Source: Cloacibacterium normanense (GTDB lineage Bacteria > Bacteroidota > Bacteroidia > Flavobacteriales > Weeksellaceae). From it: DNA of 64,000 bases. Each line of letters opens with the position of its first letter. Positions within the stretch are counted from its first letter, which is position 1. The DNA is taken from assembly GCF_002943105.1 (NCBI RefSeq), contig NZ_PTPZ01000004.1, forward strand, positions 124,001 to 188,000, given 5' to 3'. Shown piece after piece: positions 1 through 64,000 of this stretch. Made by a program: the position numbers and the translations under genes. The notes beneath the pieces were generated by a model. It did not search any database and was not told where the DNA came from. It saw only the letters and a list, made by a program, of their open reading frames with translations.

Positions 1-125
1 TCGGTTTCTTTTTTTCTAAGATGATTGATTAAGAAATTAGAAGAAACAGCCAGTCCTGCAACTATTATCGTTAATAGCACAAACACAAACCAGTTGTTTA
101 TCTTAGAAATAAAGTTGTTTCTCAA
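1..125 (-). CDS. Partial membrane protein, N-terminus only; probable two-component sensor histidine kinase
   Basis: A minus-strand frame is open from the left edge to a TTG at 125-123, with an in-frame stop just upstream of it, so the start must be this TTG or a nearby non-ATG codon. The 41 visible residues begin with Arg-Asn-Asn, hold one strongly hydrophobic segment (NNWFVFVLLTIIVAGLAVSS) and end in a basic stretch (LRKKE). This looks like the signal anchor of a membrane sensor, and I recall similar N-termini in flavobacterial histidine kinases. No kinase domain is visible, so the function is inference. It is preceded by the PBP4 gene in the same direction with a gap of about 30 bases. Confidence 0.45.
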   Translation of the reverse strand, partial: MRNNFISKINNWFVFVLLTIIVAGLAVSSNFLINHLRKKET

Positions 126-157
126 GAATTTATAATTTAAAATCTAATTTTTTAGAA

Positions 158-1507
158 TTATTTCAAGTGATTCAAAACTTTATACAGCGCATCACTCAAA
201 TCATTGGCCTGATAATTATTCATAATAATTGCAAAAACATATTTTTGACCAGATTTAGAAGTATGATAACCTGCAAAAGCTCTGCAATCTTTTATGCTTC
301 CGCTTTTCATTTTCATGCCGTTTCCTTGCACTGGGAAGCCTTCAAAATATTCAGCAAACCAAAGTTGTTTTTTTGCCCAAATTAGAGCTAAAACTTCAGC
401 TCTGGTAGAAGCATAATTTTGCGGAGACAATCCACTTCCATCTACAAAATTAATCATTCTTTCATCTATTCCACGCTGTTTCCAGAAATTTTTAAGGTAT
501 TTCATTCCACTTTCAAAAGATGAATTTCCTGTTTTTTCTTTAGCCATTGTTTTCACAAAAGTTTCCCCGTAGAAATTGATGCTTTTTTTCAAAAACCAAA
601 AGACCATTTTATCTAAAGTAGGCGATAAATATTCTAAAATCACTTTATTTTTAGGAAATGCTAAAGGATTTTGCCCTTCAATCAATCTTTCAGAATTGAT
701 GATCATTTTTCCGTTAAAAGCGATGTTTTGTTTCTTTAATTCTGCCACAATTTCTAGCGCCAATTGTTTTGGCGGATTAGGTGTCGCTCCAGAAATCGTC
801 AAATTTTTTGCTGGAAGCGTTCCCGTTACATGCGCCACATCATTATAAGGAGTCGTAAAAATAATGCTTCTGTCTGAAGTTCCTTCCGTTCTTGCATCAT
901 TCACAAAATGTACACCTTCTAAATTGATATTGAAATTTTTAAAATCTTTACCAAAAGTATTGATGTCAAATTGGTTTTCTCGCCAATTTACGCCCCAAAC
1001 TCCAGCTCCGTAATAATTCCCAATGTCATTATAAGGCCATCCTCCAGGAATTTTTTGAAAATCAAAGTACATGTCATCTATCACCAAATCTCCAGGAATT
1101 TCTTTGATATTTCTAGACTTGAGTGTTTCTATGATTTTTGAAATAAAATGTTCTGGTTTATAACCATCATATCGCCAACTTCCCAAAGTAGGATCTCCAT
1201 TAGAAAAAATATACAGATTTTTATCGAATGCTATTTGAGTTTTGTATTGATAATTCTTTCCTAAAGTCTCTAAAGCAGCAGCAGCTGTAAAGATTTTCAT
1301 GGTAGAAGCGGTAGACAATCCTTTGTTTCCTTGATATTCATAAACAAAGTTTCCGCTTTCATCTGCTACATAAAAAGAAAGATTCCCAGAATACATAGGA
1401 GAAGACGCCAAAAGTGACTGAACTGCTTTATCTAAATTCTGTGTAACCGACTGTGAATAAAATATTTGCAAGCAAAAAACCGTTATAAAGGCAAAAAATT
1501 TCTTCAT
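158..1507 (-). CDS. dacB: D-alanyl-D-alanine carboxypeptidase/endopeptidase, PBP4 type (peptidase S13)
   Basis: Periplasmic penicillin-binding protein that removes the terminal D-Ala or cleaves DD-crosslinks in peptidoglycan. An N-terminal signal peptide ends near FYSQS. The active-site SxxK motif is STMK at residues 68-71 of the 449-residue form, followed much later by DGSGLS (the SxN region) and KSGS (the KTG-box equivalent) close to the C-terminus. Length fits family S13 (about 450-480). The frame extends seven codons upstream to a TTG at 1528, but the ATG at 1507 followed by MKKFFAFITVF is a far better signal-peptide start. It is divergent from the small stress-type gene across about 240 AT-rich bases. 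Confidence 0.9.
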   Translation of the reverse strand: MKKFFAFITVFCLQIFYSQSVTQNLDKAVQSLLASSPMYSGNLSFYVADESGNFVYEYQGNKGLSTASTMKIFTAAAALETLGKNYQYKTQIAFDKNLYIFSNGDPTLGSWRYDGYKPEHFISKIIETLKSRNIKEIPGDLVIDDMYFDFQKIPGGWPYNDIGNYYGAGVWGVNWRENQFDINTFGKDFKNFNINLEGVHFVNDARTEGTSDRSIIFTTPYNDVAHVTGTLPAKNLTISGATPNPPKQLALEIVAELKKQNIAFNGKMIINSERLIEGQNPLAFPKNKVILEYLSPTLDKMVFWFLKKSINFYGETFVKTMAKEKTGNSSFESGMKYLKNFWKQRGIDERMINFVDGSGLSPQNYASTRAEVLALIWAKKQLWFAEYFEGFPVQGNGMKMKSGSIKDCRAFAGYHTSKSGQKYVFAIIMNNYQANDLSDALYKVLNHLK

Positions 1508-1707
1508 AAAGAATAATTGTTTTTTCAAATATAAAGAAAATAAAATGGATTACTTCTTTCTAAATAATTAAAAAAACAAATAAATAGATGATTTATTAGC
1601 AATGTCAATTTATTAAACAATTATTTAATTAATAAAATAATTAATGATTTTTATCAATTTTATATTAAATTTTTATTTTTTAACATTTTATTATCATTTA
1701 TTTAGTA

Positions 1708-1715
1708 TATATTTG
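1708..1715 (+). promoter_or_regulatory. Promoter -7 box (TATATTTG) for the small stress-type gene
   Basis: TATATTTG fits the Bacteroidota -7 consensus TAnnTTTG and lies 33 bases before the ATG at 1749. The surrounding 1510-1748 interval is very AT-rich and shows no other feature. Confidence 0.6.
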
Positions 1716-1748
1716 CATCATAATTAACCGACTAAAATTTTTAAAATT

Positions 1749-2189
1749 ATGTCATACACAATTGTAGGGCTCTTCGGAAGCCAAGATCAAGCAAAAGCAG
1801 TTTCTGAAAGTTTAGAAAAAAAAGGTTTCAAAGACTCTGATTACATTGTTTACATTAACCAAAGTAAACCAGTAGAAAAATCATTTTGGAGCAAACTTTT
1901 CACTAATGACATAGACCAAGAAGCTACTGCTGTAGATTCTTTGATTACTAGTGTGGCGATTAATAATGATACTGAATTACAATTGGCAAAAGACGCTTTC
2001 AGAGAAAACAAAGTGGTCAATACTTATGAATTACCAGAAGTAGATTTTGCAGAAGCAGTAGATTTAGATTACATTAAAAAAGTAGTTGCCCTAAAAGCAA
2101 AAGCGCTTATTTACGCAATGCCAGAAATTAAAACTTCTAGCTCAGAGATGAGCACTGGAATAAATTCTGAAGTAAGTTCAAACACATAA
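1749..2189 (+). CDS. Small cytoplasmic protein with an N-terminal general-stress-type domain
   Basis: A protein of 146 residues with no signal peptide. The N-terminal 30-40 residues (SYTIVGLFGSQDQAKAVSES, then LEKKGF) resemble the opening of the heat-induced/general stress 17M-type domain seen in YflT-like proteins, where a glycine-containing strand leads into an amphipathic helix. The C-terminal third is rich in Ala, Glu and Lys and ends in a Ser-rich tail that is probably disordered. The gene stands alone: strong -7 box upstream, hairpin terminator directly downstream. The stress role is an inference from weak similarity; I do not recognise a defined family with certainty. Confidence 0.6.
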   Translation: MSYTIVGLFGSQDQAKAVSESLEKKGFKDSDYIVYINQSKPVEKSFWSKLFTNDIDQEATAVDSLITSVAINNDTELQLAKDAFRENKVVNTYELPEVDFAEAVDLDYIKKVVALKAKALIYAMPEIKTSSSEMSTGINSEVSSNT

Positions 2190-2222
2190 TTCTTCATATC
2201 AAATTAATTTTTTCATACGAAG

Positions 2223-2251
2223 CCCGAAATTTATTTTCGGGTTTTCTTTTT
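2223..2251 (+). terminator. Intrinsic terminator
   Basis: Stem CCCGAAA/TTTCGGG (2223-2229 with 2235-2241) followed by a T-rich tail, 33 bases after the stop codon of the small stress-type gene. Confidence 0.85.
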
Positions 2252-2263
2252 AGGAATTACAGT

Positions 2264-2291
2264 AAAGCTTTTATTTTAAAGCTTTTTTTTT
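2264..2291 (+). terminator. Second hairpin with T-run
   Basis: Stem AAAGCTT/AAGCTTT (2264-2270 with 2279-2285) followed by an uninterrupted T tract. It may be a backup terminator before the (p)ppGpp synthetase gene, although its T-run abuts that gene's promoter box. Confidence 0.5.
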
Positions 2292-2292
2292 G

Positions 2293-2300
2293 TATTTTCG
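2293..2300 (+). promoter_or_regulatory. Promoter -7 box (TATTTTCG) for the RelA/SpoT gene
   Basis: TATTTTCG is a one-base variant of TAnnTTTG, 22 bases before the ATG at 2323. An AGAGG at 2311-2315 (10 ahead of the ATG by eye) could serve as a ribosome site. Confidence 0.45.
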
Positions 2301-2322
2301 TGATAATTAAAGAGGTTCAAAG

Positions 2323-4527
2323 ATGGTTTATGATTTAGAAAAAGAAAATAAAGAAATTCAGTATCGCTATAAAGATTTAATCTCTAATACATACAGAACT
2401 CTTGATGAAGAACAGAATAAACTCATCAGGAAAGCATTTGATATTGCCTTAGACGCTCACAAAGACCAAAGAAGAAAAACGGGCGAACCTTACATCTACC
2501 ACCCTATCGAAGTGGCAAAAATCGTTGCCAATGAAATAGGTTTAGGAGCCACTTCTATTGCTTGTGCATTGCTTCATGACGTCATTGAAGATTCTGAATA
2601 TACTTATGAAGACATCAAGAAAATTTTTGGTCAAAAAATAGCAGATATTGTTAACGGATTGACTAAAATTTCGGTGATGAACCATCAAAACATCTCGGTT
2701 CAGTCTGAAAATTACAGAAAATTACTTCTTACGCTTTCTGAAGATTTCCGCGTGATTCTCATCAAAATCGCAGACAGACTGCACAATATGAGAACGCTTG
2801 AAAGCATGAGAGATGATAAACAAAAGAAAATCGCCTCAGAAACGGTTTACATTTACGCTCCTCTTGCTCATAGATTAGGACTTTATAACATAAAATCAGA
2901 ACTTGAAGATTTATCTTTAAAATACAACAATCCAGATGTTTATTACGACATTGCTAATAAATTAGAACTTGCCAAAGATACTCGTGAGAAATATGTAGAA
3001 GAGTTCAAAAAAGAAGTTTCGGAGCAACTTAAAGAAGAGCATCTTAATTTTACCATCAAAGGCAGAGCTAAAGCCATCAATTCTATTTATAGAAAAATGC
3101 TGAAGCAAAACGTGCCTTTTGAAGAGGTTTTTGACAATTACGCGATTAGAATTATTTATAAATCAGACGCTAAAAACGAAAAATTCATCGCTTGGAAAAT
3201 CTATTCCATCGTTACCGATTTATACCACAGTAATCCACAAAGAATGCGCGACTGGATTACCAATCCTCGTTCCACAGGTTACGAAAGTTTACACTTAACG
3301 GTTCTGGGTCCTGATAAAAAATGGATTGAAGTTCAAATTCGTTCTGAAAGAATGGACGAAATCGCCGAAAAAGGTGTTGCAGCGCATTATAAATACAAAG
3401 AAGGCTTCAAACAAAGCAGTGACGATAAGAATTTTGAACAATGGGTTTCTCAGATTAGAGAAGTCATCGAACAACAGCAAAACCTTTCTACCACTGAACT
3501 TTTGGATAATATTAAACTTAATCTTTATTCCAAAGAAGTTTTTGTTTTCACTCCAAAAGGAGAAATTAAAATTTTACCAGTTGGTTCTACCGCTTTAGAT
3601 TTTGCGTTTTCAGTTCACACCGATTTGGGAATGAAATGTTTAGGCGCAAAAATCAATGGAAAACTGGTTCCTATTTCTTACGTTTTGCAAAACGGCGACC
3701 AAATAGACATTCTTTCTTCTCAAAATCAAAAACCAAAGCAAGATTGGCTAGATATCGTCATCACTTCTAAAGCAAAATCTAGAATTAAAGCCGCGCTTAA
3801 CTCCGAAAAGAACGGTCAAGTTGCAGAAGGAAAAGAAATTTTCCAAAGAAAATTAAGACACGCAAAACTTACCTTTTCCGAGGAAGAAGTGAATAATATT
3901 CAGAAATTTTTCAATCATAAAACCTCTCAAGATTTATTTCTAAAATTCTACGATGGCACTTATGATACCACAGATTTAAAAAAATATGCAGATTCTAAAA
4001 GTGCGCTAAAAAACTTCTTCCAGAGATTTAGAAAATCACCAAACATAAACACGGCTTACGAGGAAAGTCCAACTACAGATTTAGACTTAATCGTTTTTGG
4101 TAAAGATGAAGAAAAACTGAATTACAGCTTTGCCAAATGTTGTACCGTAATTCCAGGTGATAAAATTTTTGGATTTATCACGATTTCAGACGGAATTAAA
4201 GTTCATAATGACAATTGTCCGAACGCAATTAACCTTAGAGCCAATTACGATTATAGAGTTATGCCTGCAAAATGGGTAAATGAACAGCGTTACAGCAGCA
4301 GAGTAAGAATAGAAATCGAAGGCATTGACAGAAAAGGATTGGTAAACGACATTACTGAAGTAATTAGTAATGCCATGAACATTGACATGAAAAGTATTTC
4401 TATCGAAAGTAATGACGGTATTTTCTTAGGAACCATCACACTAGAAGTTAAAAACAAAAGCCAACTAGAAGAAACATTAAAACAACTCAGAAATGTACTG
4501 AGTGTAACCCAAGTAAAAAGACTGTAA
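2323..4527 (+). CDS. Bifunctional (p)ppGpp synthetase/hydrolase (RelA/SpoT homologue)
   Basis: Makes and degrades the alarmone (p)ppGpp of the stringent response. Domains in order: an HD hydrolase with His60, the His85-Asp86 pair (LLHDVIED) and Glu89-Asp90; a synthetase domain from about 220 to 370, with the GRAKAINSIYRKM loop, DNYAIRIIY and the RSTGYESLH motif; a TGS domain near 395-455 (VFTPKGEIKILPVGSTALDF); and a C-terminal ACT domain (about 655-734). The intact HD-ED residues argue that hydrolase activity is kept, so this is the Rel/SpoT-type rather than a synthetase-only RelA. Length 734 is normal. nhaA begins two bases after the stop, so the two are probably cotranscribed. Confidence 0.95.
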   Translation: MVYDLEKENKEIQYRYKDLISNTYRTLDEEQNKLIRKAFDIALDAHKDQRRKTGEPYIYHPIEVAKIVANEIGLGATSIACALLHDVIEDSEYTYEDIKKIFGQKIADIVNGLTKISVMNHQNISVQSENYRKLLLTLSEDFRVILIKIADRLHNMRTLESMRDDKQKKIASETVYIYAPLAHRLGLYNIKSELEDLSLKYNNPDVYYDIANKLELAKDTREKYVEEFKKEVSEQLKEEHLNFTIKGRAKAINSIYRKMLKQNVPFEEVFDNYAIRIIYKSDAKNEKFIAWKIYSIVTDLYHSNPQRMRDWITNPRSTGYESLHLTVLGPDKKWIEVQIRSERMDEIAEKGVAAHYKYKEGFKQSSDDKNFEQWVSQIREVIEQQQNLSTTELLDNIKLNLYSKEVFVFTPKGEIKILPVGSTALDFAFSVHTDLGMKCLGAKINGKLVPISYVLQNGDQIDILSSQNQKPKQDWLDIVITSKAKSRIKAALNSEKNGQVAEGKEIFQRKLRHAKLTFSEEEVNNIQKFFNHKTSQDLFLKFYDGTYDTTDLKKYADSKSALKNFFQRFRKSPNINTAYEESPTTDLDLIVFGKDEEKLNYSFAKCCTVIPGDKIFGFITISDGIKVHNDNCPNAINLRANYDYRVMPAKWVNEQRYSSRVRIEIEGIDRKGLVNDITEVISNAMNIDMKSISIESNDGIFLGTITLEVKNKSQLEETLKQLRNVLSVTQVKRL

Positions 4528-4529
4528 AT

Positions 4530-5702
4530 ATGCTGATTACCAATTATTTTAGAAAGTTTTTCCAAATAGCACAATCTTCAGGAAATTTATTGATTATCTG
4601 TGTCATCCTCTCATTAATGATTGCCAATTCTAGTTTAGGAGATGATTTTCAAAATCTATTAGATTATCCAATTGGGCCTTATTCTACAAGTCTTTGGATC
4701 AATGATGGTTTAATGGCCATTTTCTTCTTATTGGTAGGTTTAGAAATTAAACGTGAACTCATAGAAGGAGAACTTTCTAGCCTCAAAAACGCTTCTCTTC
4801 CTATTTTTGCAGCGATTGGCGGAATGCTGGTTCCTGCATTAATTTTCGTATTTTTTAATTACGGAACAGAATACCAAAATGGATGGGGAATTCCTATGGC
4901 AACAGATATTGCGTTTTCTCTCGCCATTATTTCAATGCTGGGGAAAAGAGTTCCAGCTTCTGTTAAAATTTTCCTTACTGCTCTAGCAATTGTTGATGAT
5001 TTAGGAGCAATTGTTGTGATTGCGATTTTTTATACAGAGAAATTAGAATTCACTTATTTAGCTTTGAGTGGCGCAGTTTTACTCCTTTTAATTCTTTTAA
5101 ATTATTTCAAAGTTAAAAAACATATTTTCTACATCATTCCAGGATTATTTTTATGGCATTTTATGCATCACAGTGGCATTCATGCTACTATTGCAGGGGT
5201 TTTATTGGCATTTACCATTCCTACAAACGAAAGCACTACAGAAATCTCGCCTTTAGAAAAATTAGAAGAAAAATTACACTTACCTGTTAATTATTTCATC
5301 ATGCCCATTTTCGCATTAGCAAATACTAATATTCAGTTTAAAAGTGGAATGATAGAGGGATTATTTAGCAATTTCGGCTACGGAATTATTCTAGGTTTAG
5401 TTCTAGGAAAAGTAATTGGAATTAATCTTTTTTCCTTCATTGCCATCAAATTAAAGCTAAGTGATTTACCTAAAAAAAGCAATTGGTCTCAAATGATTGG
5501 TGCCGGTTTATTGGCAGGAATTGGTTTTACCATGTCTATTTTCATCGCGTTGCTTTCTTACAAAGGACACACCGAAATACAAGACGAAGCTAAATTTGCG
5601 ATTCTGGTAGCTTCTGCAATTTCTGGATTTTCTGGTTATTTTTTACTGAAACTTTTAGCTAAAAAGAAAATAAGCGTTTCTGATTATAAAGAAAATATTT
5701 AA
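4530..5702 (+). CDS. nhaA: Na+/H+ antiporter NhaA
   Basis: Inner-membrane antiporter that exchanges internal Na+ for external H+ in sodium and pH homeostasis. It has about 12 hydrophobic segments, the family signatures ATDIAFSLAI and AIVDDLGAI (the paired aspartates of the ion site) and the late AGIGFTMSIFIA motif. The 390-residue length matches NhaA. The ATG lies two bases after the RelA/SpoT stop, which indicates an operon; a strong bidirectional hairpin follows. No frameshift or missing ion-site residue is seen. Confidence 0.95.
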   Translation: MLITNYFRKFFQIAQSSGNLLIICVILSLMIANSSLGDDFQNLLDYPIGPYSTSLWINDGLMAIFFLLVGLEIKRELIEGELSSLKNASLPIFAAIGGMLVPALIFVFFNYGTEYQNGWGIPMATDIAFSLAIISMLGKRVPASVKIFLTALAIVDDLGAIVVIAIFYTEKLEFTYLALSGAVLLLLILLNYFKVKKHIFYIIPGLFLWHFMHHSGIHATIAGVLLAFTIPTNESTTEISPLEKLEEKLHLPVNYFIMPIFALANTNIQFKSGMIEGLFSNFGYGIILGLVLGKVIGINLFSFIAIKLKLSDLPKKSNWSQMIGAGLLAGIGFTMSIFIALLSYKGHTEIQDEAKFAILVASAISGFSGYFLLKLLAKKKISVSDYKENI

Positions 5703-5707
5703 GCATG

Positions 5708-5742
5708 AAAAAAGGGTTTCTAAAATTTAGAAACCCTTTTTT
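5708..5742. terminator. Bidirectional terminator between nhaA and the OYE gene
   Basis: Long perfect inverted repeat AAAAAAGGGTTTCTAA / TTAGAAACCCTTTTTT with A and T runs on both sides, placed between two convergent genes. Confidence 0.9.
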
Positions 5743-5745
5743 ATT

Positions 5746-6798
5746 TTAAGGTTTACCTCTTTCGTATTGTGGAGGGAAGAAACTTACTTCATTATTTTCC
5801 CAAGAACTTTTTGCTACAAAATATGGATTTCTCAGAAGTTCTCTTGCTAACAAAATTACATCTGCTTCATCTTTTTGCAAAATTTCTTCGGCTTGAGTTA
5901 CATTCGTAATCAAGCCTACTGCACCAGTTTTCACTTCTGCTTCTTGTTTGATTTGATGAGAAAAAGGCACTTGATAACCAGAAAAAACATTGATTTTAGC
6001 ACCAGAAATATTTCCACCGCTAGAAACATCAATTAAATCTACACCTTTTTCTTTCAAAATTTTAGAAAGCGCTACAGAATCTTCTACATTCCAACCGTTT
6101 TCAGCGTATTCTGTTGCAGAAATCCTCACAAACAATGGAACATTCTCGTTAAGAACTTTATTTACAGCCTCTACGATTTCTAGTAAAATTCTCGCTCTAT
6201 TTTCTAAACTTCCACCGTATTCATCTGTTCTCACATTGCTTAAAGGAGATAAAAACTGAGAAATTAAATAACCATGTGCAGCATGAATTTCAATCACATC
6301 AAAACCTGCTTTCACACTTCTTATTGCAGCTTCTTTAAAAGCGTTTACCAATTCTGAAATTTCAGATTTTGTTAAAGCATGAGGTGTTCTTTCACCTTCT
6401 AGATAAGGGATTTCTGAAGGCGCAACCGTAATCCATCCGTTTTCTTCCAAAGAAGTTTGTTTGCCATTCCAAGTAGAAGCTTTTCTACCAGCATGACCTA
6501 ATTGAATCCCAATTTTGGTTTCTGTATTTTGATGGATGAATTCTACTATTTTTTTCCATGCTTCAGCTTGTTCATCATTCCAAATTCCGGCACATTTATC
6601 CGTAATTCTACCTTCTGGAACTACACCAGTAGCTTCTGCAATGATTAATCCTACTCCACCAAAAGCGCGAGTGGCATAATGCACCAAATGAAAATCATTT
6701 ACTACGCCATTTTCTGCAGAATACATACACATAGGCGCCATGACTATTCTGTTTTTTATTTCTAAATTTCTAAACTTAATTGGGGTAAAAAGTTTCAT
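5746..6798 (-). CDS. namA: NADPH dehydrogenase, old yellow enzyme family (NamA/YqjM type)
   Basis: FMN-dependent ene-reductase that reduces activated C=C bonds with NADPH. The N-terminus APMCMYS has the Cys24 and Tyr26 pair typical of the YqjM (thermophilic-like) OYE branch. The flavin/substrate motifs LGHAGRKAST, HAAHGYLISQFLSP and the SNVRTDEYGGSLENR segment follow, as does the C-terminal PPQYERGKP. Length 350 is typical. It is convergent with nhaA and divergent from the cytidine deaminase gene. The physiological substrate cannot be read from sequence. Confidence 0.92.
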   Translation of the reverse strand: MKLFTPIKFRNLEIKNRIVMAPMCMYSAENGVVNDFHLVHYATRAFGGVGLIIAEATGVVPEGRITDKCAGIWNDEQAEAWKKIVEFIHQNTETKIGIQLGHAGRKASTWNGKQTSLEENGWITVAPSEIPYLEGERTPHALTKSEISELVNAFKEAAIRSVKAGFDVIEIHAAHGYLISQFLSPLSNVRTDEYGGSLENRARILLEIVEAVNKVLNENVPLFVRISATEYAENGWNVEDSVALSKILKEKGVDLIDVSSGGNISGAKINVFSGYQVPFSHQIKQEAEVKTGAVGLITNVTQAEEILQKDEADVILLARELLRNPYFVAKSSWENNEVSFFPPQYERGKP

Positions 6799-6906
6799 AT
6801 TTATAAAATTAATTTGAGCCCAAATTTATCATTTTTACGCAGAAAATCACGATTAATTCTTTGGTTTCACAAAATTTTTGTAATTTTACTCTCCGATTTT
6901 TTTAAA

Positions 6907-7386
6907 ATGGAAAAAGAATTAAGAATTAAATTTTCTCAAATAGAAAGAAATGAACTTTCAGATATAGAGAAAACCCTTCATGAAGCAGCTATCAATGCTA
7001 GAAAAAACGCTTATGCTCCCTATTCTCATTTCAATGTAGGTTGCGCTGTTCTTCTAGAAAACGGAGAAATTGTTACAGGTAACAACCAAGAAAACGCAGC
7101 TTATCCTTCTGGTTTATGTGCAGAAAGAGTCACAGTTTTTAATATTGGCGCCAATTATCCGAACGTAAAAATTAAAAAACTATACGTTATTGGTGGACCA
7201 TCTAGAGAAGAGACTTTTACTACCGCTACTCCACCTTGTGGTGCATGCAGACAGAGCTTACTAGAATATGAGACGAAGCAAAATGAGCCGATAGAAATTT
7301 ATTTTTCTGGAATTGATGGAGCGGTTTATAAATGTGATTCGATTAAAGATTTACTTCCGTTCTCGTTTGATGCTTCTTTTTTATAA
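6907..7386 (+). CDS. cdd: Cytidine deaminase
   Basis: Zn-dependent deaminase of (deoxy)cytidine in pyrimidine salvage. The catalytic CAE motif (Cys71-Ala72-Glu73) and PCGACRQ (Cys111, Cys114) give three Zn cysteines plus the proton-shuttling Glu. The N-terminal substrate segment NAYAPYSHFNVGCA is also clear. At 159 residues it is slightly longer than the small tetrameric type because of a 20-residue leader. An upstream TTG at 6814 keeps the frame open, but the leader it would add is unlike the family, so the ATG at 6907 is chosen. Confidence 0.93.
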   Translation: MEKELRIKFSQIERNELSDIEKTLHEAAINARKNAYAPYSHFNVGCAVLLENGEIVTGNNQENAAYPSGLCAERVTVFNIGANYPNVKIKKLYVIGGPSREETFTTATPPCGACRQSLLEYETKQNEPIEIYFSGIDGAVYKCDSIKDLLPFSFDASFL

Positions 7387-7467
7387 AATCTAAATAGAAA
7401 ACCTTAGGGTTTTCTATTTTTTTTGAAATATATAGACCAAAAATTTTCACAATTTCTGGTTTAAATG

Positions 7468-7475
7468 TACATTTG
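7468..7475 (+). promoter_or_regulatory. Promoter -7 box (TACATTTG) of the cobalamin-riboswitch transcript
   Basis: TACATTTG matches TAnnTTTG exactly and ends a few bases before the first riboswitch bases, so the transcript would start at or near the aptamer's 5' end. Confidence 0.65.
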
Positions 7476-7480
7476 CAATG

Positions 7481-7660
7481 CTTTTGGTTTCCGATGTTTG
7501 TCGGAATTAAAATGGGAATTCGGTGAAAATCCGAAACTGTCCCCGCAACTGTAAATCGTGCTTCGGTGAAAATCGAAGGAATTTTTTGCAAAAAAGCCAT
7601 TATCTTATTTGAAAAGATGAGAAGGTGCAAAAAATGCGAAAGTCAGGAGACCTGCCAAAA
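7481..7660 (+). ncRNA. Cobalamin (B12) riboswitch
   Basis: Contains the hallmark cobalamin aptamer strings in order: GGGAATTCGGTGAAAATCCG, then CTGTCCCCGCAACTGTAA (7538-7555) and, near the 3' end, GAAAGTCAGGAGACCTGCC (7638-7656). It sits in the 400-base leader of a TonB-dependent receptor, the standard arrangement for B12-repressed outer-membrane uptake. In the family, bound cobalamin lowers expression of the gene downstream. The 3' boundary is approximate. A later segment (about 7681-7750) can pair GGAAAAG with CTTTTCC and may form the expression platform. Confidence 0.95.
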
Positions 7661-7787
7661 ACATTCATAATCAATACTTTCGGAGGAAAAGTAGAGAAAT
7701 CCTGTAAAAAATGCAGTTCTTCTGTGGTTTTTCTTTATTTCTTTTCCAAAAGTTATTGATAACAGTCATTAACTTTAAAATTTAACA

Positions 7788-9704
7788 ATGAAGAAAAACT
7801 TAATCTTCGCAGGAATGCTCTTTGTGACGGGAATTTCACAATTGTCAGCTCAAGAAAAAGAAGAAAAACTAATTCCAGAAGTTACCATCGCAGCAAAAGC
7901 TAAACAACAACTTCACAAAACAGGTAAAAATGTACAACTCCTTACTTCTAAAGATTTAGAAAAATTCAAAGGACAAAACGCTGCAGAAATCCTTAACCAA
8001 GTCTCTGGTTATCAAATTACTGGAAACTTCAACAATGGTCCAGAACCGAAATCTCTAAAAATTAGAGGAGGAAAACTAGCCAACGTATTAATTCTAGTAG
8101 ATGGAATTCCGTTAAAAGACGTTACCGGAAATGATTACAATGCTACAGACCTTAGACTTTTTGCATCAGAAAATATAGAATCTATAGAAATTCTGAATGG
8201 AGCATCTTCGGTTTTATATGGTTCTAATGCTACTGTTTCTGTGATTAATATTAAAACTAAAAAATCTTCTCAACAAGCTTCAGAAGGAAGAATTGGCGCA
8301 AGAATTGGAAGTTTCGGAACTTTCGGACAAAATTTGAGCGCTCAAGGAAAAATCAATCAATGGAATTATCAATTTTCTGGCTCAAATGAAAAATCAGACG
8401 GAATTTCGGCAGCTCTTGGAGAAAATTTCGATAAAGATGGCTTTGAAAAGCAAAATGCAAATGCTACTGTAGGTTACAGCACTCAAAATTTCAATGTAAA
8501 TGTAAACGCTGGTTATCAACATCATTATTATGATTTTGATAATGGTGCTTTTGAAGATGGAAAATACAAAGGCAATGACACCCAAAAATTCAGCGGACTC
8601 AATGCTCAATATTCATACGACAAAGGAAATATCACGTTTAATTCTAGAATTTCAGCGAATGAAAGAATCGTGAGAAATCTCAACAACAATACCTATCAAG
8701 ATCAATACAGCTATCAAGGTCAAAATATTTTTGCCGAATTGTACAATCAGACTCAATTTTCGGAACATATCAATTTAGTGGCGGGAATTCAGTATGAAAC
8801 TCAGAATTTAGGTTCTAAATCTTTACCTTGGGGCGGAACTTCTATGCAAAATGTATTGACTCTAGGCGAAACCGAAATCAGTAATTTTGATGTTTTTGCC
8901 AATGCAAATTTAGCCTATCAAATTTTTCATTTGGATTTAGGAGCACGATTGAACAATCATTCTAAATATAACAATCACTTTGTTTACAGCATAAATCCAT
9001 TTATTTTAACAGATTTAGACGATAATTTCCTAAAAATAGGCTATTCTTATGCAACCGCATTTATCGCACCTACTCTATATCAATCTTACGGTTCATTGCC
9101 TTATGTTTTGCCAAATTTTGATTTAAAACCAGAAACCAATGCTTCGCATGAATTGGATTTCAGTTTTGGAAAGAAAGACAGAACTTTTGTGGTAAATGCA
9201 AGTGTTTTCAGCAGAAAAGAAAAAGATGTTTTCGTGTATAATATTGTAGATTTCAACACTTATGCTGGGAAATTTTTAAACGTAGAAAGTAATAAAGTAA
9301 AAGGTGTAGAATTAGGAGTTCAATATCATTTTAATGAAAAAGTAAATGTAGGTGGTAATTTCTCTTTCGCTGAAAAAGACAATCCTGCAACAAGATTACG
9401 TTCGCCAAAACAAAGAGCAAATGCTTTTTTAGAAATTTTACCGATTAAAAACAACAGAATCAATATTTCTTATCAATATACATCAAAAAGAAATGATGCG
9501 TACTTTGATTCAACCGATTACAGTACAAAAAATGTAGAATTAGAAGCGTTCCATTTGTTTAACCTCAATATCAATCAGAAAATCACCAAATCTTTAGATA
9601 CTTACTTAAACGTAGGAAACGTATTGAATACCAGTTATACAGATGTCATCGGTTTTACCACAAAACCTAGAAATATAACTTTAGGAGTTGAATATAAATT
9701 TTAA
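7788..9704 (+). CDS. TonB-dependent outer-membrane receptor, BtuB-like (probable cobalamin/corrinoid uptake)
   Basis: Signal peptide MKKNLIFAGMLFVTGISQLSAQ, a plug domain at about 45-155 (LKIRGGKLANVLILVDGIPL, then IESIEILNGASSVLYGSNA) and a C-terminal beta-barrel ending in an aromatic residue (GVEYKF). Length 638 fits a BtuB-type receptor without an N-terminal carboxypeptidase-like domain. The substrate is assigned from the cobalamin riboswitch directly upstream; the protein alone would only say TonB receptor. No btuCDF-type genes lie next to it. A strong hairpin terminator follows the stop codon. Confidence 0.88.
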   Translation: MKKNLIFAGMLFVTGISQLSAQEKEEKLIPEVTIAAKAKQQLHKTGKNVQLLTSKDLEKFKGQNAAEILNQVSGYQITGNFNNGPEPKSLKIRGGKLANVLILVDGIPLKDVTGNDYNATDLRLFASENIESIEILNGASSVLYGSNATVSVINIKTKKSSQQASEGRIGARIGSFGTFGQNLSAQGKINQWNYQFSGSNEKSDGISAALGENFDKDGFEKQNANATVGYSTQNFNVNVNAGYQHHYYDFDNGAFEDGKYKGNDTQKFSGLNAQYSYDKGNITFNSRISANERIVRNLNNNTYQDQYSYQGQNIFAELYNQTQFSEHINLVAGIQYETQNLGSKSLPWGGTSMQNVLTLGETEISNFDVFANANLAYQIFHLDLGARLNNHSKYNNHFVYSINPFILTDLDDNFLKIGYSYATAFIAPTLYQSYGSLPYVLPNFDLKPETNASHELDFSFGKKDRTFVVNASVFSRKEKDVFVYNIVDFNTYAGKFLNVESNKVKGVELGVQYHFNEKVNVGGNFSFAEKDNPATRLRSPKQRANAFLEILPIKNNRINISYQYTSKRNDAYFDSTDYSTKNVELEAFHLFNLNINQKITKSLDTYLNVGNVLNTSYTDVIGFTTKPRNITLGVEYKF

Positions 9705-9736
9705 GGATTAAATTTTTATTCCACTTGTGTTTCGAG

Positions 9737-9767
9737 CTTCAGCAATTTATTTGCTGAAGTTTTTTTT
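9737..9767 (+). terminator. Intrinsic terminator after the BtuB-like receptor
   Basis: Stem CTTCAGCAA/TTGCTGAAG (9737-9745 with 9751-9759) and eight T. It overlaps the stop codon of the convergent YihY gene. Confidence 0.88.
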
Positions 9768-10794
9768 ATGATTTTTTATCAGAATCTAAGTTGATGGTAT
9801 GTTCAGAACTTGCTTCGGGTAAATTTTCGATTTCGTGGTGATATTCTTCTAATTCGTGTTTCATTTCATCTGCCAAAATTTTCTCAATTCTGAGTTTTCT
9901 GATGGCGATATTCAATTCATTTCCTAAAAGAAGTAAAATCACATTTAAATTCACCCAAACCATTAATAAAATAATCGAGCCAATAGAACCGTACAAAACG
10001 TTGTATCTGGCAAATTTACTTACATAAACCGCAAAGAAATACGTAGTAATCACAAATACTATAGTCGTGAAAAATGCACCAGGAAGTGCTTGTCTAAATC
10101 TGGCAATCTTGGCTGTTCCTACCCAATAAAACAAAGCCAACAACAAGAAATAAAACAATGGAAAGGAAACAAAACCAATGATTTTCGATAAATTATCTAC
10201 AAACCAAGAAATATCATATTGTGGCGTAAAAAGTTTGAGAACGACCTCAGAATAATACACTCCGAAAAGCGCTAAAAAGATAATCGCAATAAAACCAATC
10301 GTAATGAAAAAAGACAAAATATATTCATAAACATCGGTTCGTTTTTCTTCGGTGTGGTCATTAAATCCATCAATGAGAGAAAAAGTTCCATTAGTCGCAA
10401 AAATCAAAGCAAAAATAATCGTGAAATTACTGATGCTCTTCATATTCGGAACGATACTTTTGGTAATGTAATTCGTAACATCTGCATGCATGTGTGCAGG
10501 AAAAACATTATGCATTAATACTTCAAAAATATAAAACTGAAGCTTATCATAATGCGGTAAATAAGGTAAAATGGAAAGCAAAAACAATAAAAACGGGAAT
10601 AAACTCAAAAAGAAACTCCAAGAAATGGCAGAAGCTTTCGCGATTAAACGGTTTTTAAAAACTCCTCTTACATAGATATCAAACATTTCCCAAAGAGAAA
10701 TGCCTAACATGGGCAAATGTATGCCATCTAAAAAACGATGAATTTTTCTAAGGAAAGTAGGAAGTTTCAAAATCGTTATTTTATATTTGTACAA
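9766..10794 (-). CDS. YihY/BrkB family inner-membrane protein
   Basis: Integral membrane protein with a basic N-terminus, then six or so hydrophobic segments (AISWSFFLSLFPFLLFLLSI is the family's first motif) and a charged, Glu-rich C-terminal tail. The family (YihY/virulence factor BrkB, formerly annotated RNase BN) has no agreed function; it is not a nuclease. The longest frame starts at a TTG at 10794, but that codon lies against the -7 box of the divergent rlmH gene; a TTG at 10770, nine codons in, is an alternative start. No ATG is available before residue 29. Confidence 0.85.
   Translation of the reverse strand: MYKYKITILKLPTFLRKIHRFLDGIHLPMLGISLWEMFDIYVRGVFKNRLIAKASAISWSFFLSLFPFLLFLLSILPYLPHYDKLQFYIFEVLMHNVFPAHMHADVTNYITKSIVPNMKSISNFTIIFALIFATNGTFSLIDGFNDHTEEKRTDVYEYILSFFITIGFIAIIFLALFGVYYSEVVLKLFTPQYDISWFVDNLSKIIGFVSFPLFYFLLLALFYWVGTAKIARFRQALPGAFFTTIVFVITTYFFAVYVSKFARYNVLYGSIGSIILLMVWVNLNVILLLLGNELNIAIRKLRIEKILADEMKHELEEYHHEIENLPEASSEHTINLDSDKKS
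10782..10789 (+). promoter_or_regulatory. Promoter -7 box (TATATTTG) for rlmH
   Basis: An exact TAnnTTTG match ending 14 bases before the rlmH ATG, so the 5' leader would be only a few bases long. It sits just inside the proposed start of the divergent YihY gene. Confidence 0.55.
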
Positions 10795-10803
10795 AGATAA
10801 GGA

Positions 10804-11277
10804 ATGAAAATTAATTTACTCTGCATAGGCAAAACTGACGATAAAGAAATTAAAAATCTCATCACTTACTATCTTACAAGGCTTCCCAGACATTGGAATT
10901 TCGAAATTACAGAAATTCCTGATGTTAAAAATGCTAGAAATCTCACGCCTGATTTGCTTAAAAAAGAAGAAGCAAAATTGTTTCTCAATCAAATAGAAAA
11001 CACCGATTTAGTGGTACTTTTGGACGAAAAAGGAAAACAATTTACCAGCAGAGAATTTGCTCAAAAATTAGATTCTTATCAAAATAATTCTATCAAAAAA
11101 ATCTGTTTTTTAGTTGGTGGAGCTTATGGTTTTTCAGAAGAAATGTATCAAAGAGCAAATGAAAAAATCTCCATTTCTAAAATGACTTTCACGCATCAAA
11201 TGATTCGATTATTTTTTGTAGAACAGATTTACCGAGCAGACCAAATCCTACAAGGAAAACCGTATCATAATGATTAA
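10804..11277 (+). CDS. rlmH: 23S rRNA (pseudouridine-1915 N3)-methyltransferase RlmH
   Basis: SPOUT-class methyltransferase that methylates pseudouridine 1915 in helix 69 of 23S rRNA on the assembled ribosome. The trefoil-knot signatures are intact: LLDEKGKQFTSREFA, then FLVGGAYGFSEEMYQRA, and the C-terminal RLFFVEQIYRADQI with the invariant ending GKPYHND. The 157-residue length is typical. Convergent with the PAP2 gene; the two stop codons are about 10 bases apart and share a heptamer repeat. Confidence 0.95.
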   Translation: MKINLLCIGKTDDKEIKNLITYYLTRLPRHWNFEITEIPDVKNARNLTPDLLKKEEAKLFLNQIENTDLVVLLDEKGKQFTSREFAQKLDSYQNNSIKKICFLVGGAYGFSEEMYQRANEKISISKMTFTHQMIRLFFVEQIYRADQILQGKPYHND

Positions 11278-11279
11278 AG

Positions 11280-11300
11280 TTATGAGTTATGAGTCTTGAG
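11280..11300. repeat. Heptanucleotide tandem repeat, three units
   Basis: Units TTATGAG, TTATGAG, TCTTGAG on the plus strand. On the minus strand the array encodes the last residues and stop codon of the PAP2 protein. It shares its TnnnGAG pattern with the array at 18994-19021. Confidence 0.7.
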
Positions 11301-11862
11301 TAAAAATTTCTGATTTTTTGATGACTTTTTTTGCTAAAATTCCAAAGAATAAAGCCAGAAGAATTCCCATGATTGCACCTATGATAATATCTCCAGGAAA
11401 ATGCATTCCGAGATATACTCTACTGTATGCAACGATAGCTGCCCAAACAAATAGAAAGTAAGGCAATTGCTTTATTTTTTTGCCTAAAAGTATGGTAAGA
11501 TAAGTCGCAACAAAAAAAGAATTAGACGAGTGCGCAGAATAAAACCCGAATTTTCCACCGCATTTTACTTCTCTCAACAGACCTTCTAATGATGGATCAT
11601 GACAAGGTCTTAATCGCTCAAAACCAAATTTAAAAATATTGGCAATTTGGTCAGAAGCAGTAATTCCTAATGCAACAAAAAGCAATATGTAGAACAATGA
11701 TTTTTTATTGAAATTTTTATACAAAAAATATAAAAAAATAACATAAAGCGGAATCCAGAACCATTTTTCTGAAACGAAAATCCAGAACGGATCAAAAGTA
11801 GAACTTCCTAAATTATTCAGGAAAATCATGGCTTGTTTGTCTTCTAAAATAATTTCTTCCAT
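11287..11862 (-). CDS. PAP2-family membrane phosphatase
   Basis: Membrane-bound type 2 phosphatidic acid phosphatase; relatives dephosphorylate undecaprenyl pyrophosphate, lipid A or phosphatidylglycerol phosphate. All three catalytic motifs are present: K78-x6-R85-P86 (KFGFERLRP), S109-A-H111-S (the usual PSGH position) and SRVYLGMHFPGD with His154 and Asp158. Several hydrophobic segments surround them. Its ATG overlaps the tatA stop codon in the sequence TAATG, so translation is probably coupled. Its C-terminal codons lie in a heptamer repeat. The substrate cannot be decided from sequence. Confidence 0.88.
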   Translation of the reverse strand: MEEIILEDKQAMIFLNNLGSSTFDPFWIFVSEKWFWIPLYVIFLYFLYKNFNKKSLFYILLFVALGITASDQIANIFKFGFERLRPCHDPSLEGLLREVKCGGKFGFYSAHSSNSFFVATYLTILLGKKIKQLPYFLFVWAAIVAYSRVYLGMHFPGDIIIGAIMGILLALFFGILAKKVIKKSEIFTQDS

Positions 11863-12221
11863 TATCTTGAAACGGGGCCTTGATATTCGTCGCTTAATTT
11901 ATTGATTTCTTCTTTAGATTCTTGAATTAATTCATCAGAAGATTTTCCTTCGATTTGTTTTCTTAAATCTAATTCTTGTTTTATTTTTTCGGTAGGATCG
12001 TATTCTTGAGCTGCTTTTTTTACTTTTTCTATTTCACGCTTTATTTCCGAGACTGGATTATCTGTTTCCTTCATGATTTCCGATTTTACATCTTCCATCG
12101 CATCTTTCATTTTACGCACTCCTTGTCCTAATCCTCTTGCAATTTCAGGGATTTTATTAGGCCCAAATAAAACGACGATTACCAAAGCAATCATCAGCAT
12201 TTCTCCAAAACTTAGTTCCAT
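11862..12221 (-). CDS. tatA: Twin-arginine translocase subunit TatA/TatB type
   Basis: Single N-terminal membrane helix (MLMIALVIVVLF) followed by the hinge FGPNKIPEIARGLGQGVRKM and an amphipathic helix, the TatA/TatB signature. The protein forms the pore or receptor part of the Tat system for folded proteins. The highly charged C-terminal region (about 40-119) is longer than in minimal TatA and could be a coiled coil; TatA and TatB are hard to separate in this phylum, where one protein may serve both. No tatC lies nearby. Overlaps the PAP2 start. Confidence 0.9.
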   Translation of the reverse strand: MELSFGEMLMIALVIVVLFGPNKIPEIARGLGQGVRKMKDAMEDVKSEIMKETDNPVSEIKREIEKVKKAAQEYDPTEKIKQELDLRKQIEGKSSDELIQESKEEINKLSDEYQGPVSR

Positions 12222-12249
12222 TCTGCAAATTTAAATTATTAATTAATAA

Positions 12250-13500
12250 CTATTTACTTTTTCTGTGAAAAACATAATAAACAAAATAAGCACTCACTGC
12301 CATTAACACAAATCCTAAGAAAAATGGCGCTCCAGAAAACTGAAATGGAGGTTTTAATTCTAAGGTTAAAAGTTTAATTTTAGCATCTGGATGAGTGAAA
12401 AAATAGAAAATCTGAGTCATCAGAAGCGGTCCAATAATAGACGTAATACTGATGACACTTGTTAAAGCACCTTGTAAATCCCCTTGTTCTTTCGGGGAAA
12501 CTTTAGATGAAATAACGGATTGTAATGCAGGACCAGCAATTCCACCAAGACAATAAATGGCTAGAATAGCGTACATCATCCATTCTTTTTGAGCGAATGC
12601 AAAAAGCAACATTCCGGTGCAATAAAACATGATTCCGTATAAAATACTTCTTTCGCTACCCAATTTAGGATGAACTTTTCTAATTAAAAAACCTTGAACA
12701 AAAGCGGTAAAAGCTCCCATTACTCCAAGAGAAATCCCTACTGTTTTTTCGTCCCAAGCAAATTTGTACATGGTAAAGTATGCCCAATTGGTTTGTACCG
12801 CATGACTCGCCAAATACACCAAAAACCAAGCAACAAAAAGTTTTAAAATTTCAGGATGTGTTCTTACTTTTAATAATGAACCTACTGGATTAGCTCTTTT
12901 CCATTCAAAAGGTCTTCTGTGCTCTTTATCTAAACTTTCTGGCAATATAAAATATCCGTAAGCGAAATTCACCAAACATAAAACAGCGGCTGCATAAAAT
13001 GGCACTCTAGAACCGAATTGTCCTAATAATCCGCCAATTACAGGTCCAATGATAAATCCTAAACCAAAAGCAGCACCTATCATTCCAAAGTTTTTAGAAC
13101 GATTGCTATCATCTGAAATATCTGCTATATAAGCAGAAGCGGTAGTGATACTTGCTCCCGTAATTCCAGAAAAAATACGACCTACAAAAAGCCAAAAAAT
13201 AGTTGGCGCCCAAGCTTGAATAAAAAAGTTAATAGAAAATCCTAAAAGTGAAAATAAAATAACCGGTCTTCTACCATACTTGTCACTTAAATTTCCTAAA
13301 ACTGGCGCAAAAAGGAATTGCATGAAAGCATATAAAAAACTAAGCCAACCACCATATTTAGAAGCTTCGCTTACGTCTCCATTAATCAATTCTTCTATTA
13401 ATTTAGGCACAACTGGGATTACAATTCCCCAACCTGTAATATCAATGATTAAGGTGATAAATATAAACCAAATCGCAGCTGTTTTATTCGAATTTTTCAT
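12250..13500 (-). CDS. MFS transporter, TCR/Tet branch (drug-type efflux)
   Basis: Twelve-segment major facilitator. Motif A after the second segment reads GNLSDKYGRRPV, and the N-terminus (DITGWGIVIPVVPKLIEEL) and GAAFGLGFIIGPVIGGLLG match the tetracycline-resistance (TCR/Tet) branch of H+ antiporters. The 416-residue length is normal. Chromosomal relatives without a mobile context often lack tetracycline resistance activity, and no tetR-type repressor is adjacent, so only an efflux role is proposed. It precedes tatA with a 28-base gap in the same direction and may be cotranscribed. Confidence 0.87.
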   Translation of the reverse strand: MKNSNKTAAIWFIFITLIIDITGWGIVIPVVPKLIEELINGDVSEASKYGGWLSFLYAFMQFLFAPVLGNLSDKYGRRPVILFSLLGFSINFFIQAWAPTIFWLFVGRIFSGITGASITTASAYIADISDDSNRSKNFGMIGAAFGLGFIIGPVIGGLLGQFGSRVPFYAAAVLCLVNFAYGYFILPESLDKEHRRPFEWKRANPVGSLLKVRTHPEILKLFVAWFLVYLASHAVQTNWAYFTMYKFAWDEKTVGISLGVMGAFTAFVQGFLIRKVHPKLGSERSILYGIMFYCTGMLLFAFAQKEWMMYAILAIYCLGGIAGPALQSVISSKVSPKEQGDLQGALTSVISITSIIGPLLMTQIFYFFTHPDAKIKLLTLELKPPFQFSGAPFFLGFVLMAVSAYFVYYVFHRKSK

Positions 13501-13571
13501 ACAGAAAGCGAAGATACACCTTTTTCGATTTTCTAGAAATTTTTTAACTTTTATATATCAGTTTATCTCAT

Positions 13572-13595
13572 AAAAAAAGCGCTCTTTCGAGCGCT
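13572..13595 (-). terminator. Intrinsic terminator of secDF
   Basis: Read on the minus strand: AGCGCTC, loop GAAA, GAGCGCT, then seven T. A textbook hairpin just after the secDF stop. Confidence 0.93.
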
Positions 13596-13600
13596 ACTAT

Positions 13601-16492
13601 TTATTTTTCTGTAGTTGTTCTTTCGTGTGGAGCTTCTTCTTTTCCTGTTTTTAGGAAATCATATGCAATTGCCGACGCAATGAATACGGATGAATAAGTT
13701 CCGAAGAAAATACCTAAGAATAATGCGAACATAAATCCTTTTAGGTTATCTCCTCCGAAGAAGAAAATAGCCATAATTACTAATAATACAGTAATAGAGG
13801 TGTTGAAAGTTCTACCTAATGTACTAGAAATAGAGTCATCAAACAATCCTGCTAGAGTAAGAGATTTTTTTTCTTTCAAGTATTCTCTAATTCTGTCGAA
13901 TACAATTACGGTATCATTTATCGAATAACCGAGTACTGTAAGAATCGCAGCGATAAAGTCTTGGTTAATCTCCATGTTGAATGGCATGATATTTTTAAAG
14001 AATGAGAATACCCCAAGAATGATAATAGCATCGTGAGCTAATGCAACTACCGCACCTAAAGAGAACTGCCATTTGTTAAATCTGAATAAGATATAAATGA
14101 AAATTCCTAATAACGATGCTAATACTGCATAAGTACCACCTGTTTTAATATCATCTGCAACTGTAGGTCCAACTTTAGAAGAAGAAACAATTCCTAATTC
14201 TGCACCATGAGCATCTTTGAAATCTGCTAATGTAGTATTTGGAGATAAGAAAGGTTTTAAACCTTCAAATAATTTTTTCTCAATATCTTGGTCAGCTTCG
14301 ATTGATTCATCATCAATTTTATAGTCAGTTGTAATTTTCAACTGGTTTGCATTACCAAAAGTTTTAACATCTACTGCTTGAGATTCGCCATTTAAAACAA
14401 ATACTTTAGCAAGAGATTCATGAGCTTTAGAAGCTTCTACATCTTTGTCAAATCTTACTACATAACTTCTACCTCCTTTGAAATCTACCCCAGTCTTGAA
14501 ACCGTAGTTGAAAATGGAGAATAAACTCGCAACAGTAAGAATTGCAGAAACGATGTAAGAATATTTTCTTTTTCCAATGAAATCAATCCAGATATTTCTG
14601 AACCAGTTTTTAGTAATAGGAGTCCAAACAGAAAGTCCTTTTCCTTTATTTAATCTATGGAAAATCATTACTCTAGATAACAATACAGAGGTAAAGAAAG
14701 TCATGATAAGACCAATACCTGTAGTTACCGCGAAACCTTTAATAGGACCTGTACCGAAGATAAATAATACTAATGCTGTTAGCAATGAAGTAAGGTGACC
14801 ATCTACAATTGCATTTAATGCATGTTTGAAACCGTCTGTATATGCTTGTTTAATAGATTTACCCGCGAATAATTCTTCCTTAGTTCTTTCGTAGATGATT
14901 ACGTTTGTGTCTACCGCAATTGCCATGGTTAATACAATACCTGCAATACCAGGAAGAGTAAGCGTAGCATTGATAGAATCCATAATTCCGAAAAGGTAGA
15001 ATAGGTTAAATATCATTGCTATAATCGCATAAACACCAGCTCCACCGTAGTAGAAAATGATATACGCTACAATAATTAAGAATGCAATAAAGAAAGACCA
15101 AAGTCCTGCAGAAATAGATTCTTGACCAAGAGAAGGTCCTACTACATCTGCCTGAACAACTTTAGCTGAAGCTGGTAATTTACCTGCGCTTAATACATCT
15201 GTAAGATCTTTAGCTTCTTCTTGAGTAAAACTTCCAGAAATCTGAGATCTTCCAGAAGGAATTGGTTCATTTACATTTGGAGCAGTGTAAACAATGTTAT
15301 CTAAAGTTACTGCAACTGGTTTTCCTACGTTTTTCTCAGTAAGTGTTTTCCAGTCTCTAGTACCTTCAGTATCCATTTGCATGTCTACTACAATTCTACC
15401 AAGATTATCATAGTTAATTCTAGCAGTTTCTACCGCACCATCTACTGGAGCTTTTTGATTGATATTACCTCTGATAGCGTAAAGTACTAAATTATCTGGA
15501 TCAGCAGCATCTGGTTTATAAGCCCACATGAATTTAGTAAATTTAAGATTTGCTGGTCTTAGTTTTATTGCAATTTCGCTATTCAGAATTTTGTTCATTG
15601 CTGAAGTATCAGAAAGCTTGATATTACCTACACCAGCTTGTCTCAATGTATTCAACTGAAGCATGTTGATAAGATTAGTGTTTTTAGCAACACCAAGAGA
15701 ATCTGCTTTTGCTGGAACAATTTTAGAAAGTGTTTCAAGATAAGGAGCAACTTCGTTTATTTGTTGTACTTCCCAGAACTGCAATTTAGCAGAAGTAGAA
15801 AGCATTTTTTTCACTTTGTCTTTATCTTTAATACCTGGCATTTCTACCGCAATTCTACCAGTTCCTGGAACACGCTGTACGTTTGGTTGTACCGCTCCCA
15901 TTTTATCAATTCTGGTTCTAATTACTTCGAAAGCTGTTCCTACAGAAGCATCAATTTTATTCCTAATAATAGATTTTACTTGATCATCTGTAGTATTGAA
16001 TTTAATTTGACCACTTAATTTTTGAGTTCCAAAAACTTCTGGGCTAGCCAATTTAAGACCAGCTTTTTTCTCTTGATTAACTAAGTCAAACTGAGTGAAA
16101 AAATCTTCAATATAAGGTTTTGTAGACTGTTTCTGAACTTTGTCAGCTCTGTCTAGCGCTTCTATAACGATAGGATTAGTAGAATAATTGGTTAAATCAT
16201 TTACTAAATCTCTTTGGTTAATTTCTAATAGAACGTTAATACCACCTTTTAAGTCCAAACCAAGCTTCATTTCTTTCTGCTTAGCTTCAGGATAGTTCAG
16301 CTGAGTGAATCCTAAATGGATGGTATCTTTAGAAAGACGCGCAATTTCTTTATTATATTTTGCTTCGTCTTCACCAGCAATAGCTTTGGCTTCGTTTTCT
16401 ATTTTACTTGCATACCAAGTTGGCAACAACTCATTGATACAAATAAGCCCAAGAACAATCGCTACAATCGTAATAAGTCCTTTTCCTTGCAT
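13601..16492 (-). CDS. secDF: Protein translocase SecDF fusion
   Basis: Proton-motive-force-driven accessory of the Sec translocon that pulls exported proteins from the periplasmic side. SecD and SecF are fused in 963 residues, as is common in Bacteroidota. The SecD half has the DLKGGINVLLEIN motif, a large periplasmic region and six membrane segments; the SecF half begins around 650 with GVDFKGGRSYVVRF and ends with its own membrane bundle (LGYSINDTVIVFDRIRE). The ATG at 16492 gives a hydrophobic first segment. The gene stands alone with its own terminator. Confidence 0.96.
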   Translation of the reverse strand: MQGKGLITIVAIVLGLICINELLPTWYASKIENEAKAIAGEDEAKYNKEIARLSKDTIHLGFTQLNYPEAKQKEMKLGLDLKGGINVLLEINQRDLVNDLTNYSTNPIVIEALDRADKVQKQSTKPYIEDFFTQFDLVNQEKKAGLKLASPEVFGTQKLSGQIKFNTTDDQVKSIIRNKIDASVGTAFEVIRTRIDKMGAVQPNVQRVPGTGRIAVEMPGIKDKDKVKKMLSTSAKLQFWEVQQINEVAPYLETLSKIVPAKADSLGVAKNTNLINMLQLNTLRQAGVGNIKLSDTSAMNKILNSEIAIKLRPANLKFTKFMWAYKPDAADPDNLVLYAIRGNINQKAPVDGAVETARINYDNLGRIVVDMQMDTEGTRDWKTLTEKNVGKPVAVTLDNIVYTAPNVNEPIPSGRSQISGSFTQEEAKDLTDVLSAGKLPASAKVVQADVVGPSLGQESISAGLWSFFIAFLIIVAYIIFYYGGAGVYAIIAMIFNLFYLFGIMDSINATLTLPGIAGIVLTMAIAVDTNVIIYERTKEELFAGKSIKQAYTDGFKHALNAIVDGHLTSLLTALVLFIFGTGPIKGFAVTTGIGLIMTFFTSVLLSRVMIFHRLNKGKGLSVWTPITKNWFRNIWIDFIGKRKYSYIVSAILTVASLFSIFNYGFKTGVDFKGGRSYVVRFDKDVEASKAHESLAKVFVLNGESQAVDVKTFGNANQLKITTDYKIDDESIEADQDIEKKLFEGLKPFLSPNTTLADFKDAHGAELGIVSSSKVGPTVADDIKTGGTYAVLASLLGIFIYILFRFNKWQFSLGAVVALAHDAIIILGVFSFFKNIMPFNMEINQDFIAAILTVLGYSINDTVIVFDRIREYLKEKKSLTLAGLFDDSISSTLGRTFNTSITVLLVIMAIFFFGGDNLKGFMFALFLGIFFGTYSSVFIASAIAYDFLKTGKEEAPHERTTTEK

Positions 16493-16740
16493 TGTTTATA
16501 GTTTACAACATTTAAAATTATAGTCGGCAAATATAATGATTATCAGTTGAAATAAAAATTTTGTTTACATGATTTTAATAAATAATGAAATAAAAAATAA
16601 TGCTATTAATTTTTTTCAATATTGTTGAAGAACTTTCAATTATTCGTTTTAGTATAAATAATAATTTACAGATTGTAAAATAATAAATTATATATTAAAT
16701 TATTTAAAATAAATTTTATAAATATCTAGTGAAATTATTA

Positions 16741-16770
16741 AAAAAAAAGTATTCATTTCTGAATACTTTT
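16741..16770 (-). terminator. Intrinsic terminator after the exported unknown protein
   Basis: Stem AAAAGTATTCA/TGAATACTTTT with an A run on the plus-strand left side (T run in the minus transcript). The rest of 16493-16789, about 300 very AT-rich bases, shows nothing else I can support. Confidence 0.8.
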
Positions 16771-16789
16771 GCAATTATATTAAACTTTA

Positions 16790-17551
16790 TTAAAATAAAT
16801 CTTCATTAATTAATTGAGCTCCATTTGATATAGCTAAATCTTTTAGAATTTCACCATAAGATTCTGCGACTCCTGAATAAACATAAAATTTAATAACTTC
16901 AGAATTACCTGTAATAGAATCAGAACTTTTAATATTAAACACATAGTATTTTTTGTTTTCACCATATACATTATAAGATATGCTCTTAATTTTAGACCAA
17001 TTAATAAGAATAGAATTAGTAGATTTCAAATAGTATTTTTTTATTCCAACATCATCATATAATAATCTCAATTTATTTTCCCCTTCAAAAATATCAATAG
17101 ATCTGGAGTTTAACCACTCTAGCATATCTTTTTTTTCGTAGCTTAATGACGTAACCATTTCATTACCTTTTAAATTAACAATATGCGAAAAAGCTTTTTT
17201 GAAACGATCTCTTATTTCAATTGTCTGGAAATTCATTTTAATATACAAAGGCAAACCTTCATGAATATATGATGAAACAATATACAAAGCCGGAGACTCA
17301 TTAGTTTCACTGATTCTAAAATCATTAATAGTATCAAAACCAATAGAAGTATAACCACCATTTGAGTTATCAATCCTAATTTTAGTAAATGAAAAAAGAA
17401 TTGTATTAGTCGAATTTTTTGGAAGATGATAACTTTCTACAGAAATCACATCACTTTTTTTAGTATTTAACCAATCAATAGTCTCTTCTAGAGTTTGCGC
17501 ATTGATAAAAGTGTAAAACAATACCAATAAAAAGGAAAAAATTAACTTCAT
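16790..17551 (-). CDS. Unknown exported protein with an internal duplication
   Basis: A 253-residue protein with a clear signal peptide (MKLIFSFLLVLFYTFINAQ) and no domain I recognise. Two segments repeat: TLEETIDWLNTKKSDVISVE near residue 20 and EKKDMLEWLNSRSIDIFEGE near residue 138, each a helix with a conserved W-L-N followed by strand-rich sequence. This suggests two copies of one fold. It is lower in GC than its neighbours, has its own terminator and sits alone between secDF and hemN, in the same direction. Export to the periplasm or cell surface is the only supported inference. Confidence 0.75.
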   Translation of the reverse strand: MKLIFSFLLVLFYTFINAQTLEETIDWLNTKKSDVISVESYHLPKNSTNTILFSFTKIRIDNSNGGYTSIGFDTINDFRISETNESPALYIVSSYIHEGLPLYIKMNFQTIEIRDRFKKAFSHIVNLKGNEMVTSLSYEKKDMLEWLNSRSIDIFEGENKLRLLYDDVGIKKYYLKSTNSILINWSKIKSISYNVYGENKKYYVFNIKSSDSITGNSEVIKFYVYSGVAESYGEILKDLAISNGAQLINEDLF

Positions 17552-17634
17552 ACAAATAATTTTATCAAATATAACAAAAAAATTTTAGTTATAAATCTCT
17601 AAAATTTTAACGAAAAAAAATTATTTATTGAAAG

Positions 17635-18993
17635 TTAAACCGTCATCGAAAACAATCTGGTTTCAGGCATTTTTCTCATCATTCTTAAATCAAAAGCCAT
17701 GGCTACATTTCTGGTGAAAACTCTTCCTTTTTCGGTAATTTTCACAGTATTTCCTGAAATTTCTACCAGACCATCTTCTTGCATTTCTTGTAATTTTTTT
17801 AATGCTTCTGGTAATTCTTCAAAAGAATTTTCTGGTGTAAAAGTGGTTTCTAACTGGCACATTAAATTCAAAATATGTCTTCTTAATTTTAAATCTTCTT
17901 CATTTAAAATGTGTCCTTTCACCACAGGAATTATTCCCTCTTCTACTCTTTTTTGATATTCTTCTACCGATTTTTCGTTTTGAGCAAAAGCATACCAAGA
18001 ATCCGAAATCGCAGACATTCCTAAACCGACCATCAATTGAGTATTACTCGAAGTATATCCCATGAAATTTCGGTGAAGTTTTTTATGAATTAAAGATTGG
18101 TACAAATCATCTTTTTCGAGTGAAAAATGATCCATTCCTACTTCTATATAACCTAATTCTTCTAACAGTTTTTTGCCATTTTCGTAGAGTTTACGTTTTT
18201 CTTCACCACTTGGCAAATCATTTTCGTCAAAACCACGTTGACCAACGCCTTTTATCCACGGAACGTGAGCGTAAGAATAAAATGCCAGTCTGTCTGGTTT
18301 TAATTCCAAAGTCTTTCTGATGGTAAATTCCATCGCGTCCCAAGTTTGGTGCGGCAAACCAAAAACCAAATCATGAGAAACACTTTTATATCCAATTTCT
18401 CTAGCCCATTCTGTAACGTTTTTCACATTTTCGAAAGGCTGAATTCTATTGATGGCTTTTTGAACTTTTGCATCATAATCTTGCACTCCGAAACTACATC
18501 TTCTGAAACCTAAATCATACAAAGTTTGCAAATGTACTTTTGTAGTATTGTTTGGGTGACCTTCAAAAGAAAATTCAGGATTTTCGGCAATTTCTACGGT
18601 GCTAAAAATTCCTTCTAGTAAAATTCTCAAATTTTCTGCAGAGAAAAAGGTAGGAGTTCCACCACCGAGATGCAATTCTTTAAGTTTTGGTTTTTCTTCA
18701 AAAAGATTTAGATAGAGATTCCATTCTTTCAAAACACTTTCTAAATACGGTGTTTCTACAGAATGTTGCTTAGTTATGCGTTTATGACAAGCACAAAAAG
18801 TACACAATTGCTCACAAAAAGGAAGGTGAATGTAAATAGAAATTCCTTCTTGAGCATTGCTCTCGTTGAAAGACTGAATAACAGTTTTTTGCCATTGCTC
18901 AGAAGTAAAACCATCATTATCCCAGTAAGGAACGGTAGGATAAGAAGTATATCTAGGTCCCGGAATATTATATTTATTGATAAGTGAGTTCAT
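17635..18993 (-). CDS. hemN: Oxygen-independent coproporphyrinogen III oxidase
   Basis: Radical-SAM enzyme that decarboxylates coproporphyrinogen III to protoporphyrinogen IX in heme synthesis without oxygen. The cluster motif is Cys60-x3-Cys64-x2-Cys67-x-Cys69 (CEQLCTFCAC), the fourth cysteine being typical of true HemN rather than HemW. The N-terminus NKYNIPGPRYTSYPTVPYW and the ELHLGGGTPTFF and FEGHPNNTT motifs are also diagnostic. A 452-residue length and a C-terminal HemN domain (with RRHILNLMCQ) agree. Directly upstream lies a heptamer repeat. Confidence 0.96.
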   Translation of the reverse strand: MNSLINKYNIPGPRYTSYPTVPYWDNDGFTSEQWQKTVIQSFNESNAQEGISIYIHLPFCEQLCTFCACHKRITKQHSVETPYLESVLKEWNLYLNLFEEKPKLKELHLGGGTPTFFSAENLRILLEGIFSTVEIAENPEFSFEGHPNNTTKVHLQTLYDLGFRRCSFGVQDYDAKVQKAINRIQPFENVKNVTEWAREIGYKSVSHDLVFGLPHQTWDAMEFTIRKTLELKPDRLAFYSYAHVPWIKGVGQRGFDENDLPSGEEKRKLYENGKKLLEELGYIEVGMDHFSLEKDDLYQSLIHKKLHRNFMGYTSSNTQLMVGLGMSAISDSWYAFAQNEKSVEEYQKRVEEGIIPVVKGHILNEEDLKLRRHILNLMCQLETTFTPENSFEELPEALKKLQEMQEDGLVEISGNTVKITEKGRVFTRNVAMAFDLRMMRKMPETRLFSMTV

Positions 18994-19021
18994 ATTTGAG
19001 ATACGAGTTTCGAGTTACGAG
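18994..19021. repeat. Heptanucleotide tandem repeat, four units
   Basis: Units ATTTGAG, ATACGAG, TTTCGAG, TTACGAG on the plus strand, directly before the hemN start codon on the minus strand. It keeps the GAG end of each unit while the first four bases vary, like the array at 11280. Confidence 0.7.
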
Positions 19022-19045
19022 ATTGAGAGTGCAAAAATAAGAAAA

Positions 19046-19432
19046 CTATTTCTGAAAATTATGGTATTTAAATTCTTCTTGCAATCCAAAGTAATAATTA
19101 TTAATTCCTCTAAAATTACCTAAAATTATAATTATTAAAAAAATTATTGAAAGTATAAGTGATGCTTTAAAGTTTTTAAAAATAAATTTCCTAGAAATAA
19201 AAAAAACTATAAATGCCGCAATAAAACTATATAACAAATTTAAAATTCCATTCGTAAAACAAAAATCTTTCATATTTTGTAAAGTTTCACTTTCAGAAAC
19301 TCCAAACGGAGGTTTTACAATTAATGCAAATCGAACATAGAATATTAGATGCAAATAAATTGCAACTATCAAAAAAACAACAATTAAAGAATACTTAATT
19401 AATTTTTTTTCATAAAATTTCTCAAAAATCAA
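19046..19432 (-). CDS. Small integral membrane protein of unknown function
   Basis: A 128-residue protein with three hydrophobic segments (near 13-35, 60-80 and 88-108) joined by short basic loops, and no recognisable domain. The start is a TTG at 19432; the ATG five bases upstream is out of frame and hits a stop at once. The stop codon of the BNR-repeat gene is 16 bases upstream, so the two are probably cotranscribed. The composition, rich in Ile, Phe and Lys, is ordinary for this genome's membrane proteins. Confidence 0.6.
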   Translation of the reverse strand: MIFEKFYEKKLIKYSLIVVFLIVAIYLHLIFYVRFALIVKPPFGVSESETLQNMKDFCFTNGILNLLYSFIAAFIVFFISRKFIFKNFKASLILSIIFLIIIILGNFRGINNYYFGLQEEFKYHNFQK

Positions 19433-19448
19433 TTCATCTTTAGTAATC

Positions 19449-20468
19449 TCAGTTCTTAAATTCAGCCTTCAAAATTCTATTTTTCCCGGCAAATACGAGA
19501 CTATTTTCATCTATCCATTCGCAAACGTAAAGATTTTTTTCTTGTGAAATCCTCTTCCAAGTTTTTCCATAATCGCTAGAAAATTCTATATTGTGGTCTC
19601 CCACTGCAATGATTTCTTTTCCTTTAGATTTCGGACGAATTTTAACACATGTTTTATAGCCTCCATTTTTTCCAGAAGCTTGAATTTGCCAGGTTTCGCC
19701 ACCATCAAAAGTAGTTGCAATGTTATTGATATTTTCCGCTTGCTTGGTATAATCACCACCTACTGCAATCCCGAATTTCTCATCATAGAAATCTATAGAG
19801 TAAATTCCTGTAGACGATTTCCCGTTGACAAAAGGCGTATTGTAAACATTCCAAAAATAAGGTTTATCCCAATTGAATTTAAAAATTCTAGAAACCGTTC
19901 CTCCTGTTGCAATCCAAACGGAATTTCCTTTCATTGCAATATTGGTATTACTCGCTGCAAAATGCGCTTCACCTTCTTGATATTTCGGCATAATTCCGCC
20001 TTCGTTTTTATAATTTTTGCTCGAAATAATTCTAAAATGAGGTTTTCCTTCTTTTCTTGGGTCACTTATTGCCAATCCTCTTCCCTTTTCATCAAACATA
20101 AAAGCGTCATAAAATGCAGTTTTTATGGTATCGGTAAAAACTTCTTCTGCTGTAAAAGTACTTTTTGTAATTTTGTAAAAAGTAGCAGGACTTTCGATGT
20201 TTACGGTGTAAAATAAATCGTCAGTTTGTGCCAAAGTTCGGAATTGAAGATTAGCATCTGATAATTTCATTTGCTTTCTAATCGTTGGTTCTTTCAAATG
20301 AATATACCCAAATTTAGAATCTGTAGCAGCGTAATACACTTTGTTTTGCCAAATCTGAATTGCTCTTACACTCATGTTATAATTTTCTGCTAAAGCCGAA
20401 AATTCTAAACTTTGAGCCATCATAAAAGCATGAGCCAATAAACAAAAGGCTAATATTATTCTTTTCAT
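19449..20468 (-). CDS. Exported BNR/YCF48-like beta-propeller protein
   Basis: Signal peptide MKRIILAFCLLAHAFMMAQS followed by repeats with Asp-box motifs, two of them clear: FDGGETW and SSDYGKTW. Such boxes are found in BNR/sialidase-like and YCF48 (photosystem-assembly-like) propellers. Flavobacterial relatives are often labelled oxidoreductase without evidence; no cofactor motif is seen here. Length 339. It is followed by a small membrane protein in the same direction. Function unknown beyond an exported propeller. Confidence 0.75.
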   Translation of the reverse strand: MKRIILAFCLLAHAFMMAQSLEFSALAENYNMSVRAIQIWQNKVYYAATDSKFGYIHLKEPTIRKQMKLSDANLQFRTLAQTDDLFYTVNIESPATFYKITKSTFTAEEVFTDTIKTAFYDAFMFDEKGRGLAISDPRKEGKPHFRIISSKNYKNEGGIMPKYQEGEAHFAASNTNIAMKGNSVWIATGGTVSRIFKFNWDKPYFWNVYNTPFVNGKSSTGIYSIDFYDEKFGIAVGGDYTKQAENINNIATTFDGGETWQIQASGKNGGYKTCVKIRPKSKGKEIIAVGDHNIEFSSDYGKTWKRISQEKNLYVCEWIDENSLVFAGKNRILKAEFKN

Positions 20469-20486
20469 TTTTACTTTTTCACAAAA

Positions 20487-20515
20487 ATAAAAAATCCCAC
20501 CAAAAAGTGGGATTT
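20487..20515 (-). terminator. Intrinsic terminator of the amino-acid permease gene
   Basis: Stem AAATCCCAC/GTGGGATTT (20492-20500 with 20507-20515) with an A run on its left, so it acts on minus-strand transcripts. Confidence 0.85.
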
Positions 20516-20521
20516 AATTTG

Positions 20522-22063
20522 TTAATCTTTATTATCAATATCGATTTCTATTTCTTCTAAAGGTTCTTGTTCCGCTTTGAAAGTTTCACCGAAACCACCA
20601 TTTTGAAGTTTAGAATTTTTTCTACTGTATAAGAAGTAAATCACAAAACCAAACAACAACCAAATTGCAGAATATGTTTGTGCTTCTATACTTAAATTAA
20701 TAATCAAATAAATATTAATTAAAATTCCTAAAGTTGCAATTACTGGCAATGCAGGAACTCTAAAATTTCTTTGAAGATTAGGTTGTTTTACTCTCAAAAC
20801 CCAAACTGCAACACAAACCATCGTAAACGCGAAAAGCGTCCCGAAACTTGTCATGTGTGCTAAATCGTTAATAGGTGTAAAAGCTGCAACTACAGAAATA
20901 ACTCCACCAAGAATCATTAAATTTTTACTTGGAACACCTGTTTCTGCATTTACTTTAGAGAACGTTTTAGGAATTAAACCGTCTTTAGACATTCCTAAGA
21001 AAATTCTAGATTGTCCCATAATCATTACCATCAATACAGAAATAAGACCTACTGTAGCAGCAATCGTGATGATATATCCTGCCCAAGCTTGACCAGCAAT
21101 ATCAAACGCATAAGCTACTGGAGCTTTAATTGCATCTGGATATTTCCCTAGTGGATTGAAATCTGAATAATGCATCATTCCTGTTAAAACCAATGAAACT
21201 AAAATATACAATAAAGTACAAATTAATAACGAAGCAATAATAGCAAATGGTACATCTTTTTTAGGATTAATCGCTTCACCGGCTTGTGTAGAAACTGCAT
21301 CAAAACCTACATAAGCAAAGAAAATGGCAGAAGCACCTGCAATAATTCCGGCATAACCATATGCACTATGCGAAACTCCGTTTTCAGTAATCACCGTTGG
21401 TTCTGGAATAAAAGGTGTCCAGTTAGCTGGGTCAATGAAAAATGCTCCTGCTACAATTACGAAAATAATCGCAGCTACTTTAAGCATTACAATAAAATTA
21501 TTTGCTTTAGCAGCACCTTTAGTTCCTCTCAATAGGATAGAAATTACTATTAAAACGATGAAAAACGCTGGTAAATTCATAGAAAAACCTGAGTTTCCTG
21601 CTGCTAAATATGTTTGAGGATCGGTAGTTAACCAAGCTGGAAGATGCAAGCCAAACATTTTGAGTAATTTCCCAAAATATCCTGACCAAGAAACCGCTAC
21701 CGTCATAGAACCCATTGCGTATTCTAGTATCAATCCCCATCCAATAATCCACGCGAAAATCTCTCCTACTGTCCCATAAGCATACGCATAAGCAGAACCT
21801 TCTACAGGTAGAATTGATGCAAATTCTGCGTAACAAAGCGCTGCAAATACACAAGCAATCCCCGCAATTACGAAAGAAAGTGCAAGAGCTGGACCTGCAT
21901 TATAATAAGCACCAGTTCCTGTCAATACAAAAATACCACCACCAATAATGGCTCCAATTCCTATGGCTGTTAAACTCCATTTTCCGAGAACTCTCTTCAG
22001 CTGACTCTTTTTGATGTCTGCCTCATAAGCTTCCATCGGCTTTTTAATCCAAATATTCGACAT
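20522..22063 (-). CDS. APC-superfamily amino-acid permease (cationic amino-acid transporter type)
   Basis: Inner-membrane amino-acid carrier with twelve or more hydrophobic segments. The first segment reads SLTAIGIGAIIGGGIFVLTG, the substrate-backbone-binding GxG motif of the APC fold, and the sixth region IFFAYVGFDAVSTQAGEAIN is typical of the CAT/YfnA branch. The N-terminus KKSQLKRVLGKWS is a usual cytosolic lead-in. Length 513. It has its own -7 box and terminator, so it is monocistronic. The specific amino acid transported cannot be read. Confidence 0.9.
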   Translation of the reverse strand: MSNIWIKKPMEAYEADIKKSQLKRVLGKWSLTAIGIGAIIGGGIFVLTGTGAYYNAGPALALSFVIAGIACVFAALCYAEFASILPVEGSAYAYAYGTVGEIFAWIIGWGLILEYAMGSMTVAVSWSGYFGKLLKMFGLHLPAWLTTDPQTYLAAGNSGFSMNLPAFFIVLIVISILLRGTKGAAKANNFIVMLKVAAIIFVIVAGAFFIDPANWTPFIPEPTVITENGVSHSAYGYAGIIAGASAIFFAYVGFDAVSTQAGEAINPKKDVPFAIIASLLICTLLYILVSLVLTGMMHYSDFNPLGKYPDAIKAPVAYAFDIAGQAWAGYIITIAATVGLISVLMVMIMGQSRIFLGMSKDGLIPKTFSKVNAETGVPSKNLMILGGVISVVAAFTPINDLAHMTSFGTLFAFTMVCVAVWVLRVKQPNLQRNFRVPALPVIATLGILINIYLIINLSIEAQTYSAIWLLFGFVIYFLYSRKNSKLQNGGFGETFKAEQEPLEEIEIDIDNKD

Positions 22064-22094
22064 ATTAAATCAATTTTTTACATTTTAGAATTCA

Positions 22095-22102
22095 CGAAAA
22101 TA
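22095..22102 (-). promoter_or_regulatory. Promoter -7 box (TATTTTCG) for the amino-acid permease
   Basis: On the minus strand TATTTTCG, a one-base variant of TAnnTTTG, lies 31 bases before the ATG at 22063. Confidence 0.5.
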
Positions 22103-22258
22103 TAAATTTTTTAGAAGTATTAAGAACTTTTATTCAATTTTTTAACAGAGATGGTAGATTTCCCTAAACAATAGCATTGAAAGATTATCATTTTTTTATT
22201 TGTTTTTTTGCGAATCTTTAAATTTTTAATTCCTCGCTTATTTTCTAAACGAAATCTT

Positions 22259-22266
22259 TATCTTTG
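22259..22266 (+). promoter_or_regulatory. Promoter -7 box (TATCTTTG) for pnuC
   Basis: An exact TAnnTTTG match with only five bases between it and the ATG at 22272, so transcription probably starts at or very near the start codon. Confidence 0.6.
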
Positions 22267-22271
22267 AAACA

Positions 22272-22934
22272 ATGAATTTGTACGAACTTTTTTTCAAGCC
22301 TTACGAAACCTACACCAATTTTCAGATTTTTCTGGAAGCAACCGCAGCTATTTTCGGGTTGCTGAGTGTTTATTTTTCTATCAAAAAAAATATCTGGGTT
22401 TATCCAACAGGTATTATTTCTACTGCGCTTTATGTGTATATCCTCTTTAATTTTGGACTTTTAGGAGATGCTATGATTAATGTGTATTATACGATTATGA
22501 GCATTTATGGCTGGATTCTTTGGTCAGCGAGTTCAGAAGATAATATCCACGTAGAAGTTTCGTGGGCAAACTTTAAACAATGGATTTTTGCCACAGTTTT
22601 ATTTGTCTTCAGTTTAGGATTAGTTACCCTTATTTATTATTACAAACCTGCAATTGACAATCATTTTTCTACCGAAAATGTAAATTTAGGTTTACATCAT
22701 CTCGATTGGGCAAATTGGTTAGATGTATTCACCACTTCTATATTTTTAGTAGGAATGTGGTTTATGGCAAAGAGAAAAATAGAAAATTGGATTTTTTGGA
22801 TCATCGGTGATTTTATTTGCATTCCGATGATGCTCTACAAAGGATTAGGAATTACTTCGATGCAATATTTGGTTTTTACGGCAATGGCTTATTTAGGATA
22901 TTTAGAATGGAAAAAATCAATCAAAAAAATGTAA
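22272..22934 (+). CDS. pnuC: Nicotinamide riboside transporter PnuC
   Basis: Membrane carrier that lets nicotinamide riboside enter by facilitated diffusion for NAD synthesis. Family features: KKNIWVYPTGIISTALYVYI, the core NVYYTIMSIYGWILW and the C-terminal NWIFWIIGDFICIPMMLYKG with following YLGYLEWKK. Seven to eight hydrophobic segments in 220 residues fit PnuC. The next gene, dapF, has its own promoter box. A transcription start almost on the ATG suggests a leaderless message. No NAD-linked kinase or riboswitch is seen next to it. Confidence 0.92.
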   Translation: MNLYELFFKPYETYTNFQIFLEATAAIFGLLSVYFSIKKNIWVYPTGIISTALYVYILFNFGLLGDAMINVYYTIMSIYGWILWSASSEDNIHVEVSWANFKQWIFATVLFVFSLGLVTLIYYYKPAIDNHFSTENVNLGLHHLDWANWLDVFTTSIFLVGMWFMAKRKIENWIFWIIGDFICIPMMLYKGLGITSMQYLVFTAMAYLGYLEWKKSIKKM

Positions 22935-22953
22935 AAATTCTAATATTCTAAGA

Positions 22954-22961
22954 TATATTTG
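22954..22961 (+). promoter_or_regulatory. Promoter -7 box (TATATTTG) for dapF
   Basis: An exact TAnnTTTG match 33 bases before the dapF ATG. Confidence 0.6.
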
Positions 22962-22994
22962 CAAACTTATTCATTATTTCAATTTTAAAAATTA

Positions 22995-23789
22995 ATGACA
23001 ACACTAGATTTTTATAAATATCAAGGAACAGGAAACGATTTTGTAATGATAGACAATCGTGACTTGAGTTTCCCAAAAGATACAGAAATCATCAAAAAAC
23101 TCTGCGACAGACATTTCGGAATTGGTGGTGATGGACTTATTTTACTAGAAAATGCAGCAGAAGGAGATTTTAAAACAGATTTCAAAATGGTGTATTACAA
23201 TTCAGACGGAAATGAATCTACCATGTGTGGAAATGGTGGAAGATGCATTGTATCGTTTGCCCATTTTTTAGACATTTTCGAAGATAAATGTACTTTTATG
23301 GCTATCGATGGTTTACATGAAGCTGAAATGAATTTCGGAACGGTTAAACTGAAAATGATAGATGTAGAAAACATTAAAAACATTAAAAACATTGATGAAA
23401 ATTTTGAACTCAATACGGGTTCTCCTCATTTTGTGAAATATGTAGAAAATCTAGAAAATTTCGATGTTTACAACAATGGTTATTCCATCAGAAATTCTGA
23501 AAGATACGCTCAAGAAGGCATCAATGTAAATTTTGTGGAAAAAACGGATGAAAATAAAATCTTCGTGAGAACTTATGAACGTGGTGTAGAAGACGAAACC
23601 TACAGTTGTGGAACGGGTGTAACTGCGTGTTCACTGGTTTACATGCTTCAAAATCATGTAGAAAAAGTAGACGTAAAAGTTCTGGGCGGAAATCTAAAAG
23701 TATATGCAGAACAAAGTGAAAACGGATTCAAAAACGTTTGGCTAGAAGGTCCCGCAAAACAAGTTTTCAAAGGAAAAATCAATTTATAA
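22995..23789 (+). CDS. dapF: Diaminopimelate epimerase
   Basis: PLP-independent epimerase converting LL- to meso-diaminopimelate for lysine and peptidoglycan. The two catalytic cysteines are Cys78 in MCGNGGRC and Cys205 in YSCGTGVTACS; the N-terminus YKYQGTGNDFVMIDNR is also diagnostic. Length 264. Residues 126-134 (NIKNIKNID) come from a 9-base repeat in the DNA, an in-frame tandem duplication in a loop between the two halves, which looks harmless. Followed by heptamer repeats and then mltG. Confidence 0.95.
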   Translation: MTTLDFYKYQGTGNDFVMIDNRDLSFPKDTEIIKKLCDRHFGIGGDGLILLENAAEGDFKTDFKMVYYNSDGNESTMCGNGGRCIVSFAHFLDIFEDKCTFMAIDGLHEAEMNFGTVKLKMIDVENIKNIKNIDENFELNTGSPHFVKYVENLENFDVYNNGYSIRNSERYAQEGINVNFVEKTDENKIFVRTYERGVEDETYSCGTGVTACSLVYMLQNHVEKVDVKVLGGNLKVYAEQSENGFKNVWLEGPAKQVFKGKINL

Positions 23790-23797
23790 TACAATCG

Positions 23798-23865
23798 GCT
23801 GTCAGCATTCTGCAATCAGCTAACTAAAAATAAATGCCAAAAGCTGAAAGCTGAAGGCAGAAAGC
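23798..23865. repeat. Degenerate heptanucleotide repeats between dapF and mltG
   Basis: Two runs in 7-base register starting with GC: GCTGTCA, GCATTCT, GCAATCA, GCTAACT (23798-23825) and GCCAAAA, GCTGAAA, GCTGAAG, GCAGAAA (23836-23863). They fill nearly the whole intergenic space. Confidence 0.65.
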
Positions 23866-23876
23866 AATAATTATTT

Positions 23877-24914
23877 ATGAAAAAAGGATGTTCTATCATC
23901 GCCGTTATTGGGCTAATCGTTTTTTTGATTGGCGGATACTTTGTATTTAATTTTTTGAAAAAATATAAACTCGGGAACGTAGCAAAAGAAGGATATATTC
24001 TTGTTCCGACAGGTGCAAATTTCGAACAAGTGCTTGATTCTATTTCTCCTTATCTTAAAAATAAAGAAAGTTTCAAAGAAGTAGCGCTCAAGAAAAATCT
24101 TGACCAAAAAATCAAGCCTGGTCGTTATAAAATTGAATCAGGAACAGACAACACAGACTTGGTAAACATGATTAAGGCTGGAAACCAAACAGAAAGCAGT
24201 TTCAGAATTGGAGATTTCAATGATGTTTATCAAATGATAGGAAGAGTTACTAGAAAAACAGAAGCAGATTCTTTAACTTTTGTAAAAGAATTCAATAAAA
24301 TTGCAGTTTCTAAAGGTTATAATAACGCCGAAGACTTAAAAAAATATTTCTTTGCAGATACTTATCAATTCTTTTGGACGGTAAAACCTGCGGAATTTTT
24401 TGAAAAATTCGAAAATCAATATCAAGAATTTTGGAACGAAGAAAGACTTGCCAAAGAGAGAAAACTCAACCTTTCTAGAGAAGAAATTTATGCACTAGCT
24501 TCTATTGTTTACAAAGAATCTGGCGGAAAAACAGACGAGCAAAAAACCATCGCAGGATTATACCTTAATCGTGTAAGAAAAGGAATGAAACTACAATCTG
24601 ACCCGACTGTAATTTATGCGATTAATAAGGAAAACAACTTTACTCAAGATATTAAAAGAGTGCTTTACAAGCATCTTTCCTTCCCTTCTCCTTACAATAC
24701 TTATGCAGTAAAAGGAATTCCACCGGGACCAATTTGCGTGGTCGATAAAAGTTCTGTAGATGCCGTTCTAAACGCAGAAAATAACAATTATATTTACATG
24801 TGTGCAGACCCAAAAAGAATGGGTTATCATAAATTTACAGACAATGATATAGAACATGCTGCTAATGCAAAAGCTTATCAAGATTGGCTCAATTCAAAGA
24901 ACATCACCCAATAA
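23877..24914 (+). CDS. mltG: Endolytic transglycosylase MltG (YceG-like)
   Basis: Membrane-anchored enzyme that cuts nascent glycan strands and limits peptidoglycan chain length. One N-terminal membrane helix (residues 5-27), a LysM-like domain (about 35-105) and the YceG catalytic domain with Glu214 in ASIVYKESGG. Family strings KTIAGLYLNRV, KLQSDPTVIYA and YNTYAVKGIPPGPIC follow in order. Length 345 is normal. It lies 87 bases after dapF, another cell-wall gene; the gap is filled by heptamer repeats. Confidence 0.95.
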   Translation: MKKGCSIIAVIGLIVFLIGGYFVFNFLKKYKLGNVAKEGYILVPTGANFEQVLDSISPYLKNKESFKEVALKKNLDQKIKPGRYKIESGTDNTDLVNMIKAGNQTESSFRIGDFNDVYQMIGRVTRKTEADSLTFVKEFNKIAVSKGYNNAEDLKKYFFADTYQFFWTVKPAEFFEKFENQYQEFWNEERLAKERKLNLSREEIYALASIVYKESGGKTDEQKTIAGLYLNRVRKGMKLQSDPTVIYAINKENNFTQDIKRVLYKHLSFPSPYNTYAVKGIPPGPICVVDKSSVDAVLNAENNNYIYMCADPKRMGYHKFTDNDIEHAANAKAYQDWLNSKNITQ

Positions 24915-24953
24915 ATTAACAAAAATTTAACTTTTTTAAGTTTAACATAATTA

Positions 24954-24988
24954 AGATTTCTGCGTCTAATTCACAGAAATCTTTTTAT
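24954..24988 (+). terminator. Intrinsic terminator after mltG
   Basis: Stem AGATTTCTG/CAGAAATCT (24954-24962 with 24974-24982) followed by a T-rich tail. Confidence 0.8.
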
Positions 24989-25049
24989 TTATTAAAAATT
25001 TAAAAAAATAATCTGGAGCGAAAACTTTAGCTTCACAACACAAAAATTA

Positions 25050-27572
25050 ATGAAGATGATTCAAACAGAAATTCTAAATTTAATTACCAAAAAAACACTA
25101 GGTCTAACTCTCGTTCTTTCTGCTGCTGCAATGGCTTTTGCGCAAGAAAAACAACAAATTTCAGGTAAAATTGTAGATGCACAAAACAATGCTGTTGCTT
25201 ATGCTTCTATCTCTTTTAGCAATAAAACCGTAAAAGAAAATGCTGCGCTTTTTAGCGATGCTACTTTAACCGATGAAAAAGGAAACTTTACCATCAACCT
25301 TATTCCTGGAAACTACGAAATCACCATTGATGCAGTAGATTTCAAAAAATTAGTGGTTACCAAAAGTATCGGGCAAAATCCTAATTTAGGAAACATCAAA
25401 ATAGAATCTGAGCAACAAGTTACCAGCGCTAAAACCAAAGATATAGAAGGAGTTACCCTTACTTCTACTGCAAAACCATACAAAATAGAGCTTGACAAAA
25501 GAACGTATGATGTAAACCAAGATATTATCAGCAAAGGTGGAAACCTTCAAGATGTTTTACAAAATGTACCTTCAATTTCTGTAGATACAGATGGAACAGT
25601 TTCGATGAGAGGAAGCTCTAATGTAAGATTTTTGATTAATGGAAAACCTTCTGCTTTACTTGGTATAGATGATGGTGCAAATGCATTACAATCTATTCCC
25701 GCAGATCAAATAGAAAGAATTGAGGTAATTACCAATCCTTCTTCTAAATTTGAAGCAAGTGGAACAGCTGGAATTTTAAATATTATCTTAAAAAAGAATA
25801 AAAAAATTGGTCTTAACGGAAGCGTTACAGGAACTTTAGGATATCTACCACAAACCAATCTCAATACTAATCTCAGCATTAGAAAAGGAAATCTAACTTG
25901 GTTTCTAAATGGTGGTGGTGGTTATAGAGAATCTAAAAACACTAATACAAACAAGGCTAATTATTTCAATGCAGTAGATCCTAAAGACAGAACTTCTTTT
26001 GACTTAGAATCTGTTACTAAGAATAAAAATAAAAACTATAATGCATCTACAGGATTCATTTATGATATAAATGAGAAGACTTCTGTAAACATGTCGGGAA
26101 CAGTTAGAAAATTTAACAGTGAAAATGCTGGAGATATTAACTACGATTATTATTTCTTAGATGGAACTCAATCTTTTACTAAAAGAGAGAATAGAGGAAA
26201 TAATGACAATCTTGCATTACAAGGAGACTTCGGATTGGATCATAAATTTGATAACAACGGACAAAACATTTCATTATCATTAAGTCTACAAAAAAATAAG
26301 TCAGAAAATGACACTCACGTAGACGAAAAAGACAATAACATTTTAGTCTTAGAAGATAAAATTAACCAAAATACTACTAACAAAAACGTCATTGGTAAAG
26401 TAGATTATGAACTTCCGATTGGTGATAAATCTAAATTAGAAGCTGGTTATAGATTAGATATTAACTCTAATAATTACTCTAATGATGTTCAAGAAAGATT
26501 ATCTGCAAATTCTAATTTTGCTTACCTACCTAAATATACTTATGATGCAGATTATAAAGAAACTTTTAATGCTGCATACATACAGCTTAAAAGCAAAATT
26601 GGAAATCTAGGATATCAATTAGGTCTTAGAAATGAATATTCTAATATCGATATTAAATATCAAAATCTTATTCCTACAGATAACATTGATAAAAACAAGA
26701 GTTATAATAATTTATTCCCAAGTGTTTTCTTAAGTTATGAAATCACCAAGAGCAACCAAATTCTTGTTAACTACTCTAAAAGAATAGATAGACCTCGTTC
26801 TTTCTTTATGATTCCTAATCCAAGTTATTCTGACAATCAAAACATATTTTTAGGAAATATTGATTTAAATCCTTCTTATGTAGATTCATTTGAACTAGGA
26901 TACAGCATTTCAAAAAATAAATTAACCATCAATCCTACTCTTTATTTCAAACATACAGAAGATGATGTTAAAATGCTTGTATTTGCTGACAAAGGTGTAT
27001 TTAACACGAAACCTATTAACCTTGGAACTAATGACAGATATGGATTAGACCTTAACTTCAATTGGGAAGCAACCAAATGGTTAAGACTAATGGGTAATTT
27101 TGATTTATTTGGATATACTAATAAAGGTATATATTTTGATAGTAATATTTTATCAGAACCAATGTCTTTTGAAGGAAGCGGATTATCTGTAAGGTCTAGA
27201 ATTACTACAAGTTTTAAAGTAGACAAAACCTTTAATTTTCAGTTACAAGGATTCTACAGAGGTGCAGAAAACACCAAAAGTACCGATAGAAGAGATATGT
27301 ATGCCATTAACTTTGGTGCTTCTAAAACAGTCTTAAAAGGAAATGGAACAATTACATTTAACATTCAGGATATATTTAATACCAGAGCAATGAGAAATGT
27401 AACAAGAACTGCAGAATTTACACGTGAAAACTACATGCAGTGGCAACCAAGACAATTTGCACTTTCTTTCTCATACAGATTTAAACAAGGAGAAAAAGTA
27501 GATCAACCTAAGAAGAAAAAAGATATTAACAGCAATGACCAAGGTGGTGATGACCAAATGCCACCAATGTAA
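25050..27572 (+). CDS. Outer-membrane beta-barrel receptor with N-terminal carboxypeptidase-like domain
   Basis: TonB-receptor-like protein of 840 residues. A signal sequence ends near AMAFAQ; residues 35-115 form a carboxypeptidase-regulatory-like beta-sandwich (ISGKIVDAQNNAVAYASISF); a plug-like domain follows (about 150-250, SMRGSSNVRFLINGKPSALL); the rest is the outer-membrane barrel type found in flavobacterial OMP families without a known substrate. The tail is polar and Met/Asp-rich (GGDDQMPPM) and has no C-terminal aromatic. A second in-frame ATG lies two codons downstream. No SusD partner is adjacent, so it is not a SusC pair member. Ligand unknown. Confidence 0.82.
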   Translation: MKMIQTEILNLITKKTLGLTLVLSAAAMAFAQEKQQISGKIVDAQNNAVAYASISFSNKTVKENAALFSDATLTDEKGNFTINLIPGNYEITIDAVDFKKLVVTKSIGQNPNLGNIKIESEQQVTSAKTKDIEGVTLTSTAKPYKIELDKRTYDVNQDIISKGGNLQDVLQNVPSISVDTDGTVSMRGSSNVRFLINGKPSALLGIDDGANALQSIPADQIERIEVITNPSSKFEASGTAGILNIILKKNKKIGLNGSVTGTLGYLPQTNLNTNLSIRKGNLTWFLNGGGGYRESKNTNTNKANYFNAVDPKDRTSFDLESVTKNKNKNYNASTGFIYDINEKTSVNMSGTVRKFNSENAGDINYDYYFLDGTQSFTKRENRGNNDNLALQGDFGLDHKFDNNGQNISLSLSLQKNKSENDTHVDEKDNNILVLEDKINQNTTNKNVIGKVDYELPIGDKSKLEAGYRLDINSNNYSNDVQERLSANSNFAYLPKYTYDADYKETFNAAYIQLKSKIGNLGYQLGLRNEYSNIDIKYQNLIPTDNIDKNKSYNNLFPSVFLSYEITKSNQILVNYSKRIDRPRSFFMIPNPSYSDNQNIFLGNIDLNPSYVDSFELGYSISKNKLTINPTLYFKHTEDDVKMLVFADKGVFNTKPINLGTNDRYGLDLNFNWEATKWLRLMGNFDLFGYTNKGIYFDSNILSEPMSFEGSGLSVRSRITTSFKVDKTFNFQLQGFYRGAENTKSTDRRDMYAINFGASKTVLKGNGTITFNIQDIFNTRAMRNVTRTAEFTRENYMQWQPRQFALSFSYRFKQGEKVDQPKKKKDINSNDQGGDDQMPPM

Positions 27573-27580
27573 TAAAAACA

Positions 27581-27612
27581 AAATCCGAGAAAAATTTCTC
27601 GGATTTTTTTAT
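27581..27612. terminator. Bidirectional terminator
   Basis: Stem AAATCCGAGAAA/TTTCTCGGATTT flanked by A and T runs, between two convergent genes. Confidence 0.9.
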
Positions 27613-28046
27613 TTATCTAGCTTCGCTTTTTCGGCTTCGTAGATTCTTTTTCTTAAATCTGTGGAAGAAAAGCGGTGGTCTCTTTTATTGTAATAAATTT
27701 CAATTCCTTTTTCTTCGCAATATTGTCTTCCTGTGAAATCTTTGTCTTTATATTCATCACCAATAATTCTCACATCAATCACAAAAGACCTCAAAATATC
27801 TTCTAAATCCTGCTCTGTGTAATATGGAACAATTTCATCTACTGCATTCACAGCTTTTAGCTGAATATAGCGTTCTACAACCGTTTGAGTAGGTTTATTT
27901 TTAGTTGGTCTATCATACGCTGGGTCTAATTGCAGCCCAACAATCAAATAATCGCAAACCGTTTTTGCCTCTTCTAACATCTTGATATGACCTGCATGAA
28001 GCAAATCAAATGATGAAAAGGTAATTCCTATTTTTTGAGTTTTCAT
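27609..28046 (-). CDS. Cytidylyltransferase-like protein (glycerol-3-phosphate cytidylyltransferase type)
   Basis: Small nucleotidyltransferase of the HxGH superfamily: FDLLHAGHIKMLEEAK carries HAGH, and a late RFSSTDLRKRI stands where RTxGxST binds CTP. At 145 residues it fits TagD-like glycerol-3-phosphate cytidylyltransferases, which make CDP-glycerol for surface polymers; FAD synthetase- or phosphopantetheine-type alternatives are less likely because of the RSTD-type end. It follows galE with a 6-base gap, so it belongs to a sugar-precursor operon. Confidence 0.85.
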   Translation of the reverse strand: MKTQKIGITFSSFDLLHAGHIKMLEEAKTVCDYLIVGLQLDPAYDRPTKNKPTQTVVERYIQLKAVNAVDEIVPYYTEQDLEDILRSFVIDVRIIGDEYKDKDFTGRQYCEEKGIEIYYNKRDHRFSSTDLRKRIYEAEKAKLDK

Positions 28047-28052
28047 AGTATT

Positions 28053-29072
28053 TTATTTTTCTCTGGTTTCTAAATATTTTTGCCATTGCCAAACAGTTCT
28101 GAGAGCCTCTTCTAATGAAGTTTCAGATTTCCAACCGAGTTCTTTTTCGGCTTTATCAGCATTTGCATAAGCGATGGTAATATCTCCTGCTCTTCTTTCA
28201 CAAATTTGATAAGGAACAGCTACATCATTCGCTTTTTCAAAAGCATGAACTACCTCTAAAACAGAACTTCCTTTTCCTGTTCCCAAATTGTAAATATCTA
28301 CCAGCGTGTCGCTGGACACATTTATTAATTTCTGCAAAGCTTTTACATGTGCTTTTGCCAAATCTACCACATAAATATAGTCTCTGATTGCAGTTCCATC
28401 TTCTGTAGGATAATCATCTCCCCAAACCGAAAGTTTCTCACGAACTCCAGCTGCGGTTTGCATCACATAAGGAACCAAATTATTCGGAATTCCGATAGGC
28501 AGTTCTCCTAATTTCGCTGAAGGATGCGCTCCAATTGGATTGAAATACCTCAACAAAGTAATTTTTTTCTGATGAGCGGTTGCAAAATCTTTCAGAATTT
28601 CTTCGCCCATTTGTTTGGTTTTCCCGTAGGAAGATTCTGGCAATTTCAAAGGTGTATTTTCATCGATTGGCATTTTATCCGCTTGTCCGTAAACTGTACA
28701 ACTTGAACTAAAAATAAAATTAGAAATATTTCTTTCTTTCATTTCCTGCAAAAGATTAATCAGCGAAAACAAGTTATTTTCGTAATAATCAATGGGCTTT
28801 TCTTGAGATTCGCCCACCGCTTTATACGCTGCAAAATGAATACAACCTTCGATTTTGTGAGCATCAAAAACTTGTTTCAATAATTCCTTTCTTTTTAAAT
28901 CAAAAGGATAGAAAATAGGTTTTTTGCCCGTGATTTCTTCTATATTTTTAAGGATAAATCTTTCAGTATTGGATAAATCATCAATAATAACTACATCAAA
29001 ATTATTATTGAGCAGTTCTACCACAGTATGAGAGCCAATATATCCTAATCCGCCTGTTACGAGTATTGTCAT
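28053..29072 (-). CDS. galE: UDP-glucose 4-epimerase
   Basis: NAD-dependent interconversion of UDP-glucose and UDP-galactose. Rossmann motif TGGLGYIG at residues 6-13, catalytic Ser124 and the Tyr149-x3-Lys153 pair (SSYGKTK), plus RYFNPIGAHPS and the substrate segment VWGDDYPTEDGTAIRDYI. Length 339 is typical. It lies between a DegT aminotransferase and the cytidylyltransferase, all in one direction, which suggests a link to surface polysaccharide precursors rather than to galactose catabolism. Confidence 0.95.
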   Translation of the reverse strand: MTILVTGGLGYIGSHTVVELLNNNFDVVIIDDLSNTERFILKNIEEITGKKPIFYPFDLKRKELLKQVFDAHKIEGCIHFAAYKAVGESQEKPIDYYENNLFSLINLLQEMKERNISNFIFSSSCTVYGQADKMPIDENTPLKLPESSYGKTKQMGEEILKDFATAHQKKITLLRYFNPIGAHPSAKLGELPIGIPNNLVPYVMQTAAGVREKLSVWGDDYPTEDGTAIRDYIYVVDLAKAHVKALQKLINVSSDTLVDIYNLGTGKGSSVLEVVHAFEKANDVAVPYQICERRAGDITIAYANADKAEKELGWKSETSLEEALRTVWQWQKYLETREK

Positions 29073-29108
29073 GATTATTTTGTTATGCTTTCAGAATTAT
29101 AATTAGAC

Positions 29109-30233
29109 TTATTTCATAAATTCCAATACAGAATCCGTAATAAACTTCAATTGCTCCTCTTCTAATTCTGTGTGCATTGGTAAAGAAATCACTTGGTCTA
29201 ATAATTTATCAGTATTTACAAAATCCGCGTCATTAGACTCTTGGTAATAGGCTTTTTGTTTTCTCAAAGCCACTGGATAATAAATCATCGCTGGAATTTC
29301 TTTTTCGGCTAAGAATGCTTGTAATTCGTTTCTTTTTCCGTTCAAAATTCTGAGTGTATATTGATGGAAAACGTGAGTAGAGTTTTCTGCTCTTTTCGGT
29401 GTTAAAATATTTGGATGATTCGCAAAAGCTTTGTCATAATAATCTGCCGCACTTCTTCTTGCAGCGTTGTAAGAATCTAAAAGTGGAAGTTTCACTCTTA
29501 GAACTGCAGCTTGAACACTGTCTAATCTAGAATTCACACCTACTTCATCATGATAATAACGCTTGTACATTCCGTGGTTTACAATTCCACGCATTTTGTA
29601 CGCTAATTCATCATCATTGGTAAAAATAGCACCTCCATCTCCGTAACAACCTAAATTTTTAGATGGAAAGAAACTTGTGGTACCAATAGTTCCCATAGTT
29701 CCAGATTTTTTTACTGTACCATCAGAAAAAGTATAATCTGCACCAATTCCTTGACAATTGTCTTCTACTACGAATAAATTATGCTCTTTTGCTACTTCTA
29801 AAACAGCTTCCATATTAGCACATTGTCCGAACAAATGCACAGGAATAATCGCTTTCGTTTTTGGAGTAATCGCAGCTTTTAATTTTTCAATATCAATATT
29901 GAAAGTATCATAATCTACATCTACTAAAACTGATTTTAATTTTAAAAGATGAACTACTTCTACCGTTGCCGCAAAAGTGAAATCCGCAGTAATAACCTCG
30001 TCACCAGGTTGTAAATCTAGAGCCATCAAAGCGATTTGTAACGCATCTGTACCATTAGCACAAGGAATGACGTGTTTTACACCAAGATATTGCTCTAATT
30101 CTTTTTGAAAATTCTGAACTTCTGGACCATTAATGAATTGTGCACTTTGCATCACATTGAGCACTTTTTCATCAACTTCATTTTTTATTTTTTGATACTG
30201 ACTTTGTAAGTCAACCATTTGGATTTTTTTCAT
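29109..30233 (-). CDS. DegT/DnrJ/EryC1/StrS-family sugar aminotransferase
   Basis: PLP-dependent aminotransferase acting on nucleotide-linked keto sugars. Substrate and cofactor motifs: ANGTDALQIALMAL, VHLFGQCANM, EDNCQGIGA and the Schiff-base lysine in TSFFPSKNLGCYGDGG (Lys192 of the 374-residue form). The frame opens six codons earlier at a TTG, but the ATG at 30233 followed by KKIQMVDLQSQY is the family N-terminus. Located 37 bases upstream of galE in the same direction. The exact sugar is not determined; WecE- or FdtB-type reactions are both possible. Confidence 0.9.
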   Translation of the reverse strand: MKKIQMVDLQSQYQKIKNEVDEKVLNVMQSAQFINGPEVQNFQKELEQYLGVKHVIPCANGTDALQIALMALDLQPGDEVITADFTFAATVEVVHLLKLKSVLVDVDYDTFNIDIEKLKAAITPKTKAIIPVHLFGQCANMEAVLEVAKEHNLFVVEDNCQGIGADYTFSDGTVKKSGTMGTIGTTSFFPSKNLGCYGDGGAIFTNDDELAYKMRGIVNHGMYKRYYHDEVGVNSRLDSVQAAVLRVKLPLLDSYNAARRSAADYYDKAFANHPNILTPKRAENSTHVFHQYTLRILNGKRNELQAFLAEKEIPAMIYYPVALRKQKAYYQESNDADFVNTDKLLDQVISLPMHTELEEEQLKFITDSVLEFMK

Positions 30234-30338
30234 TTCTAAAAATTTTAGCAAAAATACGGAATTTGTAAGGAAAAATAAGTGAATTTTTTAAAATACATAT
30301 TGTTGGAATATTTTAAATTCGTAGAAAATTTTGAAACG

Positions 30339-31934
30339 ATGAAAAAAATCATTCATTTATATTTTCTCTTCATTTTTAGTTTTGTTTTTTCGCAAACAGA
30401 ACTAGTTTTTGTATATTTTAAAGATAAGCCAAATGCATCTGCTTTTTTAGCCAATCCTCTTTCAGAATTATCACAAAAAGCAATTGATAGAAGGACCAAT
30501 CTTGGAATAGCTATTACCGCTCAAGATGCACCAATAGAACCAAATTATATTCAGAATATTCAAAATCTGGGTTTTACGGTTAACGATAAATCAAAATGGC
30601 TCAATGGTGTTGCAGTGAATGCTACTTCTACCCAAATTTCACAATTACAGGCTCAATCTTATGTGCTAAAAGTAGAAAGTTTTGTAAAGAAAAACCCTTC
30701 TGGTAAAACTTCTAAAAAAGAGAAATTTCCAAAAAATTTATCTGCTAAAATTAACTTTAATTACGGAAATTCTTTAGCTCAAATAGAACAAGTAAACTTG
30801 AGAACACTTCATGTACAAGGTTTTACAGGCGTTGGAGTTTCCATTGCAGTCATAGATACTGGATTTCCAACAGTAAATACTGGTTCTGCATTTGCTAGAA
30901 TGAGAAGCAATAATCAAATTAAACACGTTTATAATTTTATTTCAAAAAATAACGATGTTTACAATACTGCTCTTGATAGCCACGGAACAAATTGTTTGGG
31001 AATTATTGGTGGTTATATTGATGGTATTTTTGTAGGTTCAGCTCCAGATGCAAATTTTTATTTATATGCTACGGAAGTGGGTGATGAAGAAATTCCAGAA
31101 GAAGAATTATATTGGATTCAGGCAGCTGAAGAAGCAGATAGACAAGGTGTAGACCTCATATCTACATCTTTAGGTTATGCAGATTTTTTTGATGATACTC
31201 GTTACAATTATACTTACGCTCAAATGAATGGTAACACTTCTTTTATTGCAAGAGCCGCACAAATTGCTTCAGAAAAAGGAATAATAGTAGTAGTAGCTGC
31301 AGGAAATGAAGGAAACCAAACTTGGAAATATATTATTACTCCTGCTGATAATGAAAAAGTTTTTACTATAGGCGGCGTAGACAGCACAGGAAATCCTTCA
31401 GTTTTTACTTCTTTTGGACCTAATTCTGTGGGAAAAATTAAACCAGATGCTTCTGCTAGAGGTACAAGTACGTATTATACTTATAACAATGCATCTTACT
31501 CAGGAAACGGAACTTCTTATGCTACACCACTTTCAGCTGGTGGAATTGCTTGTTTACTTCAAGCGATTCCAAATTCTACCAATAGAGATTTAGTAAAAAA
31601 TAGTTTAAGGAGTACTGCATCACTATCTCCAGGATATTCTGACCAGTTGGGATATGGAATTTTAAATTTTGGACAAGCATACAGTTCTTTTTTAAAAACA
31701 AATGACTATAACTTAAAAAATAAATTCATTGTATTTCCTAATCCTGCAAATCAAGAAATCAATATTTCCTCCTTAGAAAAAATTGAAAAAACATCTATTT
31801 ATAATAGTTTAGGCCAATTTTTATTCGAATCAAAAACCAATCAAATTAATATTGAGAAATTAGAAAAAGGACTGTATTTTTTAAAAATCAAAACCTCTTC
31901 TTCTGAAACTGTAGAAAAGTTCATCAAAGAATAA
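30339..31934 (+). CDS. Secreted subtilisin-like serine protease with T9SS sorting domain
   Basis: S8 peptidase exported by Sec and then by the type IX system. From the ATG at 30339: signal peptide MKKIIHLYFLFIFSFVFSQ, a propeptide-like region to about 130, and the catalytic triad Asp173 (IAVIDTGFP), His215 (LDSHGTNCLG) and Ser393 (GNGTSYATP). The last 75 residues, beginning KFIVFPNPANQEINIS and ending in GLYFLKIKTSS..., are a Por-secretion (type A) C-terminal domain. The longer frame begins at a GTG at 30279 whose extra 20 residues would bury the signal peptide, so ATG is preferred. Followed by a strong terminator. Confidence 0.93.
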   Translation: MKKIIHLYFLFIFSFVFSQTELVFVYFKDKPNASAFLANPLSELSQKAIDRRTNLGIAITAQDAPIEPNYIQNIQNLGFTVNDKSKWLNGVAVNATSTQISQLQAQSYVLKVESFVKKNPSGKTSKKEKFPKNLSAKINFNYGNSLAQIEQVNLRTLHVQGFTGVGVSIAVIDTGFPTVNTGSAFARMRSNNQIKHVYNFISKNNDVYNTALDSHGTNCLGIIGGYIDGIFVGSAPDANFYLYATEVGDEEIPEEELYWIQAAEEADRQGVDLISTSLGYADFFDDTRYNYTYAQMNGNTSFIARAAQIASEKGIIVVVAAGNEGNQTWKYIITPADNEKVFTIGGVDSTGNPSVFTSFGPNSVGKIKPDASARGTSTYYTYNNASYSGNGTSYATPLSAGGIACLLQAIPNSTNRDLVKNSLRSTASLSPGYSDQLGYGILNFGQAYSSFLKTNDYNLKNKFIVFPNPANQEINISSLEKIEKTSIYNSLGQFLFESKTNQINIEKLEKGLYFLKIKTSSSETVEKFIKE

Positions 31935-31953
31935 TAAAAATAAACTCTAAAAA

Positions 31954-31983
31954 AAGCCTTCAGAAAATCTGAAGGCTTACTTT
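31954..31983. terminator. Bidirectional terminator between the subtilase and ppc
   Basis: Stem AAGCCTTCAG/CTGAAGGCTT (31954-31963 with 31969-31978), A run on the left, T-rich on the right, between convergent genes. Confidence 0.85.
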
Positions 31984-32010
31984 TTACTTGGTTCTTTTTA
32001 CCTGACTCTT

Positions 32011-34557
32011 TTACGCCGAATTTCTACTTGCATTAATATTACCGAAAAGTGAACGAGTTACCAATTTTTCGAGTACATCTCTATCTCCTTCGTTTTTCTG
32101 TAATTTCATGAGTGCATACTGCTGAATACTTAACAACGGAAGCACTATTTTTTCTCTAATTTTCACGGATTTTCTTCCTACTGGTTCTTCTTCCATCAAA
32201 CTATGGAAACCTGTAATTTCGAACATCATTTCTTTAGACAATTCATACTCACTGAACAAAACTTGCCAAAACGTACCAAATTTAGGATGATTTTTCATGT
32301 AATACGTAAGCGGAAAATAAGATTTATTCATCGCCATCATAGAATTAAGCACCAACGTTTTGAAGAAATCAGAATTTCTGAATAAATCTTTTACTTCTTC
32401 TATTCTGCCTTCGTCTTTTAATTTTTTAATTGCTGTTCCAAAACCAAAAAATCCTGGTACATTTTGTTTCAGTTGGCTCCAACTTCCCACAAAAGGAATC
32501 GCTCTTAAATCTTCAAACTTTAATTCATTTCCTGCACCACGTTTACTCGGTCTACTTCCTATGTTGGTTTTTCCGTAATATTGAAGCGTACTTATTTCTT
32601 GTAAATATGGTACAAAAAGTGGATTTTCCTTTAAATCAACATACTTCACATAACTCAATTCTGCCAATTCTTCGATTAAAGTTCTTTCTTTTTCGGTTAA
32701 ATCTTTTTTGTGATTTTTAAAAACTTCATTCTCGATTCCAGCAGTCAAAAGTTGCTCAAAATTATATTTCGCTTGATCTTTATTTCCAAAAACCGAAGTA
32801 ATGGTTTGACCTTGAATGGTCAATTCTATTTTGTTATTGGCGATAGTTTTTCCTTGGCTTGCGTAGAACTGGTGCGTTTTACCACCACCACGAGCTGGAG
32901 GTCCACCTCTACCGTCAAAGAAAATTACTTTTACATCATTCACTTCAGAAATTTTAGAAAGTCTTTCTTTGGTAGCATAAATTTCCCAATTGGCTTTTAA
33001 ATAACCACCATCTTTGGTTCCATCAGAAAAACCGAGCATAATCGTTTGTTCTCTTTTTCTCTTCGCCAAATGTTTTTGATAAACTTCATCATTGTATAAA
33101 TCCTGCATCACTTTTTCTGCATTTGCAAGTCCTTCCATAGTTTCAAAAAGCGGAACAATATCTATGTTGATGTCTTCATCTTGATAACCACACACTTTAA
33201 ATAAAGCGAAAACATTCATCACATCTTCTACGGTATCAGAATTAGAAATGATGTAACGGTGCATTCCTCTTTCACCATTTTTCACCTGAATTTCCTTAAC
33301 ATTGATGACACTTTTTAGGGTTTCTTTGATAATTTCATCTTCGAAATCACTCGGATTAGCCAGAATATGTTCAGAAATCAAGATATTTACTTTTTCAGAA
33401 TTGGTAAGTTCTGCAACATTTTGCTTAGAATATTTAGTCACCAATTCATCTATTACTTTTTGGTGAATTCTGCTATCTTGACGAATATCTAAAGTTGCAA
33501 AGTGTGTCCCAAAAATCTTAACTCGGTCTCTGTAATCTACCAAAATATTGGTAAAAAGTCCATTATGCTGAGTTTTCAGAATATGTTCCGCTTCTGATAA
33601 ATATTTTAAAATCGTTTCGCTAGAAATAGAGTTTTCGTTTTTGAAAATATTATTGTACAATTCATTGCTCAATTTTTCTAAAACTTCTGAAACGCCTCTA
33701 AAACTTAATCTTCTTCTTAAATCTTTTAAATGATTGTAATAATTTTTGAGAATAGAATTTCTGAGTTCATTGGCAACTTTCAGCGTAACATCTGCCGTCA
33801 CAAAAGGATTCCCATCTCTGTCTCCTCCTGGCCAAAAACCTAATTGAAAAACGTCTTGGTGAATATCAAAAGATTCACTTCCGAAAGATTGTTTCAGTTT
33901 TTTATACAATTCCCCAATGGTGTCATAATACACATATCTCAAGTAGAAAATAATGCTCAAAGCTTCATCTAGCGGAGTTGGTCTTTCTTTATTTACAAAA
34001 GGAGTTTTCCCTAACTGCTGAAGCAAAAGGTCTATTTCATTGATTTCATCTTTTAAAATAGCAGAACGTAAATCATGCAAAATTCTTTGTACAGCATTCG
34101 GATAAAACTGTGTAGGATGCGCTGTAAAAACCACTTTTATGGCAAAATCTTCTAATTTTTCGCGAACTTTTCCTAATTTATGTTCTTGCAAAGCACGTTC
34201 ATGCAATTGCATTACTGTTCCTGCATCACTTTCTGAATGCAACTGTTGAAAAGCAGCATCTTCTATACTGTCAAAAAGCACCACTTGCCTTTCAATGTAT
34301 TGAATAATCTTAAAAAGCAGTTCCTGCTTCTGTTCTTCTGTGGTAACTTCTGTATGTTTTTTGAAGAATTCTTCTACAATTTCCTCTGGAGATTTTCCTT
34401 CTTCGTAACCATCTCTACTTTCTTCATAAAGAAACGGCAAAAGCATTCCGATGTTGGTCATTTTATCATACGGAAGGCTCATAAAAAGGCTGTTATAAAT
34501 CTGAAATTTATTTTCTACAACCTGACGAAATTTTTCTAAACGGGCTTCATTAATCAT
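32011..34557 (-). CDS. ppc: Phosphoenolpyruvate carboxylase
   Basis: Carboxylates PEP to oxaloacetate, replenishing the TCA cycle. Conserved catalytic strings are in order: VVFTAHPTQ with His147, GGDRDGNPFVTADVT, FFDGRGGPPARGGG with the active-site glycine loop, and LRAIPFVGSWSQ near the C-terminus. Length 848 is slightly below the 880-930 of enterobacterial enzymes but normal for the Bacteroidota type. The C-terminus is NASRNSA rather than the common NTG ending. Single gene with its own terminator. Confidence 0.95.
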   Translation of the reverse strand: MINEARLEKFRQVVENKFQIYNSLFMSLPYDKMTNIGMLLPFLYEESRDGYEEGKSPEEIVEEFFKKHTEVTTEEQKQELLFKIIQYIERQVVLFDSIEDAAFQQLHSESDAGTVMQLHERALQEHKLGKVREKLEDFAIKVVFTAHPTQFYPNAVQRILHDLRSAILKDEINEIDLLLQQLGKTPFVNKERPTPLDEALSIIFYLRYVYYDTIGELYKKLKQSFGSESFDIHQDVFQLGFWPGGDRDGNPFVTADVTLKVANELRNSILKNYYNHLKDLRRRLSFRGVSEVLEKLSNELYNNIFKNENSISSETILKYLSEAEHILKTQHNGLFTNILVDYRDRVKIFGTHFATLDIRQDSRIHQKVIDELVTKYSKQNVAELTNSEKVNILISEHILANPSDFEDEIIKETLKSVINVKEIQVKNGERGMHRYIISNSDTVEDVMNVFALFKVCGYQDEDINIDIVPLFETMEGLANAEKVMQDLYNDEVYQKHLAKRKREQTIMLGFSDGTKDGGYLKANWEIYATKERLSKISEVNDVKVIFFDGRGGPPARGGGKTHQFYASQGKTIANNKIELTIQGQTITSVFGNKDQAKYNFEQLLTAGIENEVFKNHKKDLTEKERTLIEELAELSYVKYVDLKENPLFVPYLQEISTLQYYGKTNIGSRPSKRGAGNELKFEDLRAIPFVGSWSQLKQNVPGFFGFGTAIKKLKDEGRIEEVKDLFRNSDFFKTLVLNSMMAMNKSYFPLTYYMKNHPKFGTFWQVLFSEYELSKEMMFEITGFHSLMEEEPVGRKSVKIREKIVLPLLSIQQYALMKLQKNEGDRDVLEKLVTRSLFGNINASRNSA

Positions 34558-34655
34558 GAAACAAAGGTATTAAAAACTCTTTATTTATAGCATATTATTG
34601 AAATTTTCAATCTTAAATTTTTATTAATTTTCATCACTTTCGGAATCTTATTTCG

Positions 34656-34663
34656 TAATTTTG
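34656..34663 (+). promoter_or_regulatory. Promoter -7 box (TAATTTTG) for the alcohol dehydrogenase gene
   Basis: An exact TAnnTTTG match 17 bases before the ATG at 34681. Confidence 0.6.
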
Positions 34664-34680
34664 GGAAAAAATTTATTGAT

Positions 34681-35844
34681 ATGTTAAATTTTGAATTTAA
34701 AAATCCTACAAAAATTATTTTCGGTAAAGGCGAAATCGCTAAAATTTCTAGAGAAATCCCGAAAACAGAAAAAATATTAGTGCTTTACGGAGGCGGAAGT
34801 ATTAAAACCAATGGCGTTTACGACCAAGTAAAATCTGCTCTTGAAGGTTATCAGTGGGAAGAATTCGGGGGAATTCCTGCAAATCCAGAATACGAAGTTT
34901 TATTAGAAGCTTTAAAAATTATTAAAGAAAAAAACATCACTTACATGTTAGCAGTAGGTGGTGGTTCTGTAATTGATGGAGTTAAATTCCTTTCTGCAGC
35001 AGCCAATTATGAAGGAGAACCTTGGGATATTTTAAAAAATGGAATTAGAACTGAAGAAGGAAAAGGTTTACCATTTGCTTCTGTACTTACGCTTCCTGCA
35101 ACAGGTTCTGAAATGAATTCTGGCGCAGTAGTTTCTAGAAGAGAAATCGGTCAGAAATTAGGAATGGGAGGTCCTGGTTTATTCCCACAGTTTTCTATTT
35201 TAGATCCGGAAGTAATTCGTTCGATTCCTAAAAAACAAATTGCAAACGGAATTACAGATGCTTACACTCACGTTTTAGAGCAATATATGACCGTAAAAAC
35301 TTCTGCTACACTTCAAGACCGTTTTGCAGAAAGCATTTTACAAACTTTACAAGAAATTGCTCCAAAAATGATGGAAGAAGAATTCGATTATGATTCAGCT
35401 GCTAATTTTATGTGGAGTTGTACCATGGCTTTAAACGGATTGATTCAAAAAGGAGTCATTTCTGACTGGGCAATTCACGGAATTGGTCACGAATTAACCG
35501 CTCAATTTGGTATAGACCACGCTAGAACTTTAGCCATTATTGCACCTTCTCATTACCGTTATAATTTTGAGGCTAAAAAAGAAAAATTAGCACAATATGC
35601 AGAACGAGTTTGGAATGTAACCGAAGGCACTACCGAAGAAAAAGCATTGAAAGGAATAGAAAAAATGGAAGCTTTCTTCCAAAGTTTAGGGATAAAAACC
35701 AAATTATCTGAGTATACCGAAAACTACCAAGGAACAGCAGAAAAAATTCAAGAAGCTTTCATAGCTAGAAATTGGTTAGCGATTGGCGAAAAAGGTATTG
35801 TAAAACCAGAAGATGCTAAAAAAATTGTAGAAATGGCGTACTAA
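34681..35844 (+). CDS. Iron-containing alcohol dehydrogenase (YqhD/BDH type)
   Basis: Group III metal-dependent alcohol/aldehyde oxidoreductase. NAD(P) region GGGSVIDGVKF, and the metal ligands in the segments ITDAYTHVLEQYMT and HGIGHELTAQFGIDHA (two histidines). The N-terminus NFEFKNPTKIIFGKGEI matches the butanol-dehydrogenase/YqhD branch, which reduces aldehydes with NADPH. Length 387. It has its own promoter box and terminator. The preferred substrate is not readable from sequence. Confidence 0.92.
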   Translation: MLNFEFKNPTKIIFGKGEIAKISREIPKTEKILVLYGGGSIKTNGVYDQVKSALEGYQWEEFGGIPANPEYEVLLEALKIIKEKNITYMLAVGGGSVIDGVKFLSAAANYEGEPWDILKNGIRTEEGKGLPFASVLTLPATGSEMNSGAVVSRREIGQKLGMGGPGLFPQFSILDPEVIRSIPKKQIANGITDAYTHVLEQYMTVKTSATLQDRFAESILQTLQEIAPKMMEEEFDYDSAANFMWSCTMALNGLIQKGVISDWAIHGIGHELTAQFGIDHARTLAIIAPSHYRYNFEAKKEKLAQYAERVWNVTEGTTEEKALKGIEKMEAFFQSLGIKTKLSEYTENYQGTAEKIQEAFIARNWLAIGEKGIVKPEDAKKIVEMAY

Positions 35845-35881
35845 AGAACTCGTTCATTATATGCTCAAAATAACTTTCACA

Positions 35882-35910
35882 AAATCACAGAATTCTCTGT
35901 GATTTTTTTT
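35882..35910 (+). terminator. Intrinsic terminator after the alcohol dehydrogenase
   Basis: Stem AAATCACAG/CTGTGATTT (35882-35890 with 35897-35905) and an unbroken T run; the T run leads straight into the next promoter box. Confidence 0.88.
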
Positions 35911-35917
35911 ATTTTTG
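35910..35917 (+). promoter_or_regulatory. Promoter -7 box (TATTTTTG) for the class V aminotransferase
   Basis: TAnnTTTG match 13 bases before the ATG at 35931, directly abutting the terminator T run upstream. Confidence 0.5.
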
Positions 35918-35930
35918 AAAAAAAGTAAAA

Positions 35931-37301
35931 ATGAATGTATTAGCAGAGAATAAGACCGTTTTAGCACACAATGATTTCTTCGAAATTCTGAGAAATGTAG
36001 AATACAAACGTTTAGATACACACAAGCAAGTTTATCTAGATTTTACGGGAGGAAATCTCTATGCTAAATCACAGATTTTGGAACATCAAGATTTGTTGAT
36101 TAATAATATTCTCGGCAATCCGCATTCTACCAATCCTACTTCTCAATTGTCTACAAAATTGGTAGAAGAAGCCAGACAAAAGGTGATTGACTACTTCAAT
36201 GCGGAAGATTACTACTGCATTTTTACGCAAAACGCTTCTAATGCATTGAAAATTGTAGGAGAATCTTATCCTTTCAACGAAAAATCACATTTCTTACTTC
36301 TTGCAGACAACCATAATTCAGTAAATGGAATTCGTCAATTTTGCCTATCAAAAGGCGGAAAAGTTACTTACGCTCCTATCTATTATCAGGATTTAAGAAT
36401 GGACGAAAATTTCGTGATGGAAAAACTTCAAGAATCTGAAAATTTTGAAAATAAACTCTTCGCTTTTCCTGCTCAGTCAAACGTTTCTGGCGTGAAACAC
36501 GATTTAGGTTGGATTAAAAAAGCTCAAGATTTAGGTTGGGATGTTTTACTAGATGCAGCTGCATTTGTCCCGACCAATCAATTGGATTTAAAAGAAGTGA
36601 AACCAGATTTTGTATGTGTTTCTTTTTATAAAATTTTTGGTTATCCTACAGGAATTGGTTGTCTTTTGGTAAATAAAGAAAAGTTTAAAAAACTACAAAA
36701 GCCTTGGTTTGCAGGTGGAACCGTAAGTTTGGTTTCGGTAAATGCCATTCATCATTTTTTGATTAATAACCATGAGAGATTTGAAGATGGAACGCTCAAT
36801 TATTTAGACATTCCTGCGGTAAAAATTGGTTTAGATTATATCGAAAATATAGGAATTCAGCGCATTAATGAAAGAGTTGCTTCACTTAGAAAATATCTAT
36901 TCGAAAATTTAGAAAGTTTACAACACGATAATGGCAGAAAATTAATTCAGATTTTCGGACCAAAAGACCATCAAAATCTTGGAGGAACCATTATTTTAGG
37001 TTTTTATAATCAAGAAGGCGTTCGTTATGAATTCGAGCAAATAGAAGAAATGGCGAATCAACATAACATTTCGTTGCGTTCAGGATGTTTCTGCAATCCC
37101 GGTATTGACGAGGTTAATAATTGCTTAACAGACAATGAATTAGCAACCTACTACTCTTCTCACGAACAAGGTGATTACAAAGACATGATTAAATTTTTAG
37201 GAAAAATGCGTGGCGCAACCAGAATTTCTGTAGGAATTGCTACAACTAAAAATGATATTGATAAACTGATGAATTTCATGAGAGAATTACTCAATAAGTA
37301 A
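35931..37301 (+). CDS. Class V aminotransferase-fold protein, similar to molybdenum-cofactor sulfurase N-domain
   Basis: PLP enzyme of 456 residues. The lysine that binds PLP lies in CVSFYKIFGYPTGIGCLLVN, and the late LRSGCFCNPG has the cysteine-containing loop that in eukaryotic MOCO sulfurases (MOCOS/ABA3) is R-x-G-x-F-C-N-x-G. TGGNLYAKSQILEHQ and GNPHSTNPTSQLS at the N-terminus also match that group more than IscS/SufS. It lacks the MOSC C-terminal domain of the eukaryotic fusion. A cysteine desulfurase or sulfurtransferase activity is inferred; its acceptor is unknown. No molybdenum genes lie nearby. Confidence 0.82.
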   Translation: MNVLAENKTVLAHNDFFEILRNVEYKRLDTHKQVYLDFTGGNLYAKSQILEHQDLLINNILGNPHSTNPTSQLSTKLVEEARQKVIDYFNAEDYYCIFTQNASNALKIVGESYPFNEKSHFLLLADNHNSVNGIRQFCLSKGGKVTYAPIYYQDLRMDENFVMEKLQESENFENKLFAFPAQSNVSGVKHDLGWIKKAQDLGWDVLLDAAAFVPTNQLDLKEVKPDFVCVSFYKIFGYPTGIGCLLVNKEKFKKLQKPWFAGGTVSLVSVNAIHHFLINNHERFEDGTLNYLDIPAVKIGLDYIENIGIQRINERVASLRKYLFENLESLQHDNGRKLIQIFGPKDHQNLGGTIILGFYNQEGVRYEFEQIEEMANQHNISLRSGCFCNPGIDEVNNCLTDNELATYYSSHEQGDYKDMIKFLGKMRGATRISVGIATTKNDIDKLMNFMRELLNK

Positions 37302-37313
37302 TTTGGGTTTCCC

Positions 37314-37321
37314 TAAATTTG
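37314..37321 (+). promoter_or_regulatory. Promoter -7 box (TAAATTTG) for the SGNH hydrolase gene
   Basis: An exact TAnnTTTG match, 25 bases before the ATG at 37347. Confidence 0.5.
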
Positions 37322-37346
37322 AAAAGTTTATCCTAATATTTTTATC

Positions 37347-38006
37347 ATGAAGAATTTTCTTAAAATTTCATTCCTCTTTTTTGTATTTATTTTCGGTTCT
37401 CTAACTGCTCAAAAAGCAGATTTTTATGATGATATCCAACATTTTAAAAAATTAGATGTAGAAAAAACGCCACCAAAAGATGCTATCCTTTTCTTAGGAA
37501 GTTCATCTTTTACCATGTGGAAAGACGTAGCAGATTATTTCCCTGACAAAACCATTATCAATAGAGCTTTTGGAGGTTCTAGATTACTTAATCTAAATTA
37601 CTATGCCGAAGATTTACTCAATCCTTATCAACCGAAACAAGTGGTGATCTATTGCGGCGAAAATGACATTGCACATGCCGAAAAACCTTCTGCAAAAGAA
37701 GTATTTAAAAGATTTAAACAATTTTATAAAACGGTAAGAGCTCATTATCCTGAAGCAAATATCGTTTATGTTTCCATCAAATATTCGCCAAGTAGAGAAC
37801 AATATTGGCCGACCATGAAGCAAGTGAATAAAAAAATTAAAAACTTCATGAATGCTAAGAAAAATGCAGAATTTATAGACATTACAGAAAGTATGAATGA
37901 TGAAAATGGCAACGTAAGAAAAGACATTTACTTAGAAGACATGCTACACATGAAACCTGAAGGCTATAAAATCTGGACCAAAGTGATGTATCCTTATTTA
38001 AAATAA
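37347..38006 (+). CDS. Exported SGNH/GDSL hydrolase
   Basis: Signal peptide MKKFLKISFLFFVFIFGSLTAQ-like, then SGNH-hydrolase blocks: LFLGSSSFTMW (block I serine), GGSRL (block II Gly), YCGENDIAH (block III Asn, as GEND) and DMLHMKPEGYKIW (block V Asp and His). Such enzymes are lipases, acetyl-esterases or lysophospholipases; 219 residues is the usual single-domain size. The gene is 22 bases upstream of a TPR gene in the same direction and probably shares its transcript. Substrate unknown. Confidence 0.88.
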   Translation: MKNFLKISFLFFVFIFGSLTAQKADFYDDIQHFKKLDVEKTPPKDAILFLGSSSFTMWKDVADYFPDKTIINRAFGGSRLLNLNYYAEDLLNPYQPKQVVIYCGENDIAHAEKPSAKEVFKRFKQFYKTVRAHYPEANIVYVSIKYSPSREQYWPTMKQVNKKIKNFMNAKKNAEFIDITESMNDENGNVRKDIYLEDMLHMKPEGYKIWTKVMYPYLK

Positions 38007-38027
38007 AAACTTTAAAAACCAATAACC

Positions 38028-38987
38028 ATGAAAAAACTAATGATTTTCCTTTTTTCAGTGATTTCCATTTCTATTTTTTCTCAAGAGAAAGAGACTAAAG
38101 AAGATGTTAATAAAATGATTGAAAGCATTAAAAAAGAAATTGCCGACAAAACTTGTAAATGCATTGATTCTGTAAAAGATGAAGTCATTAACCGTAAAAG
38201 AAAAGAAAATATTGAAGGAATCAACGGCTGCGTAAAAGAATATACTGGAGCTTACATGTTAGGTAAAAAATTAGCAGCAGTAGATAAAACCAAAGACAGC
38301 AATATCAACATTAACTTTGACGAAAAATCCCAGAATTACCTAGATTCAAAAAGAGAATTAGAAGATTATTTGATGGCAAATTGCGAATCGATGAAATTCG
38401 TATTAGCGACTAATGATAGAGAAAATGAGAATTCGCTTTCTCAAAATCCAAAAGCTAGAGATTATTATACAAAAGGTGTAAATCAATCTAACAATAAAAA
38501 CTACACAAAAGCATTAGAATATTTTCTTTTAGCAGTAAAAGAAGACAGCAATTTTCCTTTTGCATGGGATAATTTAGGATATTGCTACAGACAATTAGGA
38601 GAATATGAAGAAGCGATAGAAGCTTATAAAAAATCTATCGAATTAGACCCAAATCATGCATTTCCTATTCAAAATTTGGCTGTTGCATACACCTATAAAA
38701 AAGAATATCAAAAAGCTATTGACACCTTTGAACTTCTCAAAAAATTAGACTCCGAAAATCCTGAAATCTATTATGGAATTGGTCAAATTTACTTTCAGTA
38801 TTTAAAAGAATATGAAAAAAGTCTAGATTATATGTGTAAAGCTTTTAATCTTTATATCAAAAATAACTCTCCTTATCGTGCAGATGCAGAAAACATCATC
38901 AGATACAATTTTGCAGAGATGAAAAAACTTGGCAAGGAAGACAAATTTTATGAAATTTTAAAAGCCAATAACATTAATACAAAATAA
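38028..38987 (+). CDS. Exported TPR-repeat protein
   Basis: Signal peptide MKKLMIFLFSVISISIFSQ, then a region with Cys-x-Cys (TCKCIDSV) and, from about residue 143, four tetratricopeptide units, for example ARDYYTKGVNQSNNKNYTKA and AWDNLGYCYRQLGEYEEAIE. TPRs serve protein-protein contacts; the N-terminal 130 residues resemble a small uncharacterised domain with conserved cysteines that I do not recognise. Length 319. It follows the SGNH hydrolase with a 21-base gap and ends in a strong bidirectional terminator. Confidence 0.82.
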   Translation: MKKLMIFLFSVISISIFSQEKETKEDVNKMIESIKKEIADKTCKCIDSVKDEVINRKRKENIEGINGCVKEYTGAYMLGKKLAAVDKTKDSNININFDEKSQNYLDSKRELEDYLMANCESMKFVLATNDRENENSLSQNPKARDYYTKGVNQSNNKNYTKALEYFLLAVKEDSNFPFAWDNLGYCYRQLGEYEEAIEAYKKSIELDPNHAFPIQNLAVAYTYKKEYQKAIDTFELLKKLDSENPEIYYGIGQIYFQYLKEYEKSLDYMCKAFNLYIKNNSPYRADAENIIRYNFAEMKKLGKEDKFYEILKANNINTK

Positions 38988-38988
38988 A

Positions 38989-39017
38989 AAACCGCTCCGA
39001 AATTCGGAGCGGTTTTT
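38989..39017. terminator. Bidirectional terminator
   Basis: Stem AAACCGCTCCGA/TCGGAGCGGTTT, flanked by A and T runs, between the convergent TPR and helicase genes. Confidence 0.93.
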
Positions 39018-39020
39018 GTT

Positions 39021-40373
39021 TTATTTCTTCTTTCTCTTCGCAATAGATTTTGCCTTTGCTTGAGCTCTGTTTCCTGGTTTGGTTTTAGGTGGTTTTCTTT
39101 TGCTTGGTCCACCAAGATTCACTTTTTTATTTTTATCTTTTTTCTCGTGGAATGCAGAACCTGGTTCAATTTTTTTATACTGAACAGGATTTTTCATCAC
39201 TACAACTTCTTTTTCTGAAGCGATTTTCACCTCAGAAACCTTCACTTCTTCTGGAAATTCTACTCTTTTCACTTCCTTGTTCATAAACATTTCTAGTTCT
39301 ATGAAACGTTCTTCTTCTTTTGGCGTATAAAAAGAAATCGCAATTCCGTCTTTATCTGCTCTACCTGTTCTACCAATTCTGTGAATATATTGCTCCTGAA
39401 TTTCTGGAATTTCAAAGTTAAAAACGTGAGAAACATCAGGAATATCAAGACCTCTCGCCATTACATCAGTGGTGATAATTCCTCTCAATTCATTGTCTGA
39501 GAAAGATTTCATGGTTCTCAATCTGAAATTCTGAGATTTATTCGAGTGAATCACCCCAAATTCTCCCGGAAATTCTTCGTCTATTTTATTAAAAATTAAA
39601 TCGGCGTGTCTCTTATTATTGGCAAAAATTAAAATTTTCTCAAATTCATCCTGCGTTCTTAACAAGTGAACCAATAGATTTAATTTGGTATTAAAATTCT
39701 TCACGGGAATAGCAGATTGAGCAATCTTTTCGAGTGGAGTTCCGCTTCTTGCTAAAGAAATTTCCTGTGGATTTTTGAAATATTCGTCTAACATGGCATC
39801 TACATCATCCGTCATGGTTGCAGAGAAAAGAATGTTCTGTCTGCGCTCACTCATCATCGTGAAAATATCTTCTAACTGTCTTCTGAAACCCAATGAAAGC
39901 ATTTCATCAAACTCATCGATAATCAGTTTTTTTAGATCTTTCAAGTTCAAAACAGCATCTTTCATCAAATCCATTACTCTTCCCGGAGTTCCCACCAAAA
40001 TATCTACACCTTCATAAACCAAAAGCTTCTGAGTATTGATATTTACACCGCCATAAACGCCTAAAACTCTAGTTGACATATCTTCTGTCAGTTTTTCTAC
40101 AACTTCGGCAACTTGCACCACCAATTCACGCGTAGGAACAAGGATAAGTACAGTTGGACTTCCGTTTTTATTGTATTTCCAAGTTTTAAGAACTGGAAGA
40201 AGATAAGCTAATGTTTTACCGGTTCCGGTTTGTGCAATTCCCATTACATCTTTTCCAGACATAATTGGTGAAAAGGATTTCAGCTGAATAGGTGTTGGCT
40301 CAGAAATTCCTAATTTTTCTAAAGCGCTGTTGAGTTGTTTTGGCAAATCAAAATCTGCAAATGATACTTTCAT
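39021..40373 (-). CDS. DEAD-box RNA helicase
   Basis: ATP-dependent RNA helicase of two RecA domains. Q motif near residue 20 (ISEPTPIQ), Walker A AQTGTGKT, Ia PTRELV, motif II DEFDEM, SAT motif, and in the second domain HRIGRTGRAD (motif VI). Motif II is DEFD rather than DEAD; the catalytic D-E-x-D atoms are kept. The C-terminal 70 residues are Lys/Pro-rich and probably bind RNA. Such helicases act in ribosome assembly or RNA decay, often in cold. Length 450. The exact paralogue (RhlE- or SrmB-like) is not decided. Confidence 0.92.
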   Translation of the reverse strand: MKVSFADFDLPKQLNSALEKLGISEPTPIQLKSFSPIMSGKDVMGIAQTGTGKTLAYLLPVLKTWKYNKNGSPTVLILVPTRELVVQVAEVVEKLTEDMSTRVLGVYGGVNINTQKLLVYEGVDILVGTPGRVMDLMKDAVLNLKDLKKLIIDEFDEMLSLGFRRQLEDIFTMMSERRQNILFSATMTDDVDAMLDEYFKNPQEISLARSGTPLEKIAQSAIPVKNFNTKLNLLVHLLRTQDEFEKILIFANNKRHADLIFNKIDEEFPGEFGVIHSNKSQNFRLRTMKSFSDNELRGIITTDVMARGLDIPDVSHVFNFEIPEIQEQYIHRIGRTGRADKDGIAISFYTPKEEERFIELEMFMNKEVKRVEFPEEVKVSEVKIASEKEVVVMKNPVQYKKIEPGSAFHEKKDKNKKVNLGGPSKRKPPKTKPGNRAQAKAKSIAKRKKK

Positions 40374-40410
40374 TTGGCAAAAATACGATTTTTAAAATAG
40401 AGCAAAAATT

Positions 40411-41403
40411 TTAATCTCTTACAAACTCACCAGATTCGTAATCTATTCTGTATTTATAAGTAAGTGTAGTAGATTGTGACATGGCAATTCCGCCTCCTAC
40501 TCCACCAATTGCAGTACCTAGAAGTACATCGCCAAAAGAAGGACCTTGAACCACTTCTCCTACGAAGTAAAAATTATTTTTTTCTTTGATTACGCCGTAG
40601 AAATTAAGTCCTTTGATATAAATATTATTGTCTTTAACAATAGCATAAGCTATAGGTTTTGCATTGACAATTTCTCCAGAATTGTCCTTGTATTTAATTT
40701 TTTTAATTCCAGAAGGCGACAAAACAATTTCCTGAATAGGAAAATCTGGTTTCAGATGCTTAAGAGACTCGAAACTTTTGTAAATACCGTCTGGATATTT
40801 ATTATTACTATACAATGGAATTTCACTTTTCATTATGTCATCATAAGAAATCATATCATTTAATGTAAATGCTTTTTCCATTAGAAATGTATTAGATTCC
40901 ATAGCGGTTTTAATTTCAGTAGAAATCAAATTATTAACTTGTTTTTGAAGTGATATGAGTTTATCCGTGCTATTAAATGATATTTTCTTTTCCACTTTAG
41001 AGATTAAGTGGTAAGTTTCATTCTCTTGAGCAAAAAATGCTCCTTTTAATAGAAAATTAGCTTGATTAGGCGTTTCTGAAATATAGAAATCTCTCAAAAG
41101 AAAAGTAAGATTTTTAGAAGCAGAATTTTGCGGTAACAATTGATTAAAATAATCTTTAAAAATATTTTCTATCGTTTTAGAGAGCAATAATTTTTTCTTG
41201 GAATTTTGACCTCCATATTTCACAAAACCTACATCTTCTTTTTGCTTTCTAATATCTAAAATCTGTATCGTATTGTAATAACTAGATTGAGGAAGAGCAA
41301 CAGACGTATTTTCAAAATTAAAAGTGATGGTATTATTTTCTTGCGATTGCGCCCAAAGTAAAGAATTGCTGAAAATGGTAAATAAGATTATTAGTTTTTT
41401 CAT
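40411..41403 (-). CDS. Exported protein of unknown function with a glycine-rich segment
   Basis: A 330-residue protein with a signal peptide (MKKLIILFTIFSNSLLWAQS) and no domain I can name. It has a strand-rich middle and, near residue 290, GDVLLGTAIGGVGGGIAMSQ, a glycine-zipper-like segment that could insert into a membrane. The C-terminus (TYKYRIDYESGEFVRD) is polar. It is the first gene of a run of three exported minus-strand genes. Relationship to the neighbouring helicase or porin is unclear. Confidence 0.65.
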   Translation of the reverse strand: MKKLIILFTIFSNSLLWAQSQENNTITFNFENTSVALPQSSYYNTIQILDIRKQKEDVGFVKYGGQNSKKKLLLSKTIENIFKDYFNQLLPQNSASKNLTFLLRDFYISETPNQANFLLKGAFFAQENETYHLISKVEKKISFNSTDKLISLQKQVNNLISTEIKTAMESNTFLMEKAFTLNDMISYDDIMKSEIPLYSNNKYPDGIYKSFESLKHLKPDFPIQEIVLSPSGIKKIKYKDNSGEIVNAKPIAYAIVKDNNIYIKGLNFYGVIKEKNNFYFVGEVVQGPSFGDVLLGTAIGGVGGGIAMSQSTTLTYKYRIDYESGEFVRD

Positions 41404-41460
41404 TTAAAAATTTTTCTAAAAATAAGGGTTTTCTTAGAAACTAAAAAATGCTTTTTATCA

Positions 41461-42600
41461 CTAAAATCTCGCTTGTACTTGCACAAACATTGTAGTATGA
41501 TCATACTCTGAAGTAAGTGGAACATTTTTTTGATAATCATCAATCATTGCTCCTATTTGCAAACAAGCAAAATATTGGTCAGCGAATTCTAATGTAAGCA
41601 TTGGCGTAAAAGTAGTTCTTACATTGCCTTCTAATTGATAGTTAGGATTTAGATATTCATATCGGTTAGAGAATTCTATGCTTCTTAGTCTTGGTGAATT
41701 CAGATTATATCGAATAATAGGATTGATATAAAAACTTCTGAATCTAAAGTCTTTCAGCTCTGGTTTTGGCGAAAGCTTAGAAACTCCAAATTCTGAAAAA
41801 TTGTTTCCTTCTTTGTATTCAGAGATGATTTCTAGATTCCATTTTGGATTGATGGTAAAAGTTTTTTCTACATCGGCCCCGATTACATTTCCTGATTGAT
41901 TGATGTAACTGCCAATTCCGCCATTCACTCCAATTTTTAAATCATCTTTAAAATCCTTTTCTAATCTGGCGTAAACGTGTTTGCTTTGGTCATTATCGAT
42001 TTCAGAACCACGAGAATTTCCATTGGTAGCTCCGATATAATATTTCAAAGGATTTTTAGCATTATTGATATCACCATAAACAGCAATTCCGGTTTGGAAA
42101 CTTTGCCAACCGTTTTTCCCCAATAAATAATAACCATTTGAAAAATCTACAGATTTGATAAACTCACTCGGAATTTCGTCTTCTATCCCAAAATACGGAC
42201 GAAACTGCCCTAATTGAATTTTGAGATGCTTATTATGAGAATATCTTACAAAAGCTTGTTCTAATACTTTTCCGGTAAGGTTACTGCTGTTAAACTCCGC
42301 AAAATTAAGCATCATTCCCAAGTCAAAACGGTCATTAATTTTAGATTTCAATAAAAATCTTGCTCTTCTTACATTAAAACTATTGGATACTAATTTCTGT
42401 TGGTCTGCTATATTTACACCGTTTACATCTACATTATCGGTGAGAGAAACCAAATATCTGGTCTGCAATAAACCGCTAAAACTGGTGTTTCTTAAGATTT
42501 TAGAATAGTTAGAAATAGTATCTTTTTTAGAAACATTTTGCGCAAAAATCGCCAAACTGAACAATACAAAACTGAATAAAAGAATTTTCTTCATCTTCAT
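41461..42600 (-). CDS. Porin of the phosphate-selective O/P family
   Basis: Outer-membrane beta-barrel: signal peptide MKMKKILLFSFVLFSLAIFAQ, then alternating strands such as FNVRRARFLLKSKINDRFDL and QLGQFRPYFGIEDEIPSEF, a signature of the porin O/P family, and a final strand ending FVQVQARF with a terminal Phe. The frame opens at a TTG 16 codons upstream, which would push the signal peptide inward, so the ATG at 42600 is chosen; the ATG at 42594 two codons on is equally possible. Phosphate specificity is only a family label. Confidence 0.82.
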   Translation of the reverse strand: MKMKKILLFSFVLFSLAIFAQNVSKKDTISNYSKILRNTSFSGLLQTRYLVSLTDNVDVNGVNIADQQKLVSNSFNVRRARFLLKSKINDRFDLGMMLNFAEFNSSNLTGKVLEQAFVRYSHNKHLKIQLGQFRPYFGIEDEIPSEFIKSVDFSNGYYLLGKNGWQSFQTGIAVYGDINNAKNPLKYYIGATNGNSRGSEIDNDQSKHVYARLEKDFKDDLKIGVNGGIGSYINQSGNVIGADVEKTFTINPKWNLEIISEYKEGNNFSEFGVSKLSPKPELKDFRFRSFYINPIIRYNLNSPRLRSIEFSNRYEYLNPNYQLEGNVRTTFTPMLTLEFADQYFACLQIGAMIDDYQKNVPLTSEYDHTTMFVQVQARF

Positions 42601-42703
42601 TAATTTTAAACAATCATTTAAATTTGAAGATGCAAAATTATCATTCAAAAAGGACTAAATTATGCTAAGCAGAGAATAATTTAAGAAAATAAGATAAAAA
42701 TCA

Positions 42704-43216
42704 TTATTTGAGCTTCACAGATTTGGTTTCTACTTTGATTTCATCATTTTTCCAAACGCTTGAAGTAATTCTTACAAATCCTTTTTTCAGAGGATCTTTT
42801 TCAATCGGAAATTTATTTTCTTCCCACTGCGAACAATGCGTAGGAATAGGTTTTACCAAGAATTTCGATTCATTATTTTTAAAAGTGTAAACGTAAAAAG
42901 AATGCCAACAACTGGTACACCAATTCGGATAAAATCCTATTTCATCTGCGCCATCATTGTTTAAATCTTTCAGGTTATAGATATCGCCGTTTTTAGCATT
43001 TTTGATGGCAATCGGTTTAATTTTTTCATCGGAAAAATGAATGGTAGTAATACAATTTCCTTCGCATTCATCACTACAATCTGAAACTGTGGCATATGCA
43101 AGTTCTTTTTTGCCATCTCCGTTATAATCTCCTTCTAACTTCAATTCAGAAGTTTGAGAAAACAAGAAATTAACCATCAGAAAAAACGAAATAGAAGCTA
43201 TTTTTTTCATAATCAT
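42704..43216 (-). CDS. Small exported cysteine-rich protein with calcium-loop-like (VCBS/FG-GAP) motifs
   Basis: Signal peptide MKKIASISFFLMVNFLFSQ (from the second ATG at 43210; the first ATG at 43216 adds two residues). Two acidic loops, DYNGDGKKE and DLNNDGADE, look like the calcium-binding loops of VCBS/FG-GAP repeats. Cysteines cluster in CSDECEGNC and CTSC, giving possible disulfides or metal sites. At 170 residues it is far shorter than integrin-type propellers, so it may be a single repeat unit. I do not know the family function. Confidence 0.65.
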   Translation of the reverse strand: MIMKKIASISFFLMVNFLFSQTSELKLEGDYNGDGKKELAYATVSDCSDECEGNCITTIHFSDEKIKPIAIKNAKNGDIYNLKDLNNDGADEIGFYPNWCTSCWHSFYVYTFKNNESKFLVKPIPTHCSQWEENKFPIEKDPLKKGFVRITSSVWKNDEIKVETKSVKLK

Positions 43217-43245
43217 TTGTGTTTTGTGTAATTCAAAAATAAAAA

Positions 43246-43271
43246 AAATCTTTCATTAATATGAAAGATTT
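43246..43271 (-). terminator. Intrinsic terminator of guaA
   Basis: Stem AAATCTTTCAT/ATGAAAGATTT with an A run on its left, so it acts on the minus-strand transcript from guaA. Confidence 0.82.
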
Positions 43272-43277
43272 TAAAAT

Positions 43278-44807
43278 TTATTCCCACTCAATCGTTGCTG
43301 GTGGTTTACTCGAAATATCATAAGCGACTCTATTGATTCCTTTCACTTCATTGATAATTCTGTTCGATACATTTTCTAAAAATTCCCAAGGAAAATGGCT
43401 GAAAGTTGCCGTCATAAAATCTGTAGTATTCGCAGAACGAACTACAGCGGTGTATTCATACGTCCTTTCGTCTCCCATTACTCCAACAGATTTTACGGGA
43501 AGTAACACCACAAAAGCCTGAGAAACCTTTTCATACAATTCATTTTTATACAATTCTTCTATGAAAATATCATCTGCTTCTTGTAATATTTTCACTTTTT
43601 CGGCATCTACTTCTCCTAAAACTCTGATTCCTAAACCTGGTCCTGGAAATGGATGTCTGTAAACCAAATGATGCGGAATTCCTAATTCTTCGCCTACTTT
43701 TCTTACTTCATCTTTAAATAATTCACGAAGCGGTTCTAGAAGTTGAAGTTTCATTTCTTCTGGCAATCCACCTACATTGTGGTGAGATTTTATCACTGCA
43801 GAAGGTCCTTTTACCGATTGAGATTCGATAACATCTGGATAAATAGTTCCTTGAGCCAAAAATTTAGCGCCTTCAAATTTGTGAGATTCTTCATCGAAAA
43901 CGGCCACAAATTCTCTACCGATGATTTTTCGTTTTTCTTCTGGGTCTGAAACTCCAGCTAATTTTGACAAAAATCTTTCTGAAGCATCTACCATATCAAT
44001 ATTCATATGGAAATGTTCTCCGTAATTTTCCATTACTTTTTTGCCTTCATCTTTACGCAAAAGTCCTGTATCTACGAAAATACATTGCAACTGGTCACCA
44101 ATAGCTTTATGAATGAGAACCGCAGCTACCGATGAATCTACACCACCAGAAAGCCCAAGAATTACCTTGTCATTTCCTACTTTTTCGCGGATTTCGGCAA
44201 CTGTTTTTTCAATATAATTGGTCAGTTTCCAATTTTTTTCTGCTTTACAAATCTGGAAAACGAAGTTTTCGAGCATTTTAGCTCCAAATTCACTGTGCGA
44301 AACTTCTGGATGGAACTGAACGCAATAAATATTTTTCTTTTCGTTAAAAATCCCTGCAATTACTCCAGATTTTGCTGAAATTTCAAAATTCTCTGGTAAA
44401 GTTTCCACTTCATCAAAATGGCTCATCCAAACGGTAGAAAATCTGCTTACTCCTGTAAAAAGTGGATTAGATTTCGTGATTTCTAGAGTTGCTTTTCCGT
44501 ATTCTCCTTTTTCACCTTTTTTTACGTTTCCGCCCAAAAGATGTGCTGTGAGTTGCATTCCGTAGCAAATTCCCAAAACTGGAATTCCCAATTCGAATAA
44601 TTCTTTTTCTACCAAATGTGCATCTGGAGAATTTACAGAACTCGGACCTCCAGAAAGGATAATTCCCGCAGGATTTTTGGAATTTATTTCTTCTAAAGAG
44701 GTATTAAAAGGTAAAATTTCCGAATACACTTCCATTTCGCGTATTCTTCTACCAATCAATTGGTTATATTGTGAACCGAAGTCCAAAATGATGATTCCTT
44801 TATTCAT
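43278..44807 (-). CDS. guaA: GMP synthase (glutamine-hydrolysing)
   Basis: Converts XMP to GMP with glutamine and ATP. N-terminal class I glutamine amidotransferase with Cys81 (GICYGMQ), His166 and Glu168 (QFHPEVSHSEFG); then the ATP-pyrophosphatase P-loop GLSGGVDSSVAA near 220 and the C-terminal dimerisation domain (RHPFPGPGLGIRVLGEVDAE ... PPATIEWE). Length 509 is typical. It is read in the same direction as purD but separated by 252 bases of repeats and a terminator, so it has a separate promoter. Confidence 0.97.
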   Translation of the reverse strand: MNKGIIILDFGSQYNQLIGRRIREMEVYSEILPFNTSLEEINSKNPAGIILSGGPSSVNSPDAHLVEKELFELGIPVLGICYGMQLTAHLLGGNVKKGEKGEYGKATLEITKSNPLFTGVSRFSTVWMSHFDEVETLPENFEISAKSGVIAGIFNEKKNIYCVQFHPEVSHSEFGAKMLENFVFQICKAEKNWKLTNYIEKTVAEIREKVGNDKVILGLSGGVDSSVAAVLIHKAIGDQLQCIFVDTGLLRKDEGKKVMENYGEHFHMNIDMVDASERFLSKLAGVSDPEEKRKIIGREFVAVFDEESHKFEGAKFLAQGTIYPDVIESQSVKGPSAVIKSHHNVGGLPEEMKLQLLEPLRELFKDEVRKVGEELGIPHHLVYRHPFPGPGLGIRVLGEVDAEKVKILQEADDIFIEELYKNELYEKVSQAFVVLLPVKSVGVMGDERTYEYTAVVRSANTTDFMTATFSHFPWEFLENVSNRIINEVKGINRVAYDISSKPPATIEWE

Positions 44808-44833
44808 TTATTTTTCTATTTTATTACTTTAAT

Positions 44834-44859
44834 GTTCTTTTGGCTTGAACCAAAAGAAC
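44834..44859. repeat. Hairpin element, GTTCTTTTGG arms
   Basis: Perfect 10-base arms GTTCTTTTGG and CCAAAAGAAC around CTTGAA, followed by a further AAAAATTCAAG. I recall this kind of sequence from many Bacteroidota intergenic regions. Confidence 0.55.
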
Positions 44860-44923
44860 CAAAAATTCAAGACTTAGAAACTCGACTAAATAAACAAAAA
44901 TTACTTATTATTTCTAAGCGTAA

Positions 44924-45028
44924 CTAGCCCTGATTGCAACGGAAATCCTGTTATTGTGAGCAAAAAACTTGGGATTGCTTCGCTTTGCTCGCAATGACAG
45001 ATTGCAGAGGAAAGCAGGATTAGCTCCT
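44924..45028. repeat. 105-bp intergenic repeat-type element
   Basis: Starts with CTAGCCCTGATTGCAACGG and ends with GGAAAGCAGGATTAGCTCC, two conserved ends of a flavobacterial intergenic element that I recognise from memory. Internal direct repeats GATTGCAACGGAAA and GATTGCAGAGGAAA (12 of 14 identical) frame a central palindromic-looking segment with ATTGC and GCAAT arms. The copy number in the genome cannot be seen from one window. Confidence 0.6.
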
Positions 45029-45030
45029 AA

Positions 45031-45054
45031 AAAAATTGAGGGAAAATTCCCTCA
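45031..45054 (-). terminator. Intrinsic terminator of purD
   Basis: Inverted repeat TGAGGGAA/TTCCCTCA (45037-45044 with 45047-45054) with an A run on its left, just after the purD stop. Confidence 0.82.
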
Positions 45055-45059
45055 TTTTA

Positions 45060-46298
45060 TTAAAATTTTCCGATGTCTTCCCTGTAAAATGCGTAGTCAT
45101 AATGAAGTGTTTTAGCATCTTCATAGACTTTTTCGCGGGCTTCTTCGTAAGTATCACCAGTTGCAACCACGTTAAGCACTCTACCAGAATTGGTGACTAC
45201 TTTTCCTGCAATTTGCTCTGCTCCAGCAAAGAGAACATTGCTGTGTTTTACCTTATCTAAACCTTGGATTTCGTAACCGATTTCAAAATTCCCAGGATAA
45301 CCGCCAGAACACATCACGAGACAAATCGCCTTCTTGTCTGAAAACTGTAAATCTAAATCTTTTCCTTCGATACAGTCATGGATAACATCCAGCAAATTAT
45401 TCTCTAAAAGTGCCATGATGACTTGCGTTTCTGGATCGCCAAATCTCATGTTATATTCTAACAAATAACATTGATTATCTTGTACTAAAACGCCAAAAAA
45501 TATAATCCCTACAAAATTAAGTGCTTTGTCTTTAATTCCTTTAACGGTAGGTTCTAAAATATTTTTATTAAAATCTGCTAAATGCTCTACCGTAAATTCT
45601 GGACTTGGAGCTACAGTTCCCATTCCACCAGTATTTGCGCCAGTATTTCCGTTTCCTACTTTTTTATAATCTTTGGCAGAAACACATGGAAAAGCTTTTT
45701 CGCCATTCCAAAAAGCGATAATAGACGCTTCAAAACCTTGTAAAAATTCTTCTATCACCACTTTTATTCCAGCATCTCCATAAATTCTTTCTATCATGAA
45801 TTGGTGCAAAGTGTGATGCGCAGTTTCTTTGTCTTCACAAATCACTACTCCTTTTCCGCTTGCTAAACCGCTTGCTTTAATCACCAAAGGATAAGAATGA
45901 TTTTGGATATATTGGTCTGCTTCTACATAAGAATCAAAAATAGCAGCTTTGGCTGTTCTGATGCCATAATCTTGCATAAATTTTTTAGAAAAAGCTTTGC
46001 TTCCTTCTAAATCTGCGGCACGTTTTGTAGGGCCAAAAATTTTGAGATTATGTTTCTGAAATTCGTCTACAATACCATTAACTAAAGGTAATTCTGGACC
46101 TACGAATGTGAAATCTATTTTTTCTCTAAGAGCAAAATCTCTTAACTCTGCTACACTGTCATAAGGTAAGTTTTTACCTAAATTTTCTGTTGTAGCATTG
46201 CCTTTTGCAAAAAACATTTGACTGATTCTTTTGTCTTCTGACAATTTTTTTGCAATAGCAGATTCTCTACCTCCGTTTCCTATTATTAATACTTTCAT
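45060..46298 (-). CDS. purD: Phosphoribosylamine-glycine ligase (GARS)
   Basis: ATP-grasp ligase joining phosphoribosylamine and glycine, step 2 of IMP synthesis. N-terminal MKVLIIGNGGRESAIAKKL, ATP-grasp core with ASGLASGKGVVI and NTGGMGTVAPSP, and the metal/substrate string FGDPETQVIMALL. Length 412. It lies 109 bases after purH and has its own -7 box (TAAATTTG), so it is probably transcribed both from that site and by read-through. Its terminator lies directly beyond the stop. Confidence 0.96.
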   Translation of the reverse strand: MKVLIIGNGGRESAIAKKLSEDKRISQMFFAKGNATTENLGKNLPYDSVAELRDFALREKIDFTFVGPELPLVNGIVDEFQKHNLKIFGPTKRAADLEGSKAFSKKFMQDYGIRTAKAAIFDSYVEADQYIQNHSYPLVIKASGLASGKGVVICEDKETAHHTLHQFMIERIYGDAGIKVVIEEFLQGFEASIIAFWNGEKAFPCVSAKDYKKVGNGNTGANTGGMGTVAPSPEFTVEHLADFNKNILEPTVKGIKDKALNFVGIIFFGVLVQDNQCYLLEYNMRFGDPETQVIMALLENNLLDVIHDCIEGKDLDLQFSDKKAICLVMCSGGYPGNFEIGYEIQGLDKVKHSNVLFAGAEQIAGKVVTNSGRVLNVVATGDTYEEAREKVYEDAKTLHYDYAFYREDIGKF

Positions 46299-46316
46299 AT
46301 GATACTTGGTTTCTTA

Positions 46317-46324
46317 CAAATTTA
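46317..46324 (-). promoter_or_regulatory. Promoter -7 box (TAAATTTG) for purD
   Basis: Minus-strand TAnnTTTG match 18 bases before the purD ATG. Confidence 0.5.
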
Positions 46325-46407
46325 CGAAATCCTATGAACGATTTGTTATAAAATTTCTATAAAATTTGCGATATACTTATTTTTTAGTTGCTAAAAAATT
46401 GATTTGA

Positions 46408-47922
46408 TTAATGTAGGAAATGTCTCATTCCTGTGAACATCATTGGGATTTTATGTTCATTTGCAGCTGCAATAGAATCTTCATCTTTTACAGAACCGCC
46501 AGGTTGAACAATCGCTGTAATTCCTTCTTTAGCACAGAAATCTACCACATCTCTGAATGGGAAAAATGCATCTGAAGCGAGAACTAAATTTCCTGAAAAT
46601 TTCTCTTTCGCTCTAGAAATCGCTTGTTCTGTAGCCCAAATTCTATTGACTTGTCCGCCTCCAATTCCGAAAGCTTGAATTCCGTTTGAAACTACTATAG
46701 CGTTAGATTTTACATATTTAACCACTCTTTGAGCAAATAAAAGTGCTTTTTCTTGCTGTTCTGTTGGTTGAATTTCTGTAACTACTTTAAAGTCTGTAGA
46801 AAATTGGTCATCTACATCTTGAACCAAAATTCCGCCATCTATTTTCACCCAAGTTTTCTTGTCTGAAACTGGATTTTTGATTTTTATAATTCTAAGATTT
46901 TTCTTTTTTCTCAAAATTTCTAGCGCATCTTCATCAAAATCAGTTGCCATTACAATTTCAAGGAAAGTTTTGTTCAATTCTTCCGCAGTTGCAGCATCAA
47001 CTTTGTAATTCATTCCGATGATTCCTCCGAAAATAGAAATCGGGTCGCATTCGAAAGTTTTAGCATAAGTTTCTAAAGCAGTAGTTCCGATGGCAACTCC
47101 ACAAGGTGTAGAATGTTTTACGGCACAACAAGCCATTTCATCTTTGAATTCATTTACCACTTTCCAGCATAAATCCATATCTCTCAAATTATTGAAAGAC
47201 AGTTCTTTGCCTCCTAAAATTTCGAAATCTTTCATCGCGCCGTTTTCTGTAGTAGAAACGTAATACGCTGCCGATTGATGAGGGTTTTCGCCGTATCTTA
47301 AATCAGAAATTTTTTGGTAAGAAGCCTGTAAATATTCAGGATAATCTTCATTCAACAACATTTGAGAAATTGCAGCATCATAAGCAGAAGTTAAGTTGAA
47401 AACTTTACCTGCCAATTTTTTACGAGTTTCAATTGTAGTATCACCGTTTTCAGAGATTTCTTGTTGAACTTTAGCATAATCTTCAACATCGGTAACTACA
47501 GTCACAGAAGCGAAATTTTTAGCTGCAGAACGAAGCATTGATGGTCCACCAATATCGATGAATTCTACTTTTTCTTCTAATGAAATTTCTTTATTTACAT
47601 TTTCGAAAAACGGATAAAGGTTTACAATCACCATATCAATCAGTTCTATTCCATGTTCCTGAACAGTTTTCATGTGTTCTTCGTTATCACGAACCGCAAG
47701 AAGTCCACCATGAACTTTTGGATGAAGGGTTTTTACTCTTCCGTCTAACATTTCAGGAAAATTGGTCACTTCATCAATCTGAATTGGGTTAAGTCCCGCT
47801 TCTTTAAGATGTTTAAAGGTCCCGCCAGTAGAAATGAGTTCGTAATTTTTAGATTCTAAAAATTTGGCAAAATCAATAAGATTGTTTTTGTTGGAGACAC
47901 TGATTAATGCTCGTTTTTTCAT
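46408..47922 (-). CDS. purH: Bifunctional AICAR formyltransferase/IMP cyclohydrolase
   Basis: Last two steps of IMP synthesis. N-terminal cyclohydrolase (MGS-like) domain with [14 protein letters not shown] and [13 protein letters not shown]-terminal transformylase with [15 protein letters not shown] (catalytic Lys-His pair) and [14 protein letters not shown]; ends with a Pro-rich [17 protein letters not shown] segment. Length 504 is normal. It follows purN by 64 bases on the same strand, continuing a purM-purN-purH run. Confidence 0.97.
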
Positions 47923-47986
47923 TTTTATTTATACTTTTTTTATTAAATCCTTGGAATAAATTCCAATTCTGTAAAATCTGTCGTTC

Positions 47987-48559
47987 CTATGGAACTCTTT
48001 TATTTAAAACCAAATCAATCGCTTTTGGGAAAATATCGTACTCAATTTGATGCACTTTCTGTGCTAAAGTTTGTGGAGTTTCATTTTCTGCAATTTCAAA
48101 TTTCCCTTGAAGAATAATTTCACCTTCATCAATTCCAGAAGTTACAAAATGAACGGTTGCACCACTTTCTTTTTCTTGGGCTGCAATTACCGCTTCATGA
48201 ACGTGATGTCCCCACATTCCTTTTCCACCAAATTTTGGCAATAAAGCAGGATGAATATTGATGATTTTTCCTTTGTATTTTTCACAAAATTCTTTGCTCA
48301 GAATCGATAGAAAACCAGCTAATACAATCAAATCTGTATTTTCGGGCAAAAGTTTTTCTAAATTTTCAGAGAAATCTTTTCCTCTTTTGATAAGTTGATT
48401 CGGAATTTGATGATTTTCGGCTCTTTCTAAAGCATAGCAATCTCTGTCTGCAACCACCAAATTGACTTTTGTGTTGGGAATTTCTCCATTATCAATACAA
48501 TCAATGATGCGCTGTAAATTGCTACCAGAACCCGAAACTAAAACTGTAATATTTTTCAT
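47987..48559 (-). CDS. purN: Phosphoribosylglycinamide formyltransferase (folate-dependent)
   Basis: Transfers the formyl group of 10-formyl-THF to GAR. Phosphate loop VSGSGSNLQ, the LAGFLSILSKEF segment, catalytic NIHPALLPKFGGKGMWGHHV with Asn-His, and later the Asp-containing VTSGIDEGEII. Length 190 is standard. The start at 48559 is followed upstream by a heptamer repeat array that fills most of the purM-purN gap. Confidence 0.96.
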   Translation of the reverse strand: MKNITVLVSGSGSNLQRIIDCIDNGEIPNTKVNLVVADRDCYALERAENHQIPNQLIKRGKDFSENLEKLLPENTDLIVLAGFLSILSKEFCEKYKGKIINIHPALLPKFGGKGMWGHHVHEAVIAAQEKESGATVHFVTSGIDEGEIILQGKFEIAENETPQTLAQKVHQIEYDIFPKAIDLVLNKRVP

Positions 48560-48562
48560 GTT

Positions 48563-48597
48563 AGATTTCAGATTTCAGATTTCAGATTTCAGATTTT
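48563..48597. repeat. Heptanucleotide tandem repeat, five units
   Basis: Four exact AGATTTC units and a fifth AGATTTT, beginning three bases upstream of the purN start. The following 28-35 bases continue in 7-base register with TCT at the same unit position (TGTCTGA, TATCTCT, TATCTAA, AATCTCG). Confidence 0.8.
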
Positions 48598-48628
48598 TGT
48601 CTGATATCTCTTATCTAAAATCTCGTTT

Positions 48629-49618
48629 CTATATTAATTGAATTTTCTCTTCGTTTTCTACGATTTCACCTACTAAATAAGCGTCTTCGATTAAAGAAAG
48701 TGCTTTTTCGGCAAGACTTTCATCTACTACGATAACCATTCCTACTCCCATGTTAAAAGTACCAAACATTTCCATTCTTTCGATGTTTCCTCGTTTTTCT
48801 AATTCTAACATTACGCTTGGAATTTGGATTTTAGAAGTGTCAATTTTCGCACATAATCCATTCGGAATAATTCTCGGAACGTTTTCGATTAAACCGCCAC
48901 CTGTAATGTGTGCAATTCCTGAAATTTCTACGTTTTCTTTCAGTTTAAAAACGTCTTTGTAATAGAGTTTGGTAGGAACTAAAAGTGTCTCGTAAAGAGG
49001 TTTTCCTTCGAATTCTTCTTCAAAATTTGGGAAAATTTTTCTTACCAATGAAAAACCATTGCTATGGAATCCTGAACTTGGTAAAGCGATGATTTTATCA
49101 CCCGTTTTAATTTTAGAACCATCAATAATTTGGTCTTTTTCTACAATTCCTACGCAGAAACCAGCCACATCATAATCTCCTGGTTGATACATTCCCGGCA
49201 TTTCTGCAGTTTCACCACCAATTAATGCGCACTCATTGTCTTTGCAAGCATTTACCATTCCCAGAACGATTTCTGCTGCTACCTCTGCATCTAGTTTTCC
49301 GCAAGCTAGATAATCTAAGAAAAATAAAGGTTTTGCGCCATGACACAGAATATCATTGGCACACATAGCGAAACAATCTACACCAATAGAATCATATTTT
49401 TTGGTATCTAATGCAATTTTTAATTTGGTTCCTACTCCATCAGTTCCAGAAACCAAAACAGGATTTTTATAGCCACCAATTTCATAGAAAGCTCCAAAAC
49501 TTCCCAGATTGTTCAGTACATTTTTATTGTGCGTTTCGGCTACTGCAGATTTTATTTTGTCTACGGTTTTGTAGCCTTCTTCTTTGTCTACGCCAGCTGA
49601 TTTATACGTATTATTCAT
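48629..49618 (-). CDS. purM: Phosphoribosylformylglycinamidine cyclo-ligase (AIRS)
   Basis: Closes the imidazole ring of AIR with ATP, step 5 of IMP synthesis. Family strings: YKSAGVDKEEGYKTVDKIKS, GVGTKLKIAL, GIDCFAMCANDILCHGAKPL-like VDCFAMCANDILCHGAKPLF, GGETAEMPGMY and HITGGGLIENVPRI. Length 329. It is first of a purM-purN-purH run. Upstream it has a promoter box and a 14-base-pair hairpin in the leader, and further on an apparent independent small-RNA gene. Confidence 0.96.
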   Translation of the reverse strand: MNNTYKSAGVDKEEGYKTVDKIKSAVAETHNKNVLNNLGSFGAFYEIGGYKNPVLVSGTDGVGTKLKIALDTKKYDSIGVDCFAMCANDILCHGAKPLFFLDYLACGKLDAEVAAEIVLGMVNACKDNECALIGGETAEMPGMYQPGDYDVAGFCVGIVEKDQIIDGSKIKTGDKIIALPSSGFHSNGFSLVRKIFPNFEEEFEGKPLYETLLVPTKLYYKDVFKLKENVEISGIAHITGGGLIENVPRIIPNGLCAKIDTSKIQIPSVMLELEKRGNIERMEMFGTFNMGVGMVIVVDESLAEKALSLIEDAYLVGEIVENEEKIQLI

Positions 49619-49637
49619 TTTTCTTTTTGTTTTTTTT

Positions 49638-49674
49638 CTGAATAACTTGCAGGACTTTCACCTGCAAGATTCAG
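49638..49674 (-). promoter_or_regulatory. Hairpin in the purM 5' leader
   Basis: Two stacked stems: CTTGCAGG/CCTGCAAG (8 bp) and CTGAAT/ATTCAG (6 bp) separated by a two-base bulge on one side, loop of seven. In the purM transcript it ends 19 bases before the ATG and is followed by A-rich sequence, not a T run, so it is not a terminator for this strand; on the plus strand it is followed by TTTTT. Confidence 0.55.
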
Positions 49675-49700
49675 GTTTTTACTAGATTTATTTCAAACTG

Positions 49701-49708
49701 CAAACGTA
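49701..49708 (-). promoter_or_regulatory. Promoter -7 box (TACGTTTG) for purM
   Basis: Minus-strand exact TAnnTTTG match 82 bases before the purM ATG, placing the leader hairpin inside the transcript. Confidence 0.55.
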
Positions 49709-49732
49709 TTGAAAATCAAAAATAAACGATAT

Positions 49733-49764
49733 AAAAAAAGCCGACAATCGTTCTGATTATCGGC
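49733..49764 (-). terminator. Intrinsic terminator of the candidate small RNA
   Basis: Stem GCCGATAATC/GATTGTCGGC on the minus strand (one G-U pair), loop AGAAC, then seven T. Confidence 0.85.
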
Positions 49765-49861
49765 CTCAATTATTTTGCTGCGTATTTTAGCTTCCCAATT
49801 TCTTGGAATGTACAAGAGCCAAAATGTTGCGATTTAATATTCAATTTGTTTGGAATTTGAT
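49733..49861 (-). ncRNA. Candidate independent small RNA, about 130 nt
   Basis: The 49619-49943 gap (325 bases) holds no open frame but a complete non-coding transcription unit on the minus strand. A promoter (TTG, 20 bases, TAATTTTG) predicts a start near 49861. The RNA then contains a strong hairpin at 49784-49825: arms ATTTTGGCT and AGCTAAAAT (one G-U pair) around an inner stem CCAA-GAAA-TTGG with a GNRA loop. It ends in a terminator hairpin and seven T. A 6S-type RNA or another flavobacterial structured RNA are possible identities; I cannot test them here. Confidence 0.55.
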
Positions 49862-49865
49862 TTCG

Positions 49866-49896
49866 CAAAATTATATTTTTTATTGACAAAAAGCAA
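49866..49896 (-). promoter_or_regulatory. Promoter of the candidate small RNA
   Basis: -7 box TAATTTTG (49866-49873, minus strand) with TTG at 49894-49896, a 20-base spacing that fits the Bacteroidota -33/-7 promoter geometry. Confidence 0.6.
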
Positions 49897-49943
49897 CAGA
49901 AAAATTTTTTTTTCTTCATTGCTCTTCAATTTTAACTTAATTT

Positions 49944-50666
49944 TTAGATTTTAGGCAATTCCATTGGAACTTCAATCAATAAAATTTCAGAATCCTTATC
50001 TATTTCTAAATCAAAATGTTCTGTTTCTGTAATTCCTAAAGCATCTCTTTGCCCAAGAGTATTTTCGCCAATTTTTACGCTTCCTGAAATAACGAAAACG
50101 TAAACTCCATTTCCTTCTTTTTTGACTTGATAAGTTCTAGAAGATTTTACGGTGAAATTTCCTAAGTGAAACCAAGCGTCTTGGTGAATCCAGGTTCCTT
50201 CATCATTAGGATTAGGAGAAACAATCTGTTGAAATTCATTCTCTACTGCATTGTCAGAAATTTTTAATTGGTCATATCTTGGTTCTACTCCCACTTTATT
50301 AGGAATCACCCAAATTTGCAATAAAGTTACGGGTTGTTCTTTACTTCCGTTAAATTCACTGTGTTGAATTCCTGTTCCTGCACTCATTACCTGAATTTCG
50401 CCTTTTTTAATTGCTCCAAAATTCCCCATAGAATCGCGATGATGTAATTCTCCACTTAATGGAATGGTCACGATTTCCATATTTGCGTGTGGATGCATCC
50501 CAAAACCCATTCCTTTTTCTACAAAATCGTCATTGAGAACTCTTAAATTCCCGAAATGCACTTTGTCTGGATTGTAATAATTTGCAAAAGAAAAACTGTG
50601 ATTGGCAACTAACCAACCGTGATTTTGAAATCCTCTTTCGTTGGCTTTATGTAATATTGTTTTCAT
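49944..50666 (-). CDS. Pirin-family protein (quercetinase-like bicupin)
   Basis: Metal-binding bicupin of about 240 residues. Metal ligands appear in GFGMHPHANMEIVTI (His-x-His and Glu) and GTGIQHSEFN. The N-terminus MKTILHKANERGF is that of YhhW-type pirins. The frame opens 15 codons upstream at 50711, but the ATG at 50666 gives the family start. YhhW homologues have quercetin 2,3-dioxygenase activity in vitro; the natural role is uncertain. A terminator separates it from the Sus locus upstream. Confidence 0.88.
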   Translation of the reverse strand: MKTILHKANERGFQNHGWLVANHSFSFANYYNPDKVHFGNLRVLNDDFVEKGMGFGMHPHANMEIVTIPLSGELHHRDSMGNFGAIKKGEIQVMSAGTGIQHSEFNGSKEQPVTLLQIWVIPNKVGVEPRYDQLKISDNAVENEFQQIVSPNPNDEGTWIHQDAWFHLGNFTVKSSRTYQVKKEGNGVYVFVISGSVKIGENTLGQRDALGITETEHFDLEIDKDSEILLIEVPMELPKI

Positions 50667-50737
50667 ACTTAAATATTTATCAATTTTATACTGCAAAGTT
50701 AGCCTAATCAAAAGCAGAAGTCATTGATGTAAGATAA

Positions 50738-50766
50738 TAAAAAAATCCACCAAAATTTGGTGGATT
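50738..50766 (-). terminator. Intrinsic terminator at the end of the Sus locus
   Basis: Stem AATCCACCA/TGGTGGATT (50744-50752 with 50758-50766) with an A run on its left; acts on minus-strand transcripts after the MFS gene. Confidence 0.88.
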
Positions 50767-50789
50767 ATGAAGTGAATATTTTGAGAAGA

Positions 50790-52112
50790 TTATTCTTTAA
50801 TCACTAAAAGCGCTGCAATTCCTGCAACTGCCATAGAAACACCTGCTAAAGCAACCATGTTAATAGCTGTTCCGCCTAAAGCAGAAAGTAAAACTCCACC
50901 TAATAAACCAGCAGCAATTTGTGGAATAGTAATGGTAGCATTAAAAATTCCCATGTAAACTCCTGTTTGTTTTGCTGGAAGTTTAGAAGATAAAATGGCA
51001 TAAGGCAATGCTAAAATAGCTGCCCAAGCTATACCTACTCCAATCATTGGTAAGAATAATAGGTTTTTGTCTTTGATAAACAAAATAGATAACAAACCAA
51101 GACCACCTAAAATTAAAGAAACAACATAAACATTTCTTCTTCCGTATTTATTTGCTAATGGAGTAATCACTAAAGAAAATAGAGCGGCAAAAACACTATA
51201 AGCGGCAAAGATTACACCGGTCCAGTTTCCTGCTTCGTTAAAAGCATTAGAGGTAGCATCTGTCGTTCCCCAAATATTTTGAGCAATTCCTTGAGTAGTG
51301 TAAACCCACATTAAAAACAATGCAAACCAAGAAAAAAACTGTGTAACAGCCAATTGTTTCATGGCGTTTGGTACATTTTTAATCAAAGTAAAGAAACTTA
51401 CTTTTTCTGGATTTTCGTTTTCTTTTTCTTCTAAATTATTGTATTTCGCGTATTCTTCTGGCGGATATTCTTTCGTTCTAAAAGAAGTCCATAAAACCGA
51501 AGCCAATAAAACTGCTCCACCAATATAGAAAGACCAAATTACAGTAGGTGCAACTTTTTGACCAGCTTCTGGTTCGTTTGCAATTCCCCACCAAGTCAAT
51601 AAAAATGGTAACAGTGAACCGAAAACAGCTCCTACATTAATTAAAAAACTTTGGATAGAATATCCTTTATTTCTTTGAGATTCGTCTACCATATCACTTA
51701 CCAAAGCGCGGAATGGTTGCATGGTAACGTTAAAAGAAACGTCCATGAAAAGCAACATCATCGCTCCAAAGAAAACGGCAGGAAATAATTGTGCGAAATG
51801 TTCAGAATTTGGCATGAAAAACATTGCTAACGCAGAAACAATTGCTCCACCTAAAATAAATGGAATTCTACGACCTAATCTCGTCCAAGTTTTATCACTA
51901 GAAAGACCTACAATAGGTTGTACAAAAAGTCCTGCAAGAGGAGCTGCTAACCAAAAATAGCTTAAATGATGTACATCTGCACCGATTGCCGAAAGAATTC
52001 TACTGGTATTCGCGTTCTGAAGAGAATAACCAATTTGCACTCCCAAAAAACCAAAACTTATGTTCCAGATTTGCCAGAAAGACAAGAGTGGTTTTTTCTG
52101 TGTATTACTCAT
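50790..52112 (-). CDS. MFS sugar transporter (maltose/oligosaccharide symporter type)
   Basis: Twelve-segment major facilitator of 440 residues. The N-terminus LSFWQIWNISFGFLGVQIGY and PIVGLSSDKTWTRLGRRIPF match sugar:proton symporters of the SUC/SLC45-like branch, common beside SusCD and alpha-glucosidase genes in Flavobacteriia. It is 31 bases downstream of the GH13 amylase and ends at a terminator, so it is the last gene of the locus. Expected role: import of maltose or glucose released in the periplasm. The exact sugar is an inference from context. Confidence 0.85.
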   Translation of the reverse strand: MSNTQKKPLLSFWQIWNISFGFLGVQIGYSLQNANTSRILSAIGADVHHLSYFWLAAPLAGLFVQPIVGLSSDKTWTRLGRRIPFILGGAIVSALAMFFMPNSEHFAQLFPAVFFGAMMLLFMDVSFNVTMQPFRALVSDMVDESQRNKGYSIQSFLINVGAVFGSLLPFLLTWWGIANEPEAGQKVAPTVIWSFYIGGAVLLASVLWTSFRTKEYPPEEYAKYNNLEEKENENPEKVSFFTLIKNVPNAMKQLAVTQFFSWFALFLMWVYTTQGIAQNIWGTTDATSNAFNEAGNWTGVIFAAYSVFAALFSLVITPLANKYGRRNVYVVSLILGGLGLLSILFIKDKNLLFLPMIGVGIAWAAILALPYAILSSKLPAKQTGVYMGIFNATITIPQIAAGLLGGVLLSALGGTAINMVALAGVSMAVAGIAALLVIKE

Positions 52113-52143
52113 ATACTATAGTTTTTATTTGTTTTTAACGAAT

Positions 52144-53985
52144 TTACTTATTTATTTCTAAAATCAATGAAGATTTTGCAGGAATAGTTAACAAATCTTT
52201 AATTTGAACTTCGGCATCTTTCATTACATCTTTTGCTGTAAAACTAGAAGGAACTATTTCTTGGAATCTATTCATTTCGATGGTTTGCTCTTTATCACTG
52301 CTGTTGATGACTACCATTACTTTTTCCTCATCATTATAACGGAAATAAACGTAAACATTTTTCTCTGGCGAAAAGTTTTTGGTTTTTCCATTGTGGATAA
52401 CGTCTTTAGACTTTCTCCAGTTTAATAATTTTTGGGTATAATCAAAAAACTCATTTTGCTCTGGTGTTCTAGAAACAAAAGCATTTTGAGCATCACCTTT
52501 CCAACCTCCTGGGAAATCTCTTCTAATGTCTGCATCTCCTTTGTTTTTATCTCCACGCATTCCTATTTCTGAACCATAATACAATTGCGGAATTCCTCTA
52601 ATGGTAGAAACAATCGTTAATGCCAATTTATAATAAGCAGGATTTCCGTTGAACATTTCATTGATTCTAGGAGTATCATGATTTTCGAAGAAAACCATCA
52701 TGTTTTTAGGATTTGGGAATAAGAAATCACTCGCAAAAGAATTGTAAAGTCTAATCATACCTTTGTCCCAATTTTCTTCTTCCTGTAAAGCTTTTGGAAG
52801 ATTTTCATACAACATAAAATCCATTACCGATGGCAAATTAGAATTGTAATTTTCTATTTCGCCAACTTTAGAATCTTTTTGCCAGAAAGCAATTTGAGCT
52901 GGGTCATACATCCAAGTTTCACCTACAATATTGAAGTTAGGATATTCGTCTGTAATCGCTTTACACCATTTTGCCATTCCATCTTTATCGTTATATGGAT
53001 AAGTGTCTACTCTATAACCGTCTAACTGCGCATATTCTATCCACCAAATTGCATTTTGAATTAAATATTTTAAAACCAATGGATTACTTTGGTTAAGATC
53101 AGGCATTGTGGTATCAAACCAACCATCTAATGCGACTTTTTTATCGACATCAGCAGCATAAGGATTCATTTGAGAATTGGTTCTGTAGTTAGAACGTTTG
53201 AAACCATTCTTCCCATCTTCAAACCAGTGAATCCAATCTTTAGTAGGTAAATCCTGAATCAACCAATGCGAAACTCCCCAGTGATTGGTTACGTAATCTT
53301 TCACCAATTTCATGTCTCTTTTTTTAAGTTCTGTAGAAAGTTCACGGTATTCTTCATTAGTTCCGTATCGCGCATCTATTTTATACAAATCAGTCTGTGC
53401 ATAACCATGATACGTATACGCTTTTTCATTGTCCTCGCAAACTGGAGTGAGCCAAAGTGTAGTCACTCCAAGATTTTTAAGATAATCTAAATTATTGATA
53501 ATTCCTCTTAAATCACCACCATGTCTTCCACCTTCGCTTTTTCTGTTTGCTTTTTCGATGAGAGCTTTGCTAGAATCATTTTTTTCATCGCCATTGGCAA
53601 AACGATCTGGCATAATCAGGTAGAAAACATCTTTAGAAGTATAAGATTCACGTGAAGATGAATTAGGCGTTCTCTCCTTCAATTCATACTGATATGTACT
53701 GATGGTTTTCTTGCCATTTTTAAGGAATATTTTAAATTTAGGCGTGTTAATTTCATTAGTATTAATGGTGATAAACACATAATTAGGATTTTCTACCTTC
53801 GTTAAATCCTTAATCTGAATTCCATCTGAAAGTTCAATATTTTGTTGGGCAATATTTTTGCCATATAACAAAATCTGAAGTTCAGGATTCTTCATTCCTT
53901 TCCACCAAAAAGCAGGTTCTACTCTTTGGAATTGAGCAAAGGAAAATGTTGTGATTAACAGAAATAAAAATGTTAGTTTTTTCAT
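52144..53985 (-). CDS. Alpha-amylase family GH13 (SusA/neopullulanase-like)
   Basis: Periplasmic or surface alpha-glucan hydrolase with signal peptide MKKLTFLFLLITTFSFAQ. An N-terminal beta domain (about 20-105) of the cyclomaltodextrinase type precedes the TIM barrel; catalytic residues are Asp327 (GYRVDTYPY), Glu356 (IVGETW) and Asp437 (FENHDTPR), with the DYVTNHWG and VFYLIMPDRFANG regions also typical. A C-terminal beta domain closes the 613 residues. Expected action: cleave alpha-1,4 links of imported maltodextrins. Located between GH97 and the MFS gene. Confidence 0.93.
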   Translation of the reverse strand: MKKLTFLFLLITTFSFAQFQRVEPAFWWKGMKNPELQILLYGKNIAQQNIELSDGIQIKDLTKVENPNYVFITINTNEINTPKFKIFLKNGKKTISTYQYELKERTPNSSSRESYTSKDVFYLIMPDRFANGDEKNDSSKALIEKANRKSEGGRHGGDLRGIINNLDYLKNLGVTTLWLTPVCEDNEKAYTYHGYAQTDLYKIDARYGTNEEYRELSTELKKRDMKLVKDYVTNHWGVSHWLIQDLPTKDWIHWFEDGKNGFKRSNYRTNSQMNPYAADVDKKVALDGWFDTTMPDLNQSNPLVLKYLIQNAIWWIEYAQLDGYRVDTYPYNDKDGMAKWCKAITDEYPNFNIVGETWMYDPAQIAFWQKDSKVGEIENYNSNLPSVMDFMLYENLPKALQEEENWDKGMIRLYNSFASDFLFPNPKNMMVFFENHDTPRINEMFNGNPAYYKLALTIVSTIRGIPQLYYGSEIGMRGDKNKGDADIRRDFPGGWKGDAQNAFVSRTPEQNEFFDYTQKLLNWRKSKDVIHNGKTKNFSPEKNVYVYFRYNDEEKVMVVINSSDKEQTIEMNRFQEIVPSSFTAKDVMKDAEVQIKDLLTIPAKSSLILEINK

Positions 53986-53999
53986 TTTTGATAAGTTTC

Positions 54000-54049
54000 G
54001 GCTAAAGCCAATTATATTTTTTTATTATTAGACGGGCTAAAGCCCGTCT
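54000..54049. repeat. Paired GGCTAAAGCC palindromes
   Basis: GGCTAAAGCC at 54000-54009 and the longer AGACGGGCTAAAGCCCGTCT at 54030-54049, 20 bases apart in the GH97-GH13 gap. The shared GGCTAAAGCC core and the AT-rich spacer match a repeat type I recall from Weeksellaceae genomes. Confidence 0.7.
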
Positions 54050-54058
54050 CTATTGATT

Positions 54059-56221
54059 CTATTTAATAGGCTTTAAAGAAATAGCATAACCACCACTTCT
54101 TGCAAGGTGAACCTTAATTTTAGAACCATTAGTTACTACTTTTTTGTAAATATGATAAGCTTGCGGATTTTTTACGTAATCAGCATTTTTACCATCTTCG
54201 TAAATAGTAGCTTCGTATTTTTTTCCTTTCTCTAAGAATGAAAAATCTACAGTGAAATCTCTAGCGTTTTCGTCTGTAACACCTCCTACAAACCAATTTT
54301 CTGAACCTTTCGCTTTTCTAGCAGTGTGAATATAATCACCAGGTTCAGCTGATAAAATTTTGGTATCATCCCAATCTACTGCTACATCTTTGATAAACTG
54401 AAAAGCATCTAAATGTCTCTCGTAGTTTTCTGGTAAATCACAAGCCATCTGAAGTGGAGAATACATCACCACATATAATCCTAACTGCTTAGCTAAAGTA
54501 GTATTGGCAAAATTTTTACTGTTAGCATCATAATAATTGTATTGTGTTTGGAAAATTCCTGGAGTGTAATCCATTGGTCCACCCATAAATCTTGTAAATG
54601 GCAAAATGGTAGTGTGATCTGGATTGTTTCCTCCCATCGCTTCGAATTCTGTTCCACGAGCAGCTTCTGCAGCAATCCAGTTCGGATAAGTTCTGCTTAA
54701 ACCACTAGGACGAACACTTTCGTGAGAATTAACCATGATTTTATATTCCGCAGCTTTGTCTACTACTCTTTGATAGTGGTTAATCATCCACTGAGAATAG
54801 TGATGTTCGCCTCTAGGAATAATATTTCCAACGTAACCGGTTTTCACCGCATCATAACCATGTTCTTTCATCAATTTAAAAGCTGGGTCAAGCCATCTTT
54901 CGTAATTGGTAGCTGAAGCAGATGTTTCATGGTGCATGATGAGTTTTACATTTTTAGAATGCGCATAATCATTCAGCATTTTAATATCAAAATCTGGATA
55001 TGGTGTAATAAAATCAAAAACAAATTCTTTAGATTTTCCGAACCAATCTTCCCAACCTTCATTCCAACCTTCTACCAAAACAGCATCAAAGCCATGTTTA
55101 GAAGCGAAATCGATGTATTTTTTAACATTGTCATTATTCGCTGCATGCGTTCCGTTTGGTTTCGTTTTAGAATAATCTGTAACGCCAAGATGTACATTAT
55201 CGATATTGGTATAATTCCAAGTTCCACGGTTTGGAACGAACATTTGCCACCAAACTCCAATATATTTCACTGGATGAATCCAAGAAGTATCCGTGTATTT
55301 CGTTGGTTCATTTAAGTTAAAAATCATTTTAGAATCTAGCACTTCTTCTGCTTTTTCTGAAACGATTACGGTTCTCCAAGGTGTAACTGCAGGAGTTTGC
55401 ATATAACCTTTTGCACCTTGCGCATCTGGAGTAAGATGGGTTTTGAAGTCAAAATTTTCTGAATCTACTTCAAGTTGAGAAGCTGGATAATTGATTACAG
55501 CAGCTTCTGCAAGGTTTATGTACAGTGGTTTTTCTTTACCAGAAACCTCTTTTTTTAACATAAGAGGCGATTGAACTGCATTTTTAACCAAAGTTTGAGA
55601 TGCGTTACTATCAAAACTGCTTTCCCATTTTGTAGAAATCTGAGAAACCAAACTGGTTGTAGGTTTATATTCCTGGGTATCATAATCTGCAGGAACCCAC
55701 CAAGATTTTAAATCATAAGGGAAATTAAATTCGGTATCTTCTTCTTTTACAACGAAATAATTAAGATTTTTCTGTTGAGGAAACTCATATCTGAAACCTA
55801 ATCCATCATTAAAAAGTCTGAACTTAACGATGATTTTTCTGTCTTCATTGGGTTGATTCAATGTAACCGAAAGTTCGTTGTAATGATTGGTGTAATATTT
55901 TTTTTCTCCAAGAACGGGAGCCCAATTTTCGTTTTTAGAATCTCTGTTTTCTGCAATTTTTTCAAAATCAGAATTGAGATTTTTACCATCTGGAAGTTTA
56001 TTGACATTGTCAAAAGCGATGGTATTATCTTTAAGCAATCTAAGACCTAGTTTAGAATCTTCTATGACTGTTTTTCCTTTGTAATTCAGATGATAATAAG
56101 GAACTCCATTTTTCAGTTGGAAATTCATTTCGAATTTACCGTCGGGAGACTTTAGCAATTGTGCATTGATAGCTGCTACAGAAAGTAAAGCTAAAAGCGC
56201 ACTTGTTTTAATCAATTTCAT
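54059..56221 (-). CDS. GH97 alpha-glucosidase, inverting (SusB type)
   Basis: Exo-acting calcium-dependent alpha-glucosidase that releases glucose from maltodextrins in the periplasm. Signal peptide MKLIKTSALLALLSVAAINA. Numbering against Bacteroides SusB shows conserved acid residues at fixed offset: Glu384 (VEGWN), Glu432 (HHETS), Glu501 (SHESVRPSG) and Glu525 (RGTEFEAMGG), plus Glu184. The TGYVG segment has Gly where retaining GH97 enzymes have the nucleophile Asp, so the inverting mechanism is predicted. Length 720. Upstream of the GH13 gene, downstream of the SusE/F genes. Confidence 0.95.
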   Translation of the reverse strand: MKLIKTSALLALLSVAAINAQLLKSPDGKFEMNFQLKNGVPYYHLNYKGKTVIEDSKLGLRLLKDNTIAFDNVNKLPDGKNLNSDFEKIAENRDSKNENWAPVLGEKKYYTNHYNELSVTLNQPNEDRKIIVKFRLFNDGLGFRYEFPQQKNLNYFVVKEEDTEFNFPYDLKSWWVPADYDTQEYKPTTSLVSQISTKWESSFDSNASQTLVKNAVQSPLMLKKEVSGKEKPLYINLAEAAVINYPASQLEVDSENFDFKTHLTPDAQGAKGYMQTPAVTPWRTVIVSEKAEEVLDSKMIFNLNEPTKYTDTSWIHPVKYIGVWWQMFVPNRGTWNYTNIDNVHLGVTDYSKTKPNGTHAANNDNVKKYIDFASKHGFDAVLVEGWNEGWEDWFGKSKEFVFDFITPYPDFDIKMLNDYAHSKNVKLIMHHETSASATNYERWLDPAFKLMKEHGYDAVKTGYVGNIIPRGEHHYSQWMINHYQRVVDKAAEYKIMVNSHESVRPSGLSRTYPNWIAAEAARGTEFEAMGGNNPDHTTILPFTRFMGGPMDYTPGIFQTQYNYYDANSKNFANTTLAKQLGLYVVMYSPLQMACDLPENYERHLDAFQFIKDVAVDWDDTKILSAEPGDYIHTARKAKGSENWFVGGVTDENARDFTVDFSFLEKGKKYEATIYEDGKNADYVKNPQAYHIYKKVVTNGSKIKVHLARSGGYAISLKPIK

Positions 56222-56284
56222 ACTTTAAATATTTGTATTATAATTATTTATGAATTTTTCAATAAAAAATAAAAAAACATTAAA

Positions 56285-56317
56285 TATAAAAAAACTGCTG
56301 CTATAAAGCAACAGTTT
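56285..56317 (-). terminator. Hairpin with T-run between SusE/F and GH97
   Basis: Minus-strand stem AACTGTTGCT/AGCAGCAGTT with a G-U pair, loop TTAT, then a T run. It lies inside the Sus locus and would reduce read-through into the enzyme genes. Confidence 0.7.
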
Positions 56318-56346
56318 TTATGTAAAAATTGTATGATATATTACAC

Positions 56347-57684
56347 CTAATTTATAGTATAAACCATATTGAATGGATCAAATGTAATGGTATAAGTTCC
56401 AGCTGAAGTAATGTTTAAGTTAGAACCACCTGCATTAAGTGTTCCATCTGCACCATCATCACCGTAATTTTCTCCCCAATCGCTGTTCACTCTAAATTTG
56501 AATTCACCAGCAGGTAAAGTAACTACTATTTTGAATTTAAGGATAGAATCATCCCATTCCATTTGTGCATCTGGACTACCTCCCCAACTGTTGAAACCAC
56601 CAACAAGGCCTACTGAATAAGGTACCATAGAGTGTGTTAAATTATTAGTATCAACAGTTACTTTATAATAACCTGCACTAGGAGAAAGTAAATTAGATCC
56701 GTTAGGTTCTAGGGTACCATCTGCACCATTATCTCCCCAGTTAACATCCCAATTTCTGTTTTGAGTATATTTAAACTCTATACCAGCAGCAGGGAAATTA
56801 ATAAATCCGAAATACGTACCATTACTTGTAGCAGAAACTAGCGTGTTTGCAGTACCAGGATTCCAACCTTGATAGCCTCCAGGCGCATAAATAAATGATG
56901 AAAGTTGATATGGAGTTGCTTTGAAAGTAACAATTGCAGAAGATTTCTTAATCTCCGGATCTACTAATTTCGTAATCGCAGATACTCTGATATCAAAATT
57001 ACCTTGTACACCAATTGTACCACCAACACTTAGAAGAAGTTTATCTAAATCAAAATGGGTTACATTAATAAGTTTAAGATTATTAACAGTCCCTAATTCT
57101 TTAAATTTATTTGCTCCTGATAATGAAACCTCTACAAGATATTTTACATCAATTCCGTAAGAATAATCGTTCCAAGTAATGGTTTTTGCAATACCTGTTG
57201 GATTGTTTGCATCCAAAGTAATTACACTACCTGCTGTAGGTGCCGTAATTACAGGCACTTCTACAGGATAAGGTTGCACATCAAAAGCAATAGGAAGAGA
57301 AACATTAGAACCTGCTTCTATTCTAAAATAGACTTTTTTAATTGAATATGGTGAATATCCAGCTTGCAATAAAGCGGTATTAAGAGCACCTATTGTAGTA
57401 GTATAAGTATTTTTATTTGATGTACCTAACTTTACTTTAACTGTAAAATCATTTGAATTAGAAAACACAATATCATAAGATGATGCCGCGTTTAGATTAT
57501 CCCAAGTAAGTCTGAATGGATTATTCTCCATTGTTGAATATAATACATTGCTTCCTAAACTCGTATCATATAATTTAAAAGAAGGCTCTGCTTTTGTCCA
57601 GTCTCTATAATCCTCGTTGTTACAAGAATGAAGAACGAACGGCAATAATAGAACCAATGATAAAAATTTTATTATATTTTTCAT
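56347..57684 (-). CDS. SusE/SusF-type starch-binding lipoprotein (second of two)
   Basis: Outer-membrane lipoprotein with lipobox LHSC after MKNIIKFLSLVLLLPFV. After N-terminal SusE-like immunoglobulin domains, two carbohydrate-binding repeats end the protein, sharing WG-x-N-x-G-x-x-GADGTL: one near 310-350 (DVNWGDNGADGTLEPNGSNL) and one at the C-terminus (ENYGDDGADGTLNAGGSNL). Aromatic residues in each (Trp, Tyr) suit starch. The frame opens nine codons earlier in the susE stop region; ATG 57684 is the signal-peptide start. It follows susE with a 13-base gap. Confidence 0.88.
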   Translation of the reverse strand: MKNIIKFLSLVLLLPFVLHSCNNEDYRDWTKAEPSFKLYDTSLGSNVLYSTMENNPFRLTWDNLNAASSYDIVFSNSNDFTVKVKLGTSNKNTYTTTIGALNTALLQAGYSPYSIKKVYFRIEAGSNVSLPIAFDVQPYPVEVPVITAPTAGSVITLDANNPTGIAKTITWNDYSYGIDVKYLVEVSLSGANKFKELGTVNNLKLINVTHFDLDKLLLSVGGTIGVQGNFDIRVSAITKLVDPEIKKSSAIVTFKATPYQLSSFIYAPGGYQGWNPGTANTLVSATSNGTYFGFINFPAAGIEFKYTQNRNWDVNWGDNGADGTLEPNGSNLLSPSAGYYKVTVDTNNLTHSMVPYSVGLVGGFNSWGGSPDAQMEWDDSILKFKIVVTLPAGEFKFRVNSDWGENYGDDGADGTLNAGGSNLNITSAGTYTITFDPFNMVYTIN

Positions 57685-57697
57685 AATTGTTATTGAA

Positions 57698-58822
57698 TTA
57701 TTGTTGAACAATGGTATAAACTCCAGCTTTAATATCTACTGTAATTTTATACGTGTTTCCACCACCATCAAATTTGATATCTCCACTATCACCTTTAGGA
57801 CCTAAGAAGCCTGAATTTCCTGAACCAGAAATATTACCCCATTCTAATTCTTTCCAATCTTTTTGACCTAGAACTTTAAAAGCAGCTCCATTATCTAATT
57901 TCACTGTGTATTCAAATTTTCCAGATGAAACTTTAGTCATAGCAATAGCGTTTGCTGCATCCCATCCATTAATTGTACCAACAAGATAAACTTCAGGAAA
58001 ATCATATCCTAAAACAGGAGATGCGGTAATATTTAAAGACTGAATATTTTTAGTTGCATCAATCACTATTTTATAAATGCCTGTATCGCCTGTAAATTTC
58101 ATGTTTTCATCACCTTCTTGAAGCAAGTTACCAGAAAGCTGTTTGAAATATCTATAATTTGCTCTAGTACCTTCTTTATCAACACTATAATTAATAGGAT
58201 TCCAACTTTGTTGACCTAAAAATCTGAAGGGTTGATTATTTTCTAAGTATGTATAGATATAAGATAAGTTATCTTTTTTATGAAGAATTTGAGCATTCTC
58301 AGCGGTCCAACCAACATAAGTAGCACCACCTACAAGATAAAAATCAGGATATTCTAATACATATGGTGTAATCATTAAACTGGTAACATTAGATTTAGCT
58401 ACTAAATTTTCACTTACTGTACCTAAGTAAGAAGAAACTCTAATGTACATTTTGGCAGACACATTAGGTGCTAAATTAATTCCTTGAGCAGCCTGATTCA
58501 TTTGTTCTACTGAAAAAGTAGTTGCTCTTACAGAACCTGCAACTGTACCTAATGTATAAGGAGTAGTGAACGCCTCATCTTTAGACACTTCTATTTTATA
58601 TTTTATTTCAGTAGGAACTGTATAGGTTGCAACATCCCAACTTAAAGTTAAACTAGGGTTGCTTGGAAAATTTCTATCCAACACCAATTTTTCAGCAGAT
58701 ATATCTAGCATTATTGGCGCTGATTGATTATCCACGGTAATTAACTCTCTATTTTCGCATGCAATAAAACTAAATATTGCAATAAAAACGAATAAAATTT
58801 TATTAATTATATTTTTTTTCAT
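57698..58822 (-). CDS. SusE-type starch-binding lipoprotein (first of two)
   Basis: Lipoprotein with lipobox FIAC after MKKNIINKILFVFIAIFS. A SusE N-terminal domain (about 35-130, PSLTLSWDVATYTVPTEIKY) is followed by two carbohydrate-binding-like repeats: near 155-260 (VGGATYVGWTAENAQILHKK) and 270-374 (YLVGTINGWDAANAIAMTKV). It is expected to sit on the cell surface beside SusD and help hold starch. Located 23 bases after susD and 13 bases before the second SusE/F gene. Length 374. Confidence 0.88.
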   Translation of the reverse strand: MKKNIINKILFVFIAIFSFIACENRELITVDNQSAPIMLDISAEKLVLDRNFPSNPSLTLSWDVATYTVPTEIKYKIEVSKDEAFTTPYTLGTVAGSVRATTFSVEQMNQAAQGINLAPNVSAKMYIRVSSYLGTVSENLVAKSNVTSLMITPYVLEYPDFYLVGGATYVGWTAENAQILHKKDNLSYIYTYLENNQPFRFLGQQSWNPINYSVDKEGTRANYRYFKQLSGNLLQEGDENMKFTGDTGIYKIVIDATKNIQSLNITASPVLGYDFPEVYLVGTINGWDAANAIAMTKVSSGKFEYTVKLDNGAAFKVLGQKDWKELEWGNISGSGNSGFLGPKGDSGDIKFDGGGNTYKITVDIKAGVYTIVQQ

Positions 58823-58845
58823 AACATAATATTTGTCAAAGCTGA

Positions 58846-60438
58846 TTAATAACCAGGATTTTGAATTAAATTAGAATTAGAACTAATCTCTTTTGTAGGA
58901 ATTGGGAATAAAGCTCTATAATCAGCTATAGCAGAACCATTCAATGAACCACCCTTCCATTGCCAGTTATAACCAGAAGTATATTTTCCAAATCTTATTA
59001 AATCTTGTCTTCTGTGACCTTCCCAATAAAGCTCTTTTGCTCTCTCCGATAAAACAAAATCTGGAGTAAGCGCAGCTAGAGTTACTGGATTTGCACCAGC
59101 TCTTAATCTTAAATCATTAATATAATTTAGAGCTGTAGCTTTGTCTCCTTTACCATTTACAACCGCTAATTCTGCATACATTAAATATACATCTGCCAAT
59201 CTAAACATTGGAAAATCTGTATCTGGGAAAGTAGGATCTTGACCTGAAACACCTGCAGATGTTTTATTAGTAAATTTTATTAATTTTTTACCTTGCGCAA
59301 ATTTTAAATAGTCTGTAATGTCTTCAGAATCGGTACCAGAAACAACATTTACACGTGGGTCACCTGCAATAGTTTGTATAAATTCTTTTCTAGCTCTGAA
59401 ACCTTGCCATCCAAAATCAATACCTAGGGTTTTAGCAACTGCATCATTAGTACTTCCATGAATTAAATAAGTCATACCTCCATAAGATTTAGTTTTAACG
59501 CCATCATATCTTACAGGAAAAATAATCTCTTTTTGAGCTCCGTTAACATCATTATCTGCCGCAAATAAATTATTTCTGTCAAGTGACAAGCTGTAGCCCG
59601 CACCTAATACACTGTTTACAGCAGCTAAAGCTTCAGTGCTTTTATCTTGACCTGTGTAAACTTTTGCGTTAATTAAAAGTTTTGCTTTTAACATCCACAA
59701 AGCTCCTTTATCAGCTCTACCATATTCATTAGCTCTTGGGGCAGGAAGATCTGCTTCAATTGTATTAAGTTCATTTAAAACATAATCAAACATTTCTGCT
59801 CTGGTTTTCATTACTGGTACAGAACCTAAAGCATTTTCTTCTGTTGCAAAAGGAGAGTTCCCATAAAGATCAATAGCATGATAATAAGATAAAGCTCTCA
59901 AAAATCTTGCTTCAGCTCTCATCACTTTAATTTTAGCTTTAAGATCTTCTGATACTTTCCTTGAATTCAATTTTTCATCTGTAGTTTCTCTTAAGAACTC
60001 GTTTGCTACAGATATCTGATAGTAAACTCTAGCAAAAAATGCTTCATTAAATTTATTATCTGCATTCCATGTATTAAAGTTTAAATCTTTAATTGTTGGG
60101 TTATCAGATTCTCCCCAAGCAATAATTGCTTCGTCCGTAGTAAGCTCTTGTAACTGCCAGTAACCTCTTAAATACTGAGAAAATCCTTCATCTACTAATG
60201 ATTGTAAATCTGAATCTCCTGTAGGAGCTGCTTGACCAGATAAAGATAAACCACCATAAATTTTTGCTAAAAACTGTTTATAAGGTAGTTCTGGATTATC
60301 AGGATTGTTAAAATAATTATCTACCGAGAAAGAATCATCATCTTTCAAAGAAACATCTAAATCATTTAAACATGAAACTGCGGTAAATAATAATGCTGAA
60401 AATGCTAACCATTTTACTTTTTTTAATATATTTTTCAT
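58846..60438 (-). CDS. susD: SusD-family surface glycan-binding lipoprotein
   Basis: RagB/SusD family protein that caps the SusC channel and binds maltooligosaccharide. Lipoprotein signal MKNILKKVKWLAFSALLFTAVSC; a TPR-rich helical scaffold (RAEARFLRALSYYHAIDLYG, the family's hallmark helix) and a C-terminal EGHRRQDLIRFGKYTSGYN. Length 530. Directly downstream of susC with a 20-base gap, forming the obligate SusC/D pair. Alpha-glucan specificity is inferred from the adjacent SusE/F, GH97 and GH13 genes. Confidence 0.95.
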   Translation of the reverse strand: MKNILKKVKWLAFSALLFTAVSCLNDLDVSLKDDDSFSVDNYFNNPDNPELPYKQFLAKIYGGLSLSGQAAPTGDSDLQSLVDEGFSQYLRGYWQLQELTTDEAIIAWGESDNPTIKDLNFNTWNADNKFNEAFFARVYYQISVANEFLRETTDEKLNSRKVSEDLKAKIKVMRAEARFLRALSYYHAIDLYGNSPFATEENALGSVPVMKTRAEMFDYVLNELNTIEADLPAPRANEYGRADKGALWMLKAKLLINAKVYTGQDKSTEALAAVNSVLGAGYSLSLDRNNLFAADNDVNGAQKEIIFPVRYDGVKTKSYGGMTYLIHGSTNDAVAKTLGIDFGWQGFRARKEFIQTIAGDPRVNVVSGTDSEDITDYLKFAQGKKLIKFTNKTSAGVSGQDPTFPDTDFPMFRLADVYLMYAELAVVNGKGDKATALNYINDLRLRAGANPVTLAALTPDFVLSERAKELYWEGHRRQDLIRFGKYTSGYNWQWKGGSLNGSAIADYRALFPIPTKEISSNSNLIQNPGY

Positions 60439-60458
60439 ATTATTTTAAATTGATTAAA

Positions 60459-63182
60459 TTAAAAATTAACGTTTACTCCAAGCATATACATTCTAGCTCT
60501 AGGGTAAATTACTCCATCTAGACCATTATTGAAGACTTCTGGGTCTAATCCTTTATAATCACTTATAATTAATGCGTTTTGCACACCTCCGTATATTCTT
60601 AAAGAGGTTCTATCACCAATGAAGTTGTTATTCTTAATGGTATAACCTAAAGTAACATTGTCTAATTTTAGATAGCTTGCATTTTTAATATAGTAATCAC
60701 TTTCTTTATTAGCAAAAGCAAATCCTGTTTTTGCAAAATCTAAAGGTGAATTTGCTAAGGTATTATCTACAACATTATTAATTGTTGAAAAGTATGCTCT
60801 ATCAGCATTTACTTGATCATATACATAGTTACCAAAACTTGCTCTCCAAGCCATTGAGTAATCCCAGTTTTTCATAAATGTACCATCAATCATTAAGCCC
60901 ATTGTAACGTCTGCTTGAGGTTTTTTGTAATTATATTTATCAAAACTGTCTATTGTACCATCACCATTTCTATCTACATACACTCCTTCAATTGGCTTGC
61001 CTGTACTATCATAAACCTGTTGATATACCCAATAAGAAAATGGAGCTAGACCAACTTTGTGAGTCTGTACATAACCACCAAGTCCCACTCCTCCTTGTGG
61101 AATATTATCGGTAAATAATTCTGTAATTTCTAAATGATTATAACTTAAGTTGTAGTTAACATCTAAAGTAAAATTCTCTTTTTTAAACATTTGATAGTTT
61201 AAATTAAAATCTAAACCTTTAGATTGTAGAGAACCAATGTTTTTAGGACCTAAGACTCTTAAATTCTGTAATGCTCCTTCCGCAACTATGGATAATAAAT
61301 CTTTAGTATCTGCCAAATAAACATCTACATTTCCAGATAATCTTCTGCTAAATAATGAAAAATCTAAACCAGCATTATATTTTGTGCTAGATTCCCAAGT
61401 TAGATTTTGATTGTATCCTTTTGGCCTTGCTATTAAGTAATATGTATTCGCTCCCGTACCAAATTGATAGTAGGCATTGGTAGAAACATCATACTGTTTA
61501 AAGTAATCTATCTTATATCCACCAATATCTTGTTGACCTACAGCACCAACACTTAATCTTAGTTTCAGCTCATTAATAGTACTATTGTCTTTAAATAAGT
61601 CTTCATGCATCTTCCAGGCAAATGCTGCACCTCCAAAGTTACCCCATCTATTATCTTTAGAAAATCTAGAAGAACCATCTCTTCTATAATTTACAGTTAG
61701 TAAATATCTGTTATTATTCCATCCTAAATTTAATCTTCCAAAAAATGCTTGCAGGTTAACACCTGGATCAGTGTAAGTATCCGCAACGTTGTTATTAGGA
61801 TCTAGTACATATAATAATTGATTGGCAGAATTGTAATTTTTATAATCAAAATTTTGATACTCATAACCTCCTAATAAATCAAAACTTAGTTTACCAAAGT
61901 TTTTAGTATAGTTTAACTGAGTATTGAGATTTTTGTTAAAATTATCATAGTTTGTTTCAGTAAAATTACCTACAGGTAAACCATTCCAGTAACCTGCTCT
62001 TGCAAAAGAACTAATTTCTGTTTTGCCATCACCTTCTTGTTTATCTATACCTGCATTTACAATTAATCTTAACTCTGGTAAAAAGTGAAATTTATAATCT
62101 AAGTTAATGTTTCCATAAAATCTATGATGATTACCAATATTTCTTCTCTCTAATAACTGAGATAGTGGGTTTGATGTACCACGGAAAAAGTATTTAGCTC
62201 CATCTTGCTGATACCATTCTCTATAACCAGCAAAAGGTGTTTGTGCATCATAAGGACTTTGGGTAGGGTCATAAGATATTGCGCTACCAATAGCACCTTC
62301 ATCAGCGTTTGTTCTAAACGCATAAGTATAATTACCAGAAATATTAAGCTTTAAATGATTATCAAATAAAGTTGGGTTCAAAGTAAAAGAAGCTGTTGAT
62401 CTTTTGTAATTAGATGTCAAAAGAAGACCTTCATTTTCTGTATGACCAATACTTAATCTAGATGGAATCTTATCAAATAAGTTGCCCATTAAAGACAAAT
62501 TACTATCAAAAGAAGCTGTGTTTCTAAAGATTAAATCTTGCCAATTTGTATTAGATGTCCCCAATAAATTCGCTTTATCAGGAGCCATTGTATTAATAAT
62601 TTCCCTGAACTGATCTCCATTATACACATCAACATTCTTAGCTAATGTATTATACGTAGTAAAAGAATTAAAAGAAACTTGTAATTTCTTTTTAGAACCT
62701 TTTTTTGTAGTAATTAAAATTACACCATTAGAACCTCTGTTACCATAAATTGCAGTAGAAGAAGCATCTTTTAATATTGAAAAAGATTCAATATCATTAG
62801 GGTTAATTGAGGACAATCCGCCTTCTACTGGCAAACCATCAATAACAATTAAAGGATCATTACTACTTAATAGAGAAGAACCGCCCCTTACTCTAATTAC
62901 GGCATCATTACCTGGTGTACCAGACTGAGTTACAACAACCCCAGAGGTTCTACCATTTAATAAACCTTCCGCACTTGTAATAGCTCCCTTATTAAAATCT
63001 TTTTCACTTAAGGCTGTAATAGACCCTGTTAAATCAGACTTCTTTTTAGCTCCATAACCAATAAGCACAACTTGTTCAATGTCTTTTTGTTTAATTGAAT
63101 CTCTTTGTTGAGCTTCTAGCATAATTGTTCCTGCCAATAAAAAAGCTGGAGCAATTTTTAAAACTTTACTATAGTTTCTCAC
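60459..63182 (-). CDS. susC: SusC-family TonB-dependent transporter
   Basis: Outer-membrane TonB-dependent importer paired with SusD. The plug domain follows shortly after the signal peptide (EQVVLIGYGAKKKSDLTGSI, then DAVIRVRGGSSLL, PLIVIDGLPVEGG, ILKDASSTAIYGNRGSNGV), and the barrel ends MYMLGVNVNF with a terminal Phe. At 907 residues it lacks the carboxypeptidase-like N-terminal domain that many SusC proteins carry. The start is a GTG at 63182; no in-frame ATG exists upstream before a stop. First gene of the locus; candidate operators lie upstream. Confidence 0.94.
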   Translation of the reverse strand: MRNYSKVLKIAPAFLLAGTIMLEAQQRDSIKQKDIEQVVLIGYGAKKKSDLTGSITALSEKDFNKGAITSAEGLLNGRTSGVVVTQSGTPGNDAVIRVRGGSSLLSSNDPLIVIDGLPVEGGLSSINPNDIESFSILKDASSTAIYGNRGSNGVILITTKKGSKKKLQVSFNSFTTYNTLAKNVDVYNGDQFREIINTMAPDKANLLGTSNTNWQDLIFRNTASFDSNLSLMGNLFDKIPSRLSIGHTENEGLLLTSNYKRSTASFTLNPTLFDNHLKLNISGNYTYAFRTNADEGAIGSAISYDPTQSPYDAQTPFAGYREWYQQDGAKYFFRGTSNPLSQLLERRNIGNHHRFYGNINLDYKFHFLPELRLIVNAGIDKQEGDGKTEISSFARAGYWNGLPVGNFTETNYDNFNKNLNTQLNYTKNFGKLSFDLLGGYEYQNFDYKNYNSANQLLYVLDPNNNVADTYTDPGVNLQAFFGRLNLGWNNNRYLLTVNYRRDGSSRFSKDNRWGNFGGAAFAWKMHEDLFKDNSTINELKLRLSVGAVGQQDIGGYKIDYFKQYDVSTNAYYQFGTGANTYYLIARPKGYNQNLTWESSTKYNAGLDFSLFSRRLSGNVDVYLADTKDLLSIVAEGALQNLRVLGPKNIGSLQSKGLDFNLNYQMFKKENFTLDVNYNLSYNHLEITELFTDNIPQGGVGLGGYVQTHKVGLAPFSYWVYQQVYDSTGKPIEGVYVDRNGDGTIDSFDKYNYKKPQADVTMGLMIDGTFMKNWDYSMAWRASFGNYVYDQVNADRAYFSTINNVVDNTLANSPLDFAKTGFAFANKESDYYIKNASYLKLDNVTLGYTIKNNNFIGDRTSLRIYGGVQNALIISDYKGLDPEVFNNGLDGVIYPRARMYMLGVNVNF

Positions 63183-63373
63183 AAAAATAAAATTTAAGGA
63201 TTAATATTCATTTTTCACATCGCTTAATTGCTATCACAATTAGGCACTGCCAATTTATGAAATTTTTAAATATTTATTAAATTTATATAAAAATTGTTAA
63301 TTATTCATGATAAGAATCAGTCACTTTTGTATTAATTAAACCATAAAACACTGATTAACAATGTAATAAAATC

Positions 63374-63397
63374 TATTATCTCACCAGTGAGACAATA
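63374..63397. promoter_or_regulatory. Palindromic operator candidate
   Basis: TCTCAC-CA-GTGAGA (63379-63392), extended by matching TATT and AATA arms to 24 bases with one mismatched pair. It is an isolated perfect core in otherwise AT-rich DNA between susC and metG. Confidence 0.4.
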
Positions 63398-63416
63398 AAG
63401 AATTTCGCAATATTTC

Positions 63417-63455
63417 AAACAAATGTTTAGCAAATTCGCATGTTAAACAAATGTT
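63417..63455. promoter_or_regulatory. Repeated AAACAAATGTT motif, operator candidate
   Basis: AAACAAATGTT occurs at 63417-63427 and 63445-63455, 28 bases apart. The first copy sits in AAACA-AA-TGTTT and the second in GTTAA-ACAAATG-TTAAC, so each is roughly palindromic, as for a dimeric regulator. Confidence 0.4.
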
Positions 63456-63523
63456 AACAACCAAAATTTTTACCAAAAAAACAACCAAGAAGTCAAAATT
63501 TTCCAAAAAGGCAAACAAAATCT

Positions 63524-63531
63524 TATCTTTG
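63524..63531 (+). promoter_or_regulatory. Promoter -7 box (TATCTTTG) for metG
   Basis: An exact TAnnTTTG match 14 bases before the metG ATG. Confidence 0.6.
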
Positions 63532-63545
63532 CAAAAAAATTTTCC

Positions 63546-64000
63546 ATGCAGAAGAGAAAAATGATTACCGCTGCATTACCCTATGCAAACGGTCCTGTAC
63601 ATATCGGTCATTTAGCTGGAGTATACATTCCTGCTGATGTTTTCGCACGTTTCCAAAGAAGATTAGGAAGCGATGTCGCTTTTATCTGTGGTTCTGATGA
63701 ACACGGAATTCCTATTACCATTAGAGCAAAAAAAGAAGGCATAACGCCTCAAGATATTGTAGATAAATATCACACAATCATAAAAAAATCTTTTGAAGAC
63801 TTAGGAATTTCATTTGATGAATATTCTAGAACTTCTTCAGAAAATCATAAAAAAACTTCTCAAGATTTCTTCTTGAAAATGTACGAAAACGGACAATTCA
63901 CCGAAGAAGTTTCAGAACAATATTATGATGAGCAAGCTGGCGAATTTTTGGCAGACAGATACATTGTAGGAACTTGCCCAAAATGTGGAAATGATGGAGC
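63546..64000 (+). CDS. metG: Methionine-tRNA ligase, N-terminal part (cut by the window end)
   Basis: Class I aminoacyl-tRNA synthetase charging tRNA-Met. From the ATG at 63546, the frame is open to the right edge (151 codons and two bases). It reads [19 protein letters not shown] with the HIGH motif (HIGH as VHIGHL), [14 protein letters not shown], and the first half of the zinc knuckle, [11 protein letters not shown]. The start has a good -7 box. The KMSKS loop and anticodon domain lie outside the window. Confidence 0.95.

Follow-up and report, generated by a model that had tools for sequence, protein, structure and literature searches.

Attenuators of the trp and his type combine a leader ORF, a first hairpin, and a terminator, and their leader ORFs contain tandem codons of the regulated amino acid. 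In attenuators of the pyrBI type, a nucleotide-sensitive pause tract lies ahead of the terminator. The pyrBI leader has been given as an example of termination that is blocked by a ribosome (PMC4824070; PMC5021804). For E. coli, PMC4824070 describes that shifting a stop codon from 28 to 5 bp upstream of a terminator lowered the efficiency from ≈90% to <10%, that termination was full beyond 27 nt, that the effect of the stop codon on the terminator was abolished by uncoupling translation, and that pause sites are probably needed for ribosomes to catch up within 100 nt. Leader-peptide attenuation has been inferred 5' of amino-acid operons of Flavobacterium psychrophilum, which the same report describes as being without Shine-Dalgarno sequences, and whose Rfp18 sRNA is reported to affect metalloprotease mRNAs (PMC9723704). 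Long 5' UTRs of B. thetaiotaomicron have been reported to contain sORFs that resemble leader peptides (PMC7366714). A literature search, for which subscription journals were mostly out of reach, found no description of a purM leader.

Here we analyzed a stretch of 64,000 nt from Cloacibacterium normanense (contig NZ_PTPZ01000004.1, positions 124,001 to 188,000; referred to below as the window). A first-pass annotation had proposed that an interval between the pirin and purM genes in this window (positions 49733 to 49896) contains a candidate orphan small RNA, which it considered as a possible 6S-type regulator, trans-acting sRNA, or leader-derived RNA of purM. The features of the interval and of the genes that follow it are listed in Table 1.

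Table 1. Positions in the window of the leader elements, spacer boxes, and pur genes
Feature	Position	Strand	Basis and remarks
Upstream promoter element TTG	49896-49894	minus	Sequence
TAATTTTG box, TAnnTTTG type	49873-49866	minus	Sequence; 20 bases 3' of TTG
Putative leader ORF, TTG start, 24 codons, TAA stop	49844..49770	minus	Stop 5 nt ahead of terminator GCC core
P1 5' arm	49825-49817	minus	Fold; similar hairpins of other sequence in other genera
Tip hairpin TTCCAA-GAAA-TTGGGA	49793..49808	minus	Fold
P1 3' arm	49792-49784	minus	Fold; moderate covariation in one related group (n = 18, hand-set structure)
Intrinsic terminator (putative attenuator) stem-loop	49767-49737	minus	Scan and conservation
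Terminator T run, seven T	49739-49733	minus	Sequence
TATTTTTG box in purM spacer	49717..49724	minus	Sequence; may be a second promoter of purM in this genus
Further spacer box TACGTTTG	49708-49701	minus	Sequence
purM, proposed controlled gene	48629..49618	minus	Pfam AIRS and AIRS_C
purN	47987..48559	minus	Pfam Formyl_trans_N; in 80/80 PurM-anchored loci
purH	46408..47922	minus	Pfam AICARFT_IMPCHas and MGS; in 80/80 PurM-anchored loci
purD	45060..46298	minus	Pfam GARS domains (window only)

Conservation of a promoter-to-terminator unit upstream of purM

Loci were collected in two ways. With PurM as the only anchor, the best 80 of 261 relatives were taken, which are thus close relatives (Cloacibacterium, Chryseobacterium, Kaistella, Epilithonimonas, Soonwooa, and two unassigned names). 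In every one of these 80 loci, a promoter box, a leader of ≈100 nt, and a GCCGA..TCGGC terminator lie 5' of purM on the same strand. Similarity to the DNA of the element returned 30 loci (weaker matches without a returned locus were left out), of which 29 precede purM; the exception is L038, a short match that lacks the terminator. The 80 anchored loci, the 29 found by similarity, and the window's own copy found again (L001) make up the 110 element loci counted below, which reduce to 82 distinct elements and 101 distinct element-plus-spacer loci, several species being present twice. Loci of 6S RNA (L002-L009) were left out of these counts. That purM lies 3' of the element in 110/110 loci is a result for the 29 similarity-found loci and follows from the choice of anchor for the 80 PurM-anchored loci. 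Together, this comparison strongly supports a conserved unit that runs from promoter to terminator, in agreement with the discrete transcription unit of the first-pass annotation.

Among purM loci of 23 genera, the element is present in 13 and absent within 400 nt in 10; the 25 genomes behind this count were picked by hand, 2 of them had no match, and some were picked for a known match, so that 13/23 is no unbiased rate. One of the 13 (L160) was called by eye where the script had missed it. By eye, no element was seen in 420 nt at six loci from three other families (L127, L128, and L129-L132). Many genomes of the order's other families (L133-L149) have only a weak match to this PurM, in open frames of ≈350-430 codons compared to 329 residues here.

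The promoter layout that had been proposed (TTG, 20 bases, TAATTTTG) is present on the minus strand at the positions originally given, and the TAnnTTTG consensus and its position at -12 to -5 relative to the start, as given in PMC9723704, put the predicted start at 49861. A single-sequence promoter scan of positions 48000-52000 with an E. coli-type consensus gave 15 matches compared to 13.1 in shuffles, which is no excess, and the promoter call therefore depends on conservation. A TAnnTT[TC]G box lies 103-126 nt ahead of the terminator in 110/110 element loci (82 distinct), and a TTG lies 17-22 nt 5' of the box in 83 of the 101 distinct element loci.

The terminator with its seven T was likewise recovered and has 13 pairs by the count of the scan, in which G-T pairs are allowed. 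A terminator of the GCCGA..TCGGC type occurs in all 110 element loci, where the same pattern also served as the locating criterion, and extra A-U pairs lengthen the stem outward in some copies. Genome-wide, six strand-specific matches to the terminator were found at four sites in 2.84 Mb, compared to none in the control; the terminator is not repeated throughout the genome.

Folding of the leader and hairpin P1

The hairpin of the first-pass annotation, here called P1, was confirmed in the window; it has 9-bp arms and a one-sided bulge of 8 nt, and in its CCAA-GAAA-TTGG tip two C-G pairs are unchanged in 22/22 aligned sequences. The 146-nt stretch folds better than 200/200 shuffles (z = -4.2), and the terminator supplies most of this stability. 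Without the terminator, the z-score of the window leader is -1.0, and 33 leaders treated in the same way gave energy z-scores between -3.8 and +0.2. A long hairpin extends over much of the ORF (see below) in many copies, with arms that vary by genus (AUUUUGGCU/AGCUAAAAU in the window, ACAAGUUC/GAACUUGU in L033, UUCAGA/UCUGAA in L051, and UGCUUAUUUU/AAAAUAAGCA in L163). The best long-range stem of 19 leaders, whose sequences are related, exceeds shuffles in the joint test only (Fisher p = 3e-4) and differs from P1 in several of them. Single folds give weak support to P1.

Moderate covariation of P1 is indicated in one group of 18 sequences, in which the structure was hand-set from those sequences' own folds; 84% paired compared to 29-53% when slid, with 17 two-sided cells, and none of 500 shuffles reached the pairing or the cells, whereas 33 reached the number of two-sided pairs and 336 that of pair types. 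By contrast, two-sided changes affected 1/16, 0/16, and 0/26 pairs in three within-group alignments, and RNAalifold recovered P1 in one of the three and not in the other two. No conserved unpaired core or seed was noticed in the alignments.

A short ORF that ends next to the terminator

The interval had been described as being without any open frame, which is wrong. A 49-codon minus-strand frame (49919..49770) covers it, and the first start codon past the predicted transcript start is the TTG at 49844, which leaves a 24-codon frame within the transcript. An ORF of 23-32 codons is present in 82/82 distinct copies (start codons ATG in 57, TTG in 15, and GTG in 10), with a predicted 5' UTR of 6-23 nt. 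Its stop codon lies 4-7 nt ahead of the GCC core of the terminator in 76 of the 82 copies; the remaining stops are 0, 11, and 12 nt ahead of the core (one each) or 8 nt inside it (three copies). For each copy, the ORF was chosen by an end within -10 to +14 nt of the GCC core, with 3-9 nt preferred, and every frame of at least 15 codons was listed separately. An equivalent ORF occurs in 19/19 representatives compared to 2.6-11% of shuffled leaders, and in 16/19 compared to 1.9-5.9% under a stricter rule; because these rules were fixed after the ORFs had been seen and the sequences are related, these figures give no overall probability for the excess. Four further genera (L163, L170, L172, and L173) also have such an ORF, whose stop, counted from the stem, lies at +2, -2, +4, and -10, respectively.

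Linkage of the leader to purM

The distance from the terminator to purM is as short as 35-37 nt in some loci (L095, L028, L041, and L048), and among the 18 spacers no longer than 60 nt, 15 contain no TAnnTT[TC]G box. Overall, 27 of the 101 distinct loci, including the window, have a box in the spacer, and 10 of the 101 have one with a TTG at a fitting distance, counts that were made with no shuffled control. In two loci, a YcxB-like gene (PF14317) lies between terminator and purM and starts 12 nt (L097) or 10 nt (L113) past the T run. At this distance, the gene needs read-through of the terminator, unless its promoter overlaps the terminator. The YcxB-like gene is at the same place in both loci though their leaders differ. 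In the ten genera without the leader, a promoter box lies 33-61 nt ahead of purM in five, and none is present within 90 nt in the other five. The locus L169 has, by eye, the same divergent neighbor as L041 and a promoter box directly ahead of purM. A palindrome (CTTGCAGG/CCTGCAAG; window 49643-49676) is present in the purM spacer, and others are similarly placed, for example in L042 and L050.

These results bear on whether the terminated 129-nt RNA is an autonomous sRNA that base-pairs in trans, with purM under its own promoter. Such an sRNA would account for a complete promoter-to-terminator unit, as read from sequence and conservation, for a P1 that is re-formed with differing sequences across genera, and for the boxes in the window spacer that may serve as a second promoter of purM; in all 27 of the 101 loci with a spacer box, purM may be independent of the unit. 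Against it, the unit precedes purM in 80/80 PurM-anchored and 29/30 similarity-found loci and each distinct copy contains the ORF; moreover, several lineages have no visible second promoter, and the sequence of P1 turns over between genera without a noticed unpaired seed. We therefore regard an autonomous sRNA as unlikely. The gaps down to 35 nt, the YcxB-like gene close to the T run, and the promoter boxes in five of the ten leaderless genera argue for a leader over an orphan sRNA, and we conclude that the stretch is probably a purM leader rather than a free-standing small RNA. The term orphan does not suit a unit that precedes purM in 80/80 anchored loci and is followed by no other box in 15 of 18 short spacers, and for purM the comparison contradicts the statement that neither flanking protein gene needs its parts. 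Among the three original options, the evidence favors a leader-derived RNA of purM. The same leader was not seen by eye in the 450 nt upstream of purE, purF, and purB of the same genome.

Constraint on the predicted leader peptide

The ratio pN/pS of the ORF is 0.56 compared to 0.62 and 0.77 in the other two frames (34 unique ORFs), which suggests weak constraint on the amino acids and gives no support to a strongly selected peptide. Peptide similarity is seen within and between some genera, including endings such as GNVVDSEILR and GNVIDAEK; the peptides of L163, L170, L172, and L173 look largely unrelated. The ORF of L041 has a one-base gap relative to its relatives and still terminates close to the terminator. 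The weak pN/pS constraint and this gap imply that selection seems to act on the placement of the ORF more than on the peptide. Alternatively, the ORF could be the gene of a peptide of ≈24 residues that has its own function and stands ahead of purM by chance. The presence of the ORF in all distinct copies and the shared peptide endings agree with a small-protein gene, but the weak constraint, the gap in L041, and the dissimilar peptides of the four further genera do not, and the terminator spacing and the linkage to purM would be left unexplained; we consider this alternative quite unlikely.

Comparison with RNA families

No Rfam family reached its threshold at the window site, the flavobacterial 6S family included, nor anywhere in eight relative loci, and a plasmid search gave no match. 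The 6S-Flavo RNA (RF01685) is likewise a small structured flavobacterial RNA, but the sole match of this genome lies at another place (G000:C11:319110), and a permissive Rfam search of the region gave 18 matches with no 6S family among them; the suggestion of a 6S-type regulator was therefore dropped. Homologues of 6S-Flavo RNA (G000:C11:319110-319214 and L002-L009) were found in 16/21 genomes at 38-76 bits, all below the Rfam cut-off of 85, which seems to miss such homologues. A match to the trpB motif (RF04312; 29.6 bits, E = 0.033) fell short of the gathering cut-off of 59 bits, and matches to greA and STnc430 were also under their gathering scores; as read from the alignments, the trpB and greA matches cover mainly the hairpin and the terminator. 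Elsewhere in the window, a Flavo-1 RNA (RF01705, 58.7 bits; 44922-45025, plus strand) lies just past the end of purD on the opposite strand, and a Cobalamin riboswitch (RF00174, 103.7 bits) lies at 7468-7673 on the plus strand. A leader that responds to a ligand or a protein, with an ORF of no consequence, would fit a structured leader and terminator ahead of a biosynthetic gene, but is very unlikely given that no Rfam riboswitch exceeded its threshold at the site, that no conserved unpaired core was noticed in the alignments, and that the ORF placement is far above chance.

Proposed attenuation mechanism

Based on sequence comparison, we favor, as rather likely, that the stretch is the 5' leader of the purM transcript, with purN, purH, and purD following purM, and that it works as a transcription attenuator with a leader ORF, which would control purM and the downstream pur genes. 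Transcription would begin near 49861, and a 5' UTR of ≈17 nt would precede the 24-codon ORF, which would be translated. A ribosome that is close behind RNA polymerase would cover the 5' side of the terminator when it reaches the stop codon and so allow read-through into purM, whereas a lagging ribosome would let the terminator close and a ≈129-nt RNA would be freed. The spacing of 4-7 nt between stop codon and terminator fits the E. coli precedent, and P1, which lies over a large part of the ORF, may stall the polymerase long enough for the ribosome to arrive and could thereby supply the needed pause. Against this reading count the box in 27 of the 101 spacers, which could be a second purM promoter, the five leaderless genera with no box within 90 nt of purM, the weak support for P1, the missing leader at purE, purF, and purB, and the need of E. 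coli ribosomes for a pause.

A purine-related signal is put forward as a proposal. The segment ahead of the terminator gave p > 0.1 for an antiterminator in 18 of 22 representatives and p = 0.05-0.1 in the other four (Chryseobacterium and Soonwooa), and no conserved antiterminator was found. A trp-like antiterminator was rejected for want of conserved pairing. The fraction of A ahead of the terminator is 0.48 compared to 0.42 in the rest of the leader, and is higher in 54/82 copies; this signal is weak for a purine-rich pause tract. Because a conserved antiterminator is absent and the purine richness is slight, the purine-sensing step remains a proposal.

If the attenuator reading is right, expression of purM in the Chryseobacterium group, possibly together with that of the following pur genes, would be controlled by a leader that contains a very small ORF and acts according to the position of the ribosome, and the sRNA-style annotation would be corrected. 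The locus would also lend itself to a simple test of whether transcription and translation are coupled in this group, to which F. psychrophilum, reported to have no Shine-Dalgarno sequences, is related.

Relationship to known systems

The Rfp18 sRNA of F. psychrophilum (PMC9723704) is, by its description, likewise a small structured transcript from the same phylum, but differs in its reported effect on metalloprotease mRNAs. The E. coli attenuators of the trp and his type have a leader ORF, a first hairpin, and a terminator in common with it; unlike them, the locus has no conserved antiterminator pairing, and no run of tandem regulatory codons was seen by eye in the translated leader ORFs. Several features also set it apart from pyrBI. 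The gene is a purine gene, a long hairpin lies over much of the ORF, and no clear NTP-sensitive pause tract was found; moreover, the ORF mostly stops just ahead of the terminator, but in pyrBI the terminator is said to lie inside the leader peptide (PMC4824070). More tentatively, the leader could be a purine counterpart of pyrBI, in which the supply of ATP and GTP is read through a race of polymerase and ribosome on an ORF of ≈24 codons whose peptide hardly matters, and which sets the expression of purM and the pur genes in the Chryseobacterium group. We hold this specific reading to be doubtful; if true, it would imply transcription-translation coupling in Bacteroidota. What the locus shares with the pyrBI leader (pyrL) of E. 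coli, here as judged from sequence, is a biosynthetic operon, a short leader ORF, and an intrinsic terminator, which a close ribosome blocks in pyrBI (PMC5021804; PMC4824070) and would block here, and a short ORF that ends at or in a terminator 5' of a biosynthetic gene is present in 82/82 distinct copies.
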